From: Nymphaea colorata
Lineage: Eukaryota; Streptophyta; Magnoliopsida; Nymphaeales; Nymphaeaceae
Reading direction: 5' to 3'
DNA: 64,000 nucleotides
Assembly: GCF_008831285.2 (NCBI RefSeq)
Contig: NC_045141.1
Coordinates: forward strand, 17,098,106 to 17,162,105
Each line of letters begins with the position of its first letter. The stretch's first letter is position 1. A program made the position numbers and the translations under genes. Below the pieces are notes generated by a model. It made no database searches and was not told the origin of the DNA. It saw only the letters and a program-made list of their open reading frames with translations. Below are positions 1-64,000 of this stretch, piece by piece.

Positions 1-796
1 TACTTGCCATAGAATTAATTTAGAAATTACTTCATGAGTGGGAGCCCCAAAACTGGCAAAAACTGAAAAATGGTTAGCAACATATATGTATGCTTATGCA
101 ATTTTGTTATTTTGCGTGTGCATGACCCAATGGCGGTATAAATCTTGTGTCGTATTTGGATATGGATATTATGTTAAAACACATTCATATTGGATTTGAA
201 TTTGGATCCTCTTTATTTGTTTAAATACATATCAATTATAGTGTTGATATTATTGTATGTGAGTCCACATTGGTAAGATCTGAATCTAAACAATCATTTG
301 GCTTTTTACTTTGGATTTGATTGTTGCTCTAGATCCATATGTGTATTCAGTTTGAATCATGATACATTCAGATCTAAATTTGTTTGGATATTGGTTAAAA
401 ATCCATATACTATTTATGTTAATTCAAGTATATGTTATTATACTTGCTTTACGAATATTCATCGTCATTTTGGGTCCATGCAGATATTAGAAATGACCAA
501 AACTTTATTTTATATATCCATTTAGTTGTTGAAATTGGATCTCATACTAAACATTGCACACTTTTGGAGCATGATCTGATTTGACTTGTTCAAGATCTAT
601 ATCTTGTTTATATTAGATCTAAACATATTATAATGAGCATTGATTTTTAGATCTAATGGTTTTAGAGTAGCACTATAATGCTATAAGATGAATTTATTTT
701 GCTCCTTATGAAAGAATATTCTCGAAATAAAGATTATATTACTTTGTGTTTATCCTAGTTCAAAAGAATAATTATATTACTGTATATTGGTATGCT

Positions 797-2190
797 AAGA
801 GGTGTAAATCAACACTCTTAGACATGGTGAGATCCATATAGCATTGTGTTGGTTTCGTGATGAATTTAGATCCAGATTAACATGGTTGGATCATTGGCTC
901 CAAATACTTGTATTGGCACTGAATACAATATATCATCATGTTTGTCTTTTGAAAGGTAACACTCTTAAGCATGATGAAAGTCATATTAATAAAATATTTT
1001 ATTTGAAGATTTATTCTAGTACATGAAATTTTATTTGCCCTTATAAAAAATGACTATCATATATAATTTCAAATAATTCTGGAGTGCTATTGAACAAGGC
1101 TTTATTTACTCCATTGTTGAGGTGAACTAGTTTTAAATGTACATTCAAGAGGTGTAAAGTAACACTCTTGAATTGAAACCCATATGAGTTTGAATGTCTT
1201 TATTTGGAGACTTGTTTTAATTGATCTTAGGGTAATGGATTAGCATGGATAAAGACATGCATCATCTCAAGGTAAAGAATTTTTTCTTGTTTCACCTTGT
1301 TCAAGAATTGAGCTATTGTTAAGATCCAAACATGATGGTTGAAATCATGTTGTACAATATTTCATTTGCATCATTTGTGTTTTTTAAATTCAGATTAGTT
1401 GTATTGTGGATATTACTGGTTTGATCCGAATTTCTGTATTTGAACTGATCCACATTATACAAAGTTTAGCTTCAGATCTAAACTGACTTGTTTGGGTATG
1501 TGAAAAAAATTTATATCATGTTTGCTTTGGTTTCAATATATGTTACCATGTTTGCCTTTGGATATGATCATATTGTAGTATGGGTTGTCATTATAGATTC
1601 AAAAGTTATCTTAGAGAATTATTGAATGAAGCTTCATTTGCTTCTCTTTCTTAGGAAAATGAATTTGTCTTTTAATGCATGTTCAAGAGATGTAATGTAA
1701 CACTCTTGGACCAAAATTCATATTGGCAAGAATGTATTTATTTAAAGCTTTATAGCACTAAAAGTGCTAGTACATTATAACTTGTTTTTTTTCTCAAAAA
1801 AGAGATGGGTTAGCTTTGATTCAAATATGGTTGTTGTATCATATTGTATAATATTTCAATGAGGATCATGTGTTTTAAATTCATATCAGTGGTATTGTTG
1901 ATATTACTAGTTTAGATCTATTCTAATATAATCTGAATTCATCTGACTTTTGGAACTGAATCTATTTATTACTTGAGATCCACCTTACATACAACTTTGA
2001 TTCAGATTTGAATATATATATTTAGATATACTGTTAAACATCCATATCTTGTTTATATTAGATCCAAGCATATTATGTTATTTGTTCATTTGTGGATCGA
2101 ACTATGTTAGCATGCTATTAAGCAAGTTCTTGTTTGAGAATGAATTTGATTTCAATATTTGTCATGAGGTGTAAGATAACACTCATGAAT
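797..2190. repeat. Recurring imperfect hairpin motif, five copies
   Basis: A motif close to AAGAGGTGTAAAGTAACACTCTT occurs near 799, 1149, 1687 and 2165, with a partial copy (GTAACACTCTTAAG) near 957. The two halves (AAGAG.TGT and ACACTCTT) are complementary apart from one extra G, so each complete copy could form a short hairpin. Copies are 350-540 bp apart and several are followed by a word like gagatccata or cccatat, which suggests larger degenerate tandem units rather than chance. Function unknown. Confidence 0.5.
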
Positions 2191-2407
2191 ATAATGAGAT
2201 CCACACTAACTAGATCAATATTGATATCTTTGAATAGTGTATATCTATAAGTTAAATAACATGTTTTTAAATGCATATGTATTGAATACCCAAATGAAAA
2301 TATGGTATGTGATATTTTTATGCATGAGATTGAGGTGTTTGATTTATAATAACAAAGATAATAATCCAATAGGAAATCATAACGATATACTGAATGATCT
2401 GATTTGT

Positions 2408-2770
2408 TCATAGGATCAGTCTGGTAATGAACTGACTGGGGAACAATTTGATAATGAACCAACTAAGCAAGATTCATCTGAGGATCAGTCTGATAATGAA
2501 CCGACTGGGTAATGAGTTCATTGATCACCTTGTGGATTGATTTATAGATCAGTTTGAGAAATAATCAACTGAGTCGAAATTCTTCTATTCTTCAGACATT
2601 GATAATAGTCACGAAAGTCAAGAGTTTCATCGTTATACTTGAATCATTGTTGCATTCACAAGAACCGACTATTCATTTGATGATCAAGTTTGATCGATTG
2701 AATATGCTAATAAGCGGTCAGGTAATGAACCGACTAAGAATCAGTTTGGCATTGAACCGACTGAAGCTTA
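2408..2770 (+). repeat. Degenerate repeat with coding-like NEPT phrases
   Basis: The phrase GATCAGTCTGRTAATGAACC followed by GACTG recurs four to five times with changes (near 2413, 2445, 2481, 2716 and 2741). In the forward frame several copies read D-Q-S-x-N-E-P/L-T-G. The repeat is interrupted by stops and frame changes and gives no long reading frame. It may be the remnant of a low-complexity linker in an old mobile-element protein, or simply a degenerate satellite. Confidence 0.4.
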
Positions 2771-3800
2771 TTAGTGATCTCAATGATCATCTTATGAAAT
2801 ACTTGAATGGAGGTATTTGAATTATTGATGCATGCATTTGTTGGCGGAGCTTTGTATTGACCTTGATAAGTTAAATAAAATTCTTTCTCTGAGAGAGTAT
2901 ATTAATAAAAACTATACAAGATGAAAAGTGCTTGTATGATAGACTATGAGTTAATTGCTCATTCTGTTAAATAGTCATAATAAAGATTAAACGTTGTTAA
3001 TCAAGTTGTTGACTATGTAAATATTTGATAAGTGGGAGCACACTTGAATATGTCTTTTGCTATGTTGGAAAGCTAATATGTGTTTTGTTATATGATTATG
3101 TATTGCATGAATGCTTTGGAACTATATATCATTTGCTTTTGATGTATATTAAATTGTATGCTGAACTTGATACAAGCATTTTAATTTGGCTTGTCAGTAT
3201 AAATTAAGAAAGTCTAGGTTGGCCTTGTTTCAAGGTGGTTAAATGTTTTCAGATATACGAATGAAACAAAAGACATATTTATATGATTGCTAGTATTTTT
3301 AACAAAAGGAATTCCTAATGATTTATTTATCAAGCATATAGCATGTATGAGGCTAAGAACATCCTGGTTTGCCTTTTTGTGAGGAGGTTGAAAAGTATCC
3401 ACGTTGATTTCATTGTTGAACAAGAAGAGAATATATATATACATATTAAATGTGTACATGATTGCTAGCATTATTATCAAAAGAATTCTTGATGTTTTTC
3501 ATGTAAAGGTTGGTCCACATGCCACTAAGTTTTAACATGTTACAATGAAAATATTTGTGCATGAAGAAAACTTCGTAACTAATGTGAAATATATTGAATA
3601 CTTTAAATGTTGCGATGAAAAACTATTGAAAGGAAACCTCACTACAAACCTTGAACAAAATTCAAGTTACGATGAACAAACCAATTATAGAAAACCTCGT
3701 AACTAAAGATCAAGAAAACCCACATATAGTGGAAGCAAACTACGGTCTCATGGCCAAGTGGAAGATGTTGGATAGTGGCCAAGAACCCTACCCATTCATT

Positions 3801-3834
3801 TCGTAACTGCAAGGGGGCTCACTTGCAGTTACGA
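3801..3834. repeat. Perfect 13-bp inverted repeat with 8-nt loop
   Basis: TCGTAACTGCAAG (3801-3813) is followed by ggggctca and then its exact reverse complement (3822-3834). The words TTCGTAACT and CTCGTAACT also occur upstream near 3570 and 3695, so the hairpin sits in a small field of related words. It could be the end of a degenerate repeat unit or a transcribed hairpin. No gene is evident next to it. Confidence 0.75.
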
Positions 3835-6190
3835 GCTTTAATTCTCTCCTAAAATCTCTCACTTGCCGTAACCACCCGCTGGGCTAAGGGAAAACCTATG
3901 AGGTGGCACTATATATGCCCAGCTATTCTTTGATCTAATTGAATCGATCGATTTCTCTAGACGGCGCCTCATAGAAGCAAACCCATAATATCTCTCTTCT
4001 TCCTCTTCTCTATCTATTTCAGGTGCCATCTTCTTGAGCAAGATGCCAGATGAGAAGCTGTTGTGCAAAAACGAAGGACTAAACATAGGTGATGTTCCAC
4101 TGCATTTTATCCAACATCTTATTGCTCACGCTAGCGACGAACACGACGGTTGTTTCTGTAAGGTTATATCCGAACCACTCTCGCCTCCTTCCTCCTTTCC
4201 GCTACCTCACTTCCAAAATCCTCAGGAACCTTAACCAAATGGAGACTGTCATGGTCAGACCCTTGTTCTCTTTTTCTTCTCTAAACCTCCTTTTTGACAC
4301 TTAAACATATCTTTTTTCTAACATAAAGTATTGAAGTGTGACGACACAACGATTCAAAAGAGGGAGCTATGTCATTCAAAACAATGAGGTGAACTTTCAT
4401 TCATATAACAATTTTGCTTTCATACAAAATCACATCTAAGTGTACTACAAAAATACTCCAAAACATAGAATTGATGTCTAAAAACAAGACATCAATACAA
4501 TCAAAATAAGACGTGCCGGCGCTACAAAAGACCCAAAACCTCCCCAATAGGACGTGAGTAAAACCATCTGCTCAACCTGCTATCCCTGGTTCACCAAAAC
4601 CTGAAAAAAATGAAACAACAAAAGGCTTGGCCTTCGCAGTATGGCAACAAGTCAGGAAAATTCCAAACCCTCTTAGGTATGGCTCAATATCAAAAAAATA
4701 ATCTATCGTCATGTCGTGTCAGGGCATAGGCACATCATTTTCTAAAAAAAACCCCTAACATAGATCATGACATGTAAAGGTCACTCAAGGGCCACAGTAT
4801 CACAATCTCAATTACATGCAAGACATGCTTAAACATTTCATTTCATTCATATCATTCACATGCCCATCAAACACATATATTCGTTCACACACAATTCAAT
4901 CACATACTTTCATTTTCATTACTTTAGTGAATTGACAGTTTCTGTGGGTGTAAACACAGACACGTGCACACCATGGGCGGCCCATAGTCGAGAGACAACC
5001 CCCCGTGCTGGCCCATAATGGTATGGATTCATTCATCCGCTGCAGCGGTAGAGCACTCATCCATGGGTGTGTGAATTCCATAAAGAGATACTCAGCTTTC
5101 CCTAGGACACCCAAGTTGGGAAGGCGGGAGCCCAACGCTCCAAGCACAACACAACAGTACCCTGGGGCCTTGCATCGCCTGCGCTCCTTACAGACGAGAC
5201 CAGTGGTAAAAGCGGGACGTCTCCCAAACACATAGCCACATCCCACTAGCCTCTCATCTCTTATTCATTCTTAGTTAACATTAGGGAAACACAATCACAA
5301 AATAACCAGCTAGCTCATGAGGTTGGTTCACTCCTCGAGTGCACCCATACCTCCAAATGCCTCCACCCGAGGGCTACACATATAATTTACTTTCTTAGCT
5401 AGCCGTCATAGCAATACGAGTACAACTACTCTTCAATTTCAATCAATTACATTATTGCCCATGACAATACATATGCAACAAAACACAACATTCACATCTT
5501 ATCAAACACATCAATCAGATCTTTCAAAACTTGGCCAAACTCCGGAGAGTAGTCTCGATCTGTGATGGCTCGTAGTTGTCCTATGCAATTATCATTCTAT
5601 GATGCCCTCTAATGCACAATCGGGGTCGAGGAGATACTCGACTCGATACCCCACCTCATTTGTCCTAAACAGTTGGACTTGGATATGATATAGGGTTTTC
5701 TTCATTTGTTTCCAAATCTACATATATGAACATCCAATAAAACAAGCACATTCAAGCATACATCCAATGGGGATCAAATCTATTGGCATCCCTATATATT
5801 CAGGTGGAATACACTATTAATGTTGTCCAAGCCGCTATTGTCACGGGCACTTTAATTTGAATCTTTATAAGAAGGTACATGTATTAAGAAGAATTGAGGG
5901 TGATTGACGGCTTTTTGTGCTTTAAAAAGAACCCATTCTTGGTTGGTGGCATCTTTGTAGATGCCTCAAGAAAAACTTAAAAGCGAAGTTAATTTTCCTG
6001 CTGCTAGAGGAATCGCCTGGCTAAAAGCCGTCCGCCCACGTTGTTTCTCCTATTTTTGTTTTTTCCCATCTGTAAATGTCCATTCTTTTGCTCTATAGTA
6101 TTTGCAGCGGAAGTAAAGGAGAAGGACGCTGCAGGTGTCGCCGAAAAATCTATACGGCCGGCAGGGCTGTATGCAACTCGAAAACCAGGG
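3835..6190. other. Intergenic DNA with unassigned repeat and a tRNA-like trace
   Basis: No gene can be supported. 4320-5800 has the texture of an old long-terminal-repeat-like sequence (C/A-rich on the plus strand, with a GC-richer core at 4960-5240), but no coding motif identifies it. At 5042-5085, TGCAGCGGTAGAGCACTC followed about 20 bases later by GTGTGAATTCC resembles the A and B boxes of a tRNA-derived SINE; the match is weak. Confidence 0.35.
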
Positions 6191-6193
6191 AAG

Positions 6194-6784
6194 ATGGCGG
6201 AAATTTTTGCTGGTGCAATTGCTGGCGTTGCAGTACAAGAGTTGTGGAATATAATCCAACGAGTGGCTGGGCAACGTAGCATGTTTGAAGAGCAGTACAA
6301 GGAGCTTCAGAGCGCGTTGGAAAGGTTAAGTCCAGTACTGGACCAACTTTCGGCCAATCGGGAGGTGGAGGCTCTGCGCTGCGAGATGACAAAAGGCGGA
6401 GAGATCATAAGCAAGTGTGCCCACGTTTCCTGCTGGAACGTCCGCAAGCAATTCGACTACACCCGGCGGCTAGAAGAGCTAGCAAAAGCCATCCAGGAAA
6501 GCGCACGGACTGCGACTGTAAAGACACTGAGCTCGAGGATGGGGGAAATAAATTCCAAGTTGGATAAGTTGCTGGGAGGAGACGAGGTGACTGGAATTAG
6601 GTCAGGAGGTTCTGTTGCTGCTCTGCCTCCTCTCCCTGGTAAGGTCTTTGGGATAGAGAATCCTCTGAATGAGCTGAAAGAGATATTGAAGATGCATCAG
6701 GTGGTTGGCGTTTGTGGGATGGTGGGTTCAAGAGAATCAAGACCACCTTGGTGAACAGCCTCTGCAGGGACCCATCTATCACAG
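6194..6784 (+). pseudogene. RPW8-type NLR (RNL), broken 5' fragment
   Basis: The frame from ATG 6194 starts MAEIFAGAIAGVAVQELWN and reads about 185 residues of an RPW8 coiled-coil domain (amphipathic helices, e.g. LQSALERLSPVLDQL). It then has the linker found before the nucleotide-binding domain (LPGKVFGIENPLNELKE) and the start of the P-loop (VVGVCGMVGS). RPW8-NLRs such as ADR1 and NRG1 act as helper immune receptors at the plasma membrane. Inside the P-loop the frame is lost: the GKTTL-equivalent (IKTTLVNSLCRDPSIT) is in another frame, with a splice-like AG|GT after it at 6784/6785. No further NB-ARC or LRR sequence was found in the next 2.4 kb. I therefore read it as a truncated, frameshifted relic of a host resistance gene. 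A sequencing error at the P-loop plus a very long intron is a less likely alternative. Confidence 0.8.
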
Positions 6785-9100
6785 GTGCCTTTCCCTTCTA
6801 TTGCTCAATGACGTTCCCCCTCTTTGTCTGTCTCACAGATTTGACGTTCAAGGTGAATTCATTGTTTTGAAAAGAAAATTGTGTTTACTAGCTTTCTTCG
6901 TTAAATCGTGATTGCAGTTATTTTGTAAATTAAAACGATGATTTTAACCATCAATTTTGCGTGCATTTAGATAGTTGATCTTGGACTAACACAGCTTTGA
7001 ATGACATGCACTATACAGTACACGTAGCAGTCTGAATTTTTTGATGATTAAAATAAGTACGAGAAGAACTAACGGGGGTTTTGCTATTTGTTGGTCATGT
7101 ACTTAATCCTCTTTTGCTTAACCAAAAAGCTTGGCCCTTTGAGCGTCTGCTACATTCTCCTGTTGATCATGAATGGACAAAACCAGTTTGAAATGAACCA
7201 TAAGATGCAGTGTAGGTAACAAAAGGGTGATGGAAAGTCATGAACAAGTACTTTGTACTGTATGTCATCCACTTTACAAATCACTTTCGGATTGACAGTT
7301 TTCTTGTTTCATGTTTATTAGTTGTGCTACTGCTAATTGATGAGCTTCTTCTCAGATAAGTCGCTGCATAGAATCTTTTTTGGCTTATAAGAGTTACGCA
7401 CTTCTTCGTGAGAATCGTGGAGGGAGTGCGCATTTCAGAAAAATGTTACCCTGTTTCCGAGAATGGTCTGAGTCGTCTGACAAGAGTCCAGTCTTCATGT
7501 AATGAGCTTGGTGAATCTTTTTCGTTTCTTTCCTTTTTCAAGGAAAAATAGTTCCACTTCTCGTCATGATGATACATGTCATAACATTCATCATTGAGGC
7601 AAGCTAAGTCAGACCTCAATCCTTTGACACGATACTTCACCGAAGTGTTTGATAGAAGCAGTTCATTTCAGATTTATTGGATATAGTTGGAGAAATAGAT
7701 CTAGCGAAAGAAACTGGGCAACTTGGAAAATCTCACTGACAGAACTTGTAGTAAATTTACTGCAGCCTAATCAAGGATGTAATCAGTTATCAATTGTGAG
7801 TGGAAAATCAATTTACAGAAGAAATTTACAAGAAATTGCTCTGATTTATCCAATTATCCAATCGTTTGACTTTAGTAAGCAAAAAAGGACCCGACTCTGT
7901 TTTACACCACATCTGTGTCTCAATCCAGCCTAAACCTAACCTTGGAAACTTTAAGCTTCAGCTCGAGCTCGGCTTGTGATATTGGTCCGGCCTTGAGACA
8001 AGCCAAGTCTAAGCTTCATTACCCTCTTTTCTCCATATATATATATATATATATTAAAAAAAAAACAGAGGCGTAGATCACACTACTGATCCTAGTGGGA
8101 CCGACCAAGTTGAAATCCAAATAACTCTGAATCAGTTTTATGTATCGTTTCAATTTTATCGAATATCATCGAGGAGACTGAACAGTTCAATGTAGTCTGT
8201 AGACGTGGGGGCGTTCATCAGATCCAGATTTTCTAGTCCATTTAAACCAAATCAATTGAGTCCAATTTGGTATCGACCCAACCCGAGTCATCACTCATCA
8301 GCGCAAATTTTTGCTTTATATAACACATATCGGAATTAGATAACAAATAAAAGATAAAAATGAAAAAAGAAATTCCTGCGGCTGTTATAGAAACATGTAT
8401 CTGAAGCAAAATATTTTTTGAGGATATGAGCTTGGCATTATAATGATCCACAGTGATTGGACGATCACAAAAGAAATTGCATCCAAGTTATTGGTATTGT
8501 CAGACACAAAATTAACTTTTTCTAATAAAATGAATTATTACATCAACCTAACGTACACTTTCACCAAGTTCATGAGCTACCCATTAGAAATGGCCAACAC
8601 GTTATTATGTTCCTTATTTTTCATTTAACTATAACCATTTGCACTTTAATGGGATCTTGCCAAATTAGGTTTGATTTTCAATAATTGGCATCATAAATCT
8701 ACTAGCTGAACTTGAATTTCCAAGCTAGGTTTCTAGAGAAGATACACATGTATACGACTTCAATAAATTTGTAAATCTGAACTAACAGCGACAGGATGAT
8801 ACCTCTGTTCAACCCTATGACTAAACAGTTTCAGTAGAAATGGACTCCATTTCAACATGATGATGCCTGCACCTGAACATACACACTTGCCCAGCTGAAT
8901 GCAGGACAGCACATAGCAGCGAGCTAGGCAGAAAAAAATAGGAAAGCATGAGCAGCCTTAAATTAAAAGCAAGTATTAATATAATTGACAGCATTAACAT
9001 AGTTACAAGTAATCTTCACTTTTTTATCCAAACCGTTGGCATATTCACAGGGCCACAATAGAAATAAGTAGAGAAATATGGAGAAGGTTTCCTGCAACAT
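6785..9100. other. Intergenic, no gene seen
   Basis: After the NLR fragment I see no NB-ARC kinase-2, GLPL or LRR motifs on either strand. A short (AT)n run lies at 8034-8054. At 7950-7990 a CAGCTCGAGCTCGGC word belongs to the AGCTCGAG-rich repeat type also seen at 40.65 and 51.3 kb. Confidence 0.4.
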
Positions 9101-9146
9101 GTAGCAAAATCTGTTGATATCAAAATGGAAAACCGATTCACCCTTC

Positions 9147-9517
9147 TTATTTTGACACAGTGGTCTGGAGAGGCAGCACACTTTCAACTCCACTGGGTTC
9201 AGAATTATTCCCTGATACAGCTTTGGACAATCGAAACATCTGAAATAGGATAATAATAAGCACCATTAAGCATGAAAACGGACACATAGGAGAACCGATT
9301 GAAAGTGCACGATATCGTGGTTATCTGCATCTTGAATAAAGTTTTTGCCAACCTTTTGAATTGTCTTCTGGAAACATGTCTTGTGCTCATCCATAGAAGC
9401 ATGAACGAATTCATCTATATGGTCCCTTAGATCCGATAGAAAAGTGGCATTCTCTGACTTCTTCCTCCTACAAGAAGTGGAAGTGCTGGCAGGTGACTGA
9501 GCTTGTTCCGTTGCCAT
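9147..9517 (-). CDS. Small conserved plant protein, 85 aa, function unknown
   Basis: Two coding exons are supported. Exon 1 (9517-9353) encodes MATEQAQSPASTSTSCRRKK through MDEHKTCFQKTIQK; after CAAAAG comes GT. Exon 2 (9239-9147, after TTTCAG) encodes MFRLSKAVSGNNSEP through TTVSK and a TAA stop. The join is phase 0 and gives 85 residues: a Ser/Thr-rich start, a basic RRKK patch, an acidic helix (FLSDLRDHIDEFVHASMDEH) and a basic helix running across the junction (TCFQKTIQKMFRLSK). I recall similar short plant proteins with an EHKTCF..TIQKMF core, but know no assigned role. No signal peptide or membrane segment is visible. The codons just 5' of ATG 9517 belong to the leader exon, which begins at 9531 after CTCAG. 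Confidence 0.75.
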
Positions 9518-9530
9518 CAGAAGCACTTAT

Positions 9531-12500
9531 ACTGAGAATGTTTGCAATACAAAAACAGCAGTCATTAGCCAGGTTGCGGAACCACCAAAAGAGAAAAGGC
9601 AAACAAAATATTCGATAGAAGCAAATATAACCAAATAAAATACATGTATTATCATCAATATCTGCCATTGATATCAGAAAACAAGTTTTGGTTGCATATC
9701 AAAAGATGGGTACAAAAGAACTATCCTCGTTTACTAATCTGCTGCAGGTTATAGATGCTTTCTTGGATTTAGGTCTGGCTACCACTCAGTAAGGACTTAG
9801 CTATGAAATGTTCCCCCTCTTTATCAGAACTGGAGATTAACAAAAGGAACTGGCAATCCTCAGCACTACACAGGATCAATCATGCAACTGAGCTCATTTT
9901 GACTGCCAACAAGGAGCATACTGTTCCAAGTATTTAAGCATGGCAATGCTACACCAAAGGAGGCATCTACCATGAATATCATTGAAGAATGTGCGCTACT
10001 AAAGATCATGGATAACGATGTACCTTTCTCTCAATGGCAAGCTACCTTGTAAAGCTTGCCTTTGCATCTAGCCTCACATATATGATGGCTGCAGTCATGT
10101 TGGCTATCAAACTAAGGAAGGGACACATAAATTTGCAGCTACTTAGTTGACACCTGGAGTTAGTTACAGTGACTATATTTCATCAGCCTTGCCATAAAAA
10201 GTTCAGATCTGTAAAATACAGTCTACCAGGGTGGTAGAGGTATTTGGGGCAGTGTTGTACGATACGTACGATACGGCTTATGATACAACGTATCTTAAAA
10301 CCAGACCGATACGACTTACGATATGCTTTTTACAACATTGATTTGGGGTAAAAAAAAAATGCTTTGAGTAAACCTTCTTCCATCCAAACATAACATCAGC
10401 ATCCTCCATGGAAATGCACTAATAAGAGAAAGGAAGACAAAGAAGAAATACGGTACGATCTCACTAGAAGATTGTCTACCACATCAATTTTTATGATTTT
10501 ACTAGCAGATTTTCTAATAAAATTGAGTAGAGTCACAAGTGCATGCTGGGGGAGGCTAAGCTAGGAAAGCTTCCCATACTTGACTATTCTTACTAAAGTT
10601 CCCACAGAACCTAAGATTAGTGTAAGATATCAATTGGATATCAGAACTTAGAAGAAATTGCATTAAAGACAGAATCCCATCACAGAAATAAGTCAATAAC
10701 TTGTTGTCGATCTCCCTCACATCAGTGATCCTTGGTATACAGATAATCCTGAGTTCTCTCATGTTGAATTGTGTGAGGCTAGTGGTCCATAGCAATTTTT
10801 TACAGGATAATCTTGTAAAGCTTCAATAAAACCATTCCCTAGAGATAACTTATAGGGAGCAGATCCTTCCCGTTGGGCCATCCATTTACTTGGTTGACAG
10901 ATTATGGGAAGCTGAATACTCAAGAGATACTACAGAAGAGAAATTTGATTACCAGGCCTCTCTAACCTTTATTTCCCATGACTCAGGAAATGATTTATGT
11001 GACAAACCTCTGGACTACTATCCCTATTGCACTGACTTTGCAGCTCTCTACCATACGAAAAGAAGCCTAAGAGGCCACAATGCTTTAGAAGTAGAGAAAT
11101 ATTTAAACATTGCTCGGCACCTCGTGACATTCTGGTAGTCTATACGACTTATTGGAAAATGGCATTTTTAATAGGAAATTTTATAATCCACTCCAACCAC
11201 TAGGTCCACTACTGACACCCTCATGGCAACTTCTGACTTTGTTGGGATGGATCACGATGATTCCTCAACCAACCTGTCCATTGGGCTTACTCCTACAACG
11301 CAAAAGCCTGACTCCTAAGACTATGAAAACGATGCCATGGAAAAGCTTAGGCCTTAGGGTACATAGTGGGCTTGCCATTTGATCCAGGGTCTTCAGCGCA
11401 GCACCGTCAGTCTTCCTCCACAACGCTTTTGGTAGATATTTCCACAGTGCAGTTGACAAACTGCTTCTTTCTTTGCAAAGAGTAATGATTCAAAATAAAA
11501 GAAGTTCACAATGGCATAATGGTCATGTGCTGAATATCAATTGCATCATTATATTAAGAAATCTGGAACTGGTAAAGTTGGCAATTCTTATGACAGAACA
11601 GTTGAATTCAACTCGAAGAGCTACAAATGTATGTGTTGCTTATTATGAAACTAATATTTAATTCCTGAAGACAGTGAATTAACCAGCATAACGATTAGCT
11701 TCAACAGCAAATAGAATGTATAACACTACAGCTGAATTGCGTGTTTGTCAACGGATATTCTACACTTCTCTTCTGTCTTGCTTTTTCACAGGCTGCTTGG
11801 GAACACGACAAATAAGGAAGCTGGTAACCCCTCAAATCAAGCGTTCAGCCAATACCAGTACTCTGCAAATAAATTTTGTATGGCAGCTTGGGTTGGTACA
11901 ACCAAATATGCATTTTTTGATTCACCAGTCTCGAAATGAATTTCATACTGTTACACATAAATCAAACCAATCTGTTAAAAAATTAATAACAAGTGAATAA
12001 ACGGATGAAGAACAATTATAAATTCACAACGGATAGTTCTTCATCGGAAGAAGCAATTGAAACCCAGCCTAACGATATTATGGCAGGTCTACAATTCGAT
12101 GATGACAAATAGATCGACATGCGAGCATGTTTTCTTCCACTTGTTTGTAGCCGAAGTTCTCCACAAGTCGCTCCACATCAAACAAAATTACGCCAATCCA
12201 ATAACAGCGATGATGAGAGACAGAGAGGGATTTCACAACTCGACATGTAAATTATACTGAACCCATGTTCCAACTGTTACAGAAACAATTGAAAGAACTC
12301 CCACGCATACACCACTACATTCCTAAGAGGATGAAAGAAGAAAAAGAAAAACCAAATTCGACGCTTACCTCCTTATCCTGAAACTTCTTGCTTGAATTTT
12401 AGGGTTGCCCGCTGCACTACAAAGAAGGCAAATGATAACAGTATACAGAGAAAGAGAGAGGAGGAGAAACAAAGATGCAAGCCTTAAGAAGAGAAGCGAC

Positions 12501-12650
12501 TCACAGCTAAATGGATTTGCCCAAACCGAAGGTGCCCTCTACGGAATAAGAAGAAACAGATTCTTGGGGAAGAAGCCAACCAACCGGATTCTTAGTGGAT
12601 TCGATCACCCGACCGACCAGAATCCGCTTATCCCGACTCAGTAGCCGAGT
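9531..12650 (-). other. Untranslated first exons and long leader intron of the 85-aa gene
   Basis: On the minus strand a leader exon at about 12416-12369 lies between TTTGTAG and GAG|GTAAGC. A preceding exon ends at 12505 with CT|GTGAGT. The exon carrying the ATG begins at 9531 after TTCTCAG. This predicts a leader intron of about 2.84 kb (9532-12368). Splice sites were read by consensus only. The 12.4-12.65 kb segment is pyrimidine-rich on this strand, as expected of a plant 5' leader. The leader intron has no coding sequence that I recognise. Confidence 0.5.
10250..10340. mobile_element. 91-bp hAT-type MITE with 8-bp target duplication
   Basis: The ends CAGTGTTGTA and (reverse complement) CAATGTTGTA match at 9 of 10 positions, and the flanks are identical: ATTTGGGG at 10242-10249 and 10341-10348. 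The inside continues as an imperfect palindrome (ACGATACGTACGATACGG against GTAAGTCGTATCGG). CA...TG termini with an 8-bp duplication are the signature of the hAT superfamily. At 91 bp it carries no transposase. The perfect target duplication suggests a fairly recent insertion. It lies in the leader intron of the 85-aa protein gene. Confidence 0.85.
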
Positions 12651-13779
12651 GCGGATCCAATTCATAACCGATTAGGTATCTTATTTGATGCTTTAAAAAA
12701 GCGGTTTATGTATTTGCCCCATTTTTTTTATGTATGTCAACAACAGCACATTATTTCTCTTACGTGCACCTTAATACAATTTTACAAAACTGCCGCAATT
12801 TCTTAAGTAGATTCATTGAATATTGTTCCCAAATGACCCAAGAAAATCAGGTTTTTCAATTTCTCTTATAAAACGTAGTTTTGAAAGTAAAATCAAGTTT
12901 TGCAGCAACGCCCATTTCTGCTTGTGCAGTTGAACTTTTTATCTACATTTTTGTTTTATTTTTAAATATTTTATAATTTAAAAATATTCTTTTCGTTCAT
13001 TTTTTTGAAAGTGGTATTTCAAGTATTTTTTGCGGACTATCTGAAAATCATTTTTACACATCATCACCAACATGGTGAGAGGCATTGGAAAAAAAAAGAA
13101 AAAAACTTTCAGATTTATTTGATGTTAGATGTTGTTGGATAGCTAAAAATTATAAGTTGATTTTATGTTAAACAGTTATTGATCTCCACTCAACTTATTT
13201 AGATTTCCAGTTGTAGAGAGAGAAATATAGTTTTAATTGAAATTTACGAATTAAATATGCATGAACTACGGATTCATATCATACCTTGCTTGTTTTTGGA
13301 ACGGAGAATCTAATAATATATTTTGTAAACCGTTCAAAAGGGTCCATGGAAAATCGTGAGTTTAAAAATGGTTCTAAGTTTCCAAGGCCTTGAATTTTGA
13401 ACATAAGCGATCGAACATGGACTCACGGTCGCAAACACGACAATACAACAACGGAATCATTTGATATGATTTGCATTTTTCTAGCAATTAGCCTGAAATA
13501 GTATCTTTATGGGTAATATAGATGTCATTTCCTTACATAGCTTAGCTGTAGTCGCGTTGAACGATGATGTGACATTATGTCCGGGATAAGATCGAATGCA
13601 ATCAGGCATTTAAGAGAAAAATTTGGTTCATATGCATATTCAACATCGCTTCACTTCAATTCAATTAATGATATGATAGGCGTCCAGATACAATCAAAGA
13701 AATGAAAGAAACCCATTATCATTTCCCTATTGCTGGCAGAAATGTTGTTTTCTATGTACTAAATGCTTGCGAAAGCATT

Positions 13780-13836
13780 TGAGGATTATGTCGTGTAGTA
13801 CAATCAATGAGGATTATGTCGTGTAGTACAATCAAT
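13780..13836. repeat. 28-bp direct tandem duplication
   Basis: The unit starting TGAGGATTATGTCGTG at 13780 is repeated without change at 13808 (period 28). An exact copy points to a recent local slippage or duplication. Confidence 0.9.
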
Positions 13837-13865
13837 ATATTGAAAGCTAGAAATTTTTTATGAGA

Positions 13866-13992
13866 GGAGCCGAATTATAGTTTCAAAATTTTAATAAGGA
13901 TCAAAATATCATTTTTTTAAATTTTACATGTAATTTTTTTTTTAGGAGGAGTGTTTGGTGGGGTTGCAGCCGCGCAGGGCCCTGGCGGCTCC
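13866..13992. mobile_element. MITE-like element with GGAGCCG ends
   Basis: The left end GGAGCCGAATTATAG and the right end GGCGGCTCCC are inverted around GGAGCCG. The AT-rich centre (GTTTCAAAATTTTAATAAGG, then ATTTTACATG) has the same order of words as the element at 27128-27330. It fits a non-autonomous element of a plant family with GGCGGAGCC-type ends. I see no clear target duplication. Confidence 0.55.
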
Positions 13993-15855
13993 CACTTGGC
14001 TTCATCCTTGAATATACTAGTTGAAGTATAATAAAAGACTCAACACCAGACATTGATGTAGTCCTTAACTTTGAGAAAAAAAAGAGATGAGAGTTTCTGA
14101 TTTCGTTTGTGAAGCGCGACCCCAAAACGTTTGGAAAACCAAAAAAAAAAAACTTAACTTAAAACCATCTTCAAAAATGATAGAAAATCCAAAGTTGACA
14201 AGTTTGGATTGAAAGTCCAATTAAAACCACATGCCGTACCCATTCAGCATGTTGGACTGGCAATTTCGGCGGGTTGGATATGTTCATCCAATTTCAAACC
14301 CTTCTAGAAGCCTTTGACAAAGAAAATAAGATCCGGAGCCCAAGTCCAAACCCAATTACATAGGATCTGAAATCCAGGGATCTTAAATTTAGAAGGCCTA
14401 GATTCAGTTTAGAAAAATCACATCTAATTTGGAACTGAGTTAAGTCGAACCCGATTATATCCAATTAGTACAGATCCAAATCTATTGATGGGAGTGAAAT
14501 ATGGGTCTTGCAATAGACACCCGTGACCGAAGCGACTCTATCTTTAATGTTACACGCAACAGTTTGTGCTGCGCATTTAACGCGATTGATATAATAAGCA
14601 GAAAAGATAATAAGAAAATGTATGGTCCTTAAAGAAGACAATATTTTCAAAAGAATCTTTCTACATACTCAACTTTTGTTGTACAGCAAAAAAAAAAAAA
14701 AATGCTCGAGCTAGAATTTATTATGAACAGTTAAATGAACTATGTTAAATGTGATTATTTTTTTTAGCATTGTATGTTATCAAAATCAAAGCACCTTTAT
14801 GTTGCGTTTGATTACTTTGGATTTGATATGAGATCATCCCGAATTTGAGATCCACAGTTTTCAAGTTTGACCTTCCGTTCCCCCAATACGATTTCAAATC
14901 CATATTTTTTACATTAAAATAAATTTGACAGAAAAAATTAGTGGAAGAGCACTTGTTTAAATATATATATATATAAGGATAAATATTTAAGATTCACATT
15001 TAAAAGTAAAAAACTTTTAAGAGACTGGTGTGAGCAACTGCCAACACCAATCACAATGTGGCCAAGCCACAGTGATTTGAGGAAGGTTCATGGCCAAGTT
15101 TCTTTTGGAACTTATAAAGAACAAAAGAAAATACCTTGAGGGCAAGGGAAGGAAGAAGGTTTCGGCTCTTTTTCAGGTAGCTTCCGCTCACTCATTCCGC
15201 TCACTCATCTAAAATACGAAACAAAGAAGATCTTTTAAATTTGAATAATCTTGTTAAAGCAGCGTGACATCACTGCATTTGTGGTGCTGAATAAAAATTG
15301 TTGGGAAGTTAGGTTGCAACTGTTAGTAAGGCTTTGGGTTTTATGAAAAATCAATTTCTGGCCCAACTTTTGCTGTATTCAGCTGGTTTCTGTGCCCACT
15401 GTTTTGAGTATATAGATTTCTAATGTTGGCAAAGTTTTTGAAAATATCAATGGTGTGCCATAGATGATTCAAATGCAATAATAATGGCAACTAATATTAA
15501 TACTACTATTATTGTTTGTATATATCTATACATATAGTATAATAATATTAATAATAATTTATATATCTCCAACAAGCAAGACCCAGTACACGTATTTATC
15601 CGATTTCAAGATGTGAATTTTCTTATCGAATCCAGAAGTCCAATTCAAATTGAAATATGTTTCAGTTACTAAAATGTCACACATTCATTGTTTACAATGA
15701 CTCGAAGAAGTAACATTCAAATTTTCACTGACCTATGGTCGATCTGTTTCTCAAAACTAAATACTGATGGGTCAAATTAAATAGGAAGAAAACAAGGGTA
15801 TTCTGGTCATGATGCTAAAAGCTGGACGAGCTTGGCAGGATGCTCATATTCGCAG

Positions 15856-15865
15856 TATATAAAAA
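15856..15865 (+). promoter_or_regulatory. TATA box, probable VIN3-like promoter
   Basis: TATATAAAAA is followed about 30-100 bp later by a pyrimidine-rich stretch (TTTGTCCTCTCTTCTCG, TCTTTCTCTCTCCGCCC) typical of a plant 5' leader. The next convincing coding sequence on this strand is the VIN3-like gene more than 1 kb downstream, so the leader is probably long or spliced. Confidence 0.45.
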
Positions 15866-16995
15866 GAGACAACCACGTAAGATCTCCTTTTCACCATTTG
15901 TCCTCTCTTCTCGATTAAAACTGTGGAGGGAAAACTTTTCCTTCGTGTGAATTCACATCAATTCCCCGTCTTTCTCTCTCCGCCCTTCACAATCAGCAGG
16001 CTCATGGAGCTTCATGGACCACTGGGCCGATCTATTTGCTTCTTATGATCTTATCTCGCTTTTGTCATTCTAAATAATGCAATTTGTTGCAAATAGAATA
16101 ATAGAAAAAGTTGTCTCCCTACACCTACCTAAAACTTCATCGCTTGATCCTTGCTGTTGTATAATGGTTAAAAAAGGAGAAAAACCCAGCTACAGAAAAA
16201 GTTGAACGGGCAAGGCTGAGAGTCCTTTTTCTTACGGATTTGGCTCCTGCCTGTTCTCATAGTTCATCCTGTAGTTTTCACCATGGGTGCTTCCAGGCCA
16301 TTTTTAAGTTACCCAGAAAGGGTTGTTCTTCTATTTGTTGTTTGAGTTTGCAGTGTTGGTTGATGAGGAAGAAGGGGGCGTTGACATTGAGAAGCATGGA
16401 ACCGGGCGTCACAGGTTAGACGATGTTCTTGGTCTCATGGTGGATGAGAAATTATATGTTCTCCTTTTTCCTTTTAATGGGGGTGGATTGCTTGTGCATG
16501 GGCTGGAAGTTTGAGGCGTGTGTGTTGCTGGAAAACGGTTTGACATTTTGCTTTTGAATGATTTGGGGTTGTGGTGATGACTCTTCTGAATGAAATGGTT
16601 GAAATCGTTGGCCATTGTGGTATGCTGAGGTTGGTAGATTCACCTGTTAATTTAGTAGAGACGGTTCTCGTTTTTGAGTTTGTACACGTTTGCAGACTGT
16701 GATTTCTCCTTTATCTACGTTGGAGCATTCATGGGCTTCAGCATAACTAAGATCTGCTTTTGCTAGACCGATAAAGGATGCTTTTCCTTTTTTCCTTTTT
16801 GCTGGAAGTTGAATACTTGGGCTTTATTTGCATAGCCTGAGAAAATTAATCTCCAAAATCTTCATTTCTGAGCCATACATCTTGGTCAAAATCAGCTGTC
16901 CTTCTTTCTGATATTTGGAGATCTAAAAGGATAGTTATCTTCACTTGCTTTGACGCTTTTTTCATGCCCTTGGTCATGAACTTCAGCACCAAGGT

Positions 16996-19900
16996 ATGGA
17001 TTCCTTTTTCCTGTTGTCTGAAATTGCGAAGAATTATTCGTTGCTTTCAATACCGGGAGAAGTTTCCCACACTTCTCTCATATACTTTTACTTGAGCGAG
17101 TCCTGGATTTTTTTTTGTGTCGTCACAAGGTTTCCGATCGCGTCATCCTTCCATCATTGGTTAGACCCTAGAGGTAAGGTTTAACCTGTGCAGTATCATG
17201 TCGTGGATGACGCTCCCGCTGCTCCCGAATATGGCCATCTTCCTTGGCCAGCGTGCGATCCGTTTACTAATTGCCATTTAAAAATGTGAACGTGTGGCTC
17301 TCATTAATCGTTTGCCTTCTTTGGGCTTCGTATTGGTGCTTCTTTTCTTAGGTACTGATATGAGAAGACAATGGCAGATGATGATCTTGTTACTTGGAGT
17401 TTCTATCTGTTTGCTTGTGAAGTGCAATAAGAATTTCAGTTCATCATCTGTAAAGTCAAATTGATGATTTGCTAAGGAAGTCAAGAGATCTAATAAATCC
17501 TCATTTGCTTGTTTATTCCTTCGAAGACTTGTAACTCTGTTTGATTATCCAGGTTACACACTTGATCCTGCAAAATGCAGTGAGATGAGTTTGGAGGAGA
17601 AGCGGCAGCTAGTGTATGAGATCTCACAATGGTCAGACAGTGCACCCGACCTTCTTCAGTCTTGGAGTCGCCGAGATCTTCTGCAGCTCATCTGTGCAGA
17701 AATGGGCAAGGAGAGAAAGTACACAGGCATAACAAAGACTAAAATGATTGAACATCTTCTCAGACTCGTGTCTGAGAAGAAGGCAGGAAAGGGCACTGCT
17801 GATCAATTGTCCACCACCCCAGCCACACCAGATTCCAATCCCAGTAGCTCTAAAAGGCAGAGGAAAAAGGATAATCCACTGCGACTCTCTGTTGATTCAA
17901 GTAATGTGACGGTAAGTAATAATGAACCAGAGAACAGAGACGTTATCCTATGCCAGAACTTAGTGTGCAGGGCGACTATGAAGCCAGAGGATGCTTTCTG
18001 CAAGAGATGTTCTTGTTCTATTTGTTATCGTTATGATGATAACAAGGATCCTAGTCTTTGGCTGGTTTGTGGTTCTGATTCTCCAAACGCGGATGATTCT
18101 TGTGGAATGTCTTATCATCTTGAATGTGCATTCAAACATGAGAAGGCTGGCATCTCTAAAAATGGGCGGTACCCAAGACTGGATGGAAGCTTCTATTGTG
18201 TATCATGTGGAAAAGTGAATGGCCTCCTTGGGTAATATTACTGATCTCTTTTCCCTTTATTTCCTCTAAAAGAAAATGGAGGGAGTTGCTTATTCCATGG
18301 TCACTGATCGACACTATTTTGAAAACATTGGAATTATTTCAGCAAAATTTTTCAAGCTATTGGTATTGGCAATATGTTTTCTATTGCAAGTTCCTTGAGA
18401 TTTTAGATGTATTTTTATTTTTAAAAAGGACGTGTATTTCTTTATACTTTGTAAGAAACAAAAACTACTATTGTTTTGTAATTTTGCTACTATTCTCTGC
18501 CCTTTCTTCTTTAACCTTTAGAAATTTCAACTTTTTCCTGTGATTTCCTCCAGAGGAGCCATATTTCAGTATCCAGCAAAAGCCTTACCGAGAAATTTTC
18601 TGGCCAACGTTGTTAAACTATGATACTCATGCAAAGCTCTAGCTTTCTGTTGGAACACTTGTTGCTATAGCATATTTCTGCAAGTTTCAATATTCACTTG
18701 ATCAGAAATGGAAGCTACTGTTTGTTACTTCCCCTTTGAAATGGCGCCTGCTCCTTTGATTGCTCTTTTTGGATGATGTCTAGTTATCTACTACACTCTG
18801 CTTCGTGATTCAATGATCAATCAATTGCTAGTTTTGATTTTGAAACAACTTTGAACGCAAATTACCTTAAATAGGTTAAGGCCGTACTGTTTCTTCCTGA
18901 GCTTTAGGGGCCTTCCTTTAGGCAGTCTGTAGACTCTGTACTTTTGATTAATTATATTTACAAACTCGACAGTTGCCTTGCAAAATAAGATCTGGTTACT
19001 ACTATATTTATGTCCATTAAGCCAAGGAGCTTCATCATCATAAATGCTCGACTGATGCACCATAACCTATATCCACTCCGTCCAAACATCCAAGTATTTG
19101 TATAGAAAGATGCATCTTTCTATTTCTTGATTCTTTCTTTTTCATTATCCATAGAGGTCAAGATGTTGCAGAACTTGCTCCCAGTTATGAACTGTACTTG
19201 ATTCTTTTATTTTCTTCCTGTAGAATCGTCTGAATGTAGTGGATCTATGAATCAACCTTGTAGTGTTATAGATATCATGTCAGGATGGTAGGTCAATCAC
19301 TTGCTTGGAAAACTGCTAGATTTATACGAAAGCATATTAAAGTGGAGAAGTGTAATTATATATTTATACATATTAAAAGCTTGTTCTTCATCTGCATTAC
19401 CTATGATCGAAAGGTGGAAAAGAGCCAGATGCTATTTTCATGCTTTCAAGATGTTAAGTCTAAGAAAGTTTGTTTCCCCTTGAAGGTAAAAGCTATGCTG
19501 GATTTTCTTACAATAGGAAGACATTTTTTCCTTCAGTTCTTTCTAATAATTACATTAAGTAAGGATAAACAAAGGGAAACAATGAAATTGCAATTTTGTG
19601 GAAAGGTTATTAAGCATGTCGGTTTTCTTTTTGGATAATGTAGAAGGATCATTCAATACGTAATGATCTTCATTTGACCACATTTTCTGCAGATGTTGGC
19701 GTAAACAACTGTCAATTGCAAAAGATGCTCGAAGGGTTGATATCCTATGTTATCGAATATCTCTATGCCAGAGGATTCTGAGGGGGACAGAGAGATATAA
19801 GGGTCTTAATGAAATCGTCAACGTGGCTGCAAAGAAATTGAAGGAAGAGGTTGGACCGCTTCGTCAAGTGTCTTTGAAGATGGCCCGAGGAATAGTCAAC

Positions 19901-21042
19901 AGGCTTTCTTGTGGTGCTGAGGTTCAGAAACTTTGTTCTTTTGCAATAGAGGCTGTTGATTCCATGCTGCAAGCAGATCCAGAGAAACCATCTACCGAAC
20001 CAAGCCTATCAAGTACGTGGGGTTTTGCATCTCTTTTGAGAATATTTATTTATTTGATGGTTGCTCTCTTTTGGTCTGTGAAACCACATCCTGTTTTCTG
20101 GTGTTTTTCCCAGCAAAAACAGCGATCCCTTCTTTTTCTGTCCATTTTGAAGATGTCTCATCAACAACAGTTATGGTGATCCTACAACTTGAAGACAAGA
20201 AGTCATCAGATGATATTACGGGCTGCAGATTGTGGCACCGAAGTATCTCTGTTGGTGAATATCCAGAAGAACCCATGTATATTTTCCTGGACAAGGAGAC
20301 AAAATTCATGGTATCTGGTTTGGACCCTTCAACAGAATACGTTTTCAAGGTTGTCCCGTTTATTGGTAGTAGAGAGCTTGGGGAATCTGAAGCCAGGTGG
20401 AAAACCGGAGAAATGCCCATGGGAGATAATAACATGTCAACCAGTCAGAGTGCCGAGAGGGTCGATAAAGTGGACTCCGGCTCTACTCTGGAAGAGGAAA
20501 ATGTGACTGGTGAACATGCTTCTGTCATCCAGGCAGAATCTCAGAGGGACTCTACCAATTCCAGTGATCACAATCGAGCTCCAAAACGACCTAAAATTGG
20601 CCATGAAAACCATTCCAAGGTTCGACCATTGGATGAAATCAGTAACAACAATGAGTGCGATATGCTGATGGCAATGGAGATTGTACCTTTGACATGCTCA
20701 AATTCGGCACTGCCTGATACTCCATGCAAACCAGACATGGCTAAAGAGCTGCCAAAATCTGACAAACAGGACACAGAAGGGCAATATGAGCATTGTGTCA
20801 AGGTGATCAGGTGGCTAGAATGCGAAGGGCATGTGGACAAGGAGTTCCGGGTCAAGTTCCTAACTTGGTTCAGCTTGAAGGCCACAATGCAGGAGAGAAG
20901 GGTAGTGAGTGTTTTTGTAGATACATTGATTGATGATCCAGCAAGTTTAGCCGGGCAGCTGATTGATGCATTTTTAGATAGGATTTGCAGCAAAAAGCTA
21001 CCACCCATTATGAATGGCTTCTGCACCAGACTCTGGCATTAA
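16996..21042 (+). CDS. VIN3-like (VEL family) PHD-finger protein
   Basis: VEL proteins (VIN3, VRN5/VIL1, VIL2) join PRC2 and help silence targets such as FLC by H3K27me3. Well-supported exons are 17553-18231, 19693-20012 and 20114-21042; the joins (GG|GT..AG|A and A|GT..AG|CA) restore frame exactly. Counting from the Met at 17585: N-terminal VEL helices (1-66, [21 protein letters not shown]), a KRQRKK nuclear signal (90-95), and an atypical Cys/His-rich PHD finger (C123-C208, [13 protein letters not shown]). Exon 3 adds the CWRKQL..AKDARR four-helix part, and exon 4 an FN3 domain (from FSVHFEDVS). A C-terminal VID polymerisation domain ([20 protein letters not shown] to the end, GFCTRLWH) closes the protein. 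Upstream, GAG|GTAAGG at 17173/17174 is a strong phase-1 donor that would join an open frame from ATG 16996 to GYTLDPAKC. The 59 residues it adds are hydrophobic and unlike the family, so the true start is uncertain. Confidence 0.88.
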
Positions 21043-22516
21043 GCTGAAGTTCAACTGCCCTCGTGATCTGGAAAAAATTGTGCCATCTCTCTCTCTCAAT
21101 TATGTCATTATTATTCAGTCCTAAATGTAATTCGTTTTATCCCTCTATGGTTTGCAGATAAAGCAAACAAACAGTAATAGAAGGCCACATATTTCGATGT
21201 AAAACTGTTTCTTATATTTATGATAATTCTGTTACCACTGTTTCTACTGTAGCCTCCGGATGCCCAAAGAAGGATACATCTGTCAAATGATATTGAGGCC
21301 GACCGACAGGCTACATTGTGAACACCTTTATACTGGTTACTTTTAGCGTGCCTGCCTAGGCCTGGTAAACTAGCCGAATGATAGAACCAACGTTGTAATT
21401 TCGGTTTCTGTCTCACTGATTGCGACATTTATCGGTGCGTATGGATTATAAAAATTAAAAGATTAGCTTAAAATTTTAAATTCTTTTTTACTATTTTTTT
21501 AACAAATGTGGCACAATTGGCCAATGTCAGCCCTCACATCACATCAGCAACCTGCCGTCGCGGGCCTGATGTGTACTCATATTGATAACATTGTTCAGAA
21601 CAGGAGCAGCCATTTGTGACCGGTAAAAATTCGTCATGGATTATTCTAAAGCCGGGATACAGTTGTGACTCAGTTTTTGTGAGGGAACCACGAGTGGGCT
21701 CATTTTCAGGGGAAAGAATTTGTTTTGTCAAGCAGCTTGGAAAAATCGATAGATACATCTACCAAAATTTCACGACTCCAATTGTGTCGTCGAGGTCAAT
21801 ATAAAACAAAGGTGTCCCGCTTATGATTGATGTCTGGTTTCTTCGGGTTAAATCCGACTGTGTATATGCACTTTTAAGGTAGAAATTGGCGACCCGTCCA
21901 TGCTGCTAATGACCACTGTTACGGCGTAAGTTTGCAGACACGGGCGTTGTTCGATCCTCCTGAAACCATGCCAAACTTTGACTATTACTTTCGTGTCTCA
22001 TTCCACTGGAAGGTCTTAAAACCCAATCCTTCAATCTAAATAGATTATTTCTCTTTTTCTTTTTTGGAATGAAAAGCAAGCAGAAATTTTGCTCTCTTGC
22101 ACAGAGGACAATATTCCTGTTGTTGGGAGGAAAAACAACCGATGCGCAGCTTTCTTTAGCCTTATCATGATTCCCAATTTCTGATCAGATCGACTTTGCT
22201 GTGAATAGTTAAATGACTTCGCAGGTCTACAAAGAGCGTGACATTTAGTGTTTAAAACCGATGACAGTCGCCAGAGCATCTCAATCTCTTCATAAAGAGC
22301 CAGTCAAAAAGCTTCGGCTTAGACTCTTTAATGTTTATTGTTGGCGAAAAGGATGTTGATAAATAGTGCATAGTCAATCACAAGGGACCAAAACATCGGT
22401 ATCCCTTTTAACGTATTGGACTTGTGCTTCTTCCACTGCAACAACAATGAAATCTCTAACAGCAAATGGTCCTACAAAGCATCCCCAAAAGGGCAGACTC
22501 AACGTCTAAGTTCAAG

Positions 22517-22573
<57 letters not shown>

Positions 22574-23937
22574 TGTTCAGAAACATCTTTAACCAGCCAT
22601 TTCAGTGAGATATCTTTCAGCCAGCATGAAGCTTGCAATAGATTAACAGTTGCCAAATATTTCCAGGTAGTCTAACATTCACTGAAAGATTCATCAGCAC
22701 ATCACAATCTAGATGCTTGCCCATCACAATCTAGATGTTTTTCGTGATTCAACACCTTCTGTGATCAACAGGAAATAACAAACCATACTTATGGTCACCT
22801 GAGCTATGAGTTGGAGTCAACAGCTTCTCAATAACAACAAAGGGAACTGTTCATTTACTGCTACTAACTTATCACACATACTTTGTTGAAACACGACTAA
22901 TTTTAATAACTATGAGTTTCATACGTAGCAACAACAGAAAGAATCCCCCAATGAATATCACCAATTGTGAACTACAAAACCTCAAGAGAAAATGGAAGCT
23001 AACAACGTCGTTGCACATCCACATCCACAGCCAGATACACGCACACAAATATATATGGGACCAAGATACCCATCTTTTACATTTTTATCACACAGCTGCC
23101 TATCTCACAGCAATCAAGACGGCCAGCCAATGGCAGAACATAATTCACATGGTGGCGCTGTTCAATGAGATCACTTCGGGAACAACGAAGATGCTGAAAA
23201 GAGACTTAAGAATCACAAAGGCCAGGATTACAATTCACTGGCATCAACATGAGAGCGGAAGCACATTTTACCTTCCGACGTGTTCTATGACAAGCTTAGA
23301 GGAACACTACCTCATAGAGCTCCAACGGTAAGCAAGTTAAGCGCAATCAAAATAAAGTACACACACATTTATGAACGCAAACATTCACGACATTAAAACG
23401 TATCATGGAAAAGATATAACGATCCCAAAATTTTTAACAAATAATGCATAGCTGACCAGGCTGCGAACAGACATAACAGCAAGCACAATGCAATTTCTTC
23501 TGGCAAATAGATAGAAAGCGACATGAGTTATGTTCGATCGGAGGCTTGTAAAGTTAAGAAAACAAGCTTGTGAAAAGCTAACTAGGCTTTCTTACTGTTA
23601 ATTGATGGCCCTCTGTGAACAAACAATAACTTATGTGGAACAAGCCTCAGAATAAGTCCCAAAACTTGAACACTAATCTAAATTTCTTATCGTAAATAAA
23701 CTTAATAAAATGCTTCCCATGATTACAATCAGTAGCCTCAACGTAATCTACAGTATACTACACAGGATACCACATAGGCATCATGAAATGGCTGAATGCA
23801 ACTAAAGCGAATCAGTTAACATGCAATGAGGAATCAAATCACTTCCCACTGCCCAGAACGAACGTTCACGTGGCCAAGCCTCCAATGCCTAGCCGACGAC
23901 CTCGGAGTCGCTCCCATTAACCCCAGCCTTTAACTGA
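21043..23937. other. Intergenic between two convergent genes
   Basis: Contains the 3' ends of the VIN3-like (+) and SICKLE-like (-) transcripts. No further gene is supported. The open frame at 22912-23331 (139 codons) has no recognisable domain and random-looking composition. Confidence 0.4.
22519..22570. repeat. (GA)26 microsatellite
   Basis: Uninterrupted GA dinucleotides over 52 bp, likely to vary in length between individuals. It gives rise to meaningless Arg-Glu and Ser-Leu open frames. Confidence 0.97.
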
Positions 23938-25123
23938 TCAGTGATCAGGCAGGTCGGTCACAGCGTCCTCAAACGACAGAGCCAAGCATTCAGCAATGCT
24001 TGACTGAGGATTTAGCTGAACAGTGTCGGTTGCAACCTTCGCCTTCTTCGAAGCGATCGATTTGGGAAGCCATGATCTCAATGAATCTGGAGTCTCCCTA
24101 CCCAAATGAGGTTCAGCTTCCAGCAGCCTTCCGACAATCGGTACCAATCCCTTCCAAGGGTCTTCCACCATGGACTTATGGTAAAACCTCCATGGGCATT
24201 CCTGGGCGGAAACAAACCCTCGCCCCCTTCCGCCATTTCGACCAGAAACAGACCTAGGACTGCCGCCATGATATCGTCCGCCGCCCCTTCCCGAACTAAA
24301 ATTGGGGGTCTGATTAGGGCTAAATCCACCTCTACCGCTTTCTTTCCCGGAGCCGAAACTAGGGTTATGGATGGGGCTGAAACCACCTCTCCCTCTCCCC
24401 AAATTAAGATTAGAGTTATGGTTAGGACTAAAACTACCATATCCGCTTCCCATTCCTCTAGGGCTAGAATTGGAGTTGGGGCTAAAACCAGCCATTCCAC
24501 TTCCCATTCCCGAAACAAAATTAGGCGTAGAGTTAGGGTTAGGACTAGGGATAAAGCTAATCCCTCTCGGTTGGTGGTGAAAACCATCAGTATAGTTGGG
24601 GGAACGGAAGGAGGGAGAAGCATGATTAGGGTTTGTTTCGAATGGGGGATTCATTCTCATAGGGCTTCTCCACTGCCCATGTGCTTGCATCCGAGGAGAG
24701 TTTCCCAAAACTCCATGACCTGCACAATTCGAGAAAGAAGAAAAAAGAGAAAAATGATCAACACAGTCGATGGAAGCATCAAAAAAGCCTTGAAGGAAGG
24801 TAAAATCGCGTGGCTTGATGCTTGCCTGCTGCCGGCGGGGTTGCATCGTAAGAGAAGCCGTGCGGAGATTGGAGGACGGAGTCTCCTCTGGGGGGCTTTC
24901 TCTTGTTGGTGGCGGAGGAGAAGGAGCCCAGCGGATCGGTGTAGTAATCGAAGCGCGGAGGGAGGGAGAATGAAGGAGAGGCAGCTGAGGAGGAAGGATC
25001 AGTGGAGGAAAAGGGGGAGGGGAGGAGGTGGTGGCCGGCGGCGTCCGGGCCGGGCATTGAGGCGGAGGCAGCCTCCGCCCTCATGGCCTGCAGCCTCTCC
25101 TTCCGTTTCTCTGCTTCTTCCAT
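23938..25123 (-). CDS. SIC: SICKLE-like proline/glycine-rich nuclear protein
   Basis: In Arabidopsis SICKLE is a nuclear proline-rich protein linked to miRNA biogenesis and pre-mRNA splicing. Two exons, 25123-24826 and 24719-23938, give 359 residues. Family marks: the start MEEAEKRKERLQAMRAEA, the block RFDYYTDPL (about 57-65), a long Gly/Asn/Pro/Arg region with GRGRGGFSP-type repeats (about 150-260), the motif RFYHKSMVEDPWKGL, then SWLPKSIASKKAK and a C-terminal SIAECLALSFEDA. These correspond in order to RFDYYTDP, RFYSNSMAEDPWK, AWLPKSIAPKK and SLAEYLAASL in Arabidopsis SIC. The 106-bp intron appears to use a GC donor (CAG|GCAAGC) and TGTGCAG acceptor, the join that keeps frame (GCA GCA G|GT CAT). 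The start is the only ATG before the conserved N terminus. Confidence is high for the family, moderate for the GC-AG boundary. Confidence 0.9.
24720..24825 (-). other. Probable GC-AG intron of the SICKLE-like gene
   Basis: Reading on the minus strand: ...GCAGCAG|GCAAGC...TGTGCAG|GTCATGG. CAG|GCAAG is the usual consensus of the minor GC donor class. I found no in-phase GT donor between the conserved RFDYYTDP block and the acceptor. The intron is 106 bp and pyrimidine-rich near its 3' end. Confidence 0.7.
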
Positions 25124-25224
25124 CTCTCCCTTAACCGGACAATGCAGAAGTCCGGTTTTTTCACATAATATGTCGATCTGAATCCAGCTATTTCTAGATA
25201 TGGATTTGGATCTAAGCTTGGGAT

Positions 25225-25350
25225 GGCTATGGATGTGGATCTAAAGAGGGTTTGGATTGGCTATGGATGTGGATCTAAAGAGGGTTTGGATTGGCTATGG
25301 ACGTGGATCTAAAGAGGGTTTGGATTGGCTATGGATGTGGATCTAATGAG
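25225..25350. repeat. 34-bp tandem repeat, about 3.7 copies, upstream of SICKLE-like gene
   Basis: Units begin GGCTATGGATGTGGATCTAA at 25225, 25259, 25293 and 25327, with period 34 and almost no changes (one copy has GGACGTGG, the last diverges at ATGAGG). The array starts about 100 bp upstream of the SICKLE-like start codon, so it lies in or near its promoter. Confidence 0.93.
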
Positions 25351-26127
25351 GCCGACCCAAACTCTGGGCCGCCAATATTCGAACATGATGGTATAGTTTT
25401 TGCTTTTTAGAGTAATTATGAACCAGACAAGGCTGCATGATTTTAACACTATATTAAGTGTGGATTCATGAGGATGTAATGTTCTTATGGTGTCCGCTTG
25501 TTTTCCACTTTGCTCGAACAAGGAAAAGGTCAAAAAAAAAAAAACAGGAATCTTCTTTGATCTGACTCATCAAAGAGAACTGCATGTAGCATTGAGAAAC
25601 AAACAATTTGAGATCAATTTAATGATATTCATAGAACATGTTTAAGGACTAAGTTGACTGTATGAGAAAATTTGTAGAAGGCATTTGTATTACAATCTAA
25701 TGTCTTCTTCTTATCTCTAACTTTCGATCAAAAGTTACAAAGAAAATACTATTGGAATCTAATATCACAACGTAGAACTTCTAAGAAAATGGCATCTGGG
25801 GACTTGTTGAGTTAGCAAAGGAAATGTATACTTGGCGTATAGTTGTAGAGTTCTAGATTGGCAAGCTCCGGTTGGGAAAAACTCTTGCGAGGCCAAATGA
25901 CGAACCTGCAGCTTGAAAATCCAACAGTCTCCGACCAGGCAGAGGAAGATCTTTCGATTAGCAGAACAACTTACACGGTGATTTTCTTGGATTCATGTTC
26001 CATGCCATTATCCAAGACCTTATTCGCTTTGGAATTTGGAATCCCATGGCAAACATTAGCTTTTTGAGAAAGTCTTTCTGTATTTTTATGCACGAACATA
26101 GAAAAGTGAATCTCTTCTTTCTAACGA

Positions 26128-26163
<36 letters not shown>

Positions 26164-29100
26164 CATGTCAGCCATGCATATATTCAACGAGCTTATGTAA
26201 ACCCCCATTCTAAGAATATACTCAAACAAGAAAAGTTTAATGTCGACCTTGTGTATGTATATATATAAATGTATGTTATAAGTTAATGAACAATATTATA
26301 AGTTAATGAACAATAACTCTGAAAAAGAGAATGAAAACTGAGTTAGAAAAAAATCAATGAAGTAAAATTAAGTAGATCAGCTTCTAGCTAATTGTGTCCA
26401 AATACCCACTTTATATACTGATACGGCGACATAGGTATGTGGACCTTACTGAACTACTAGTGTAACTTAGTTTCAAACAGGAAGAGCCAAGTCTCAAACT
26501 AATCTCTTTCACTTATAAGTGGAGATAAGCGATGGGAAAACCAGCATCTCTTTCCCTTAGGTTGCATTTGATAGATGTGAGGCTGCATAAAAAGGTGGCA
26601 TGGATTGTAGCATTATTAAAAACCATGGATTTAAGGTCGGGGGAGGATGCTGGTCAGATTGTAAATCTTAAATCCATGACTCTAGGATCTCAAATCACAT
26701 CAGTCGACGCAACGTTAATTCCCATCCCTTCTCACAGTGCTACTTCCCTGCCTCTCATCGGCTATGCTAAAGTAATAAGTTTAAAAAATCTTGAACCCTT
26801 TTCATTTACTGGTGATTGTGTGTTGGGCATGCCAAAAGAACTTAGCAGAAGCAGTTCATGGTGCACTCTATGCAACCAATTCGAGAAATGTATTAAATGG
26901 CCGATCGATTATGGTATATATGAGCTGCCCTTATATATATAGTAGTGTAAAGTTCATGGCGAACTTGCACCTCCTGATTCTGTTGACCTACGCATCCAGT
27001 AAACTTGGTGGTTCTCATCCAATAAATTTATTGGTTTCCACTTGATATGGGAAACGTTTGATATACACGGGCCAAAATATAATATATATTCCTGTAAATA
27101 AGAAAGGATTAGGGATTTTTTGTTGTTGCAGAGGCTAAGTTATATATTCAAAAGTTTAATAAGAGTTAAAATATATTTTTTCAAAATGTTTATATAGGTT
27201 AAACTAAAAGTTTTAAAATTTACAAGTAAAGTTTTTATTTCTAACAGTCTGGGGGAAGGGTAGGGGCCATGGCCCCTGCCCCTGCCGGCTCCTCTTGCCT
27301 CCGCCGGCCCCCCTTGCCTCCGCCCCTGCCTGTAAAGCTACAAGGTCGGTGCACAAGGAGCAGATGAAGTAACATGCCAGAAGTGGTTGGTTGTACTTCA
27401 TGTATTTCACATAATCACCTTCCATCTAGACGATCAACAGCAACAGCTGTTACAGATTTCGTCGCCATTGTCATGTGGAAAGCAATAGAGGAAGCAGAAA
27501 TGCCAACTGTAACAACTAAGCAGTGTTAGTGAAGAAAAGGCGGAAGATCAAGAAGGTATCATCTAAGAAGAGGTTTCTGCATCCACACTTATCTGGCTGG
27601 ATCTAGACTGTTTTAAAGGTGGAGCCAGAAAATTTTGGCTGATGGGCAGCAGTGGGTGCCTGCAGGCACCGACCTGGGTCTGGTGTGGGCACCATATAGC
27701 TGGACCCAATTCCAGCTCCATCACAAGGGCTGCATGGGCAGTGGCCGGCACCAGTCAGATGATAGCTCATAGCTCCGCTACTGGACTCTCTGCTTTCAGA
27801 GGGAAACCGTAGGCCATGTTCAAGATGATTCTAACAAGATAGCTTCCTTTTTCACATGTATAATCATTCTCTTCGTCGCCGGTTGGAACTTCCTTGAGAA
27901 AAGGTTTGAGAAGAAGAAAAGTGATTTCATTAATCGACTACAAAGCGAAGATGGTTCTTGAGAGCTTATCCAATGCTAACTTTTCTATACCTGCTGGTGA
28001 GCAAAGAGGTAGGTAAGTTGAAGCCTCAAGATTAAAGGAAGTCTGTTCGCTGTCCGGGCTGTTCCAATTGTTTTGTGTCCGACCTTTGCATCAACTTCTC
28101 AAAAACGGAACACAATCTGCCCGTTGTAGTGCATTCTTGCGCAATCAAACGACCTCTAAGGCTGAAGCCTGTGTGTGTAATATCTCAAGCTATATGAACT
28201 GTTCTGGAGCACAGGAAAAGAGCTCCTTGACTCCATACTGCCAATCATCCAAAGGGACTTGAACGCGTTTGTTGTCAAAACAACTTGGAATATACAACTG
28301 CCATTTTAAAGTTGTGATATACTGATGAGAGTACACTGCCAACTCAAATGAAGAGCTCCTAATTAAGTGATACAAGAAAGTGAAGCTGGTGGCAGCCTAA
28401 ACCTCTAACTATGATTTCATTTGCACTTTCTGTCTTGTTAATTTCCATGGTAGGGATCGAGGATCTGGTATCTGACAGAATCATTAAAAAAAAAGAAAAA
28501 TCAGATATGGAAAATTTTTAATAACAATTAAGAAATCGGATTAGGATTGGAATTGGAATTATAAATGATATCTGATCATATTCAAATTCCGATATACCCA
28601 ACTATCTGATTATTCGGATTCAAAGATTCAAATTTGGATTCAGATACAAATGTAACAATTAGATTCAAATAAGATTTTTCTTTGTTTGTATTTGAATCTG
28701 AATATGTGAACACCCAAAGAAGCAGATAAGATTAAGGGTATATCGTACTCGAATACGATCCATTGGCCTCCTTTATTCCATGTTGAGGCAGATATACAAT
28801 CCATATAAGGGTTGCAAATAAGAAGGATTGAGTTTGAGGATTTTGTGCTTCTATTTTTGTGGATCTGATTGTGCACATATCCAATACATCTGCAACCTTA
28901 TAATTCCAGACAATAAAACATCTATTCATTATGATTTGGCAGGAAAACATACTTGATCTGCGCTCAGTTTTCACAGGAAAACAAGCTCATTAACCTTGAC
29001 ACTATCTGCAAACTCTTTTCCAACCAGCTGTGGCCTTGTGTGTTTTGCTCAGTTGCATCAATGGCTTCATCGTTTACCACAAAAAGGTTACCAGATCTGA

Positions 29101-29640
29101 CTTAAATGGATCCTGCTTTGTGTCAGCGTTTGGATCTTATTAACCCATTTACATCATACAAATTTATTCAGTAAAGAAGGGGGATTCAAGGGTTTTAATT
29201 TATGAACATAAGGTTAAAGCGAATGCCTACTGGTGATTAGGGATTAGTCCATAGGGGTCATTTGGTAGTAGAGACACTTTGTGAGTGTCTCATAAACATA
29301 CCTCCAAACTAATTACATCTTTTTATTTTTATTTTTTTATTTTTGTCAAATTAGCTTATACTGGGTCTCATCTACTTGAATATTTATTTTGTAAAAATCC
29401 CATTCTGCTCAATTAAGATGCGTGTACATATATACGTTTGAATAATTTCAGAGTTGAACAAATTTATTTAATTAGTTTTGGTGTGCATTAGGTTTAATTG
29501 GTGTGTACATCTACGTGGAGAAATTGTAATCAGCCAGCTGCTGGATGATAAAATATATAAAAACCATCTTTTAAAACACCAAACACTGGCAACAATTTAT
29601 GGCATAAGGATGGTTTATGGCGCATTTAGACATGTCTTTA
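25351..29640. other. Intergenic, no gene seen
   Basis: No recognisable protein. The longest open frame (26532-26942, 136 codons) has no domain, no homologue known to me and no supporting splice context. 28480-28720 is a stretch of GGATTNGGATT-like words. An (AT)16 run lies at 26130-26161. Confidence 0.4.
27128..27330. mobile_element. MITE-like element, GGAGCC-type family
   Basis: Starts GCAGAGGCTAAG, continues with TTCAAAAGTTTAATAAG and an AT-rich centre (TAGGTTAAACTAAAAG, TTACAAGTAAAG). It ends in a GC-rich block with GGGGCCATGGCCCC (palindromic), three CTTGCCTCCGCC-like repeats and CCTGCC. The word order matches the element at 13866-13992, which has a GGGCCCTGGCGGCTCC end. A non-autonomous element with no coding capacity. 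Confidence 0.55.
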
Positions 29641-29675
29641 AAATATTTAGATATCCAGCCACATCCGGCAGATGG

Positions 29676-29726
29676 TACATTTCAAAATTTCCCCCCTTCC
29701 CTTCCCTTACTCTCCCTCTCTCTCAT

Positions 29727-29796
<70 letters not shown>

Positions 29797-29823
29797 TTCA
29801 AAATTCCCTCCCTTCCCTTACCT

Positions 29824-29869
<46 letters not shown>

Positions 29870-29870
29870 G
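29676..29870. repeat. Duplicated compound (CT)n(AT)n microsatellite
   Basis: A unit of about 116 bp (TACATTTCAAAATT, CCCTTCCCTTACTCTC, (CT)n, (AT)n) occurs twice, starting at 29676 and 29792. The first AT tract runs 29739-29793, and the second (CT)n and (AT)n occupy 29826-29868. The single-copy head TACATTTCAAAATT is duplicated too, so this is a segment duplication and not two independent slippages. Confidence 0.85.
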
Positions 29871-29879
29871 TCAAATAAG

Positions 29880-30411
29880 GTGAATATGTATGTCTGAGGC
29901 AAATTAAATTGCTCATGAATCACGATCGAGAGTGTGCATTCTAGAATGGAACATTGATTAACCTTTAAATGTGATTCTACTCTCTACTTTTAGATTTGCC
30001 AAAAAAGATGAATAATTCTACAAAAATTTGGTTCTCATATTTGGTCAGTCACATCTCAGTGGTTGTAATATATACAGTTACCGATCTATTGAATGCTGCA
30101 CGAAGCAACTGCGGGACAACATTGTGCAGGCGTCGGGCCCTCGCATGGCATGGGCTCCATGTTCTTAGACGCTTCCTTCCTTGCAGAGGAGGAAACTTTA
30201 ATGGAAAGAGACGCGTCCATGACAAAGAGTAAACACAAGTTAAAAAATTACAAAATCGAACCTTTAGTAGTTGCTCCATTATTGCCATTCGTTTTCCGTT
30301 TTTCCTTAAAAAGATACTTGAGGTGAGGAGTTTATGCCCCACAAATTTGTAGGGTTCCGTTGCATGTGCTTTGTCTCCAAGAGGCTAATTAATTGGGGGC
30401 ACCACGCATAT

Positions 30412-30458
<47 letters not shown>

Positions 30459-31569
30459 AAGCACTTCTAATTAAAATGTTGTTATGTCTTGAACGAACCC
30501 GTCCTATAAGTATTATATACACATATATGTGTATATTTCATGTGCAAAGCAATTGAGAACTTAATCACTTGCTTTTATTGTACCAAAAGGTTGAGATTTC
30601 ACAAACTTGAAAAACTCCCAATAAATTGATTCGTTTTGAATAGTGTGCTTATATGACTATACATATATTTTGTGTTTAAATTAAGCAATTGAGAAATCAA
30701 TTGTTCTTATTGTTATAGGGTTGAGATAGCAGGAGTAATTCATCTTATCATTCAAGAGAGGGCCGAAGCCTTCACCCTTCTCCGTCCATGTAGGGTGTAG
30801 GCCTGCTTTTGATGTCACGGAAAGTTGCCTCCACTATGCTTCAGCATATCGGTGTCCCTTTTTTGCAGCACAACGAGTTGGCACATCGGAGATTCGAAAA
30901 AGGGACTAGCCCCCTATGAACCTCCATCCTGCCCGATGCGCCAATCCCCTTAGCAGATGCTTGATGATAAACAGACATGAAAGCCTCTCACTAAATTAAT
31001 TAGTTTTAAATACATGGTTTTAGATAAGTCCAGTTTTTACTTTTGGAACACAAGCTATGGGCACCATGGAAAAACTCAAACAACAGATCAATGATCAGGT
31101 TGTGTCTTCATCTAGCGAGAGTCCTTAACTTCACGCCCTTCACGTAATTCCCTTCTGACTTGTTATTTCTAAATAAACAAATCTTTGACTAATCATGATT
31201 AATCGAACCATTTATTCTATTCATGTGTAATAATTTGAATATTGTTTGAAGAACTCCTATATCCGTAAACGGTGGGATTGACTTGTTTTCTAAACTTGGT
31301 GCTTGACTTGCACCTATCAACTGAAGTTTTTTATTCAAACTCAAATTTGTGGGCAAGCTGACACTCTATGAACTTCAAGTTTCAAAAGAGAGAAAGAGAG
31401 AGAGAGACGTGCATTATTGTTACAGGATGAGTCCAGCCGAACCCACCAGGAATATAGTTAGATAGGTCTTAAAGATGTTCCAGAACTCTCACATTTAGTA
31501 AAACAACTAGGAACACGATCATATGGCTGCAACATGCACATCATGCATGTGGGTCATTATATATAAAAA

Positions 31570-31650
<81 letters not shown>

Positions 31651-32700
31651 TCGTTGGAGATAATCAGGGGTACACGTGTTTGTGTAATCTATTATGGGTG
31701 CAATGAAGGATGGGATTCAATAATGAAGAGTTTGAGAATGTCTAGATGAAGAGGAAGAAGACACAAATGCACTGCATATGGAAAATAGTGGACCGAGAGG
31801 AAAATTGCACAACTTCAATTATAAAACCACGCCAAAGAAAAGCTGATTCGGAGCAACCGACGGGCCATCATCTTCAATTCCTCATGAAAATATAACATCA
31901 GCGGAAGGTGAATGTCCTTCTTTTACTGAAGCACCATAGTTATTGATTTCTCATGCAGAAAAATGAAGTGATCTGGCAAGCCTCTTGGCTGAGAGAATGC
32001 GAAGAGTTGCTTTAGGATCTGAGTGGTCATATTATACACCCTTAACTCGAGTGTCGCACATGCCATTGTTTATAATGCAGATAAGTAATCCCCACATGTA
32101 CATTAACAGTGCGGCCAACTATACTATGCCCCACGAAGTAGCTCCGCCCTTTGGTGTGTATGCATTGAAGTTGACTTGGATGAATTTAATTTGAAGGGCC
32201 TAACCCCAACCTCTCACCAGGTGGAAGGAGCAGTTGTCGGCAAAATGGGACGGTTCTTGCTAAAGCTATAACATGCAATACCAACCTTTTGTTTTTCCGA
32301 CCTGACTTTGAAGTCAGGCTACCACAGTAACATTTCCACACAGATTGAGCTTCAAGACCTTCTGAACCATCAAGTTTATGTTCTCCGTCCCTCTCCACTC
32401 CTTCCCCTTCGTGGGATTTGGCAGAAGCATACGTGTTTGTTAAGCAGGGACAACTTTATACCATCTAATGCTGCATAGAAAATGAACAGTTTGGGGTCAA
32501 AAGAACAAATGGGTTACAGTTAGAGTTAGGGCTAAAACTGATGCCTAGTCTCCCTTCATTTATGTGCCTGCAGCTTGAACTGAGATAAGTTATCACTGGT
32601 CGGGATGGCCGAGGAACATATATAGGATCCGGAGGAGGTCATACGTTCTGCAATTACCTAGTAGCATGTTAGAGATAGGGGCCAAGAGAAAAATTGATGT
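29880..32700. other. Intergenic with microsatellites, no gene seen
   Basis: Holds (CT)n(AT)n at 30412-30456 and a long (TA)n at about 31574-31644. 30740-30960 is a GC-richer block with an unusual texture (GAGGGCCGAAGCCTTCACCC, GATTCGAAAAAGGGAC), probably part of an unnamed repeat. Open frames are short and without domains. Confidence 0.4.
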
Positions 32701-32705
32701 TTATG

Positions 32706-32869
32706 AGACACTAAATATATAATTAACAAATTTTCAATTGGCTTTATGACAATGACTCGGGTCTAAGGGACTGATCTACATAATTGGACTCAAATCTACC
32801 AGGATCCAATCATTAAAAAAAGGTTTTTAAATTGAGCTTCGTGAGGCATACACCGACCTCCACCCCTGG
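32706..32869 (+). repeat. Dispersed repeat, copy 1 of 2
   Basis: From ACTAAATATATAATTAACAA to CTCCACCCCTGG the segment aligns through its length with 44731-44892. Shared words include ACTAAATATAT, AACAAATTTT, AATTG, GACT.GG.TCT, TATATAA/ACATAATTGAAC and the closing CC.CCCCTGG. It belongs to an old interspersed repeat whose GC-rich end is reminiscent of plant elements ending CTCCGCCCCTG. Confidence 0.6.
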
Positions 32870-32981
32870 TTAGAGCCTCCGATAGAATGCTATGCTGCAA
32901 AGAAAAAGTCTACTTTTTTTTTTACAAAATGATGAAAATGCTCATTTTTTAAAGTAAAAAAACCTGTGGTTCAGAATGCAG

Positions 32982-33103
32982 CAGTGGCGGAGCCACACCT
33001 GCCCAGTTTCACAAAGTGTGTTTATTTTTTATTGTTGTTTGAAATATTTGATTGTTATATATATATATAACCTCCAACTAAAAAATTCCTGGTTCTACCA
33101 GTG
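32982..33103. mobile_element. 122-bp hAT-type MITE candidate
   Basis: The left end CAGTGGCGGAGCCA and the reverse complement of the right end, CACTGGTAGAACCA, match at 10 of 14 positions. The 8-bp flanks GAATGCAG (32974-32981) and GAATACGG (33104-33111) match at 6 of 8. The inside is AT-rich with an (AT)n run. The diverged ends and flanks suggest an older insertion than the one at 10250. Confidence 0.55.
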
Positions 33104-33111
33104 GAATACGG

Positions 33112-36100
33112 CACCTTCACATTAACCAGGCAGGCGACCCTTTAAAACACGGCACACTAAGTAACAAAGAAACAAAAAACAAATAGGAAAAAGGAAAGCA
33201 AGACAAGAAAAATGTCACATGGACATAAATGTGGATATGTACGAACTCAGAAGAAGGTTCACAATGTTTTAAAAGTGTAAAATGCTCCCGAAGCTGGTTC
33301 TGCACTCCATGCTGGTGTACGAATTTTTGGTGCATCAATATAGTTAATCATAAAAATATCCTTAGTTAATGGAAAAGGAAAAGTTTTCACAGTTTTTTGT
33401 GAAGACAAAAAAGAAATAAAAAAGTGAAAAAACATTGTTTTTCAAATACTTCAAAATGCCCTCCTTTTTCTTTTGGCGTATGTAAATGTTCCCGCAATGC
33501 TTTGCTTTTCAGATCCAATAGAAGAGTTTATAGTCCTTGCCTTATTGGACATATTACATTTCAAAATCATGAGACACTATTCTAGTTCCACCCTTGACGG
33601 GCTATGTTACAAGGGGTGAGTTCTTATGTAAAAGTTGAGGCACGTGAAAATTTCACCCCATGGTACCGACACAGCTCTAGATTCTAAGAACAATTGCGGA
33701 AATGAGGGGAAGGGGGAGGTAGAGACATCGGCTCTCCCTTGGATGGTGAGACTAATCCTTTACATAACCCAAAAATCTTTTTTAGTTTTTGATAAATTCA
33801 TCGTTTTAATTAGATGGTTGGAAAACATTATCTCTGTCAGCTATGCACATATGTTCTTGATCTAACATGTGTTATCCCTCTCAAAGATGAACAATTTTCC
33901 ACAGAAAGAAAAAAGATAGAACGAAACACAGATTGTTTCTCTTTTTCTTTTGATGATTTCCATTGAAGGTCTTCACTTTCCATTGAAAAGGGTAGGGCTC
34001 TAGAAACTGTGCTGATGCATTTTGCTGTTTTAGTCGGTGGGAAGTGAGAACTGCTAGAAGCAGAGCAGCCATTGTTCAATATCTGTGGTATTCTTTAAGC
34101 AACGAGAATTTCACCCTCATCTAGAATATTTCACGATCTGCTCTGCAATTTTTTCCTATACTAATTTCATTAAATAAATGATCCCTTAGCAAGCGACAAA
34201 AAAGGGAAGATGTATACCACGTGGCAGACAGCATCCACCAGCAGGGCCCACCCTCTCGTCAGAAGGGCCCCACCTCATCAGGCCCCATCACATGGGGGTC
34301 CTTCCCCTTCCAACGTCTAACTTCTCTTCAATCATGCATGTTTATTTGGCATCATTTATCCCCCATTTCTTTTCTATTGATTATTGACATTATTCTATTG
34401 CTGTTCTAGTGAAATTTTGCAGAAGCAAATGAGAGAAGAGAATGGAGTTTGGTGACCTCCTCGCTTCGGGCCAATTACTGCAAATAATGTTTGCAGAACC
34501 TTACCTAATATAATGTCCATTGACTATCAGGTAGATGTATTCTTTTATTTTCTCTTGTTGTCGTTTCATGATACAGTTATGCAGCCAACAATTTTTTTGT
34601 CTGTTCGGAGAAAAATGATTTGTGCACTTGTTGATGAAAAAAGTTTTGCCTTGTTCTCTTCAAAGGTTTTCCTGTATTTACTGTTTGTGATCATTGGGGG
34701 TTCTCTTTGAAGGTTGGATACCCTGTATGGAAAATCTCTAGTTACAAGAAAGATCTTGGGCATTGGCTGTATTGGTTCTGTCACATTTGACTTATTCGAA
34801 GAAGGTAATTATGGAAGCAGCAGAAGGAACACATTAGAAAAGTTATTAGAATAATACTTAGAGGATTGAGGAATAAGATTCCTCTTAACTATGCCATACC
34901 CATGTGAGATTAAAGAAAATTTAATATAAGCAAAGTAACTGGGACTTTAAAATATACCCTTAGACATGGTAAAACTGTCCAGGTTCAGCCATGATGGAAC
35001 TCAAGAGATTCTGGTTGATTACATTGATAATAACAAACAAGCAACTTTTCTTTGGTTAATTTTAGGAAAAGGGTCGTCGATGAACAGATTGGTATGCCTC
35101 TGGCTGATAAATTTCTTGAGGTTCACTTTGTTTAATCAACCCATTTTCGATCTTCAATGTCTCGATTGAAGAACCGTAAGAGTATGGTTCGCTCTGCTCA
35201 ACCATGGCCGGCCCTGAACATATTTTAATCAAGCTAAGCTGATTAATCATGGAACAAGATAAAACTACAATCATTTTATTGGTAAAAAAATCCACAGATC
35301 TAACACTTTCCGTGTGAACTCTAAGGAGTTTGGACCAACGGCCCCCATGGTCAAAGATGATGTTCTGCAAGATTTACCTTGTCCACTTCTGCTGCGATCA
35401 GAATCTCTGCGTCTCTCTTCCTCAATCATTTTTCTCTTCTCCAACACCTTATTTAAGTATTTGTTTATTTGTCTCTTTTCAAGAGGTCATTTCATGTGTA
35501 AATGACCAACAGTTTCAGCCACACCACGACGCCCATTCAATTTGTGGTAGATGATTGGTGAACAGTATTTTCTCCATAAATGGTTCACTGTATAAAAAGC
35601 TAAACCCCCCTTCAACAGTCAAGTCAATACACAGTATTCCCCGGTCGAGTGCATGAAATTTGACAGCGTCAAAGGACCAAAAATTCAATCAATGTTTGTG
35701 CCTACCACGAAGCCAAAGTCATGGAATTGATGACCATCGGCACCTCGTCACTGACCAACTGCACAACTTGTTGAAGACCGAGTAGTTGAATGGAGCTAAA
35801 GATGTCCCACATATATAGATGCCATACTCTAGTATCCCTATGAAGGATATTAGCTGGGAGTTTGTTTTGTACAACTAACTAACTATATATATATATAGGA
35901 ATCCAGGGTAGTTAGCAACTGGGTCCTTGGGGAAAACATATTAGTTATATATAAGTTGACTCTACTAAAATGAATAGTTAATGAATAATAACTTCTTACA
36001 AAACCAGTGGTTTGAGAAATTCAGTTGTCAAAGGCAACAGCAAGTTCTAACCAAGTTCCAAAATATAAAGAAGCAGACATGGGTACCTCCATGGATTCAT

Positions 36101-37000
36101 GTAACATAATGGACATGGGTGGAGCTTAAGCATTACAGAATCTGCGCTAATTGGCTCTCTCCCAAACCATGGTAAATTGAAAGGAAATGTGAACCCATTA
36201 CTTCTGCAGCATGCATTTAAGTGCAATTACATTTAGTTCAGTGTACCACTTTGGCTACAAAAACCTCATTAAGAAGATTCAGACTGGGTCTGTTGTCAAG
36301 GGTACCTGGATTTGAACCATTTCCATCCACTTACCGCCTTGATGTCTAAAATTTCATGCAACGTTAACTGAAATGAAGATGTATGACTGAAGGATCCACA
36401 AGTCCCAAAGCTTTGAATTTGGACAACAGCAAATTTATATGTATCCTTTCATAAGATAAGCGATCAAAGAGAGAGGCAAAATGGTTGGTGACGATGTAAT
36501 TGCATGTTTCTTGATCGCTAAACCTGCATTCTATCCGGTCAAACCTTCATCTAATTTGTGCTCCCTTCTTTCTCAACCTGTGTGAATAGCAGTAATTGTC
36601 AAGGATCAACCACATTGCCATGCATCTGTATTTGCATTTTCAATGCAGGAGCCAAGAGGGGCTTAGTAGTTCCACAACCACCAACATGCATTTATCCTCA
36701 AGCAACTTAATGGTATACAAGATTAAGACAGAATGGCATCCAATGTTCCTTGTTTGGATACCATCTGAACATGCTCAGCACAATCATCAAAGTAAATAAT
36801 TAATTCTTTAAACTAACATTTATGTACTTATATGTCATAATCAATGACTTGTTCAGTAACCCCACTTTCACACTGCCAGCATCACATGAGCTCCCCATGA
36901 TTTTTCACCACCATTCCTTTTCTTCTTCCTTTTTTTTAAATTCTCCGGGAGGCCCACATTTCAATGCACCACCACACCTTCGTGCACGCCCTGCCCTCAG
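33112..37000. other. Intergenic, no gene seen
   Basis: No open frame shows a recognisable domain. 34215-34440 is GC-richer and promoter-like but is followed by no recognised coding exon. 36890-37020 is the immediate upstream region of the kinase gene. Confidence 0.4.
34217..34224. promoter_or_regulatory. Perfect palindromic G-box CCACGTGG
   Basis: CCACGTGG followed by CAGACAG matches the strong G-box/ABRE core bound by plant bZIP and bHLH factors. It sits at the start of a GC-richer block (34225-34320) containing GGGCCCACC and GGGCCCCACC site-II/TCP-like words. No gene start follows that I can support, so this may be an orphan promoter. Confidence 0.4.
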
Positions 37001-37079
37001 CTTCCTCCTTTAAAAGGATGGCAATGACCTCTTGCATCCCTTGTCTTTCATTCGGTTCTAAGTTTTTCTCTTGGTCGCC

Positions 37080-38405
37080 ATGGATTTTGCATTTCGATCG
37101 GAGTCAGACCTTGATTTGAGCTTCACTAGCTGCACATCAACTTCTGATACCGACCGGACCGGCATTTCGAGTGCCCGGAGCAGCATCAGTCAATCAGAAA
37201 TCCGCCATTCGGCCGCTGGACCCCGGCAACGCCACCGCTGCGACGACCCCCTGTGGTCTCCCATTCAGTCTATTCGCTTCCAAGACGGCGGCGTGGACAT
37301 ACGCCACCTGAATTTAATACGGGAGCTTGGCAGCGGCGACGTCGGAAGGGTATTCCTCTGTAATCTCAAGGGGTTCGAGCGTGCCAAATATGCGCTGAAG
37401 GTGATCGATCGGGAGGCGTTATCGGTACGAAACAAACACAAGGTTCCCCATGTTCAGATCGAATCTCATCTTCTTTCCACCTTCGACCATCCTTTCCTTC
37501 CTACTCTCTACTCCAAATTCGACTTTGGCCGCTACACTTGCTTCCTCATTGATTACTGCTCAGGCGGCGACCTCCATGCCCTCCTGAGGAGGCAACCGGG
37601 CAACAGGTTCGAGCCCTGCGACGTAAGGTTCTTCGCTGCCGAAGTGCTGGTCGCTCTGGAGTACCTCCATTCTAAAGGCATAGTTTACAGAGATATCAAA
37701 CCGGAGAACATCTTGAGAAAGGAGGACGGACACGTTATGCTGTCGGATTTCGACTTATGCTTTCTTTCCGAAGTCGACCCCAAGCTCGAACGCCATGTCA
37801 TGGATGATAGGCACGACGGTGGTGCTGTTGGTTTCGGATGTTTCAGGCACCGGCGGCCTCAGCCTAGCGGAATGCCGGAGTTTGTAGCGGAACCCACATC
37901 GGCGTCGTCGAAAGCGTCCGTCGGGACTCACGAGTACCTGGCGCCGGAGATAATTTCCGGCAAGGGACACGGCAATGCCGTAGACTGGTGGGCCTTTGGC
38001 GTGTTGTTGTATGAGATGTTGTACGGGTATACACCGTTCAAAGGTGGAAGCAAAGGGGAGACTTTGTGGAACATCACGACCAAGCCGCTTCGGTTTCCGG
38101 CCGGGTCCGGCGACCGGCCTGAGCTGGCGGCCGCCAACGATCTGATAAAGAGGCTGCTGGTAAAGGATCCAAAGGGGAGGTTGGGAAGCATCAGGGGTGC
38201 AGCCGATGTGAAGAAGCACAGGTTCTTTGCCACGATTAGGTGGCCATTGATAAGGACGTATGCAGCCCCAAGATTTGATGCCAACGGCCAGAGGAGATCA
38301 TGTGCTGCGAGGAAGAGCAGGAAGGGAGTCGTTAGGGGACGCTGGTCCTGGAAGAAGCTGAGGACATGGTTAGGTGCTCGTAGCAGAAATGCGCGTAAAT
38401 TGTGA
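37080..38405 (+). CDS. WAG-like AGCVIII protein kinase (PINOID/WAG clade)
   Basis: A single-exon gene of 441 residues. WAG1/WAG2/PINOID kinases phosphorylate PIN auxin exporters at the plasma membrane and so set the direction of auxin flow. The N terminus has the WAG-type phrase DLDLSFTS (10-17) with a Ser/Thr-rich stretch. Kinase motifs: glycine loop GSGDVGRV (84-91), catalytic Lys in YALK (107), YRDIKPEN (203-210, catalytic Asp 205), and DFD (223-225), the plant AGCVIII change from DFG. An insert of about 50 residues in the activation segment (230-280) contains GFGCFRHRRP, followed by GTHEYLAPE (282-290) and DWWAFGVLLYEMLYG. The start is ATG 37080 in a GCCATGG context; CTTTAAAAGG near 37008 is a likely TATA element. 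The C-terminal tail is basic (RKSRKG..RWSWKK..RNARKL) and I see no FxxF hydrophobic motif. Assignment to WAG rather than PINOID is inference. Confidence 0.93.
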   Translation: MDFAFRSESDLDLSFTSCTSTSDTDRTGISSARSSISQSEIRHSAAGPRQRHRCDDPLWSPIQSIRFQDGGVDIRHLNLIRELGSGDVGRVFLCNLKGFERAKYALKVIDREALSVRNKHKVPHVQIESHLLSTFDHPFLPTLYSKFDFGRYTCFLIDYCSGGDLHALLRRQPGNRFEPCDVRFFAAEVLVALEYLHSKGIVYRDIKPENILRKEDGHVMLSDFDLCFLSEVDPKLERHVMDDRHDGGAVGFGCFRHRRPQPSGMPEFVAEPTSASSKASVGTHEYLAPEIISGKGHGNAVDWWAFGVLLYEMLYGYTPFKGGSKGETLWNITTKPLRFPAGSGDRPELAAANDLIKRLLVKDPKGRLGSIRGAADVKKHRFFATIRWPLIRTYAAPRFDANGQRRSCAARKSRKGVVRGRWSWKKLRTWLGARSRNARKL

Positions 38406-38407
38406 CA

Positions 38408-38412
<5 letters not shown>

Positions 38413-38462
<50 letters not shown>
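38413..38462. repeat. (GA)25 microsatellite just after the kinase stop codon
   Basis: The run begins 8 bp after the TGA stop (38403-38405) and therefore lies in the predicted 3' untranslated region. Further shorter GA-rich runs occur at 38608-38622 and 38703-38723. Confidence 0.95.
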
Positions 38463-38467
<5 letters not shown>

Positions 38468-38469
38468 TT

Positions 38470-41400
38470 TTTCTACTTGTCGATGTATATTGGTAGGTCT
38501 GTTGAGGAACTTTGTAAAAAATGAGATGAGTTTATGAATGAATTTGACACTTTATTATGTAGATCAACGATCAATCTCGAATTCATGCGTCTAATATGAG
38601 TTATTTGAGAGAGAGAGAGAAAGAGCCGCTCGCATCAATTTTCAACCTAAATCAAATACTTCTCAATACCAATCAGAACAGTACCCTTCATTAATATGAT
38701 TGCACTTGATGAGAGAAAGAGAGAGGGAGAGAGCTTATGATTCTTTCTTCTTTCATGTCCAATCTGCAGAGAACAAATTTGGTGAAATTTCTTATAGTTT
38801 CTTCATAAGAAGCAGACAAGCTCTGTGATAATTGAAAGAAACTTCTGGGGTTCATTCGCTTTCCCAGGTTTCTGCATGATTTACAGTCTCCTACTGGTGG
38901 GTTGGCATCTACGGAGTGCGTTATAATATTACACAAGGAAATCTTCCTCGGAAAAGTTTTCTCCCCGAAACTGTGCGGGCCCACACTCACATGCAAAACA
39001 CTGGCAAAATTTTTCCCGGTAAATTTTTAAAAAGGCCAACCGAATACAATAAAACCGGAGGTTTTAGAAAAGATGCTCCTGGCTCACGGTCATGAGGGAG
39101 TTGGAGTAATTTCACCGATGAAATTTTCACTGGAGAAATTTCTCAAACTTTTTAAGTAGAACTTCTCCTACATTTAATCGTGCCCATGGATGCACCGCAG
39201 GAAAAAGTAAAAGATTCATTCACTTCCCTGGGCCTGGGGTTGAGATCAGCCACCTTCTGTTTCATACGAAACATTCTTGGTGGTGTTTTACATCAACGTG
39301 CTAAAACACTTGGCATCTTAAAATGGTGGGATTTGCACTACTGCTATCACTAAAACCGATGCAACTCATCAAGGCGGAGAAAATGAATCGGCCTTCACAC
39401 CTCATTCTAGGTGAGAAGGATGAACCTCTCACTCCCCTGGAAGGTACAATACTTGGCAGCTTAATAAAGTATTGCCGTATCACATGACTGTCAATGCATG
39501 TTACTGGCCGGCGACCTACGGTCTGATCTGCCGGTAACGGTAAGTTATAACTCGTCAAAGCGTTTTCATTAACGCAAGTACTACTAATCGGAGCACATGA
39601 GTTTGTAAATAATTGTAATCCACAGATCTCAAGATCACATGGATCGCTGGACATATGCATGTTCCTGCTGGTACTTGCTTCGTATGATTAACTTCCTTCA
39701 ATTAATGCGTTTCAGATAAGGAGGAATAGAAAGGAAAGTCACATGGCGTCGCGTCGTGCAAAAAAATTATGAGATATTGATCAAACGTGCTGATTGCTAC
39801 GAAGGAAACTTAATGTGAAGTTTTCCTTGATTCGCACCTAGCTAGCTAGCATCCCTCTTGAACATGATTGATTTTGTAGTTTTATAGTTTGATCACTATG
39901 ATGATTTGATATGGGACTGGAGAAACGATGTAGGTACTGTACCTCAAGCCAAGGCCTACCTTGTTCAACATGTGAAGAATGAGCAGAGAAATGCTTATGA
40001 AGCATGAGAGACAAATCATGTGAAAACGTGAAGTGACTAGACAAAAAGTACATGAGAACTATCCATCCAGTCTATTATTTCTTGAACCCTTCAGTTGCCG
40101 AACAAAACGAAAGCATACAGTGTTGCTTTGACGCAAATTTAAAGTGTGTTTTTTTTTCCCTAACAAAACGTAAGCTGGAAGTATGTTTTTAACATCAACA
40201 GTTTGTAACTTCATGTTGGAACAATAAGTGATATTCAGCTTTTAAAAAAGCACATGATTCTTTTATAAAAGTACATGATTTCCGGCTGCAAGTTTGATAA
40301 AAGCTTAAGATGATATGCTCTTAGCTTTAGCATAAATATCTTAGCAAAAACCAGGTTAGTTTCTGTCGACGTGGTCTGGATACCGTCCTGAGTTCGAGCC
40401 GGAGGTTTAACCCGTTATTTAAACAAGTAAAGCTCAAACGATACAGGCTTAGATGACAAAAGTTCCATATATACATATATAAGATGGGTTTTAACATTTC
40501 AACACAAAAGCTAACTTTCGTAGTCAAGTCACCTTGTTGCTTACAAAACGCTTTGGCTTAATGCTCTTTCTTAGAAATTCTATTGAAACTTTTGTACTTA
40601 GTTCTGTTTGAGCTTATTAACTGATTCAACCCCAAGAGTTATTGAGCTTAGCCTAGCTGACTCGACTCGAGCTTGAGCTGAGCCCGAACTTATCACATTC
40701 TAAGTCACGAGCTGAGCTCAATCGCAGCTTGGCTCTGTACAGTACCCCTACAGTCAGGCAGCCTTTCAAGTGTGATTGCCAGTGGGCACCAAGGTAATAT
40801 AAGTATTAAACCTTGTCACCATGATTAAGTGCTAAACCAGACCATATGACATCTGTTAAAGTAGTTGCCCGTTTTTTCTTCCATGGACCCAAATGTCGGA
40901 TTAATTATTGCTCCAAATCAGCTTTAGCATGAACCACTTTTAGGTGGAAATCAATTATCAAGTTCTTCAGATAGTGTTTGATATATATCATAAAAAAAAA
41001 AAACCTTGACAAAAGTTGATGCGGCATGGCCATTAAAGCATATAAATTAAGCTTTTGTCGTCATGACCAAAGTACTAAAACGGACCAGATCATAGTTTCT
41101 GTTTAACTTTCATGTCTTTTCTCATGGACCCGGATGTCCAAATGAATGATCCAAATGAACAACCATAATCTTGGTAGTTCATGTGATTGTACACTACAAC
41201 CATCTATGTATAGGACCGTAAATCTGATTTGAATCATAACAATATCCGATACACCACCAGCATTAAACTAGATTTGGATTTACATTCCTTTGAGAACCAG
41301 ATCCTTCACATCCAACTCATGAAACAAGATATGAATGCCGTTTTCCAAGGCACAGGGATGAATTTATAATAAATAGTGATTTTGAATTTGGGTAGTTGGT

Positions 41401-42320
41401 GATATCTTTTGGGCTTTTAGCTGAACCACTGACAAAAATAGGCAGGATCCAGACAGAGCAGAATCCGATCAGATACACAGAGGATCCAAACGCATAAAGC
41501 CTGTTTCTTTATTGCCTTTTACTTCATATATGAACAAATTCAGAACTGGACCTGCATAAATTCCTCACGGGCCGTTCCATGCCATCTCAGGCCTTTGATA
41601 TCTGAACCCCTAGAATACTCCTTAGAAATGCACGCCAGATGTTGTCATCCTTATCTTCCTATCCTTTCTCTGATTTCATTGTTTTTTCCTATAGGAAATC
41701 AGATCTGATGCAGAAACTGGCATCTGAATCATTGACATCTATCCTATGTTCAGAGTTATTCGATTTTCTTTATGCTAACAATAATCTAAAGGATCCACTT
41801 TGTTAAAAGAAAGAAATATGAAGCATGTCAAGTTGTTGCCCCTACATCTATAAGCCTCTGACTGATAGCCTCCTCCATGAAATCTGAGGCTGATAACAGG
41901 TTTGAGTAAGGTGAAATCAATTGTTGAAGCGAACAAGGGATTTCATAACTGCGGATTTGTGATTAGCATTAAGTTATAAAAACCATGGATGTGTGACATA
42001 ATGGACTCATTTGGCAATCTTAACAAATTGTTACTTATAAACCTGTCCAAAAATTGGAGCAAGTTCATGGAATACTGTGTACGAATGTTTTATGAATCTG
42101 CTAAGCTTGTAAGATAGGCTCATAAAACATGAACAGTTTGTTACTGTTGTCAAATGGCCCTGATGGGTTGGACCATAGATCCATAGTTTTAATATTCTCT
42201 TGAGTTTGTGAGAGTCTTGGATCTCAAATTAGAAGCCATCAAACATAAATCTACGCCTTTATCCTGCCATTCTATTATCTGAGCCTTCTTATAATAATGG
42301 TCGTCACAGGAAAAGGAAAA
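38470..42320. other. Intergenic, no gene seen
   Basis: No recognisable coding sequence. 40640-40740 is an AGCTCGAG/GAGCTGAGC-rich stretch of the same repeat type as 51.2-51.4 kb. A tRNA-like trace is listed separately. Confidence 0.4.
40350..40412 (+). repeat. Weak tRNA-derived SINE trace
   Basis: TCTGTCGACGTGGTCTGGA followed at about 30 bp by GAGTTCGAGCCGG is arranged like the A box (TRGYNNANNNGG) and B box (GGTTCGANNCC) of a tRNA-derived SINE. No poly-A tail or target duplication was recognised. Confidence 0.35.
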
Positions 42321-42324
42321 AGAG

Positions 42325-42414
42325 TTTCTGATAATGTAAACGACCAACTAAATGAAATTCAAGTTCTCATTTCTGATAATGCAAACGACCAACTAAATGA
42401 AATTCAAGTTCTCA
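42325..42414. repeat. 45-bp direct tandem duplication
   Basis: The unit TTTCTGATAATGTAAACGAC... at 42325 repeats at 42370 with one visible change (TGTAAACG to TGCAAACG). This is a recent local duplication in non-coding DNA. Confidence 0.9.
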
Positions 42415-43393
42415 TTCTAATAATGTTGCTTTTTTCCCATCTACGTAGCTGACTTTATTGCTGTTCGCACTTTAGGAGTGCAACAAGCTTTCAAGTCATG
42501 TCAGCTCCATCAAAGTAGCTACGTGGACCAGGTAAAGCCTTCAAGTTGATCAAGATCTAGAGTTTAATACCTATGGAGAGCTAACACCTGGCGGGCATGG
42601 CCGTCTGGAAGCAGCAACCGGAGAAACTTTCCGGCAGATGAGGAAGGTGCATCTGGAGGCTTCTTCACTGGAGCCAGCGAAGGAAGTAAACATGGTGGTA
42701 CCCATGTTCTCAAAAGACAAAAAAGTTTGACAAAAAAAGTATGGCGGTCATATCATCACTATTGCTAATGTTTGCACTTGCATGCACCTATGGACGAATG
42801 ATGAGGAAGACCAAGTCGTAAAGTACACCACAAGGTCTTAAGATCTCCATGTTCATACTGAGACGTGGAAGACATCATCAATCTTTGTATTAGTCATACT
42901 ATGAACAATCGAACATCCACATCTGAGAAGTTGGAACAGTTGGTCAGAGTGATCATGTGGATTCATATGAGAAGAGATGAAGATGAGATCAAGGGGCACT
43001 GGCATGTGCATGTCTGTACTGCATGTCAGTTGTTTACAAAGACATCTATTCAATGAGATGCAGGCTTGGCGTGCTGCCTTCACATTGTCAAATTGCTCAT
43101 AAATGAATGAGGTTTGAATTCATACTGAGCCGAAGGATCAGTAACCCTTTTGTTTATTGGATTCGACTAAATGAATCTGGTATCGGGTCCATAAACATCC
43201 GCACCAGTAAAACTGCAGAAAATACAAATTACATGGGAAACAGACAAACGGTACCTTGGCAATTGGCTGCATATGAGATCTTGGGTACACGAGTTTCGAG
43301 TTTGGATCCGGTGCCGGTCCCGCAGAGAAGATTTCCTAGCTTTGAAACAGGAGATTTCAAACGCAGATAAAGAAAGTCCGTCCATTTTCCACC

Positions 43394-43767
43394 TATGTCA
43401 CAATGGTACGGGTTCGGGTACGGGTACGACATTTGTTAAAATCTTGGTATGGGAACGGCGACTATTATATATAATTAATTCAAAAAAATAATTATTATAT
43501 ATAATTAAACCACAAGTTGTAACAAAAATTCCAACAAAAAGAAACTCCTAATGAATAAATTATCAATGTTTCATCTTGTTAACGAGACTTTTCATGTTAA
43601 AGTAAAAAACAAAAAACAAAAAGTAAAGGACAAGTCATTTTTTTTTCATTTTTTTAGTTATAATGTAGTTTGGATTTGGATCTGACCCGAACCAGATCCA
43701 AACGTACCGGGCTGTACGGCGTACCGGTACGTGGTACGCCACCAAATGGGCGTACCACTGTGACATA
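43394..43767. mobile_element. 374-bp MITE with 18-bp terminal inverted repeats and TA flanks
   Basis: The left end TATGTCACAATGGTACGG and the reverse complement of the right end TATGTCACAGTGGTACGC match at 16 of 18 positions. If the outermost TA on each side is the target duplication, the element proper is TGTCACARTGGTACG...CGTACCAYTGTGACA. The sub-terminal regions are rich in GGTACGGGTACG / CGTACCGGTACG words, also inverted. TA duplication fits Tc1/mariner-Stowaway, though the ends are not the classic CTCCCTCC. No transposase is encoded. It lies in gene-free DNA. Confidence 0.75.
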
Positions 43768-44730
43768 GTTTGATAAGAAGTCGGGAGATCTTACATCCTA
43801 GGATTTTATATCACTGATTGAAGAATTCCTCTGTTGCTAATGTAATAATGGAAACCAAACACGACCCAATCACCCATTAGTGTGATTAAATAAAAAAGGA
43901 AAATTTCATTCTTGGGCTAACTTATTTGTTTATAATCTTAAAAAAATGATTATGTGTTGTTAACTTTTAACAAAAAACTTATTTTTTATGTTGAATTGGG
44001 AAAATCGTTATCTGGAATATTTTTTAATGTTACATTGTGCAGTCAGAAATTTAAACTTGTCCCGTGTGGCACGTTGAACTGTATCCGTGATCGGGTGAGG
44101 CGACTCATAGACCCATACTGGGGTTGACTGGAGTTAGGAAAGGTTGGACCCGATCTGGATGGATCCAGACATAAGTATATAGCGTATATCAGAACCATTT
44201 AAAATTGTTTTCTATATATTTTAATAGGGAATTATGTTTGAGGAAAATAAATAATATAGTTTTGGCTGGACATACCAAAGGGAACCAAACTTAGGGCGAA
44301 GAAAGATTAGCACGATATAATTATAAGGGCATATTTTTTAATTATCATGACCAAATTATCTCGACAAGATAGTCATGAAACTCAAAGCATATGAACAAAT
44401 CTCGTGACAACAATCGTTAAAAAGAAAAGGATTCGTGAATTAACAAATAGACAAATAAAAAGTTGGCAAAAAAAAAGTGAAATGTAAAGAAAAACTGAAA
44501 GCTAGGAAGTCTCGTTTGTTGGCGTTTATCAGTACCATGGGGTGAACCAGATAGTATCCAAGTTGGACAAAGGTTTGTCAAAACTCTAGTACCCTGATGA
44601 TTTGGATCTTGTTTCCTTTTCCGGATTGGAACCAGATCTTCCATGTTCTATGATGCTCTTTCTTAAAACAAACTAAAAATATCACTCATCTTTGGATTTT
44701 GCTCAAGTAGTCAGATTTTTTTTTTTGTTG

Positions 44731-44892
44731 GGCACTAAATATATGGTTAACAAATTTTTAATTGACCATGTAGCAGTGACTTGGATCTCATGGAGTTACC
44801 TATATAACTGAACCCAAGTTCATCCAAGTTTCAACATTGAATTAAGGTTTCAAAGAGTGGGCTGGATAAGACCCCACCCGCCTCCGCCCCTG
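44731..44892 (+). repeat. Dispersed repeat, copy 2 of 2
   Basis: Runs from GGCACTAAATATATGGTTAA to CCGCCTCCGCCCCTGG and aligns with 32706-32869 in the same orientation. The two copies are nearly the same length (162 and 164 bp), with many scattered substitutions, so the family is old. Confidence 0.6.
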
Positions 44893-45297
44893 GTGCTTTG
44901 GGATCCAAAGTGTTTTGCTTTATACATAATCATAAGCTTTATCAGGAAAGAGTGTATGCTTCAGATGTGTCCACTTTGGACATGCAGAACTGAGCATTTC
45001 CTTGCAACTTTTTACACGAAGTTCTAAATTCCAGAAAAAGTTTTGATCCAAACCGGATTATACTAAATCTGTTTAAATGATGAGATCCAAACACATACCA
45101 TGATTTTCCAATTAGTAGTAATATTTCTTCCACGTTTGGTCCTTCTTCATTCCGCAGATTGTTCTTTTCTTTTAGATAATATTTTGGAACTCAAGATATT
45201 CAACCTGTCTTATTTTAAAAATGGCAGATAATTGGTCACAACCGCAAGGGTTGCATTCTTGATGTAAATGGCCAGGGTTTACATCAAGAGGTGTACT

Positions 45298-45362
45298 GTA
45301 ACTGGGCAGCAAGGTGGCTCACACTCAAGAGATCCAAAGGTTCAAATCCTATGATGTTGTCA
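45298..45362 (+). repeat. tRNA-derived SINE-like sequence
   Basis: GGTTCAAATCC at 45342 is a perfect pol III B box. About 35 bp upstream, GGGCAGCAAGGTGGCTCA resembles an A box. The intervening CACTCAAGAGATCCAAA would replace the anticodon arm. It does not fold as a normal tRNA cloverleaf, so I read it as the head of a plant SINE or a tRNA relic. Confidence 0.5.
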
Positions 45363-48300
45363 TGTTTCAATGTGTTAATCTTATTGGCTACAAACAATGG
45401 CAAACATGATACCTAAGTTGAAGGACATACTGTACAAGTTTTTAAGCAAGGTAGAAGTTTGAACGCATAAAGGAATATGACCTTGAAACTTTTATGCTAA
45501 AGGTGGTTTTCCTCTAAGTAAACATTAAAATGAATGGTTTGGGTTTAGGTTAACTAACTCATAACCAAATTCAACTTAATTGGACCTTACACAACCAGAT
45601 TCAGATTTACAATAAGACTTAAAACTTTTTCCAGAAACTGAATTTTGACTTTACCATCACAAGTTTTGATATTTATAATGCAACTTAACGTCAATCAGAT
45701 CTTTATCAAATACCATTTGAATAGATCTGACTGAGATTCATACTTGTCTATGAAACTGAATATCAACTTTGGGTCTGATTGGTAATTGGAACTTAATTGC
45801 TTTACTAAATTTATAAAATGGATTCGAACTGTATCAGTAATCTGATATATACCAATCCATTTACATTCCTAGTTGCTGTAGCATGTCATGGCTGTTAAAG
45901 AACAGTTAAAATTTTGAGTTTAAGTTGGTGTAGCATTCTAACTTGATCTTTTTTCTGGATAACTTAGCCTTGCAAATCAAACAGCAAAGAAAAAAGTTAT
46001 GGATAATATTGGCTAAGCAGTCAATCAATATATATAAATGATAGCACACCAGAAAGGAAAGCCTGAAAACGAGGGTATTTGTATAAAGGAAAGAAAGTGC
46101 AGTTTAACAGGGTGCACCAAATAACCATCAAGAGTTTCGAAGAGCTGAACACTTATAAACAGAAGATGTTAATTTTTAAGCAAAGCAACGTCAAGAGTTA
46201 AACGTCGGAGATGCATCTCTGGCATTGTTTGATGGGCATCTGCTCAGGCCCAGATTGCCAATCAAAAAGTAAGATTCGAAAAGTACACAGAAATTAAAAG
46301 AAAAGCAGATTCATTAGCGCTGATGACTCAGAAAGGGGCACATCTGTAGCAGATCCATTACTAATCATCAAAGGTTCACTACTTCATTGCATGCATGTGC
46401 GTTCTGGTAACAATCAAATCGAAGATAAGATCGTGATATTCAATTTCAGGAAGAATGTCAGACAGCATCGATTTGGATAATATGAGGCTGAGTGCAACAA
46501 TGTGCTGAAGGAAATGCTTAATTGCTGTCAGTATTCAATTGTGTTTTCTTCACTGTTTGCAACGGTTGTTATCACAGGAGATCCGGAAAGCGCCAAACAC
46601 CGGCTATATCACTGTGCTCATCTAAAATAGATGAAGGTACAAATTCTATGGATGGAAAAGGCGAGGCCAATAGTAAGACTATTTTGACAGAACCTATGAA
46701 CTTTTGGTTTCCTTCCACTTTGAGAAGTTGCAGAATCTGCAGCACCTGCCAATTGTCCCAACAAACTCGCAACCCTTAAATGCTAAAGTCCATAGGGCTG
46801 GTGAAAAAACATTAAAATTATGGCAGAAGGCAGACAGAACTACTCGTGTGTCTTCTATTTGCTTCCAGTATAACATCAACATCAAGTTCCAACAGAACCT
46901 GAAAATACAGTGCTTCTTGGTATACGAGCCATCTTGGTTGAACGAAGGAGATAGACAGATATCAGTTGATTTATGCCAGTGAAAACTTGCAAACAACACA
47001 ATTTTCAGACTGTTTACAGTGTAGATACAAATGATTATCCTCATTTCCCGTTCCCTATCAGTTTGAGAATTATAATACAACTCAGCAAGTAAACCTTAAA
47101 CATTAATTAGTTTTCACTTTTTCAGGATCGCACATCCAGGATCCACCATCAAGTCAGATTATCTGAATCCTTCTATCATGAGAATCAAATTGGAACTGGG
47201 AGGACTAACCTTAGTGTGGAAACAACGTGTCATGCTCAGCACGTCCGGCACTGAAGTGTATGCTTTCTCGGGTTATAATAATCCAGCAGACTCGCGGCAT
47301 GCCGCATCACTCTTGGCAACAGCAACCATTCTTTGAACTGGTACCATTCAGCAATGCAGCTTGCCGTTTCCCTCACATGAGGTGGCCTACCTCGTCTAGT
47401 TCCTGCCTTTCATAGAAAGATGCGAAAGTGAGAAGCGAAAAATATTCTGAGAAAGACGTTCCTTAATGATATCAGATTGACAGACACCAGAGCAAAGAGC
47501 AGCCATATACAACTAAAAACAATTAGAATGAAGATAACAGCTCTTTGTGTTTCTGTCAACTCACGAAGTGGAAAAGCAAAAAAAAGCAAAAGCCATTGAA
47601 TCAACGCCATCCAATTAGAAACTGAAAGCCTGGAACAAGTAAAACTTGCAACAAGTAGTGCACCAGTGTGACAGAGAAAAACAAATACAAGGCAAGAAAG
47701 AGATCAAGTCTCTCCTAGGCAAGGAGAGAAAAGTTTAGCGGCCTTGAATAATTTCAAGGATACCTCCCCTCATCAAAATTACAGAAAAGCTTGATGAAAT
47801 GTAACCTCCCCATTCCATTGATTTGCCCCGAAGACAGGATAATGAGCAAGAAATTTCATACATATTTATAGGTGTGGGTTCAGCAAGGACATGAAAGTCA
47901 AACCATCTTTTCCAAAAGTGTCAAGTGCAGGACACTAGAGTTCTATAGTTCACATGGTAGAAAACATGCTTTAGATGGAGACACTTTTCCAAAAGCATTG
48001 ACAGATGATGGCTCTGTCACCAAATACTAAACTAGAGAAGACCAAATTTTGCAGATAAACCTAACAAAGGCAAATGTTAACTAAACAATGATAGACATAA
48101 GTGTAGGCCTAGATTTAAAAAAAAAACACACACACACACACATAAGGCCTTGTTTCCCCACTATTAAAGGTGTTTTAGAATGTTTAATGGATAGATCGCT
48201 TGGGAACCATGCGCCCAGTGATTGCTATAACTAAATTCATATTGTTATCGATGTTCCATGAAACCATTCTCAGAAAAATCAAAAGTTTCCTCACTGACTT

Positions 48301-49606
48301 TTATTGGTGCCTCTCCATAAATAACAACAGTCAATCCTGAAGCAAAAGACCAAATAAATTAGCTTCTCAATTTCTAATGCGAGACCAGTGGTGCCAAAGC
48401 CAGGACAATGACACAAATTGCAGATAATATTTTGTGGTCCACTGAAATGAAAAATTTGAGTAAAGAGTATCAAAGATAGTTAAAAGACCCAACGAGATGT
48501 GTACTCACTCTGCTAGTGGCAATGTGAATCAGGAATCCCATTCACTAGCCTTAGAGGAAAAAAATGTAGTAAATCATTCAGAATTTCTAGGACATATCCA
48601 ACCACTAGTATCATTGCATTCAACAATTCTGTAGTCGTGTTTGCACGTATGCGTCTGTATGCTTGCATATATTTTTATGCATGTACATCATCACCATCGT
48701 ATACTCTCTGTTTGAGCGTTAGCCGTTAGCAACAACGTGCTCTTAGCTCGCATGCCTATTACCTATGCATTTCAAGTGTCTTTCCTGAAAATATCACAAG
48801 CAACCTGAATCCAATTCATGAATCTTCTCTTCCCCTCAGCCACAGAGATCATCCTTCCATACAATCGAACTGAAGTCCTACAAATCAAAAGTGAATGATG
48901 TTGCACCAACTGAGCTAACAATATAACATCAATTATGCCATTTAATTACTTGAAGCATGCTGACTGTTCACCTATTAAACCTATCCCGCCTCGCACTGCA
49001 TCTCTCAGATATGCATCTACATCCTGGTCCTCTACAACCACCATACCTGACGTCCTTTATACACATATTTTCCATCATACTATCAGCCAACAGTAAACAT
49101 GCTTCTTTGAATCCATAACTTGAAACAGAGTTTTTCAAACTTATAATTGTTAACCCTTCTGGATATTCTAGTCCTATCAAACTTCTCAAGATACAATAAA
49201 CAAAATGTCCAATTTATTCTTAAGTGCCTTAAATAAAGTTTTTCCAGGACAGGTGAATTACTAATGGCACAAGAACTAGTACATCGTCTACAAAATGCGA
49301 AGGCCATGTGCGCATTGTTACTTGTATCAGACCTGCAGCTGATTCAAACTCAAACCAAGAAATAGTAGAAAATTAACCTGAAATTTTGAACACCAATCAC
49401 TTCTACCATGTAAAAGTTATTGCTAGCATACTACTATCACCTAACTGATTAAGAATGAGCCTTTAAATGGGTACTTGGATGCGCCCATTTATCCAGAAAT
49501 ACCCATTAACTACTGCACCTAAAGGATTCCAATTTGTCCACGTTTTTCTGGAACGATTGGGTGAAAAGAATCTCAGGGAAAAGGGGGGGAATTAACATAC
49601 CAGCAT

Positions 49607-50305
49607 CTAGGCGGCCTTTTCAGAGAGCCGCTCAATGCCTTCTTTTGCCTCGGCAAATAACGGATCAACCTGTAGCGCGTCCTCAAAAGCCTGCCTGGCC
49701 TCGTCCACCATTCCTTTCCTTTCATAGCAAGATCCCAACAGGCAGAACGCCCTGACGTTCTTCGGGCTAAGCTTTACGGCCTCCTGCAGATCGGAAACTG
49801 CCGAATCAATCTTCCTCCGGCGAATTCCCTGAGTTGAAGATGATGACGATGATGGTGGAGGCGATGACGAGGAGCTCAGGAGGAGGTCTGCCCTCTTGTA
49901 GAAGGCATCGCCCTTCTCCTGTGCGGAAAGGGACCGTACGGCCGGGGGGAGGAGGGCGGCATCAAGCGAGCGGAGGGCGGCGGAGCGGTGACCCTGGATA
50001 TCAAGGGCAAGGGCCTTGAGGATGTGGGAGGCGGCGTCGCGGGGGTCGAGGGCGATGGCGCGGTCGGCCTCGTCGATGGCGTCGCGGGCGAGAGAGCGCG
50101 CCGTCGACGAGTGCGCGGGGGCGGCGCGGGCTCGGGCAAGGTGCTGGGCGCCCTGGACGAAGTGGCGCTTGGCCTGCACCCTCGTCCGGCTCCTGCTCCT
50201 CAAGATCGAGGCAAGTCCCCGCCCCGGCAGACGGTTCATGAAGGCCACCAACAAGAGCGCCAAGACCACCACTCCCGCCTGCACCACCAATTCCATCGTC
50301 CCCAT
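49607..50305 (-). CDS. N-terminally anchored TPR protein, 232 aa
   Basis: A single open exon from ATG 50305 (MGTMELVVQ) to TAG 49609-49607. Residues about 5-23 ([19 protein letters not shown]) form one hydrophobic segment followed by a basic stretch ([19 protein letters not shown]), the pattern of a signal anchor with the rest in the cytosol. Three tetratricopeptide-like repeats follow: around [20 protein letters not shown], around [19 protein letters not shown], and around [21 protein letters not shown] serine/proline run ([17 protein letters not shown]) separates the first from the others. TPRs bind partner proteins such as chaperones, so a scaffold or co-chaperone role at a membrane is plausible but not shown. 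The second Met (residue 4) is an alternative start. Coding DNA is much more GC-rich than its surroundings. Confidence 0.85.
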
Positions 50306-52170
50306 TGTCTCTTCCCCTTCTCTCTCTCTTCCTCCTCCTCCTCCTCCTCCTTCACAGTAATGACAATCTTCAAATGGGTAGCTTCAGTCCTCCAGTAAAA
50401 GCCTGTAACCATCATCATCCCACTCCACTCTCCACCAGCTGCCTACACTATACATACTTGTTTTTAGTTTAATAAAAAAACGGCCTTTCAAAATATCATC
50501 CGAAAAAATTACCATATGTATATTATTAAAGTTGCACCATTTTTTCTTTTTTTTTTTTAAACGGTTTAACGTATCCCAAAACACAGTTCTTATTATTATT
50601 AAGAGCTTTTGAGTGGCAACCCGTATGAGAAGAGGCTCAGATTGCTTTGGGACCTGCAAAAAAGCGAACACTCGTATCTTAAAATCGCATCCACTGACGC
50701 AAATTGATGAGAGAGCTTTCACTCTACCCTCTCACTTGTTTCCCTCTCTTTTTCTTTTTAATTGACATACGTAAATTGAAAATGATTTACTTTCCTTTGT
50801 ATTTGTGTAGCATGATAGTGCAAACAGATATGAAACTTAGTGTCAACGGTACCAAGTTCATGTTTAACTATTTTTATATTTGTTTTTTTGTTTTATCCTA
50901 CCACCTCCATAACATAACAAAAGAACTAAAATACTTGAACTCATTTCAAAAAACTGGGCTTCTGCTTCACTCATTTACAAATTAGACGAGTTTGAGCTTA
51001 CAAATATGCGAACAAGTCGAGTTCGAGTTTCAAGAACTTGACTTATTTATACTCGACTCGACTTGCACCAGTCTTTTATATAATATTGCCAAAAACCAGT
51101 TCACCAAGTAATCAGTTTTAATTTTGAGGGTAAAAACAAATTTTCACAAGTTAACGCTTACACGAGTTAAACGAGTTACATGAGCTAAACGAACTAATGC
51201 TTACACAAGTTCAACGAGTTAATGCTTACATGAGTTAACACATAAACAAGTTAAATGAGTTAAACTAGTCTAGTTCGATCTCAATTTTGTGTAGTCGAGC
51301 TCAAGCTCGAGTTTATTGAGCTGAGCCGAGCTTCGGCTGGCTCAGCTTAGGTTCGACTCAGCTCGTGTGTAGCCCTAATGATACACAATAAGGATAAATT
51401 AATACTTCAAATCCATGATTCACAATAGTAGGTTCAAACCATGCATGATTGGCAAATTCAGCACTTTGGGCATAAACCTATCCTTGGGTTTCTTTAGCCA
51501 TAGTTAGCAACTTACCATAATGTACCAAACTGAAGTCATGTCATATAAAAACAAATTTTATGTGACTCTGTTAAGTTATTCTCTCCTGATTGGAAGGGAA
51601 ACAACTTTATTTTAGATTGCAAATGGGTAGGACTTAGTTTGTGATGGTATCATTTTCTTTCATATGGAATTCGATTCGGAGCCAAATATTTTTCTGATCT
51701 GGATTACACCCGACACTGTTTTTCAGCGACAAAGACAGCATATAAAGAGTGACATGTATCTGATTCAGATCCAAATATCTAAAAGAAAACTCTTACAAAT
51801 GTTTTGGTGCAAATCTGGGAAACGAATCCTATTTTAGTTCAAACCAGAGCGTTATTTCAACTTTAACGAATACGACCCGAATCCGAGACGGTTTATGTCC
51901 CTCCTTAGCCAGTAAGGACACAGTTTTACAGAGAAGCTCCTAGTTTTCCAAGCTTGGGAGCCTCGACCTCTGCACGCTTTGATGGTGGCGTCACGGCTTA
52001 GATCAGCGGCCATGAACTCTGGTAAAGGCGACCGCCATGGTGTCGCCATCCCCTGGACATGGTCGAGTCTAACTGAAGAAATTTCATCTATAAAAAACGA
52101 AAGAGCAAGAAAGGCAGATAACAAAGAAAGAGCCACAGAGTGAGAACAGAGGAAAGGAAAAGAGAGAGGA
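50306..52170. other. Intergenic with AGCTCGAG-type repeat
   Basis: 50990-51378 is made of degenerate GAGTTAAACGAGTT, GTCGAGTTCGAGTTTC and GTCGAGCTCAAGCTCGAG words. It ends GGTTCGACTCAGCTCGTGTGTAGCCC, a very common plant interspersed repeat whose reverse reads GGGCTACACACGAGC. No gene is seen. 51950-52100 is the promoter of the next gene. Confidence 0.5.
51990..52096 (+). promoter_or_regulatory. Promoter of array member A
   Basis: GTCACGGCTTA at 51990-52000, the motif shared by all five array members, is followed 88 bp later by CTATAAAAAA (52089 on). The transcription start would lie near 52120. Confidence 0.6.
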
Positions 52171-52188
52171 ATCTGCATGTCGTCGACC

Positions 52189-52820
52189 ATGGGGAGGTGC
52201 CAAACCGTCTGGCTCCGGCCTTGCCGTGGATTCTGGGGACCTGCAGTGGAGAAAGAGTCCCCGGGTTGTGTCACGGCTAGTGGGAAGTGCCAACCTCTCC
52301 GTCTCCGTCGTCGCCTCGGACGCCAGTGCCGCACCAACCAGCCTTTACCTGCAAACAACGCTGCAGTTTCGGGTGCCAACAAGGGGGAGACCAGCGTACA
52401 GCCGCCGGAGCACCAGTGTTCGCCGCCATGGCAGTTCCGCCGGTGCGATGCCGGCTACCCCTGCGGCTGGTCTCCTGCTTTCCGTCCGATGCAACACTGG
52501 GCTTTCCAGGAGCCACCACCACAAGCGCAGGATGCAGCGCAGACCGCCGCTGCGGTTCCGGCATCGTGGCCTCCCGGCTGGAATCATGCCTGTCGCCGCC
52601 GCTTCCGGCAGCGGGCATTGCCGTCAGGTTGGAGCCATACGTCCTTAATATGAAGCTCATCTTTTTCTCTCTTCATATTCCTGCTTGTCATCTTTTTTTT
52701 CCCAATTCAAATGAAAGAGGTTAATTTTTTATTTTATTTTTTTCGTTCCTTCCTTGTGAAGCCGCCGAAGATGTGGAGGGAAACGCTGCCGCGCCTGCCG
52801 AAGCCGATGGCGGCAAGTGA
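52189..52820 (+). CDS. Array member A: divergent long Cys/Pro-containing protein
   Basis: Exon 1 runs 52189-52627 (TCAG|GTTGG) and exon 2 52762-52820 (GTGAAG|CC). The join is phase 1, as in the other members, and gives 165 residues from MGRCQ; an in-frame ATG at 52177 (MSST) is an alternative start. The tail after the intron reads AAEDVEGNAAAPAEADGGK, short and acidic. Part of exon 1 aligns with member D: QF..C...P.GW..AF.P followed by a PPP/Q-rich stretch. Cysteines are fewer and Arg/Ala higher than in B, E and F. Exon 1 is roughly twice the usual length, so a frame problem or extra intron cannot be excluded. Function unknown; its promoter and 3' block (GCCGGATTCTGG at about 52878) support membership of the family. 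Confidence 0.55.
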
Positions 52821-53544
52821 TTCTCTGACGTGCTTGGCGTAGCAGACTATAGCGATGACGGCGCCGGTGTTCTTGCCGGATTCTGGCGACTCCATCTTCT
52901 GTGTTTCTCTTCTTTGTTAGGAATGCCTTGCTGCAAGGCACACGTAGCACTACCGGTGTTCATGCGTATCGTGACTCTTACATGAACAGCTCTCCTGCCC
53001 TGTACGCCTCTGCGTATGTATGTGTGTCCGCGCGATCTTGCGCTCGTAGTGTAGTCGAGAATACAAAGTTTGAACTTGAAAAATAAAAATATGAAATGTT
53101 CTTTTCTTCATATCTTCCGTTCTTTGTTCGCTGACATCTCTTGTTTGTTTCCAACAAAATCTGCTTTTGATAAATTTAACAAGAAGAACATACTTGATCA
53201 TAGCAGCAAACCAACAAAACAATGTCACCAAGGCCTTTCGCAATCGGTTCGACAAATAATAAGTCCAAAACCTCCGCCCTTGTCTCCATCCTTCAAATTC
53301 AAGTTCGAGATTGCATTTTTTACTGCTTCGACGTGACACCCTTTTTATCTTTTGTCTTCTCTTTTCTTTGTAGTGATCTAAACCCCATCTAAAATGTCAA
53401 TCCCTCAAACAAATGATTCAGTAAATTTGAGTAACATATTTTGAAAGCAGAAATAAAGAAAAATATGTAAAAATCAAAAGAATAACAAGTAAGAAACCCA
53501 ATGTCCTCTCATTTTTTATCCCACTTTTCCCTTTTTCCTACGTC

Positions 53545-53662
53545 TACCGCAGAGGCGTTGGCTTGATAGGGTTCTCCATCATTTTTTCCCCTTACCCCTT
53601 CCTCTCTTTGAGTAGCTGTCGAGGAAGCAACGAAGGGCGTCAGGTGGGGCTTGACGCTGTAA
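53545..53662 (+). pseudogene. Array relic C: orphan 3' part
   Basis: CAGAGGCGTTGGCTTGATAGG near 53551 and the run to the stop at 53660-53662 align with the intron end and exon 2 of member D (57630-57751; CGGAGGCGTTGGTTAGATGG). After TTGAGTAG the sequence reads VEEATKGVRWGLTL and stop, comparable with the tails of other members. No Cys-rich first exon or promoter motif is visible in the 400 bp upstream. I read it as the remaining 3' part of a sixth copy. Confidence 0.55.
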
Positions 53663-54176
53663 CTTTGTCCGACCAAGTCTGATTCCTTCTCCGTCTTCAC
53701 TTGCCAACTTAGTTTTTATTCTTTACACAAAGGGATCCGTAAGACGTTTAGAGCTGATTTTGTTGAGGAATCTTCATAATATATAGCTTTCATCTTGTTA
53801 AAGCTATTATCTAGATTAAGCCTTCCTCTGTCTAATTATATATTCTCCCTCTGTTCTTAATGGTTGTACACGGGAACCCAAACATTTGAGCTTTAACCTG
53901 AGCTGGTTCACTTTTAACAGTTTACAACTGTATAAGCGAGAAGGATGAATATTTTGAAAAACTCCAAGGCCAAGGATAGACATGGGGATGGAGAATCTAA
54001 TATTGGTATCCCAATAAACTATCCTTAAGGTAGCAGTTTCCATACAATACCGGATTAGTGGCACTCAGAAAGCGGCGAGACCCAACGTTATCGTGACAGA
54101 TGGCCATCTTTAAAAGTGTCCATATTCTAGAGCTGCCGCCGTGAAGGCAACCGAGCAAGTCCTTCCGGCGTCTGCC

Positions 54177-54243
54177 GTCACGGCTTACCGCAGCACCACC
54201 ACGATCTCGACGCTACACCTGCGGCCCAAAGTCTCTCTATAAA
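54177..54243 (+). promoter_or_regulatory. Promoter of array member B
   Basis: GTCACGGCTTAC (54177-54188) and a consensus TATA box, TCTCTATAAAG (TATAAA 54238-54243). The surrounding 150-250 bp align with the same regions of members E and F (CGTCTGCCGTCAC, CGGCCCAAAG), and further up CCGGATTAGTGGCACTCAG matches CCGGGTTTGCAGCACTCGG. Confidence 0.75.
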
Positions 54244-54334
54244 GTGACGGAACCGACGAGCATTCTCAACGTGGGAAGATCGCAATAGAGAGAGAGAGAG
54301 AGAGATCAGGTCCTTCCTTCTGCGATTCATCAAT

Positions 54335-54680
54335 ATGGGAGGGTGCCATTGGCGCGGACCTTGCCATGGCTGGTCCATGGGTTGCCATCGATCCGGCTGC
54401 GGGTGGGGCCAAACTTACAACTTCAACCACCACGGATGTCCCTCCAGTTGTCCGCCTCCTTCTTATCCGAAGTATCAGTATCCTGAACAAGCAGCGGCGG
54501 CGGCGTACCCTCCTCCGGCCCCTCCAGGTACCGACCGTATATGTTTCTCTTTTCCAGGTTTAGCGCAGTGAGAGAGGGATCCTGCTCATCATGGTAATGT
54601 TTTTGAGTTTTTTCTTCTCGACTGATGTAGTTAAAGAAGCCCGGCAGCGCGACTCCGGAGGCCTTGATGGCACGCGCTGA
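54335..54680 (+). CDS. Array member B: MGGC Cys/His/Gly-rich polyproline microprotein, 80 aa
   Basis: Exons 54335-54527 (CTCCAG|GTACCG) and 54631-54680 (GATGTAG|TTAAAG), phase-1 join. Residues 1-39 carry MGGCHWRGPCHGWSMGCHR and SGCGWG, with cysteines at 4, 10, 17, 22, 35 and 39 and many His, Gly and aromatic residues. Residues 40-64 are Pro/Tyr/Ala-rich, and the intron-encoded tail reads VKEARQRDSGGLDGTR. There is no signal peptide or membrane segment. Gly2 followed by Cys4 would allow lipid modification, although the residues after it fit the myristoylation consensus poorly. The Cys/His density suggests metal binding or redox chemistry, an inference only. I recognise no family. Exon 1 open frame continues a little past the donor, so an unspliced form would end differently. 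Confidence 0.72.
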
Positions 54681-55899
54681 CCCTACTGATCAGCTTAGCA
54701 TTGCAGGCTCTTGCCGGATTCTGGCCGCCGGATTCTGGCCGCCGGGTTCCTCGTCTGTCCGTCGTCTCCTTCGTGTTGTTTGGAGTTGTGGACTTTCCAT
54801 TGGTTTCGTTGCCGCAACGTACAGACTCTGTGCAATATATGTGCCACGACGACGAAAAATGCCTGTCGTTAATTAAAAAAAAAACACTTTTTGCATGAAT
54901 AAAAAATTCAAAAAAAAAATATAATGTTTTGAAATTCGATGGAGCTCGTTGGTGAGTCTGTAAACGAAGATCGTTATGAGTAATCGAATAAGTTGAGGGG
55001 TAAAAAAATGTGTTCATCATTTTGTTGTTGCTCATATCAATGTCTTATTCGTGTTGTTCTCTTACTATTATTTCATATATATTATCTTCGTTTTACACAT
55101 ATGTTGTTATCTCCTACCTCTTATTTCATAAAAGAATGTCATTTTTCATACCTTTCATACACCGTATGAGATAACGATAAAAATATAAATTAACGACAAT
55201 GGTATAAATGTTTTTTGTGCACATTCAATATTAAGACATTAAAGTCAATATGTATATTGATACTAGCATTCATATTTTTAAATTAAAATGATGTTCCTAG
55301 TGTAACTAATTAAATGTGTAAATGGAGAATATTTATGACTTATAAAATATTCGGCAATTGGCTGACATCTTAGCAGTTTAATTGTTCCGGTAAAATCCAA
55401 ATCCTCTAAGCATTGAAGTTAAATAAAAATCAAATTCCATATATGTAAAACTCTAAGGAGTATTTGGATGACAATGTTAAACTCCATATATGTAAATCTC
55501 TCTCTCTCTTTGTCCTTGTAAAAGGTTCACACATGGCCATGGAAAAGAATGTTGATCAAGCGATGTTTCCAGTTCGTGCAGGATAGCAAACAACTTATGT
55601 CATCGGTCTTCAAACTATAGAAAGGGCGCAGATATCATTTGAAAACCAAAGTGTGAATAAAAAAAACTCGTAATATATTTCTCTTGAAAAACTTTTATAT
55701 GACGAAGAATATAAGAAAGAAGAATAATCTTAATTTGTTTACATAGGGTTGGTCGAAGCCACTTACAAGATTTTTGTCGACCACCCAAAACAAACAATTT
55801 CATTACATACACTTAAGACTGAATTGGAGGGTGCTTCATAATAAGTGAATACTAAATCATAAACCAAAGACTCAACATACATAAAATAAATACATAAAG

Positions 55900-56975
55900 C
55901 AAAGGACTATATGGACTATTGGTCACAAGAAAACAGACTTCCCCTCTTCAAGTCATGTGTCGTCCTGGTGCGGGTTGTTTCGTAGTAGAGTTTGAGTTCC
56001 AACGGGTAGTGATGCTTAATACTAAATGGATGCTCTCGGGTTGGGTTTTGCTCGCCTAACTACTTCACTTGTACTTTTTCGACTCACTTAAATAAATTTT
56101 TTTGTGTCAAATAATTTATTCCATCTGGCAGTCCGCGCCTTACTTGGCCAATATAACTCACTACACAATCGGGTCTCATCCTAGGATGCTCTATATAAAA
56201 ATCTTCATCATTAAAATAAAAGGACTATAAGTTATAAACATAGAACATTGAATGCACCATAAAGTTTGACGGTAGGTCTAGCTTGTTCGCCAACTTTTTG
56301 ATCTTCTTTAGTATTGTAAAAGGTCTCTCATAATTACGAATTAACGATAGATGTCAGCCACGAAAGATGGTTGGGTGGTCAGGGTAAAGCTTCACGAGGA
56401 CTTAGCCTTCTACTCGAAACTCCAAATGCCTTGGAGTCTGCAAATTTTTGGTGGTCTTGTGAAAGAATGCCTTGGCCAATTTTTTTTGTTCTTGCCAGTT
56501 GCGGACCCTTCTCCTGAGCAACAAAGGTACGAGGCATTAACTGTTGTTGTCCTATAACTATCTTGAATGAACTGTGCCGACAAGACTCACTTTTATATAA
56601 GTTATAGTAAAATTGGACTACATCAAATAATTTCACTTAATTCTTTTGATTTGCACTAATATAGTATAGAAGATATTGTTCCAATAAATTGTTGATAAGT
56701 TGAGTTTGACCATTAATTGCCAGTGAAAACTTTATGAGTGAAAATTTATTAAGAATAATAAATCTAAACTCAACGAACAAAATACTTTGCACCAAAGCTT
56801 ACCTATGAAACAGCTATCACTTACAATGAGTTTCGGCACACGCCCTAGTGTTTCACTATTTGCTTCACAAACATTCTTGCCATTTTTTCTACGAAACATT
56901 CTTTAGCGGTTAGAATAAAAGCTGCATATTTTAAAAAGTTGTTCACAACCACGGGCACTCCTGCATGAAGCGATG
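55900..56975 (-). mobile_element. Ty3/Gypsy integrase-region fossil
   Basis: On the minus strand, recognisable pieces of a plant Ty3/Gypsy polyprotein lie in order. They come from the integrase core (about 56970-56830), the region with QFYYN and GQQ..PRT words (about 56640-56540), and the integrase C-terminal region (about 56400-56230). The copy is clearly broken, with several interruptions, and lacks gag, protease, reverse transcriptase and both LTRs here. It is an old fragment. It lies between array members B and D, so it inserted or was carried along while the array was forming or decaying. Confidence 0.7.
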
Positions 56976-57166
56976 CCTGGTGGACCGAGTTATGAGAACC
57001 CGCCACCGTGCGTTGACCAAAAGAGGCCCAAATTCAAGCCCAAGAGGACGCCGATTGGGGTCCCACCTGCGGAAGCTCGGTCGTCGTCGCCTTCAACCGA
57101 CTTCTTGGCACTGGTGCGTGCCGGAGAGAGCGCATAGCTCGCCAGCACAGTGACTCCGACGGTGGC

Positions 57167-57250
57167 GTCACGGCTTAGCGCAGCGGCCTTGAGGTCGGTT
57201 GCAGGAACACGAGGTCGTGACTTACGGAGTAGGTTTCCTCTATAATATAA
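57167..57250 (+). promoter_or_regulatory. Promoter of array member D
   Basis: GGTGGCGTCACGGCTTAGCG (core 57167-57177) is nearly identical to the word upstream of member A (GGTGGCGTCACGGCTTAGAT). CTCTATAATATAAAG at 57239-57252 serves as the TATA region. Confidence 0.65.
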
Positions 57251-57299
57251 AGAAAGATGAGGGGTAGCGGTGCAACGTGGTGGTTTTCAACTTTTCATG

Positions 57300-57751
57300 A
57301 TGGGATGGTGCCATGGACATTTGTGCTGCCAGGGAGGCTGCCTCCCGGTGGCGGAGAGAGCGGTTGCTGGTGCTCCGTTTTGGGGAGGTTGCCATCGACC
57401 ATACGATTACCACCACGGCCAGTTCCCGCCTTGCTGCAGCAGGCTTCCATCGGGCTGGCCGTGTGCTTTTTGCCCACATCACCCCTGCCACGGTCAGGTG
57501 CCACCGCCGCCGGAGGAGTGCTCCGGTCAGCAGCCGGCGCCGCCTCCTCCGGGCAGTCCAGCGTCCTCCCCAAATCAGCGCGGTAAATGTCATCTCGTTT
57601 TAATCCTAACATTCTCTTTTTCTCAGGTCTTCCACGGAGGCGTTGGTTAGATGGCGAATTAGCGATCCCTCCATCGTCCTCTCTCTCTCTTACTTCTTTC
57701 TCTGTTTGTGCAGCTGATGAGGAAGGAACGGCGGGAGTCAGCCGTCTCTGA
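57300..57751 (+). CDS. Array member D: divergent Cys-rich polyproline protein, 106 aa
   Basis: Exon 1 57300-57582 (CAGCGCG|GTAAAT) and exon 2 57714-57751 (TTTGTGCAG|CTGATG), phase-1 join. The start MGWCHGHLCCQGGCLP recalls MGGCHGPGHC of member E. The centre reads GGCHRPYDYHHGQFPPCCSR, then GWPCAFCPHHPCHGQ, then PPPP..QQPAPPPPG. The tail after the intron is ADEEGTAGVSRL. It has 13 or so cysteines in about 95 residues and no signal peptide. ATG 57297, one codon earlier, gives MMGWC. Together with member A it forms a second subgroup of the array. Function unknown; a metal-binding or structural role is conceivable. Confidence 0.62.
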
Positions 57752-57899
57752 GGTCGTGAAGATGGTCGATGACCAAAGTTCGGGATGTGCAACTGGAACG
57801 TAGCGGATTCCGGCTACGAGCCAGAGGCGCTCCTTTCTGTTCTTTTTTTTTTTTAATCGGGCTTTCTTACTGGATATCTGTAATATACCACCTTCTGGG

Positions 57900-59900
57900 G
57901 AAGCTGTTCCATGCGCTCCTCAGCATGGTGAATAAATAGAAAGCAGTTTGCGAAATATGGTTTACATATTTTTGTAAAATTGTTATATTTGTGTTTCATA
58001 AAGCTGACGGTTGAATGAATTTCTTTTCTTCAATCCCGTTCTTCAAAATCTGTGTTGATGCTGAAAAGCCAAGGAAACCACGCTTCAATCAGACCCCCAA
58101 ACGCGTTCTGATGGGAACCCGTACTAAATCTTTTGCTGCAACTTCGAGTCTTTGTATGGAACACTCGGTCGTATAAAATGTTTTGAAAAATGAATATATT
58201 TACGAAACACTGCAACGACGATGGTTATATACATAACTGGATATATGTATAAGAAGAATTTTCAAAATAATAAAAAATATATTATAAATAAGAAAAAAGA
58301 TTAAAAGGTACACTTTATTGCTTCAACCTGCACTCCTTTTTATTTTTTTTTAAAAAAAGAAAGTATTTTTATTTGAATACTATTTTTAATACCTTAAATT
58401 AAGTCGTGAAAGATAATACAACTTCATTTGAAGCTCTTGCACATACTACGGTTTTTAAACTAGAGGAATTTTTTTTAGGAATTTTTTTTAGTGTACTGTT
58501 CAATGAGAATGAGCTTTGGACAACCACCTTTAATTTTTTTTTTTAAGGGTGAGTAGTTCATTTCACTGCTGTTAAGAGTTCATTTCACCGCCTTTAAGAG
58601 TGGCTATTAGTCTCTATGTAATGGCTACTAGTCCCTATGTGATCGCATCATGCTTTGCGACTTTTTACAGATTAAAAGTAATGTGCACTAAGACGTGACA
58701 GTGATCATTTCAAGACTCAAACCTGAGTCTTGTAAAAGTAATGTTCACTGAGACGTGACAATGATCACTTCAACACTCGAACTTGAGTCTTTAGAAGAGC
58801 TAAAAAAATGTTGTCGCACAATACGCTACCACTCCTCGGAGTGACCTCTTTCAATTTATTCATGCAATAGAAAAATTGATTAACTTCTTATCTGACAAAT
58901 AGGGTTTTTAATATTTAGTATTTAAGCAAGTGTTTTTATACTATAAATGTTATTCTTAAATATAACAATGACACTATTATTTTTTAAGTAAAAATTAAAG
59001 CATATGTGCTCGAAGCAGGTTTTACGAGAGTTAGCATTTTAGAACACAATGTTCTTGTTATCAAATGCCCTTGACGAGTTTCCATTTTTTTCTGAAATGT
59101 GAATTGCATTGTCAAATAAAGAAACTTGAACATATAAATATAATCTGGAATCAAAATTTCAGATTTATGATTATACTTTAAGGGTGAAATTATTATTCAG
59201 AGTTTTAATATTTTGTCATCTCTCTTGAAGGCATACGACAGGATAGTTTAGTTCATCAATTCTATCATTTTAATATATGTTTTATCAAACATGTTATTTT
59301 CTATTCTGAAATCAAAATTCCAAACTATCAAGCACAAAAAGAAGACTAAAAAGTAAAATTTTCATTTTGATTTAAATTTAAGATGGAATTTTCTTTGTAA
59401 AATTTTAATTCTAAAATCAAAACTCAAGTCAACAAAACCCATTAACCGTATAAAACCATGCTTCTTTTTCAACTTAAACAAGATGTTGTAAGCCTAAGAA
59501 AAGCAGACTACTAGTTTTAAGTTCCTCATAAAATCTTACATCCAAGACATTATTTTTGTACAAATGATTCAGTTTTCCATCATAAATATCATGTCACATT
59601 CAAGTTTTATGTAGGTTAGTTTCCGAAACCGACTTTCTCATTTCACTTGTACCTGCAGAAATCGACCGACAAATTCGGGGCAAGATTACTTTTTTTATAT
59701 CATTGACCATTTCCTTTCGTCGTTTAGAACAGTTTTTAACTTTCGAAAGCAAACGATTGCTTTGGAAATAAGAAAAAAAAGGAAGGAAGGATAAGCGACG
59801 CTCCTAATTGTTCCAGTAAATTGTTCTCGAAGTAGCGGTTTTGATACTAAAACCGGGTTCGCAGCACTCGGAAATAAAGAAAGAAACCAAATCTTAGCGA
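57900..59900. other. Intergenic, no gene seen
   Basis: AT-rich DNA between array members D and E with no recognisable coding sequence, apart from a 60-bp duplication listed separately. 59790-59900 begins the conserved upstream block of member E. Confidence 0.45.
58674..58793. repeat. 60-bp tandem duplication containing a perfect 9-bp hairpin
   Basis: AAAAGTAATGTGCACTAAGA at 58674 recurs with a few changes at 58734 (period 60). The first unit contains CAAGACTCA-aacc-TGAGTCTTG, a perfect 9-bp inverted repeat with a 4-nt loop; in the second unit the stem is degenerate. The reverse strand AGGTTTGAGTC and AAGTTCGAGTG words are faintly B-box-like. Confidence 0.75.
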
Positions 59901-59991
59901 GACAGATGCCCGTGTCATATAGGCTGACCTTCGAATCTTCAAAAGTGGGAGCCGCCGCAAAAACCACCGGCGATTTCCTCCGGCGTCTGCC

Positions 59992-60064
59992 GTCACCGCT
60001 TACCGCATCACCGCCATGATGTCGACACGGCCGTGACTTACGGCCCAAGCTCCCCCTCTATAAA
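59992..60064 (+). promoter_or_regulatory. Promoter of array member E
   Basis: GTCACCGCTTAC (59992-60003) and CTCTATAAAG (TATAAA 60059-60064). Upstream, AAAACCGGGTTCGCAGCACTC near 59850 matches the same place in member F (AAAACCGGGTTTGCAGCACTC near 62548). Confidence 0.78.
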
Positions 60065-60145
60065 GCTACGGAACCAGCACCCACCCTCAACGTCGAACCA
60101 TCACAATACAGAAAGAAAGAGGGGTAACAGGTAGTGCAATTCAAT

Positions 60146-60397
60146 ATGGGAGGGTGTCATGGGCCCGGGCATTGCCATGGCTGGTCCATGGGTTGCCATC
60201 GCTCCGGCTGCGGGTGGGGCCAGCCTTACTACTACAACCACCACGGGTGTGCCTCCGGCTGTCCTCCTCCTCCTTATCCGGCTTATCCGGCGTATCAGTA
60301 CCCTGCTCAGGTGCCGCCTCCGCCGCCACCACCGGCGCAGAACCCACCTCCACCGCCTTCAGGTACCTACTCTGAAGGGCCTAATACCGGGCACTGA
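60146..60397 (+). CDS. Array member E: MGGC microprotein, 83 aa, apparently intronless
   Basis: From ATG 60146 the frame reads MGGCHGPGHCHGWSMGCHR, SGCGWGQPYYYNHHG, CASGCPPPPYPAYPAYQYP and then a long proline run. Cysteines at 4, 10, 17, 22, 35 and 39 match member B exactly. At the position where B and F have the phase-1 donor (CAG|GTACCT, 60362/60363) the sequence runs on open for 12 codons (SGTYSEGPNTGH) to TGA 60395-60397. The VKEA tail exon is missing: the sequence after the former donor joins the GCTGAGTTCGTGGCG block that follows the stop in member F. Use of the donor with an acceptor at GCTGCACAG (60438) would give another tail and cannot be ruled out. No signal peptide. Family not recognised. 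Confidence 0.68.
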   Translation: MGGCHGPGHCHGWSMGCHRSGCGWGQPYYYNHHGCASGCPPPPYPAYPAYQYPAQVPPPPPPPAQNPPPPPSGTYSEGPNTGH

Positions 60398-60438
60398 GTT
60401 CGTGGCGTGGCCGTGCTGATCAGTTTGGCGCTGCACAG

Positions 60439-60590
60439 ATGGCAATGAAGCCGGTGATCTCGCCGGATTCTGGCCACCGCGTTCCTCATTTATCTGTTGT
60501 CTCTTTCGTTGTCCATTGTCATGTGGCTTGGAGAAATGTTGGTTCGTTTTTTTTAGTAGGTTTTGTTGCTGCAATGTGCACACTCTCGTA
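60439..60590 (+). other. Conserved 3' block of array members
   Basis: GCCGGATTCTGGCCACC, then CGTTCCTCATTTATCTGTTG, GCTTGGAGAAATGTTGG and TTTGTTGCTGCAATGT match, in the same order, the 3' region of F (63255-63390) and in part of B (54715-54835). Shared 3' sequence shows that whole transcription units, and not only coding exons, were duplicated. Confidence 0.65.
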
Positions 60591-60599
60591 TGTGTGTGA

Positions 60600-62540
60600 G
60601 AGTGTGCTGGACATGGCGGCTGTCTAGTAAATACACAAGTGTGTACTTTTTTTTTAATCGATAGAAAATAAAATGTATATGTAAAAAGAAAAGTGCACCT
60701 TTGTCGAACATATTAATATTAATTTTTTTCATTTTATCTTTTGATCTTAATGTCATGCCCCTTTTCGTATTCCATTTCCATCCAGGGTCTGTTTTTATTC
60801 TCTTCAATTGTGGTTAGAATACATTCATTTTCTATGTTCTTCTATACACGAACTTTTTATATAATTTATGAAGTTGGATTTTCCAATTCAATCAAAAGTG
60901 ATCAAATCCAGAGCGGGAGAGTTCTACGTTTCTCTTTTTTTTATTTTTTAATCAAAAGGCCATTTTAAATGTCTTACCACTATAAATTACAAAATATTAA
61001 ATTAACCGTTACTAAGAAATATCTGGAATCCAGCCTCTTATCAAGAGTCACTTTACCACGAATATGCGTTTGATATTACTCCTCATTGTGGAATTTTAGA
61101 ATAAAAATGTTTAATTTTTAAGAAATTAGAATTATGAAACAAATTATGTATTTGTTTCAAAGATTAGTAAACTGAAACATAGAATTATCCTTTTAGAATT
61201 TTCATTCTTGAATGAAAATTTCAGATCGGCCAAAACCCCTGAAAGACAGAAGTCTCGCCGTAACTTTCACCGGTATAAGCATTGGTATGTCGAAGATAAA
61301 AACGACATGGAAATGCAGCCATTAAGATAATGTTGAATGCAGAGGGAAGAAGAAGATGTGGTTTACAAATGTCGAGTAGGGCACTCAGTTTAAAAATATT
61401 CATATTCATATCTGGTAAGATGACTCAGTTTAAAAATATTCATATTCATAACTGACAGGATACTTATATATATTATATCTGATGGGATACTTATTATTAT
61501 TATGTGATGATGCTCATTTAAAAAAAAAAAAAAATTAAGTCACCATGCAGCCTGCCACTGCTAGAGCACCCATCGTGACATAGATTGTCTCTCGAATCAT
61601 TGGGTAATAGGAACAATGTTACATGTTACAAATATTAGAGTAAATTGGAGGAACGTTTTAAATTTGTCCCAATCTTTGTATTAGATAAACCAAACAATGC
61701 CACTGTTCTTAAAGATCCTGTTTGGCAACGGTAATACATTATTTTCGTCCAAAATTGAAGCAAATTTACAATTACTGTTAAATATTATTCTACAAACATG
61801 ACTAAATTTTGAAGGCAGTTTGTGTTATGATTGCCCAACTACTCTAAAGAGACACTTGAAAATCCCAAATATCCATATATAATTTGGTTGCAGATTTTTT
61901 TTCCGGAGGTCTGTGGGTGTATGGGGAATTGGGTTTCTCTCATTTTCTTGTACGGAAAATGTCGAAGTTCTAAATTTCCTGGAATGAAAAAATGGGGTGT
62001 TTTTCAATCGTGTTTAAGAATATAGATTCTAAGATCACATTGTTCTTCCTACCAAATGCAATCGACCAACTCGATTGCTAGGGCCAAAGATAAATGCATA
62101 TATTTGTGTTATTCATAACTGAAATTCTCAAAAATTTGAGACAAGCTACTTTTTTCATGTGTAACTAGGGTTTGTAAAACTTAAAAATAGCAGAATGCTA
62201 GTCTTAAAATATATTTGCATTGGAAAAACATGATTTTTTTTTTAAATGGATAATCCATACAGGATAAGTATCACATCATTTAGTTAGATCTTAGAACACA
62301 CGCATACTCATGCAGCTTTTCTATAGTTTAGTTTCCAATAAATAAAAACAATCCTTCAGTGTTCATTTATGTCTGTGATCACCTTCAGGGCAAGATTATT
62401 TTTTCGTGTAGTTGGTCGTCCGATCCGTCGGTCACCTGGAACAGCTTATAACTTTAAAAAAGCGAAGGATTAATTATTTTGAAATAGCGAATGAAAAATC
62501 TATCATATCTCCATGAATTGTTCCCAAAGTTGTCGTTTCA
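60600..62540. other. Intergenic between array members E and F
   Basis: AT-rich DNA with no recognisable coding sequence; one 40-bp tandem duplication is listed separately. Confidence 0.45.
61383..61460. repeat. 40-bp direct tandem duplication
   Basis: ACTCAGTTTAAAAATATTCA starts at 61383 and again at 61423; the units stay alike through ATATTCATA before diverging (TCTGGTAAGATG versus ACTGACAGGATA). Confidence 0.85.
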
Positions 62541-62673
62541 GATGCTAAAACCGGGTTTGCAGCACTCGGGAAATAAGCGAGACCCACTCTCGAGGAGACA
62601 GATGGCCGTGTTCTACAGAAGAAGCTCCGAGAGCGGCCGTAAAGGCCGCCTGCAATTTCCTCCGGCATCTGTC

Positions 62674-62747
62674 GTCACCGCTTACGACAACACCAACCTG
62701 GGATGTCGACACGATCGCGTCGTGCGGCTCAAGTTCTCCCTTTAAGG
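62674..62747 (+). promoter_or_regulatory. Promoter of array member F
   Basis: GTCACCGCTTAC (62674-62685) is conserved, but the TATA position reads CCCTTTAAGGG (62738-62748) in place of CTCTATAAAG. About 300 bp of upstream sequence aligns with member E. Confidence 0.68.
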
Positions 62748-62839
62748 GACGACGAGAGCAACATGAGCCGTCACTGTTGAGAGAGAGGGAGGTGATCGGT
62801 TGTCGAACAGAGTAGCGTTATCAGGTGGTGCTGTTGATC

Positions 62840-63196
62840 ATGGGAGGTTGCTGCTGGCACGGACCTTGCCATGGCTGGTGCCTGGCAAGCTGCCGTCGCT
62901 ATGGCTGCGCTTGGGGCCAACCTTACTACTACTACAACTACGGGTGTCGATCCGGCTGTCCACCTGCTTTCCATCCGGTGTATCCGTATTCCGACCAGCC
63001 GCCGCCGCCGCCGCCACCGGCCCAGTACGCCCCTCCGCCGCCTCCAGGTACCTACAGTAGATGTGCTCTTTTGTTCAGTCTAATTTAGCGGAGTGAGAGG
63101 GTGATGCTGATTTAATTTGGTGCAATTTTCTTTTCGTCTGGAATAGTTAAAGAAGCGGCGCAGCGCGACTCTGTTGGCGGCGATGGAGGGCGCTGA
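62840..63196 (+). CDS. Array member F: MGGC Cys-rich polyproline microprotein, 85 aa
   Basis: Exons 62840-63047 (CTCCAG|GTACCT) and 63147-63196 (GGAATAG|TTAAAG), phase-1 join. It begins MGGCCWHGPCHGWCLASCRR, then YGCAWGQPYYYYNYG and CRSGCPP, with cysteines at 4, 5, 10, 14, 18, 23, 36 and 40: the B/E pattern with one inserted residue and two extra cysteines. A proline-rich stretch (DQPPPPPPPAQYAPPPPP) precedes the tail VKEAAQRDSVGGDGGR, which differs from that of B mainly in its second half. The same splice sites, phase and tail as in B, 8.5 kb away, are strong evidence that the two-exon model is real. No signal peptide or membrane segment. Function unknown. Confidence 0.75.
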
Positions 63197-63199
63197 GTT

Positions 63200-64000
63200 C
63201 GTGGCGTTGCCGTGGGGGTCGGTTTAGCACTGCAGGCAGGGCAACATCGCCGGTGATGATGCCGGATTCTGGCCGCCGCTGTACAGGCGTTGCTCATAAT
63301 GCGCCGGGTGTCTCTGTCGTCTTTTAGAGTTGCGTGGCGTGGAGAAACGTTGGTCCTTTCGATTGGTTTTGTTGCCGCAATGTACAAATTAAGTTTGTGT
63401 GGTGTGCGCATGTGAGTGAGTTCGCCGGACATGACGGCTGTTTAATAAATAAGTAAATCAATAGATCTATATTTTTCACATGTTGTTCTAAGTACATTTA
63501 AACCTAATCGTTTGCTAAATTGGAGGGCTTCAAGGTGAAAATGAACAAATCAAATTCCATTAATTAGAAAACTAAAATCAGATCTGAAGCACAAATGGAA
63601 CAGATTATTGCAAAAACGGCCTATTTTTTTTAATAAATTGCCGCACTGTTTAAAAGTTCGTAAATATGTATGAGAACATCAAATTTTTTAGGTGATAAAT
63701 TTACCATAGAAAAAATTTCAAGAAAATTTTACGAAAAAAAAATTGATTTTTTCAACTCCAAAGTCTAAGATGGCCAGAAAGTTTTTTCCGTTCAAACATG
63801 ATCTGCTGCACATGAAAAAAAAAAAAACCATGGATAAACTGGTAGGAATGAACAGGTCTGCAACGGACCTCTTTGAATGACCAATCAACAAGTGTATGGT
63901 GCCGTCGGTGCTTTACATTCATCACCTACCAGAACATGAAACTAAGAAACACCTGATTTTGGGCTTGCAGCAGAACATGAAACTAAGAAACATCTGAGAC
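63200..64000. other. 3' region of member F and intergenic end of window
   Basis: 63220-63400 holds the conserved 3' block (GATGCCGGATTCTGGCCGCC, GGCGTGGAGAAACGTTGG, TTTTGTTGCCGCAATGTAC). Beyond 63450 I see only AT-rich DNA. The direct repeat CAGAACATGAAACTAAGAAAC occurs near 63930 and again near 63971. Confidence 0.45.

Follow-up and report, generated by a model that had tools for sequence, protein, structure and literature searches.

Plant metallothioneins (types 1-4) are small, Cys-rich, presumably cytosolic proteins and candidate metal buffers, marked by CxC clusters and few aromatic residues; richness in Tyr, Trp and Phe is atypical for them. Many known Zn sites use CxC or CxxC pairing. 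CYSTM and PCC1-like proteins are small plant proteins too, not secreted and rich in Cys and Pro. The consensus of the zinc-deficiency response element (ZDRE) and the mechanism of the F-bZIP factors are set out in three papers (PMC9643250, PMC6349776, PMC5476651), the first of which describes zinc sensing by the dense Cys/His segment of bZIP19/23. The known F-bZIP regulon is short in Arabidopsis, consisting of ZIP transporters, NAS and defensin-like proteins (DEFLs) (PMC9643250, PMC5656896, PMC12035779). DEFLs are small, Cys-rich, linked to zinc deficiency and apoplastic (PMC12035779), and DEFL203 is tied to AtbZIP19 (PMC5656896, PMC12035779).

A locus in Nymphaea colorata bears comparison with each of these systems. 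Within the window, by which I mean the whole 64-kb stretch of DNA analysed, five open genes (A, B, D, E and F) and one relic (C) lie on the forward strand between 52.0 and 63.5 kb. Their coordinates, strand, spacing and Cys pattern, as reported by the first-pass annotation, were re-checked and are as claimed. Gene A, the most divergent member, has an Arg-rich exon 1 (52177..52627), a phase-1 intron (52628-52761) and an exon 2 (52762..52820) that encodes an acidic tail. Gene B encodes a Cys/His core and a Pro/Ala-rich part in exon 1 (54335..54527) and VKEARQRDSGGLDGTR in exon 2 (54631..54680), and gene F an 8-Cys core with a polyproline stretch (62840..63047) followed by VKEAAQRDSVGGDGGR (63147..63196). 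Gene D consists of exon 1 (57300..57582) and exon 2 (57714..57751, ADEEGTAGVSRL), the first residue of which straddles the splice junction, and the spliced protein contains 11 Cys and 8 His. A phase-1 intron had been claimed for B and F and is there, but A and D have one too, each with a short exon 2 in open frame after it, and all four introns are consistently phase-1 and GT/AG. The C-termini encoded by exon 2 are DGGK in A, DGGR in F, DGTR in B and VSRL in D. Gene E is a single exon of 83 aa (60146..60397): its intron and almost the whole of exon 2 are gone, and the frame stays open up to a stop whose sequence context matches that of F. Relic C (53500..53643) aligns by tblastn with D 57586-57741 (69%, E 5e-9), covering most of the intron and the beginning of exon 2, and is a remnant of such a D-type segment.

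The B, E and F proteins are clear homologues by sequence, being mutually 51-69% identical by tblastn in the window (E about 1e-24 to 3e-33). B and E have Cys at positions 4, 10, 17, 22, 35 and 39, and F has eight (4, 5, 10, 14, 18, 23, 36 and 40), that is, the six aligned ones, offset by one past a single inserted residue, and two extra. His5 of B and E corresponds to Cys5 of F, an exchange between ligand-type residues. D matches E and F (E 5e-9 to 3e-10), and A is linked weakly, chiefly via D (E 8e-6 and 2e-5). The first in-frame ATG of A (52177) lies four codons 5' of its MGRC start (52189) and the N-terminus of D is MMGWC, so MGxC is not necessarily N-terminal in A. N-myristoylation through this common start was considered and rejected, as none of the five proteins passes the PROSITE-type Gly2 motif that is the criterion for N-myristoylated MGxC proteins. 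No further convincing member was found elsewhere in the 64-kb window (tblastn E up to 0.1), and tblastn at E up to 1 showed no continuation of the array over the 30 kb that follow it downstream (best E 0.25).

All five predicted proteins are Cys- and Pro-rich, and four of the five are His-rich too; A and F have just three His each. CxC is absent from all five, which carry 8-13 W+Y+F each, and B, E and F contain neither CxC nor CxxC pairs; CH/HC pairs are present in B, D, E and F. The array proteins thus resemble metallothioneins in size, Cys content, presumed cytosolic location and candidate metal buffering, but differ from them in lacking CxC clusters and in having His, Trp and Tyr; metallothionein identity was rejected on these grounds and for want of a Pfam metallothionein match at E up to 10. 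They share with CYSTM and PCC1-like proteins a small, non-secreted, Cys- and Pro-rich make-up, but the cysteines of B, E and F lie within the first 40 residues and there is no C-terminal Cys-rich hydrophobic segment (maximum 15-residue hydropathy mean -0.20 to 0.45). The first-pass annotation had excluded both CYSTM membership and a signal peptide, and both exclusions are supported: B, E and F have no in-frame upstream ATG and, by a hydropathy measure, a weakly hydrophobic N-terminus (maximum 8-residue mean 0.15-0.66, and 1.35 in D). Their core resembles the zinc-sensor motif of F-bZIPs in being a dense Cys/His segment, but the array genes encode no bZIP domain and I claim no homology. They differ from DEFLs in having a Cys core followed by a Pro-rich part and in their phase-1 intron, as well as in showing no visible signal peptide.

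Searches for recognised relatives were negative. Pfam, searched at E up to 10, although HMMER filters discard most matches above 0.1, gave no family for B, D, E or F; its one match, MbtH for A (E 5.3), is put down to chance. A PDB sequence search with exon 1 of E returned two sequences judged to be chance matches (best E 0.18), and a B/E/F profile matched nothing there. With the B/E/F alignment, 29 pattern stretches in GTDB genome contigs and 10 in IMG/VR were found and none confirmed, and Rfam gave nothing at gathering scores. No close relative was detected elsewhere in the plant's own 408-Mb genome by a single-protein search that left out A and is insensitive at about 40% identity. The claim of an unrecognised family therefore holds for Pfam, PDB, GTDB and IMG/VR, a set without collections of plant proteomes or genomes. 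AlphaFold gave no confident fold for exon 1 of B, E and F (pLDDT 56.5, pTM 0.25). Finally, the abstracts listed by a literature search for a comparable family held nothing resembling the array proteins, and PMC5897037 concerns AZI1.

A motif search found the exact ZDRE consensus RTGTCGACAY (ATGTCGACAC) upstream of E (60019..60028) and F (62703..62712), 127 and 137 nt from their respective ATGs, and these are the sole two copies in the 64 kb (0.09 expected). The promoters of A, B and D contain no exact ZDRE, so that two of the five genes carry one. In 20,000 dinucleotide shuffles any ZDRE appeared in the five 250-nt promoters in 0.55%, a figure uncorrected for the other motifs that might have been recognised when this one was picked out by eye, and the E and F sites share ancestry and therefore count as one event. 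The E and F promoters are 66% identical over 271 aligned columns, with five identical runs of at least 8 nt, and the ZDRE sits within a 12-nt identical run; since identical 10-column windows are not rare (12 of 262), its conservation alone is weak evidence. A degenerate ZDRE-like site in the B promoter (54204..54213, two mismatches) aligns with those of E and F but is alone at chance level: the window holds 60 sites with up to two mismatches against 60.4 expected, and degenerate sites were accordingly given zero weight. TATA-like boxes were read from the sequence in A (52089..52095) and E (TATAAAG, 60059..60065). A second element, GTCACSGCTTA, is better conserved across the array than the ZDRE. 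An exact-box search placed it in all five promoters, as GTCACGGCTTA in A (51990..52000), B (54177..54187) and D (57167..57177) and as GTCACCGCTTA in E (59992..60002) and F (62674..62684), and these are its only exact copies in the window; it is not known as a zinc element.

The genome contains the matching circuit. There are 1174 exact ZDREs in 407.8 Mb, and eight of them fall in 7 of 14 stretches upstream of ZIP zinc-transporter homologues, where 0.11 would be expected, and none in the 14 upstream stretches of peptide transporters (PTR). NAS upstream stretches likewise have none (0/3), an argument against a complete regulon of the Arabidopsis type. At locus L079 the genome encodes an F-bZIP that has the zinc-sensor motif CTHTHTCNPPGPDHTHTHTCFHVHT.

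That two array promoters carry an exact zinc-deficiency switch suggests zinc handling. The reading I favour, tentatively and at somewhat less than an even chance for all of its parts together, is that tandem duplication produced here a family of small Cys/His-rich proteins, not secreted, in which a Pro-rich linker and a short charged tail follow the core and which would act as cytosolic or nuclear zinc buffers or chaperones and of which at least two (E and F) would be induced by zinc deficiency. At low zinc the F-bZIP sensor would lose its Zn, bind the ZDRE and switch on E and F alongside the ZIP importers. The six to eight Cys of the 40-residue core, together with His, may then coordinate one or two Zn(II) while the protein sits in the cytosol or nucleus, where it would buffer the scarce zinc or pass it on, and the Pro-rich part would serve for linking or docking. 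Under other or weaker control, A, B and D would represent older copies. Against this reading stand the presence of an exact ZDRE in just two of the five genes, its absence at the NAS genes, the lack of CxC or CxxC pairs in B, E and F, and the low confidence of the AlphaFold model. The earlier guess of metal handling is thereby directed towards zinc in particular, by the exact ZDREs of E and F together with the genome's ZDRE/F-bZIP circuit; the redox and structural alternatives offered with it retain a fair probability.

Those alternatives are a distinct possibility, if one I incline against: a coding family, rich in Cys, aromatic residues and Pro, could serve a structural, redox or tissue-specific role, for instance in pollen or epidermis, with the ZDREs of E and F arising by chance or serving another bZIP. 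The missing exact ZDRE in A, B and D, the better conserved common box, not known as a zinc element, and the abundance of Tyr, Trp and Phe all agree with this, but the shuffles make a chance ZDRE rare, and both sites are intact in promoters that have diverged to 66% identity overall. That the metal is copper or another thiophilic one, handled by a metallothionein-like cytosolic detoxifier, is unlikely. The Cys/His composition and the CH/HC pairs would suit it, yet the sole metal-type element recognised is one of zinc deficiency, which points to scarcity rather than excess, and the absence of CxC and of a Pfam metallothionein match at E up to 10, HMMER filters applying, also speaks against it. 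Least probable of all, and hardly to be expected, is unconventional secretion with apoplastic action after the manner of the DEFLs; in Arabidopsis these are Cys-rich and linked with zinc deficiency and bZIP19 (PMC5656896, PMC12035779), but the array proteins show no signal-peptide-like stretch, B, E and F have no upstream in-frame ATG, and B, D, E and F match nothing in Pfam.

It is also very improbable that the array is merely ageing, its decaying duplicates retaining traces of past selection without present function. A relic exists, exon 2 is lost from E, and the divergence of A is strong, but five frames are open and four introns are consistently in phase 1 with GT/AG borders. Furthermore, the internal indels in exon 1 of B, E and F are all multiples of three, and pairwise identity is 76-83% in exon 1 against 46-70% in the 5'UTR, 63-71% in the 3'UTR and 67% in the B/F intron. 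Exon 1 dN/dS by NG86 is 0.35 (B-E), 0.38 (B-F) and 0.32 (E-F), below neutral-simulation medians of 0.80-0.83 (kappa 2), and the fractions of simulations at or below the observed ratios are 0.013, 0.021 and 0.005, respectively. This support shrinks when transition bias is set high and when just the Cys core is taken (P up to 0.10, kappa 4), and other estimators give higher ratios, 0.52-0.56 by ML and 0.85 and 0.87 by YN00 for two of three pairs (B-F and E-F), both YN00 values being near 0.86 and agreeing with decay. The purifying selection sought among B, E and F is thus found by NG86 and is less clear by ML and YN00. B, E and F nevertheless look like a real protein-coding family, and that earlier claim is borne out at least for these three by indels, exon 1 conservation and NG86. 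Between A and D, exon 1 (48%) is no better kept than the UTRs (50 and 55%), so the case for A as a coding gene is made by its gene structure and its open frame.

Going beyond the zinc reading, I would suggest, as a rather unlikely but more specific proposal, that the array is a Nymphaeales-specific family of cytosolic or nuclear proteins for zinc scarcity. It would have originated de novo, or have diverged until its relatives can no longer be recognised, and would have been drawn into the ancient F-bZIP/ZDRE regulon as an intracellular zinc chaperone or buffer, a role that in other plants falls to nicotianamine, metallothioneins and secreted DEFLs. If true, this would place an intracellular Cys/His family under the ZDRE in an early-diverging angiosperm and would show how a conserved switch gains further parts for zinc handling in different lineages. 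An orphan cluster, so far anonymous, would thus become a directly testable zinc hypothesis.

Five small open-frame genes and one relic occupy the forward strand between 52.0 and 63.5 kb of the window (G000:C4:17098106-17162105; GC content 39.3%; genome of 407.8 Mb in 783 contigs). Gene A has exon 1 at 52189 (or 52177)-52627 and exon 2 at 52762-52820, gene B at 54335-54527 and 54631-54680, gene D at 57300-57582 and 57714-57751, and gene F at 62840-63047 and 63147-63196; the four introns, of 99-134 nt, all lie in phase 1 and are bounded by GT...AG. Gene E (60146-60397) is a single exon, its intron and most of exon 2 having been lost, and its stop shares its sequence context with that of F. The relic, C (53500-53643, also forward), aligns by tblastn with the greater part of the D intron and with the beginning of D exon 2. 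In tblastn within the window the links among B, E and F are strong, that of D is good and that of A is weak, and no additional convincing member came up there (E up to 0.1). Gene models and searches thus bear out the five genes and one relic on one strand of the first-pass annotation, an observation that is confirmed and also extended here. Between D and E, two 60-nt copies lie head-to-tail at 58673-58791 (88% identical), and the 3'UTRs of A, B, E and F have a block in common, GCCGGATTCTGGC (52863-52890, 54701-54728, 60450-60477 and 63249-63276), which in B falls within 2.6 tandem copies of a 14-nt unit. Elsewhere in the window are the RPW8-type N-terminus (PF05659; 6008-6748) of a probable resistance gene and a VIN3-like (VEL) gene (17468-21039), in which PHD_Oberon and VIN3_C domains are accompanied by an Fn3_VIN3 match below threshold.

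B, E and F are very likely a real coding family under moderate constraint. Between pairs their exon 1 is 76-83% identical; the 150-nt promoter reaches 68-74%, the 5'UTR 46-70%, the 3'UTR 63-71% and the B/F intron 67%. All internal exon-1 indels are multiples of three, the lone end gap in the alignment arising from an E piece longer by one base. The shared cysteine pattern described earlier also holds, as all six aligned cysteines are retained in the three genes and F has two more, one at the His5 position of B and E. Exon-1 dN/dS by NG86 is 0.349 for B-E, 0.383 for B-F and 0.315 for E-F, and the share of neutral simulations (1000 per setting) at or below these values was, in the same order, 0.007, 0.011 and 0.000 at kappa 1, 0.013, 0.021 and 0.005 at kappa 2, and 0.027, 0.062 and 0.009 at kappa 4; the 41-codon core by itself gives weaker support (0.006 to 0.10). 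This dN/dS check, proposed in the first-pass annotation, thus favours constraint by NG86, but the strength of selection is uncertain because other estimators put exon 1 higher (ML 0.52-0.56; YN00, which ran for two of the three pairs, 0.85 and 0.87) and ML on the Pro-rich part by itself rises to about 1.1 for two of the three pairs. For D against F, exon 1 is 59% identical versus 53% and 43% in the UTRs, and for A against D the exon is not better kept (48% versus 50% and 55%); the putative coding status of D and A leans more on open frames and gene structure.

I identified no relative of B, D, E or F in Pfam, and none in PDB, GTDB genome contigs or IMG/VR. Queried against the plant's own genome, neither the B exon (at E up to 1e-3) nor the F core (at E up to 10) nor 861 nt of F retrieved anything beyond B, E and F, and D retrieved only itself. 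The D query missed E and F at about 40% identity, so this search would miss other relatives that distant. Direct tblastn of the 30 kb downstream found no array member.

The promoters hold further ties. GTCACSGCTTA lies upstream of all five genes, in the only five exact copies in the 64 kb, and its longer form, GTCACSGCTTASSRCA, occurs four times genome-wide, always in the array (B, D, E and F; reversed control 0). Another block, CGTGACTTACGG, is common to D (57202-57244) and E (60018-60060), directly upstream of a TATA-like box, and is degenerate in B and F.

An exact zinc-deficiency response element (ZDRE; consensus RTGTCGACAY as stated in part of PMC9643250), ATGTCGACAC, stands at 60019 in E and 62703 in F, 127 and 137 nt from the ATG and about 30 nt upstream of TATA-like boxes, that of F (TTTAAGG) being degenerate. 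At the aligned position B has a site with two mismatches; the one-mismatch site of A, at 52040, is put in other columns by MAFFT, and the D promoter shows no clear counterpart. Sites with up to two mismatches number 60 in the window versus 60.4 expected by chance, so weight is placed on exact ZDREs only, of which 0.09 are expected. Shuffling the five promoters 20,000 times produced any exact ZDRE in 0.55% of cases, a figure for a motif picked by eye and not adjusted for other recognisable elements. The E and F sites descend from a single event; across 271 columns the two promoters share 66% identity, with 12 of 262 ten-column windows identical.

Exact ZDREs number 1174 in the 407.8 Mb genome (reversed control 726). 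Among ZIP genes, sampled as all 14 of 43 PF02535 matches starting at profile position 1-3, seven of the stretches (about 2.7 kb per gene, mostly upstream) carry an exact upstream ZDRE (L039, L040, L041, L042, L043, L047 and L048), eight sites in all versus 0.11 expected and none for the reversed pattern; L047 has two, 70 nt apart. None was found in 14 PTR stretches (the first 14 by E-value starting at profile position 14 or less, of 109 PF00854 matches), whose matches start further inside the gene, so that they control for composition and are not exact promoters, nor in three NAS (PF03059) stretches; passages of PMC9643250 describe ZDREs in Arabidopsis NAS2 and NAS4. The genome also encodes two F-bZIPs, the zinc-sensing factors that act on ZDREs: L079 (G000:C9:24364747-24364980, reverse strand), with the full Cys/His zinc-sensor motif and NPPGP, and L080 (G000:C9:5775673-5775888, forward strand), with a shortened motif, a pair that presumably mirrors the seed-plant Group 1/Group 2 split. 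The circuit is reported across land plants in sections of PMC5476651, and ZDREs at ZIP genes together with L079 indicate that it is present here in its ZIP arm. E and F appear to be wired into it.

The genes, the constraint on B, E and F, the promoter elements and the sensor gene form the observed part of a mechanism in which low zinc would induce expression, C4, C10, C17, C22, C35 and C39 with nearby His would bind Zn(II) in the reducing cytosol, the array protein would buffer or transfer scarce zinc, and the Pro-rich part may serve as a linker. No secretion signal was seen in the array proteins, in agreement with their earlier description as non-secreted. A parallel is offered by Arabidopsis DEFLs, which are Cys-rich and linked to zinc deficiency, DEFL203 being among AtbZIP19-regulated proteins and several being induced at zinc deficiency, according to portions of PMC5656896 and PMC12035779; DEFLs are described there as apoplastic, whereas the array proteins show no secretion signal. 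AlphaFold was uninformative on fold. The earlier interpretation is therefore partly supported, its guess of metal handling being sharpened to zinc through the ZDREs. Plants have many orphan Cys-rich families, which limits the interest of the array; the ZDRE link raises it, because the function of these genes becomes directly testable.
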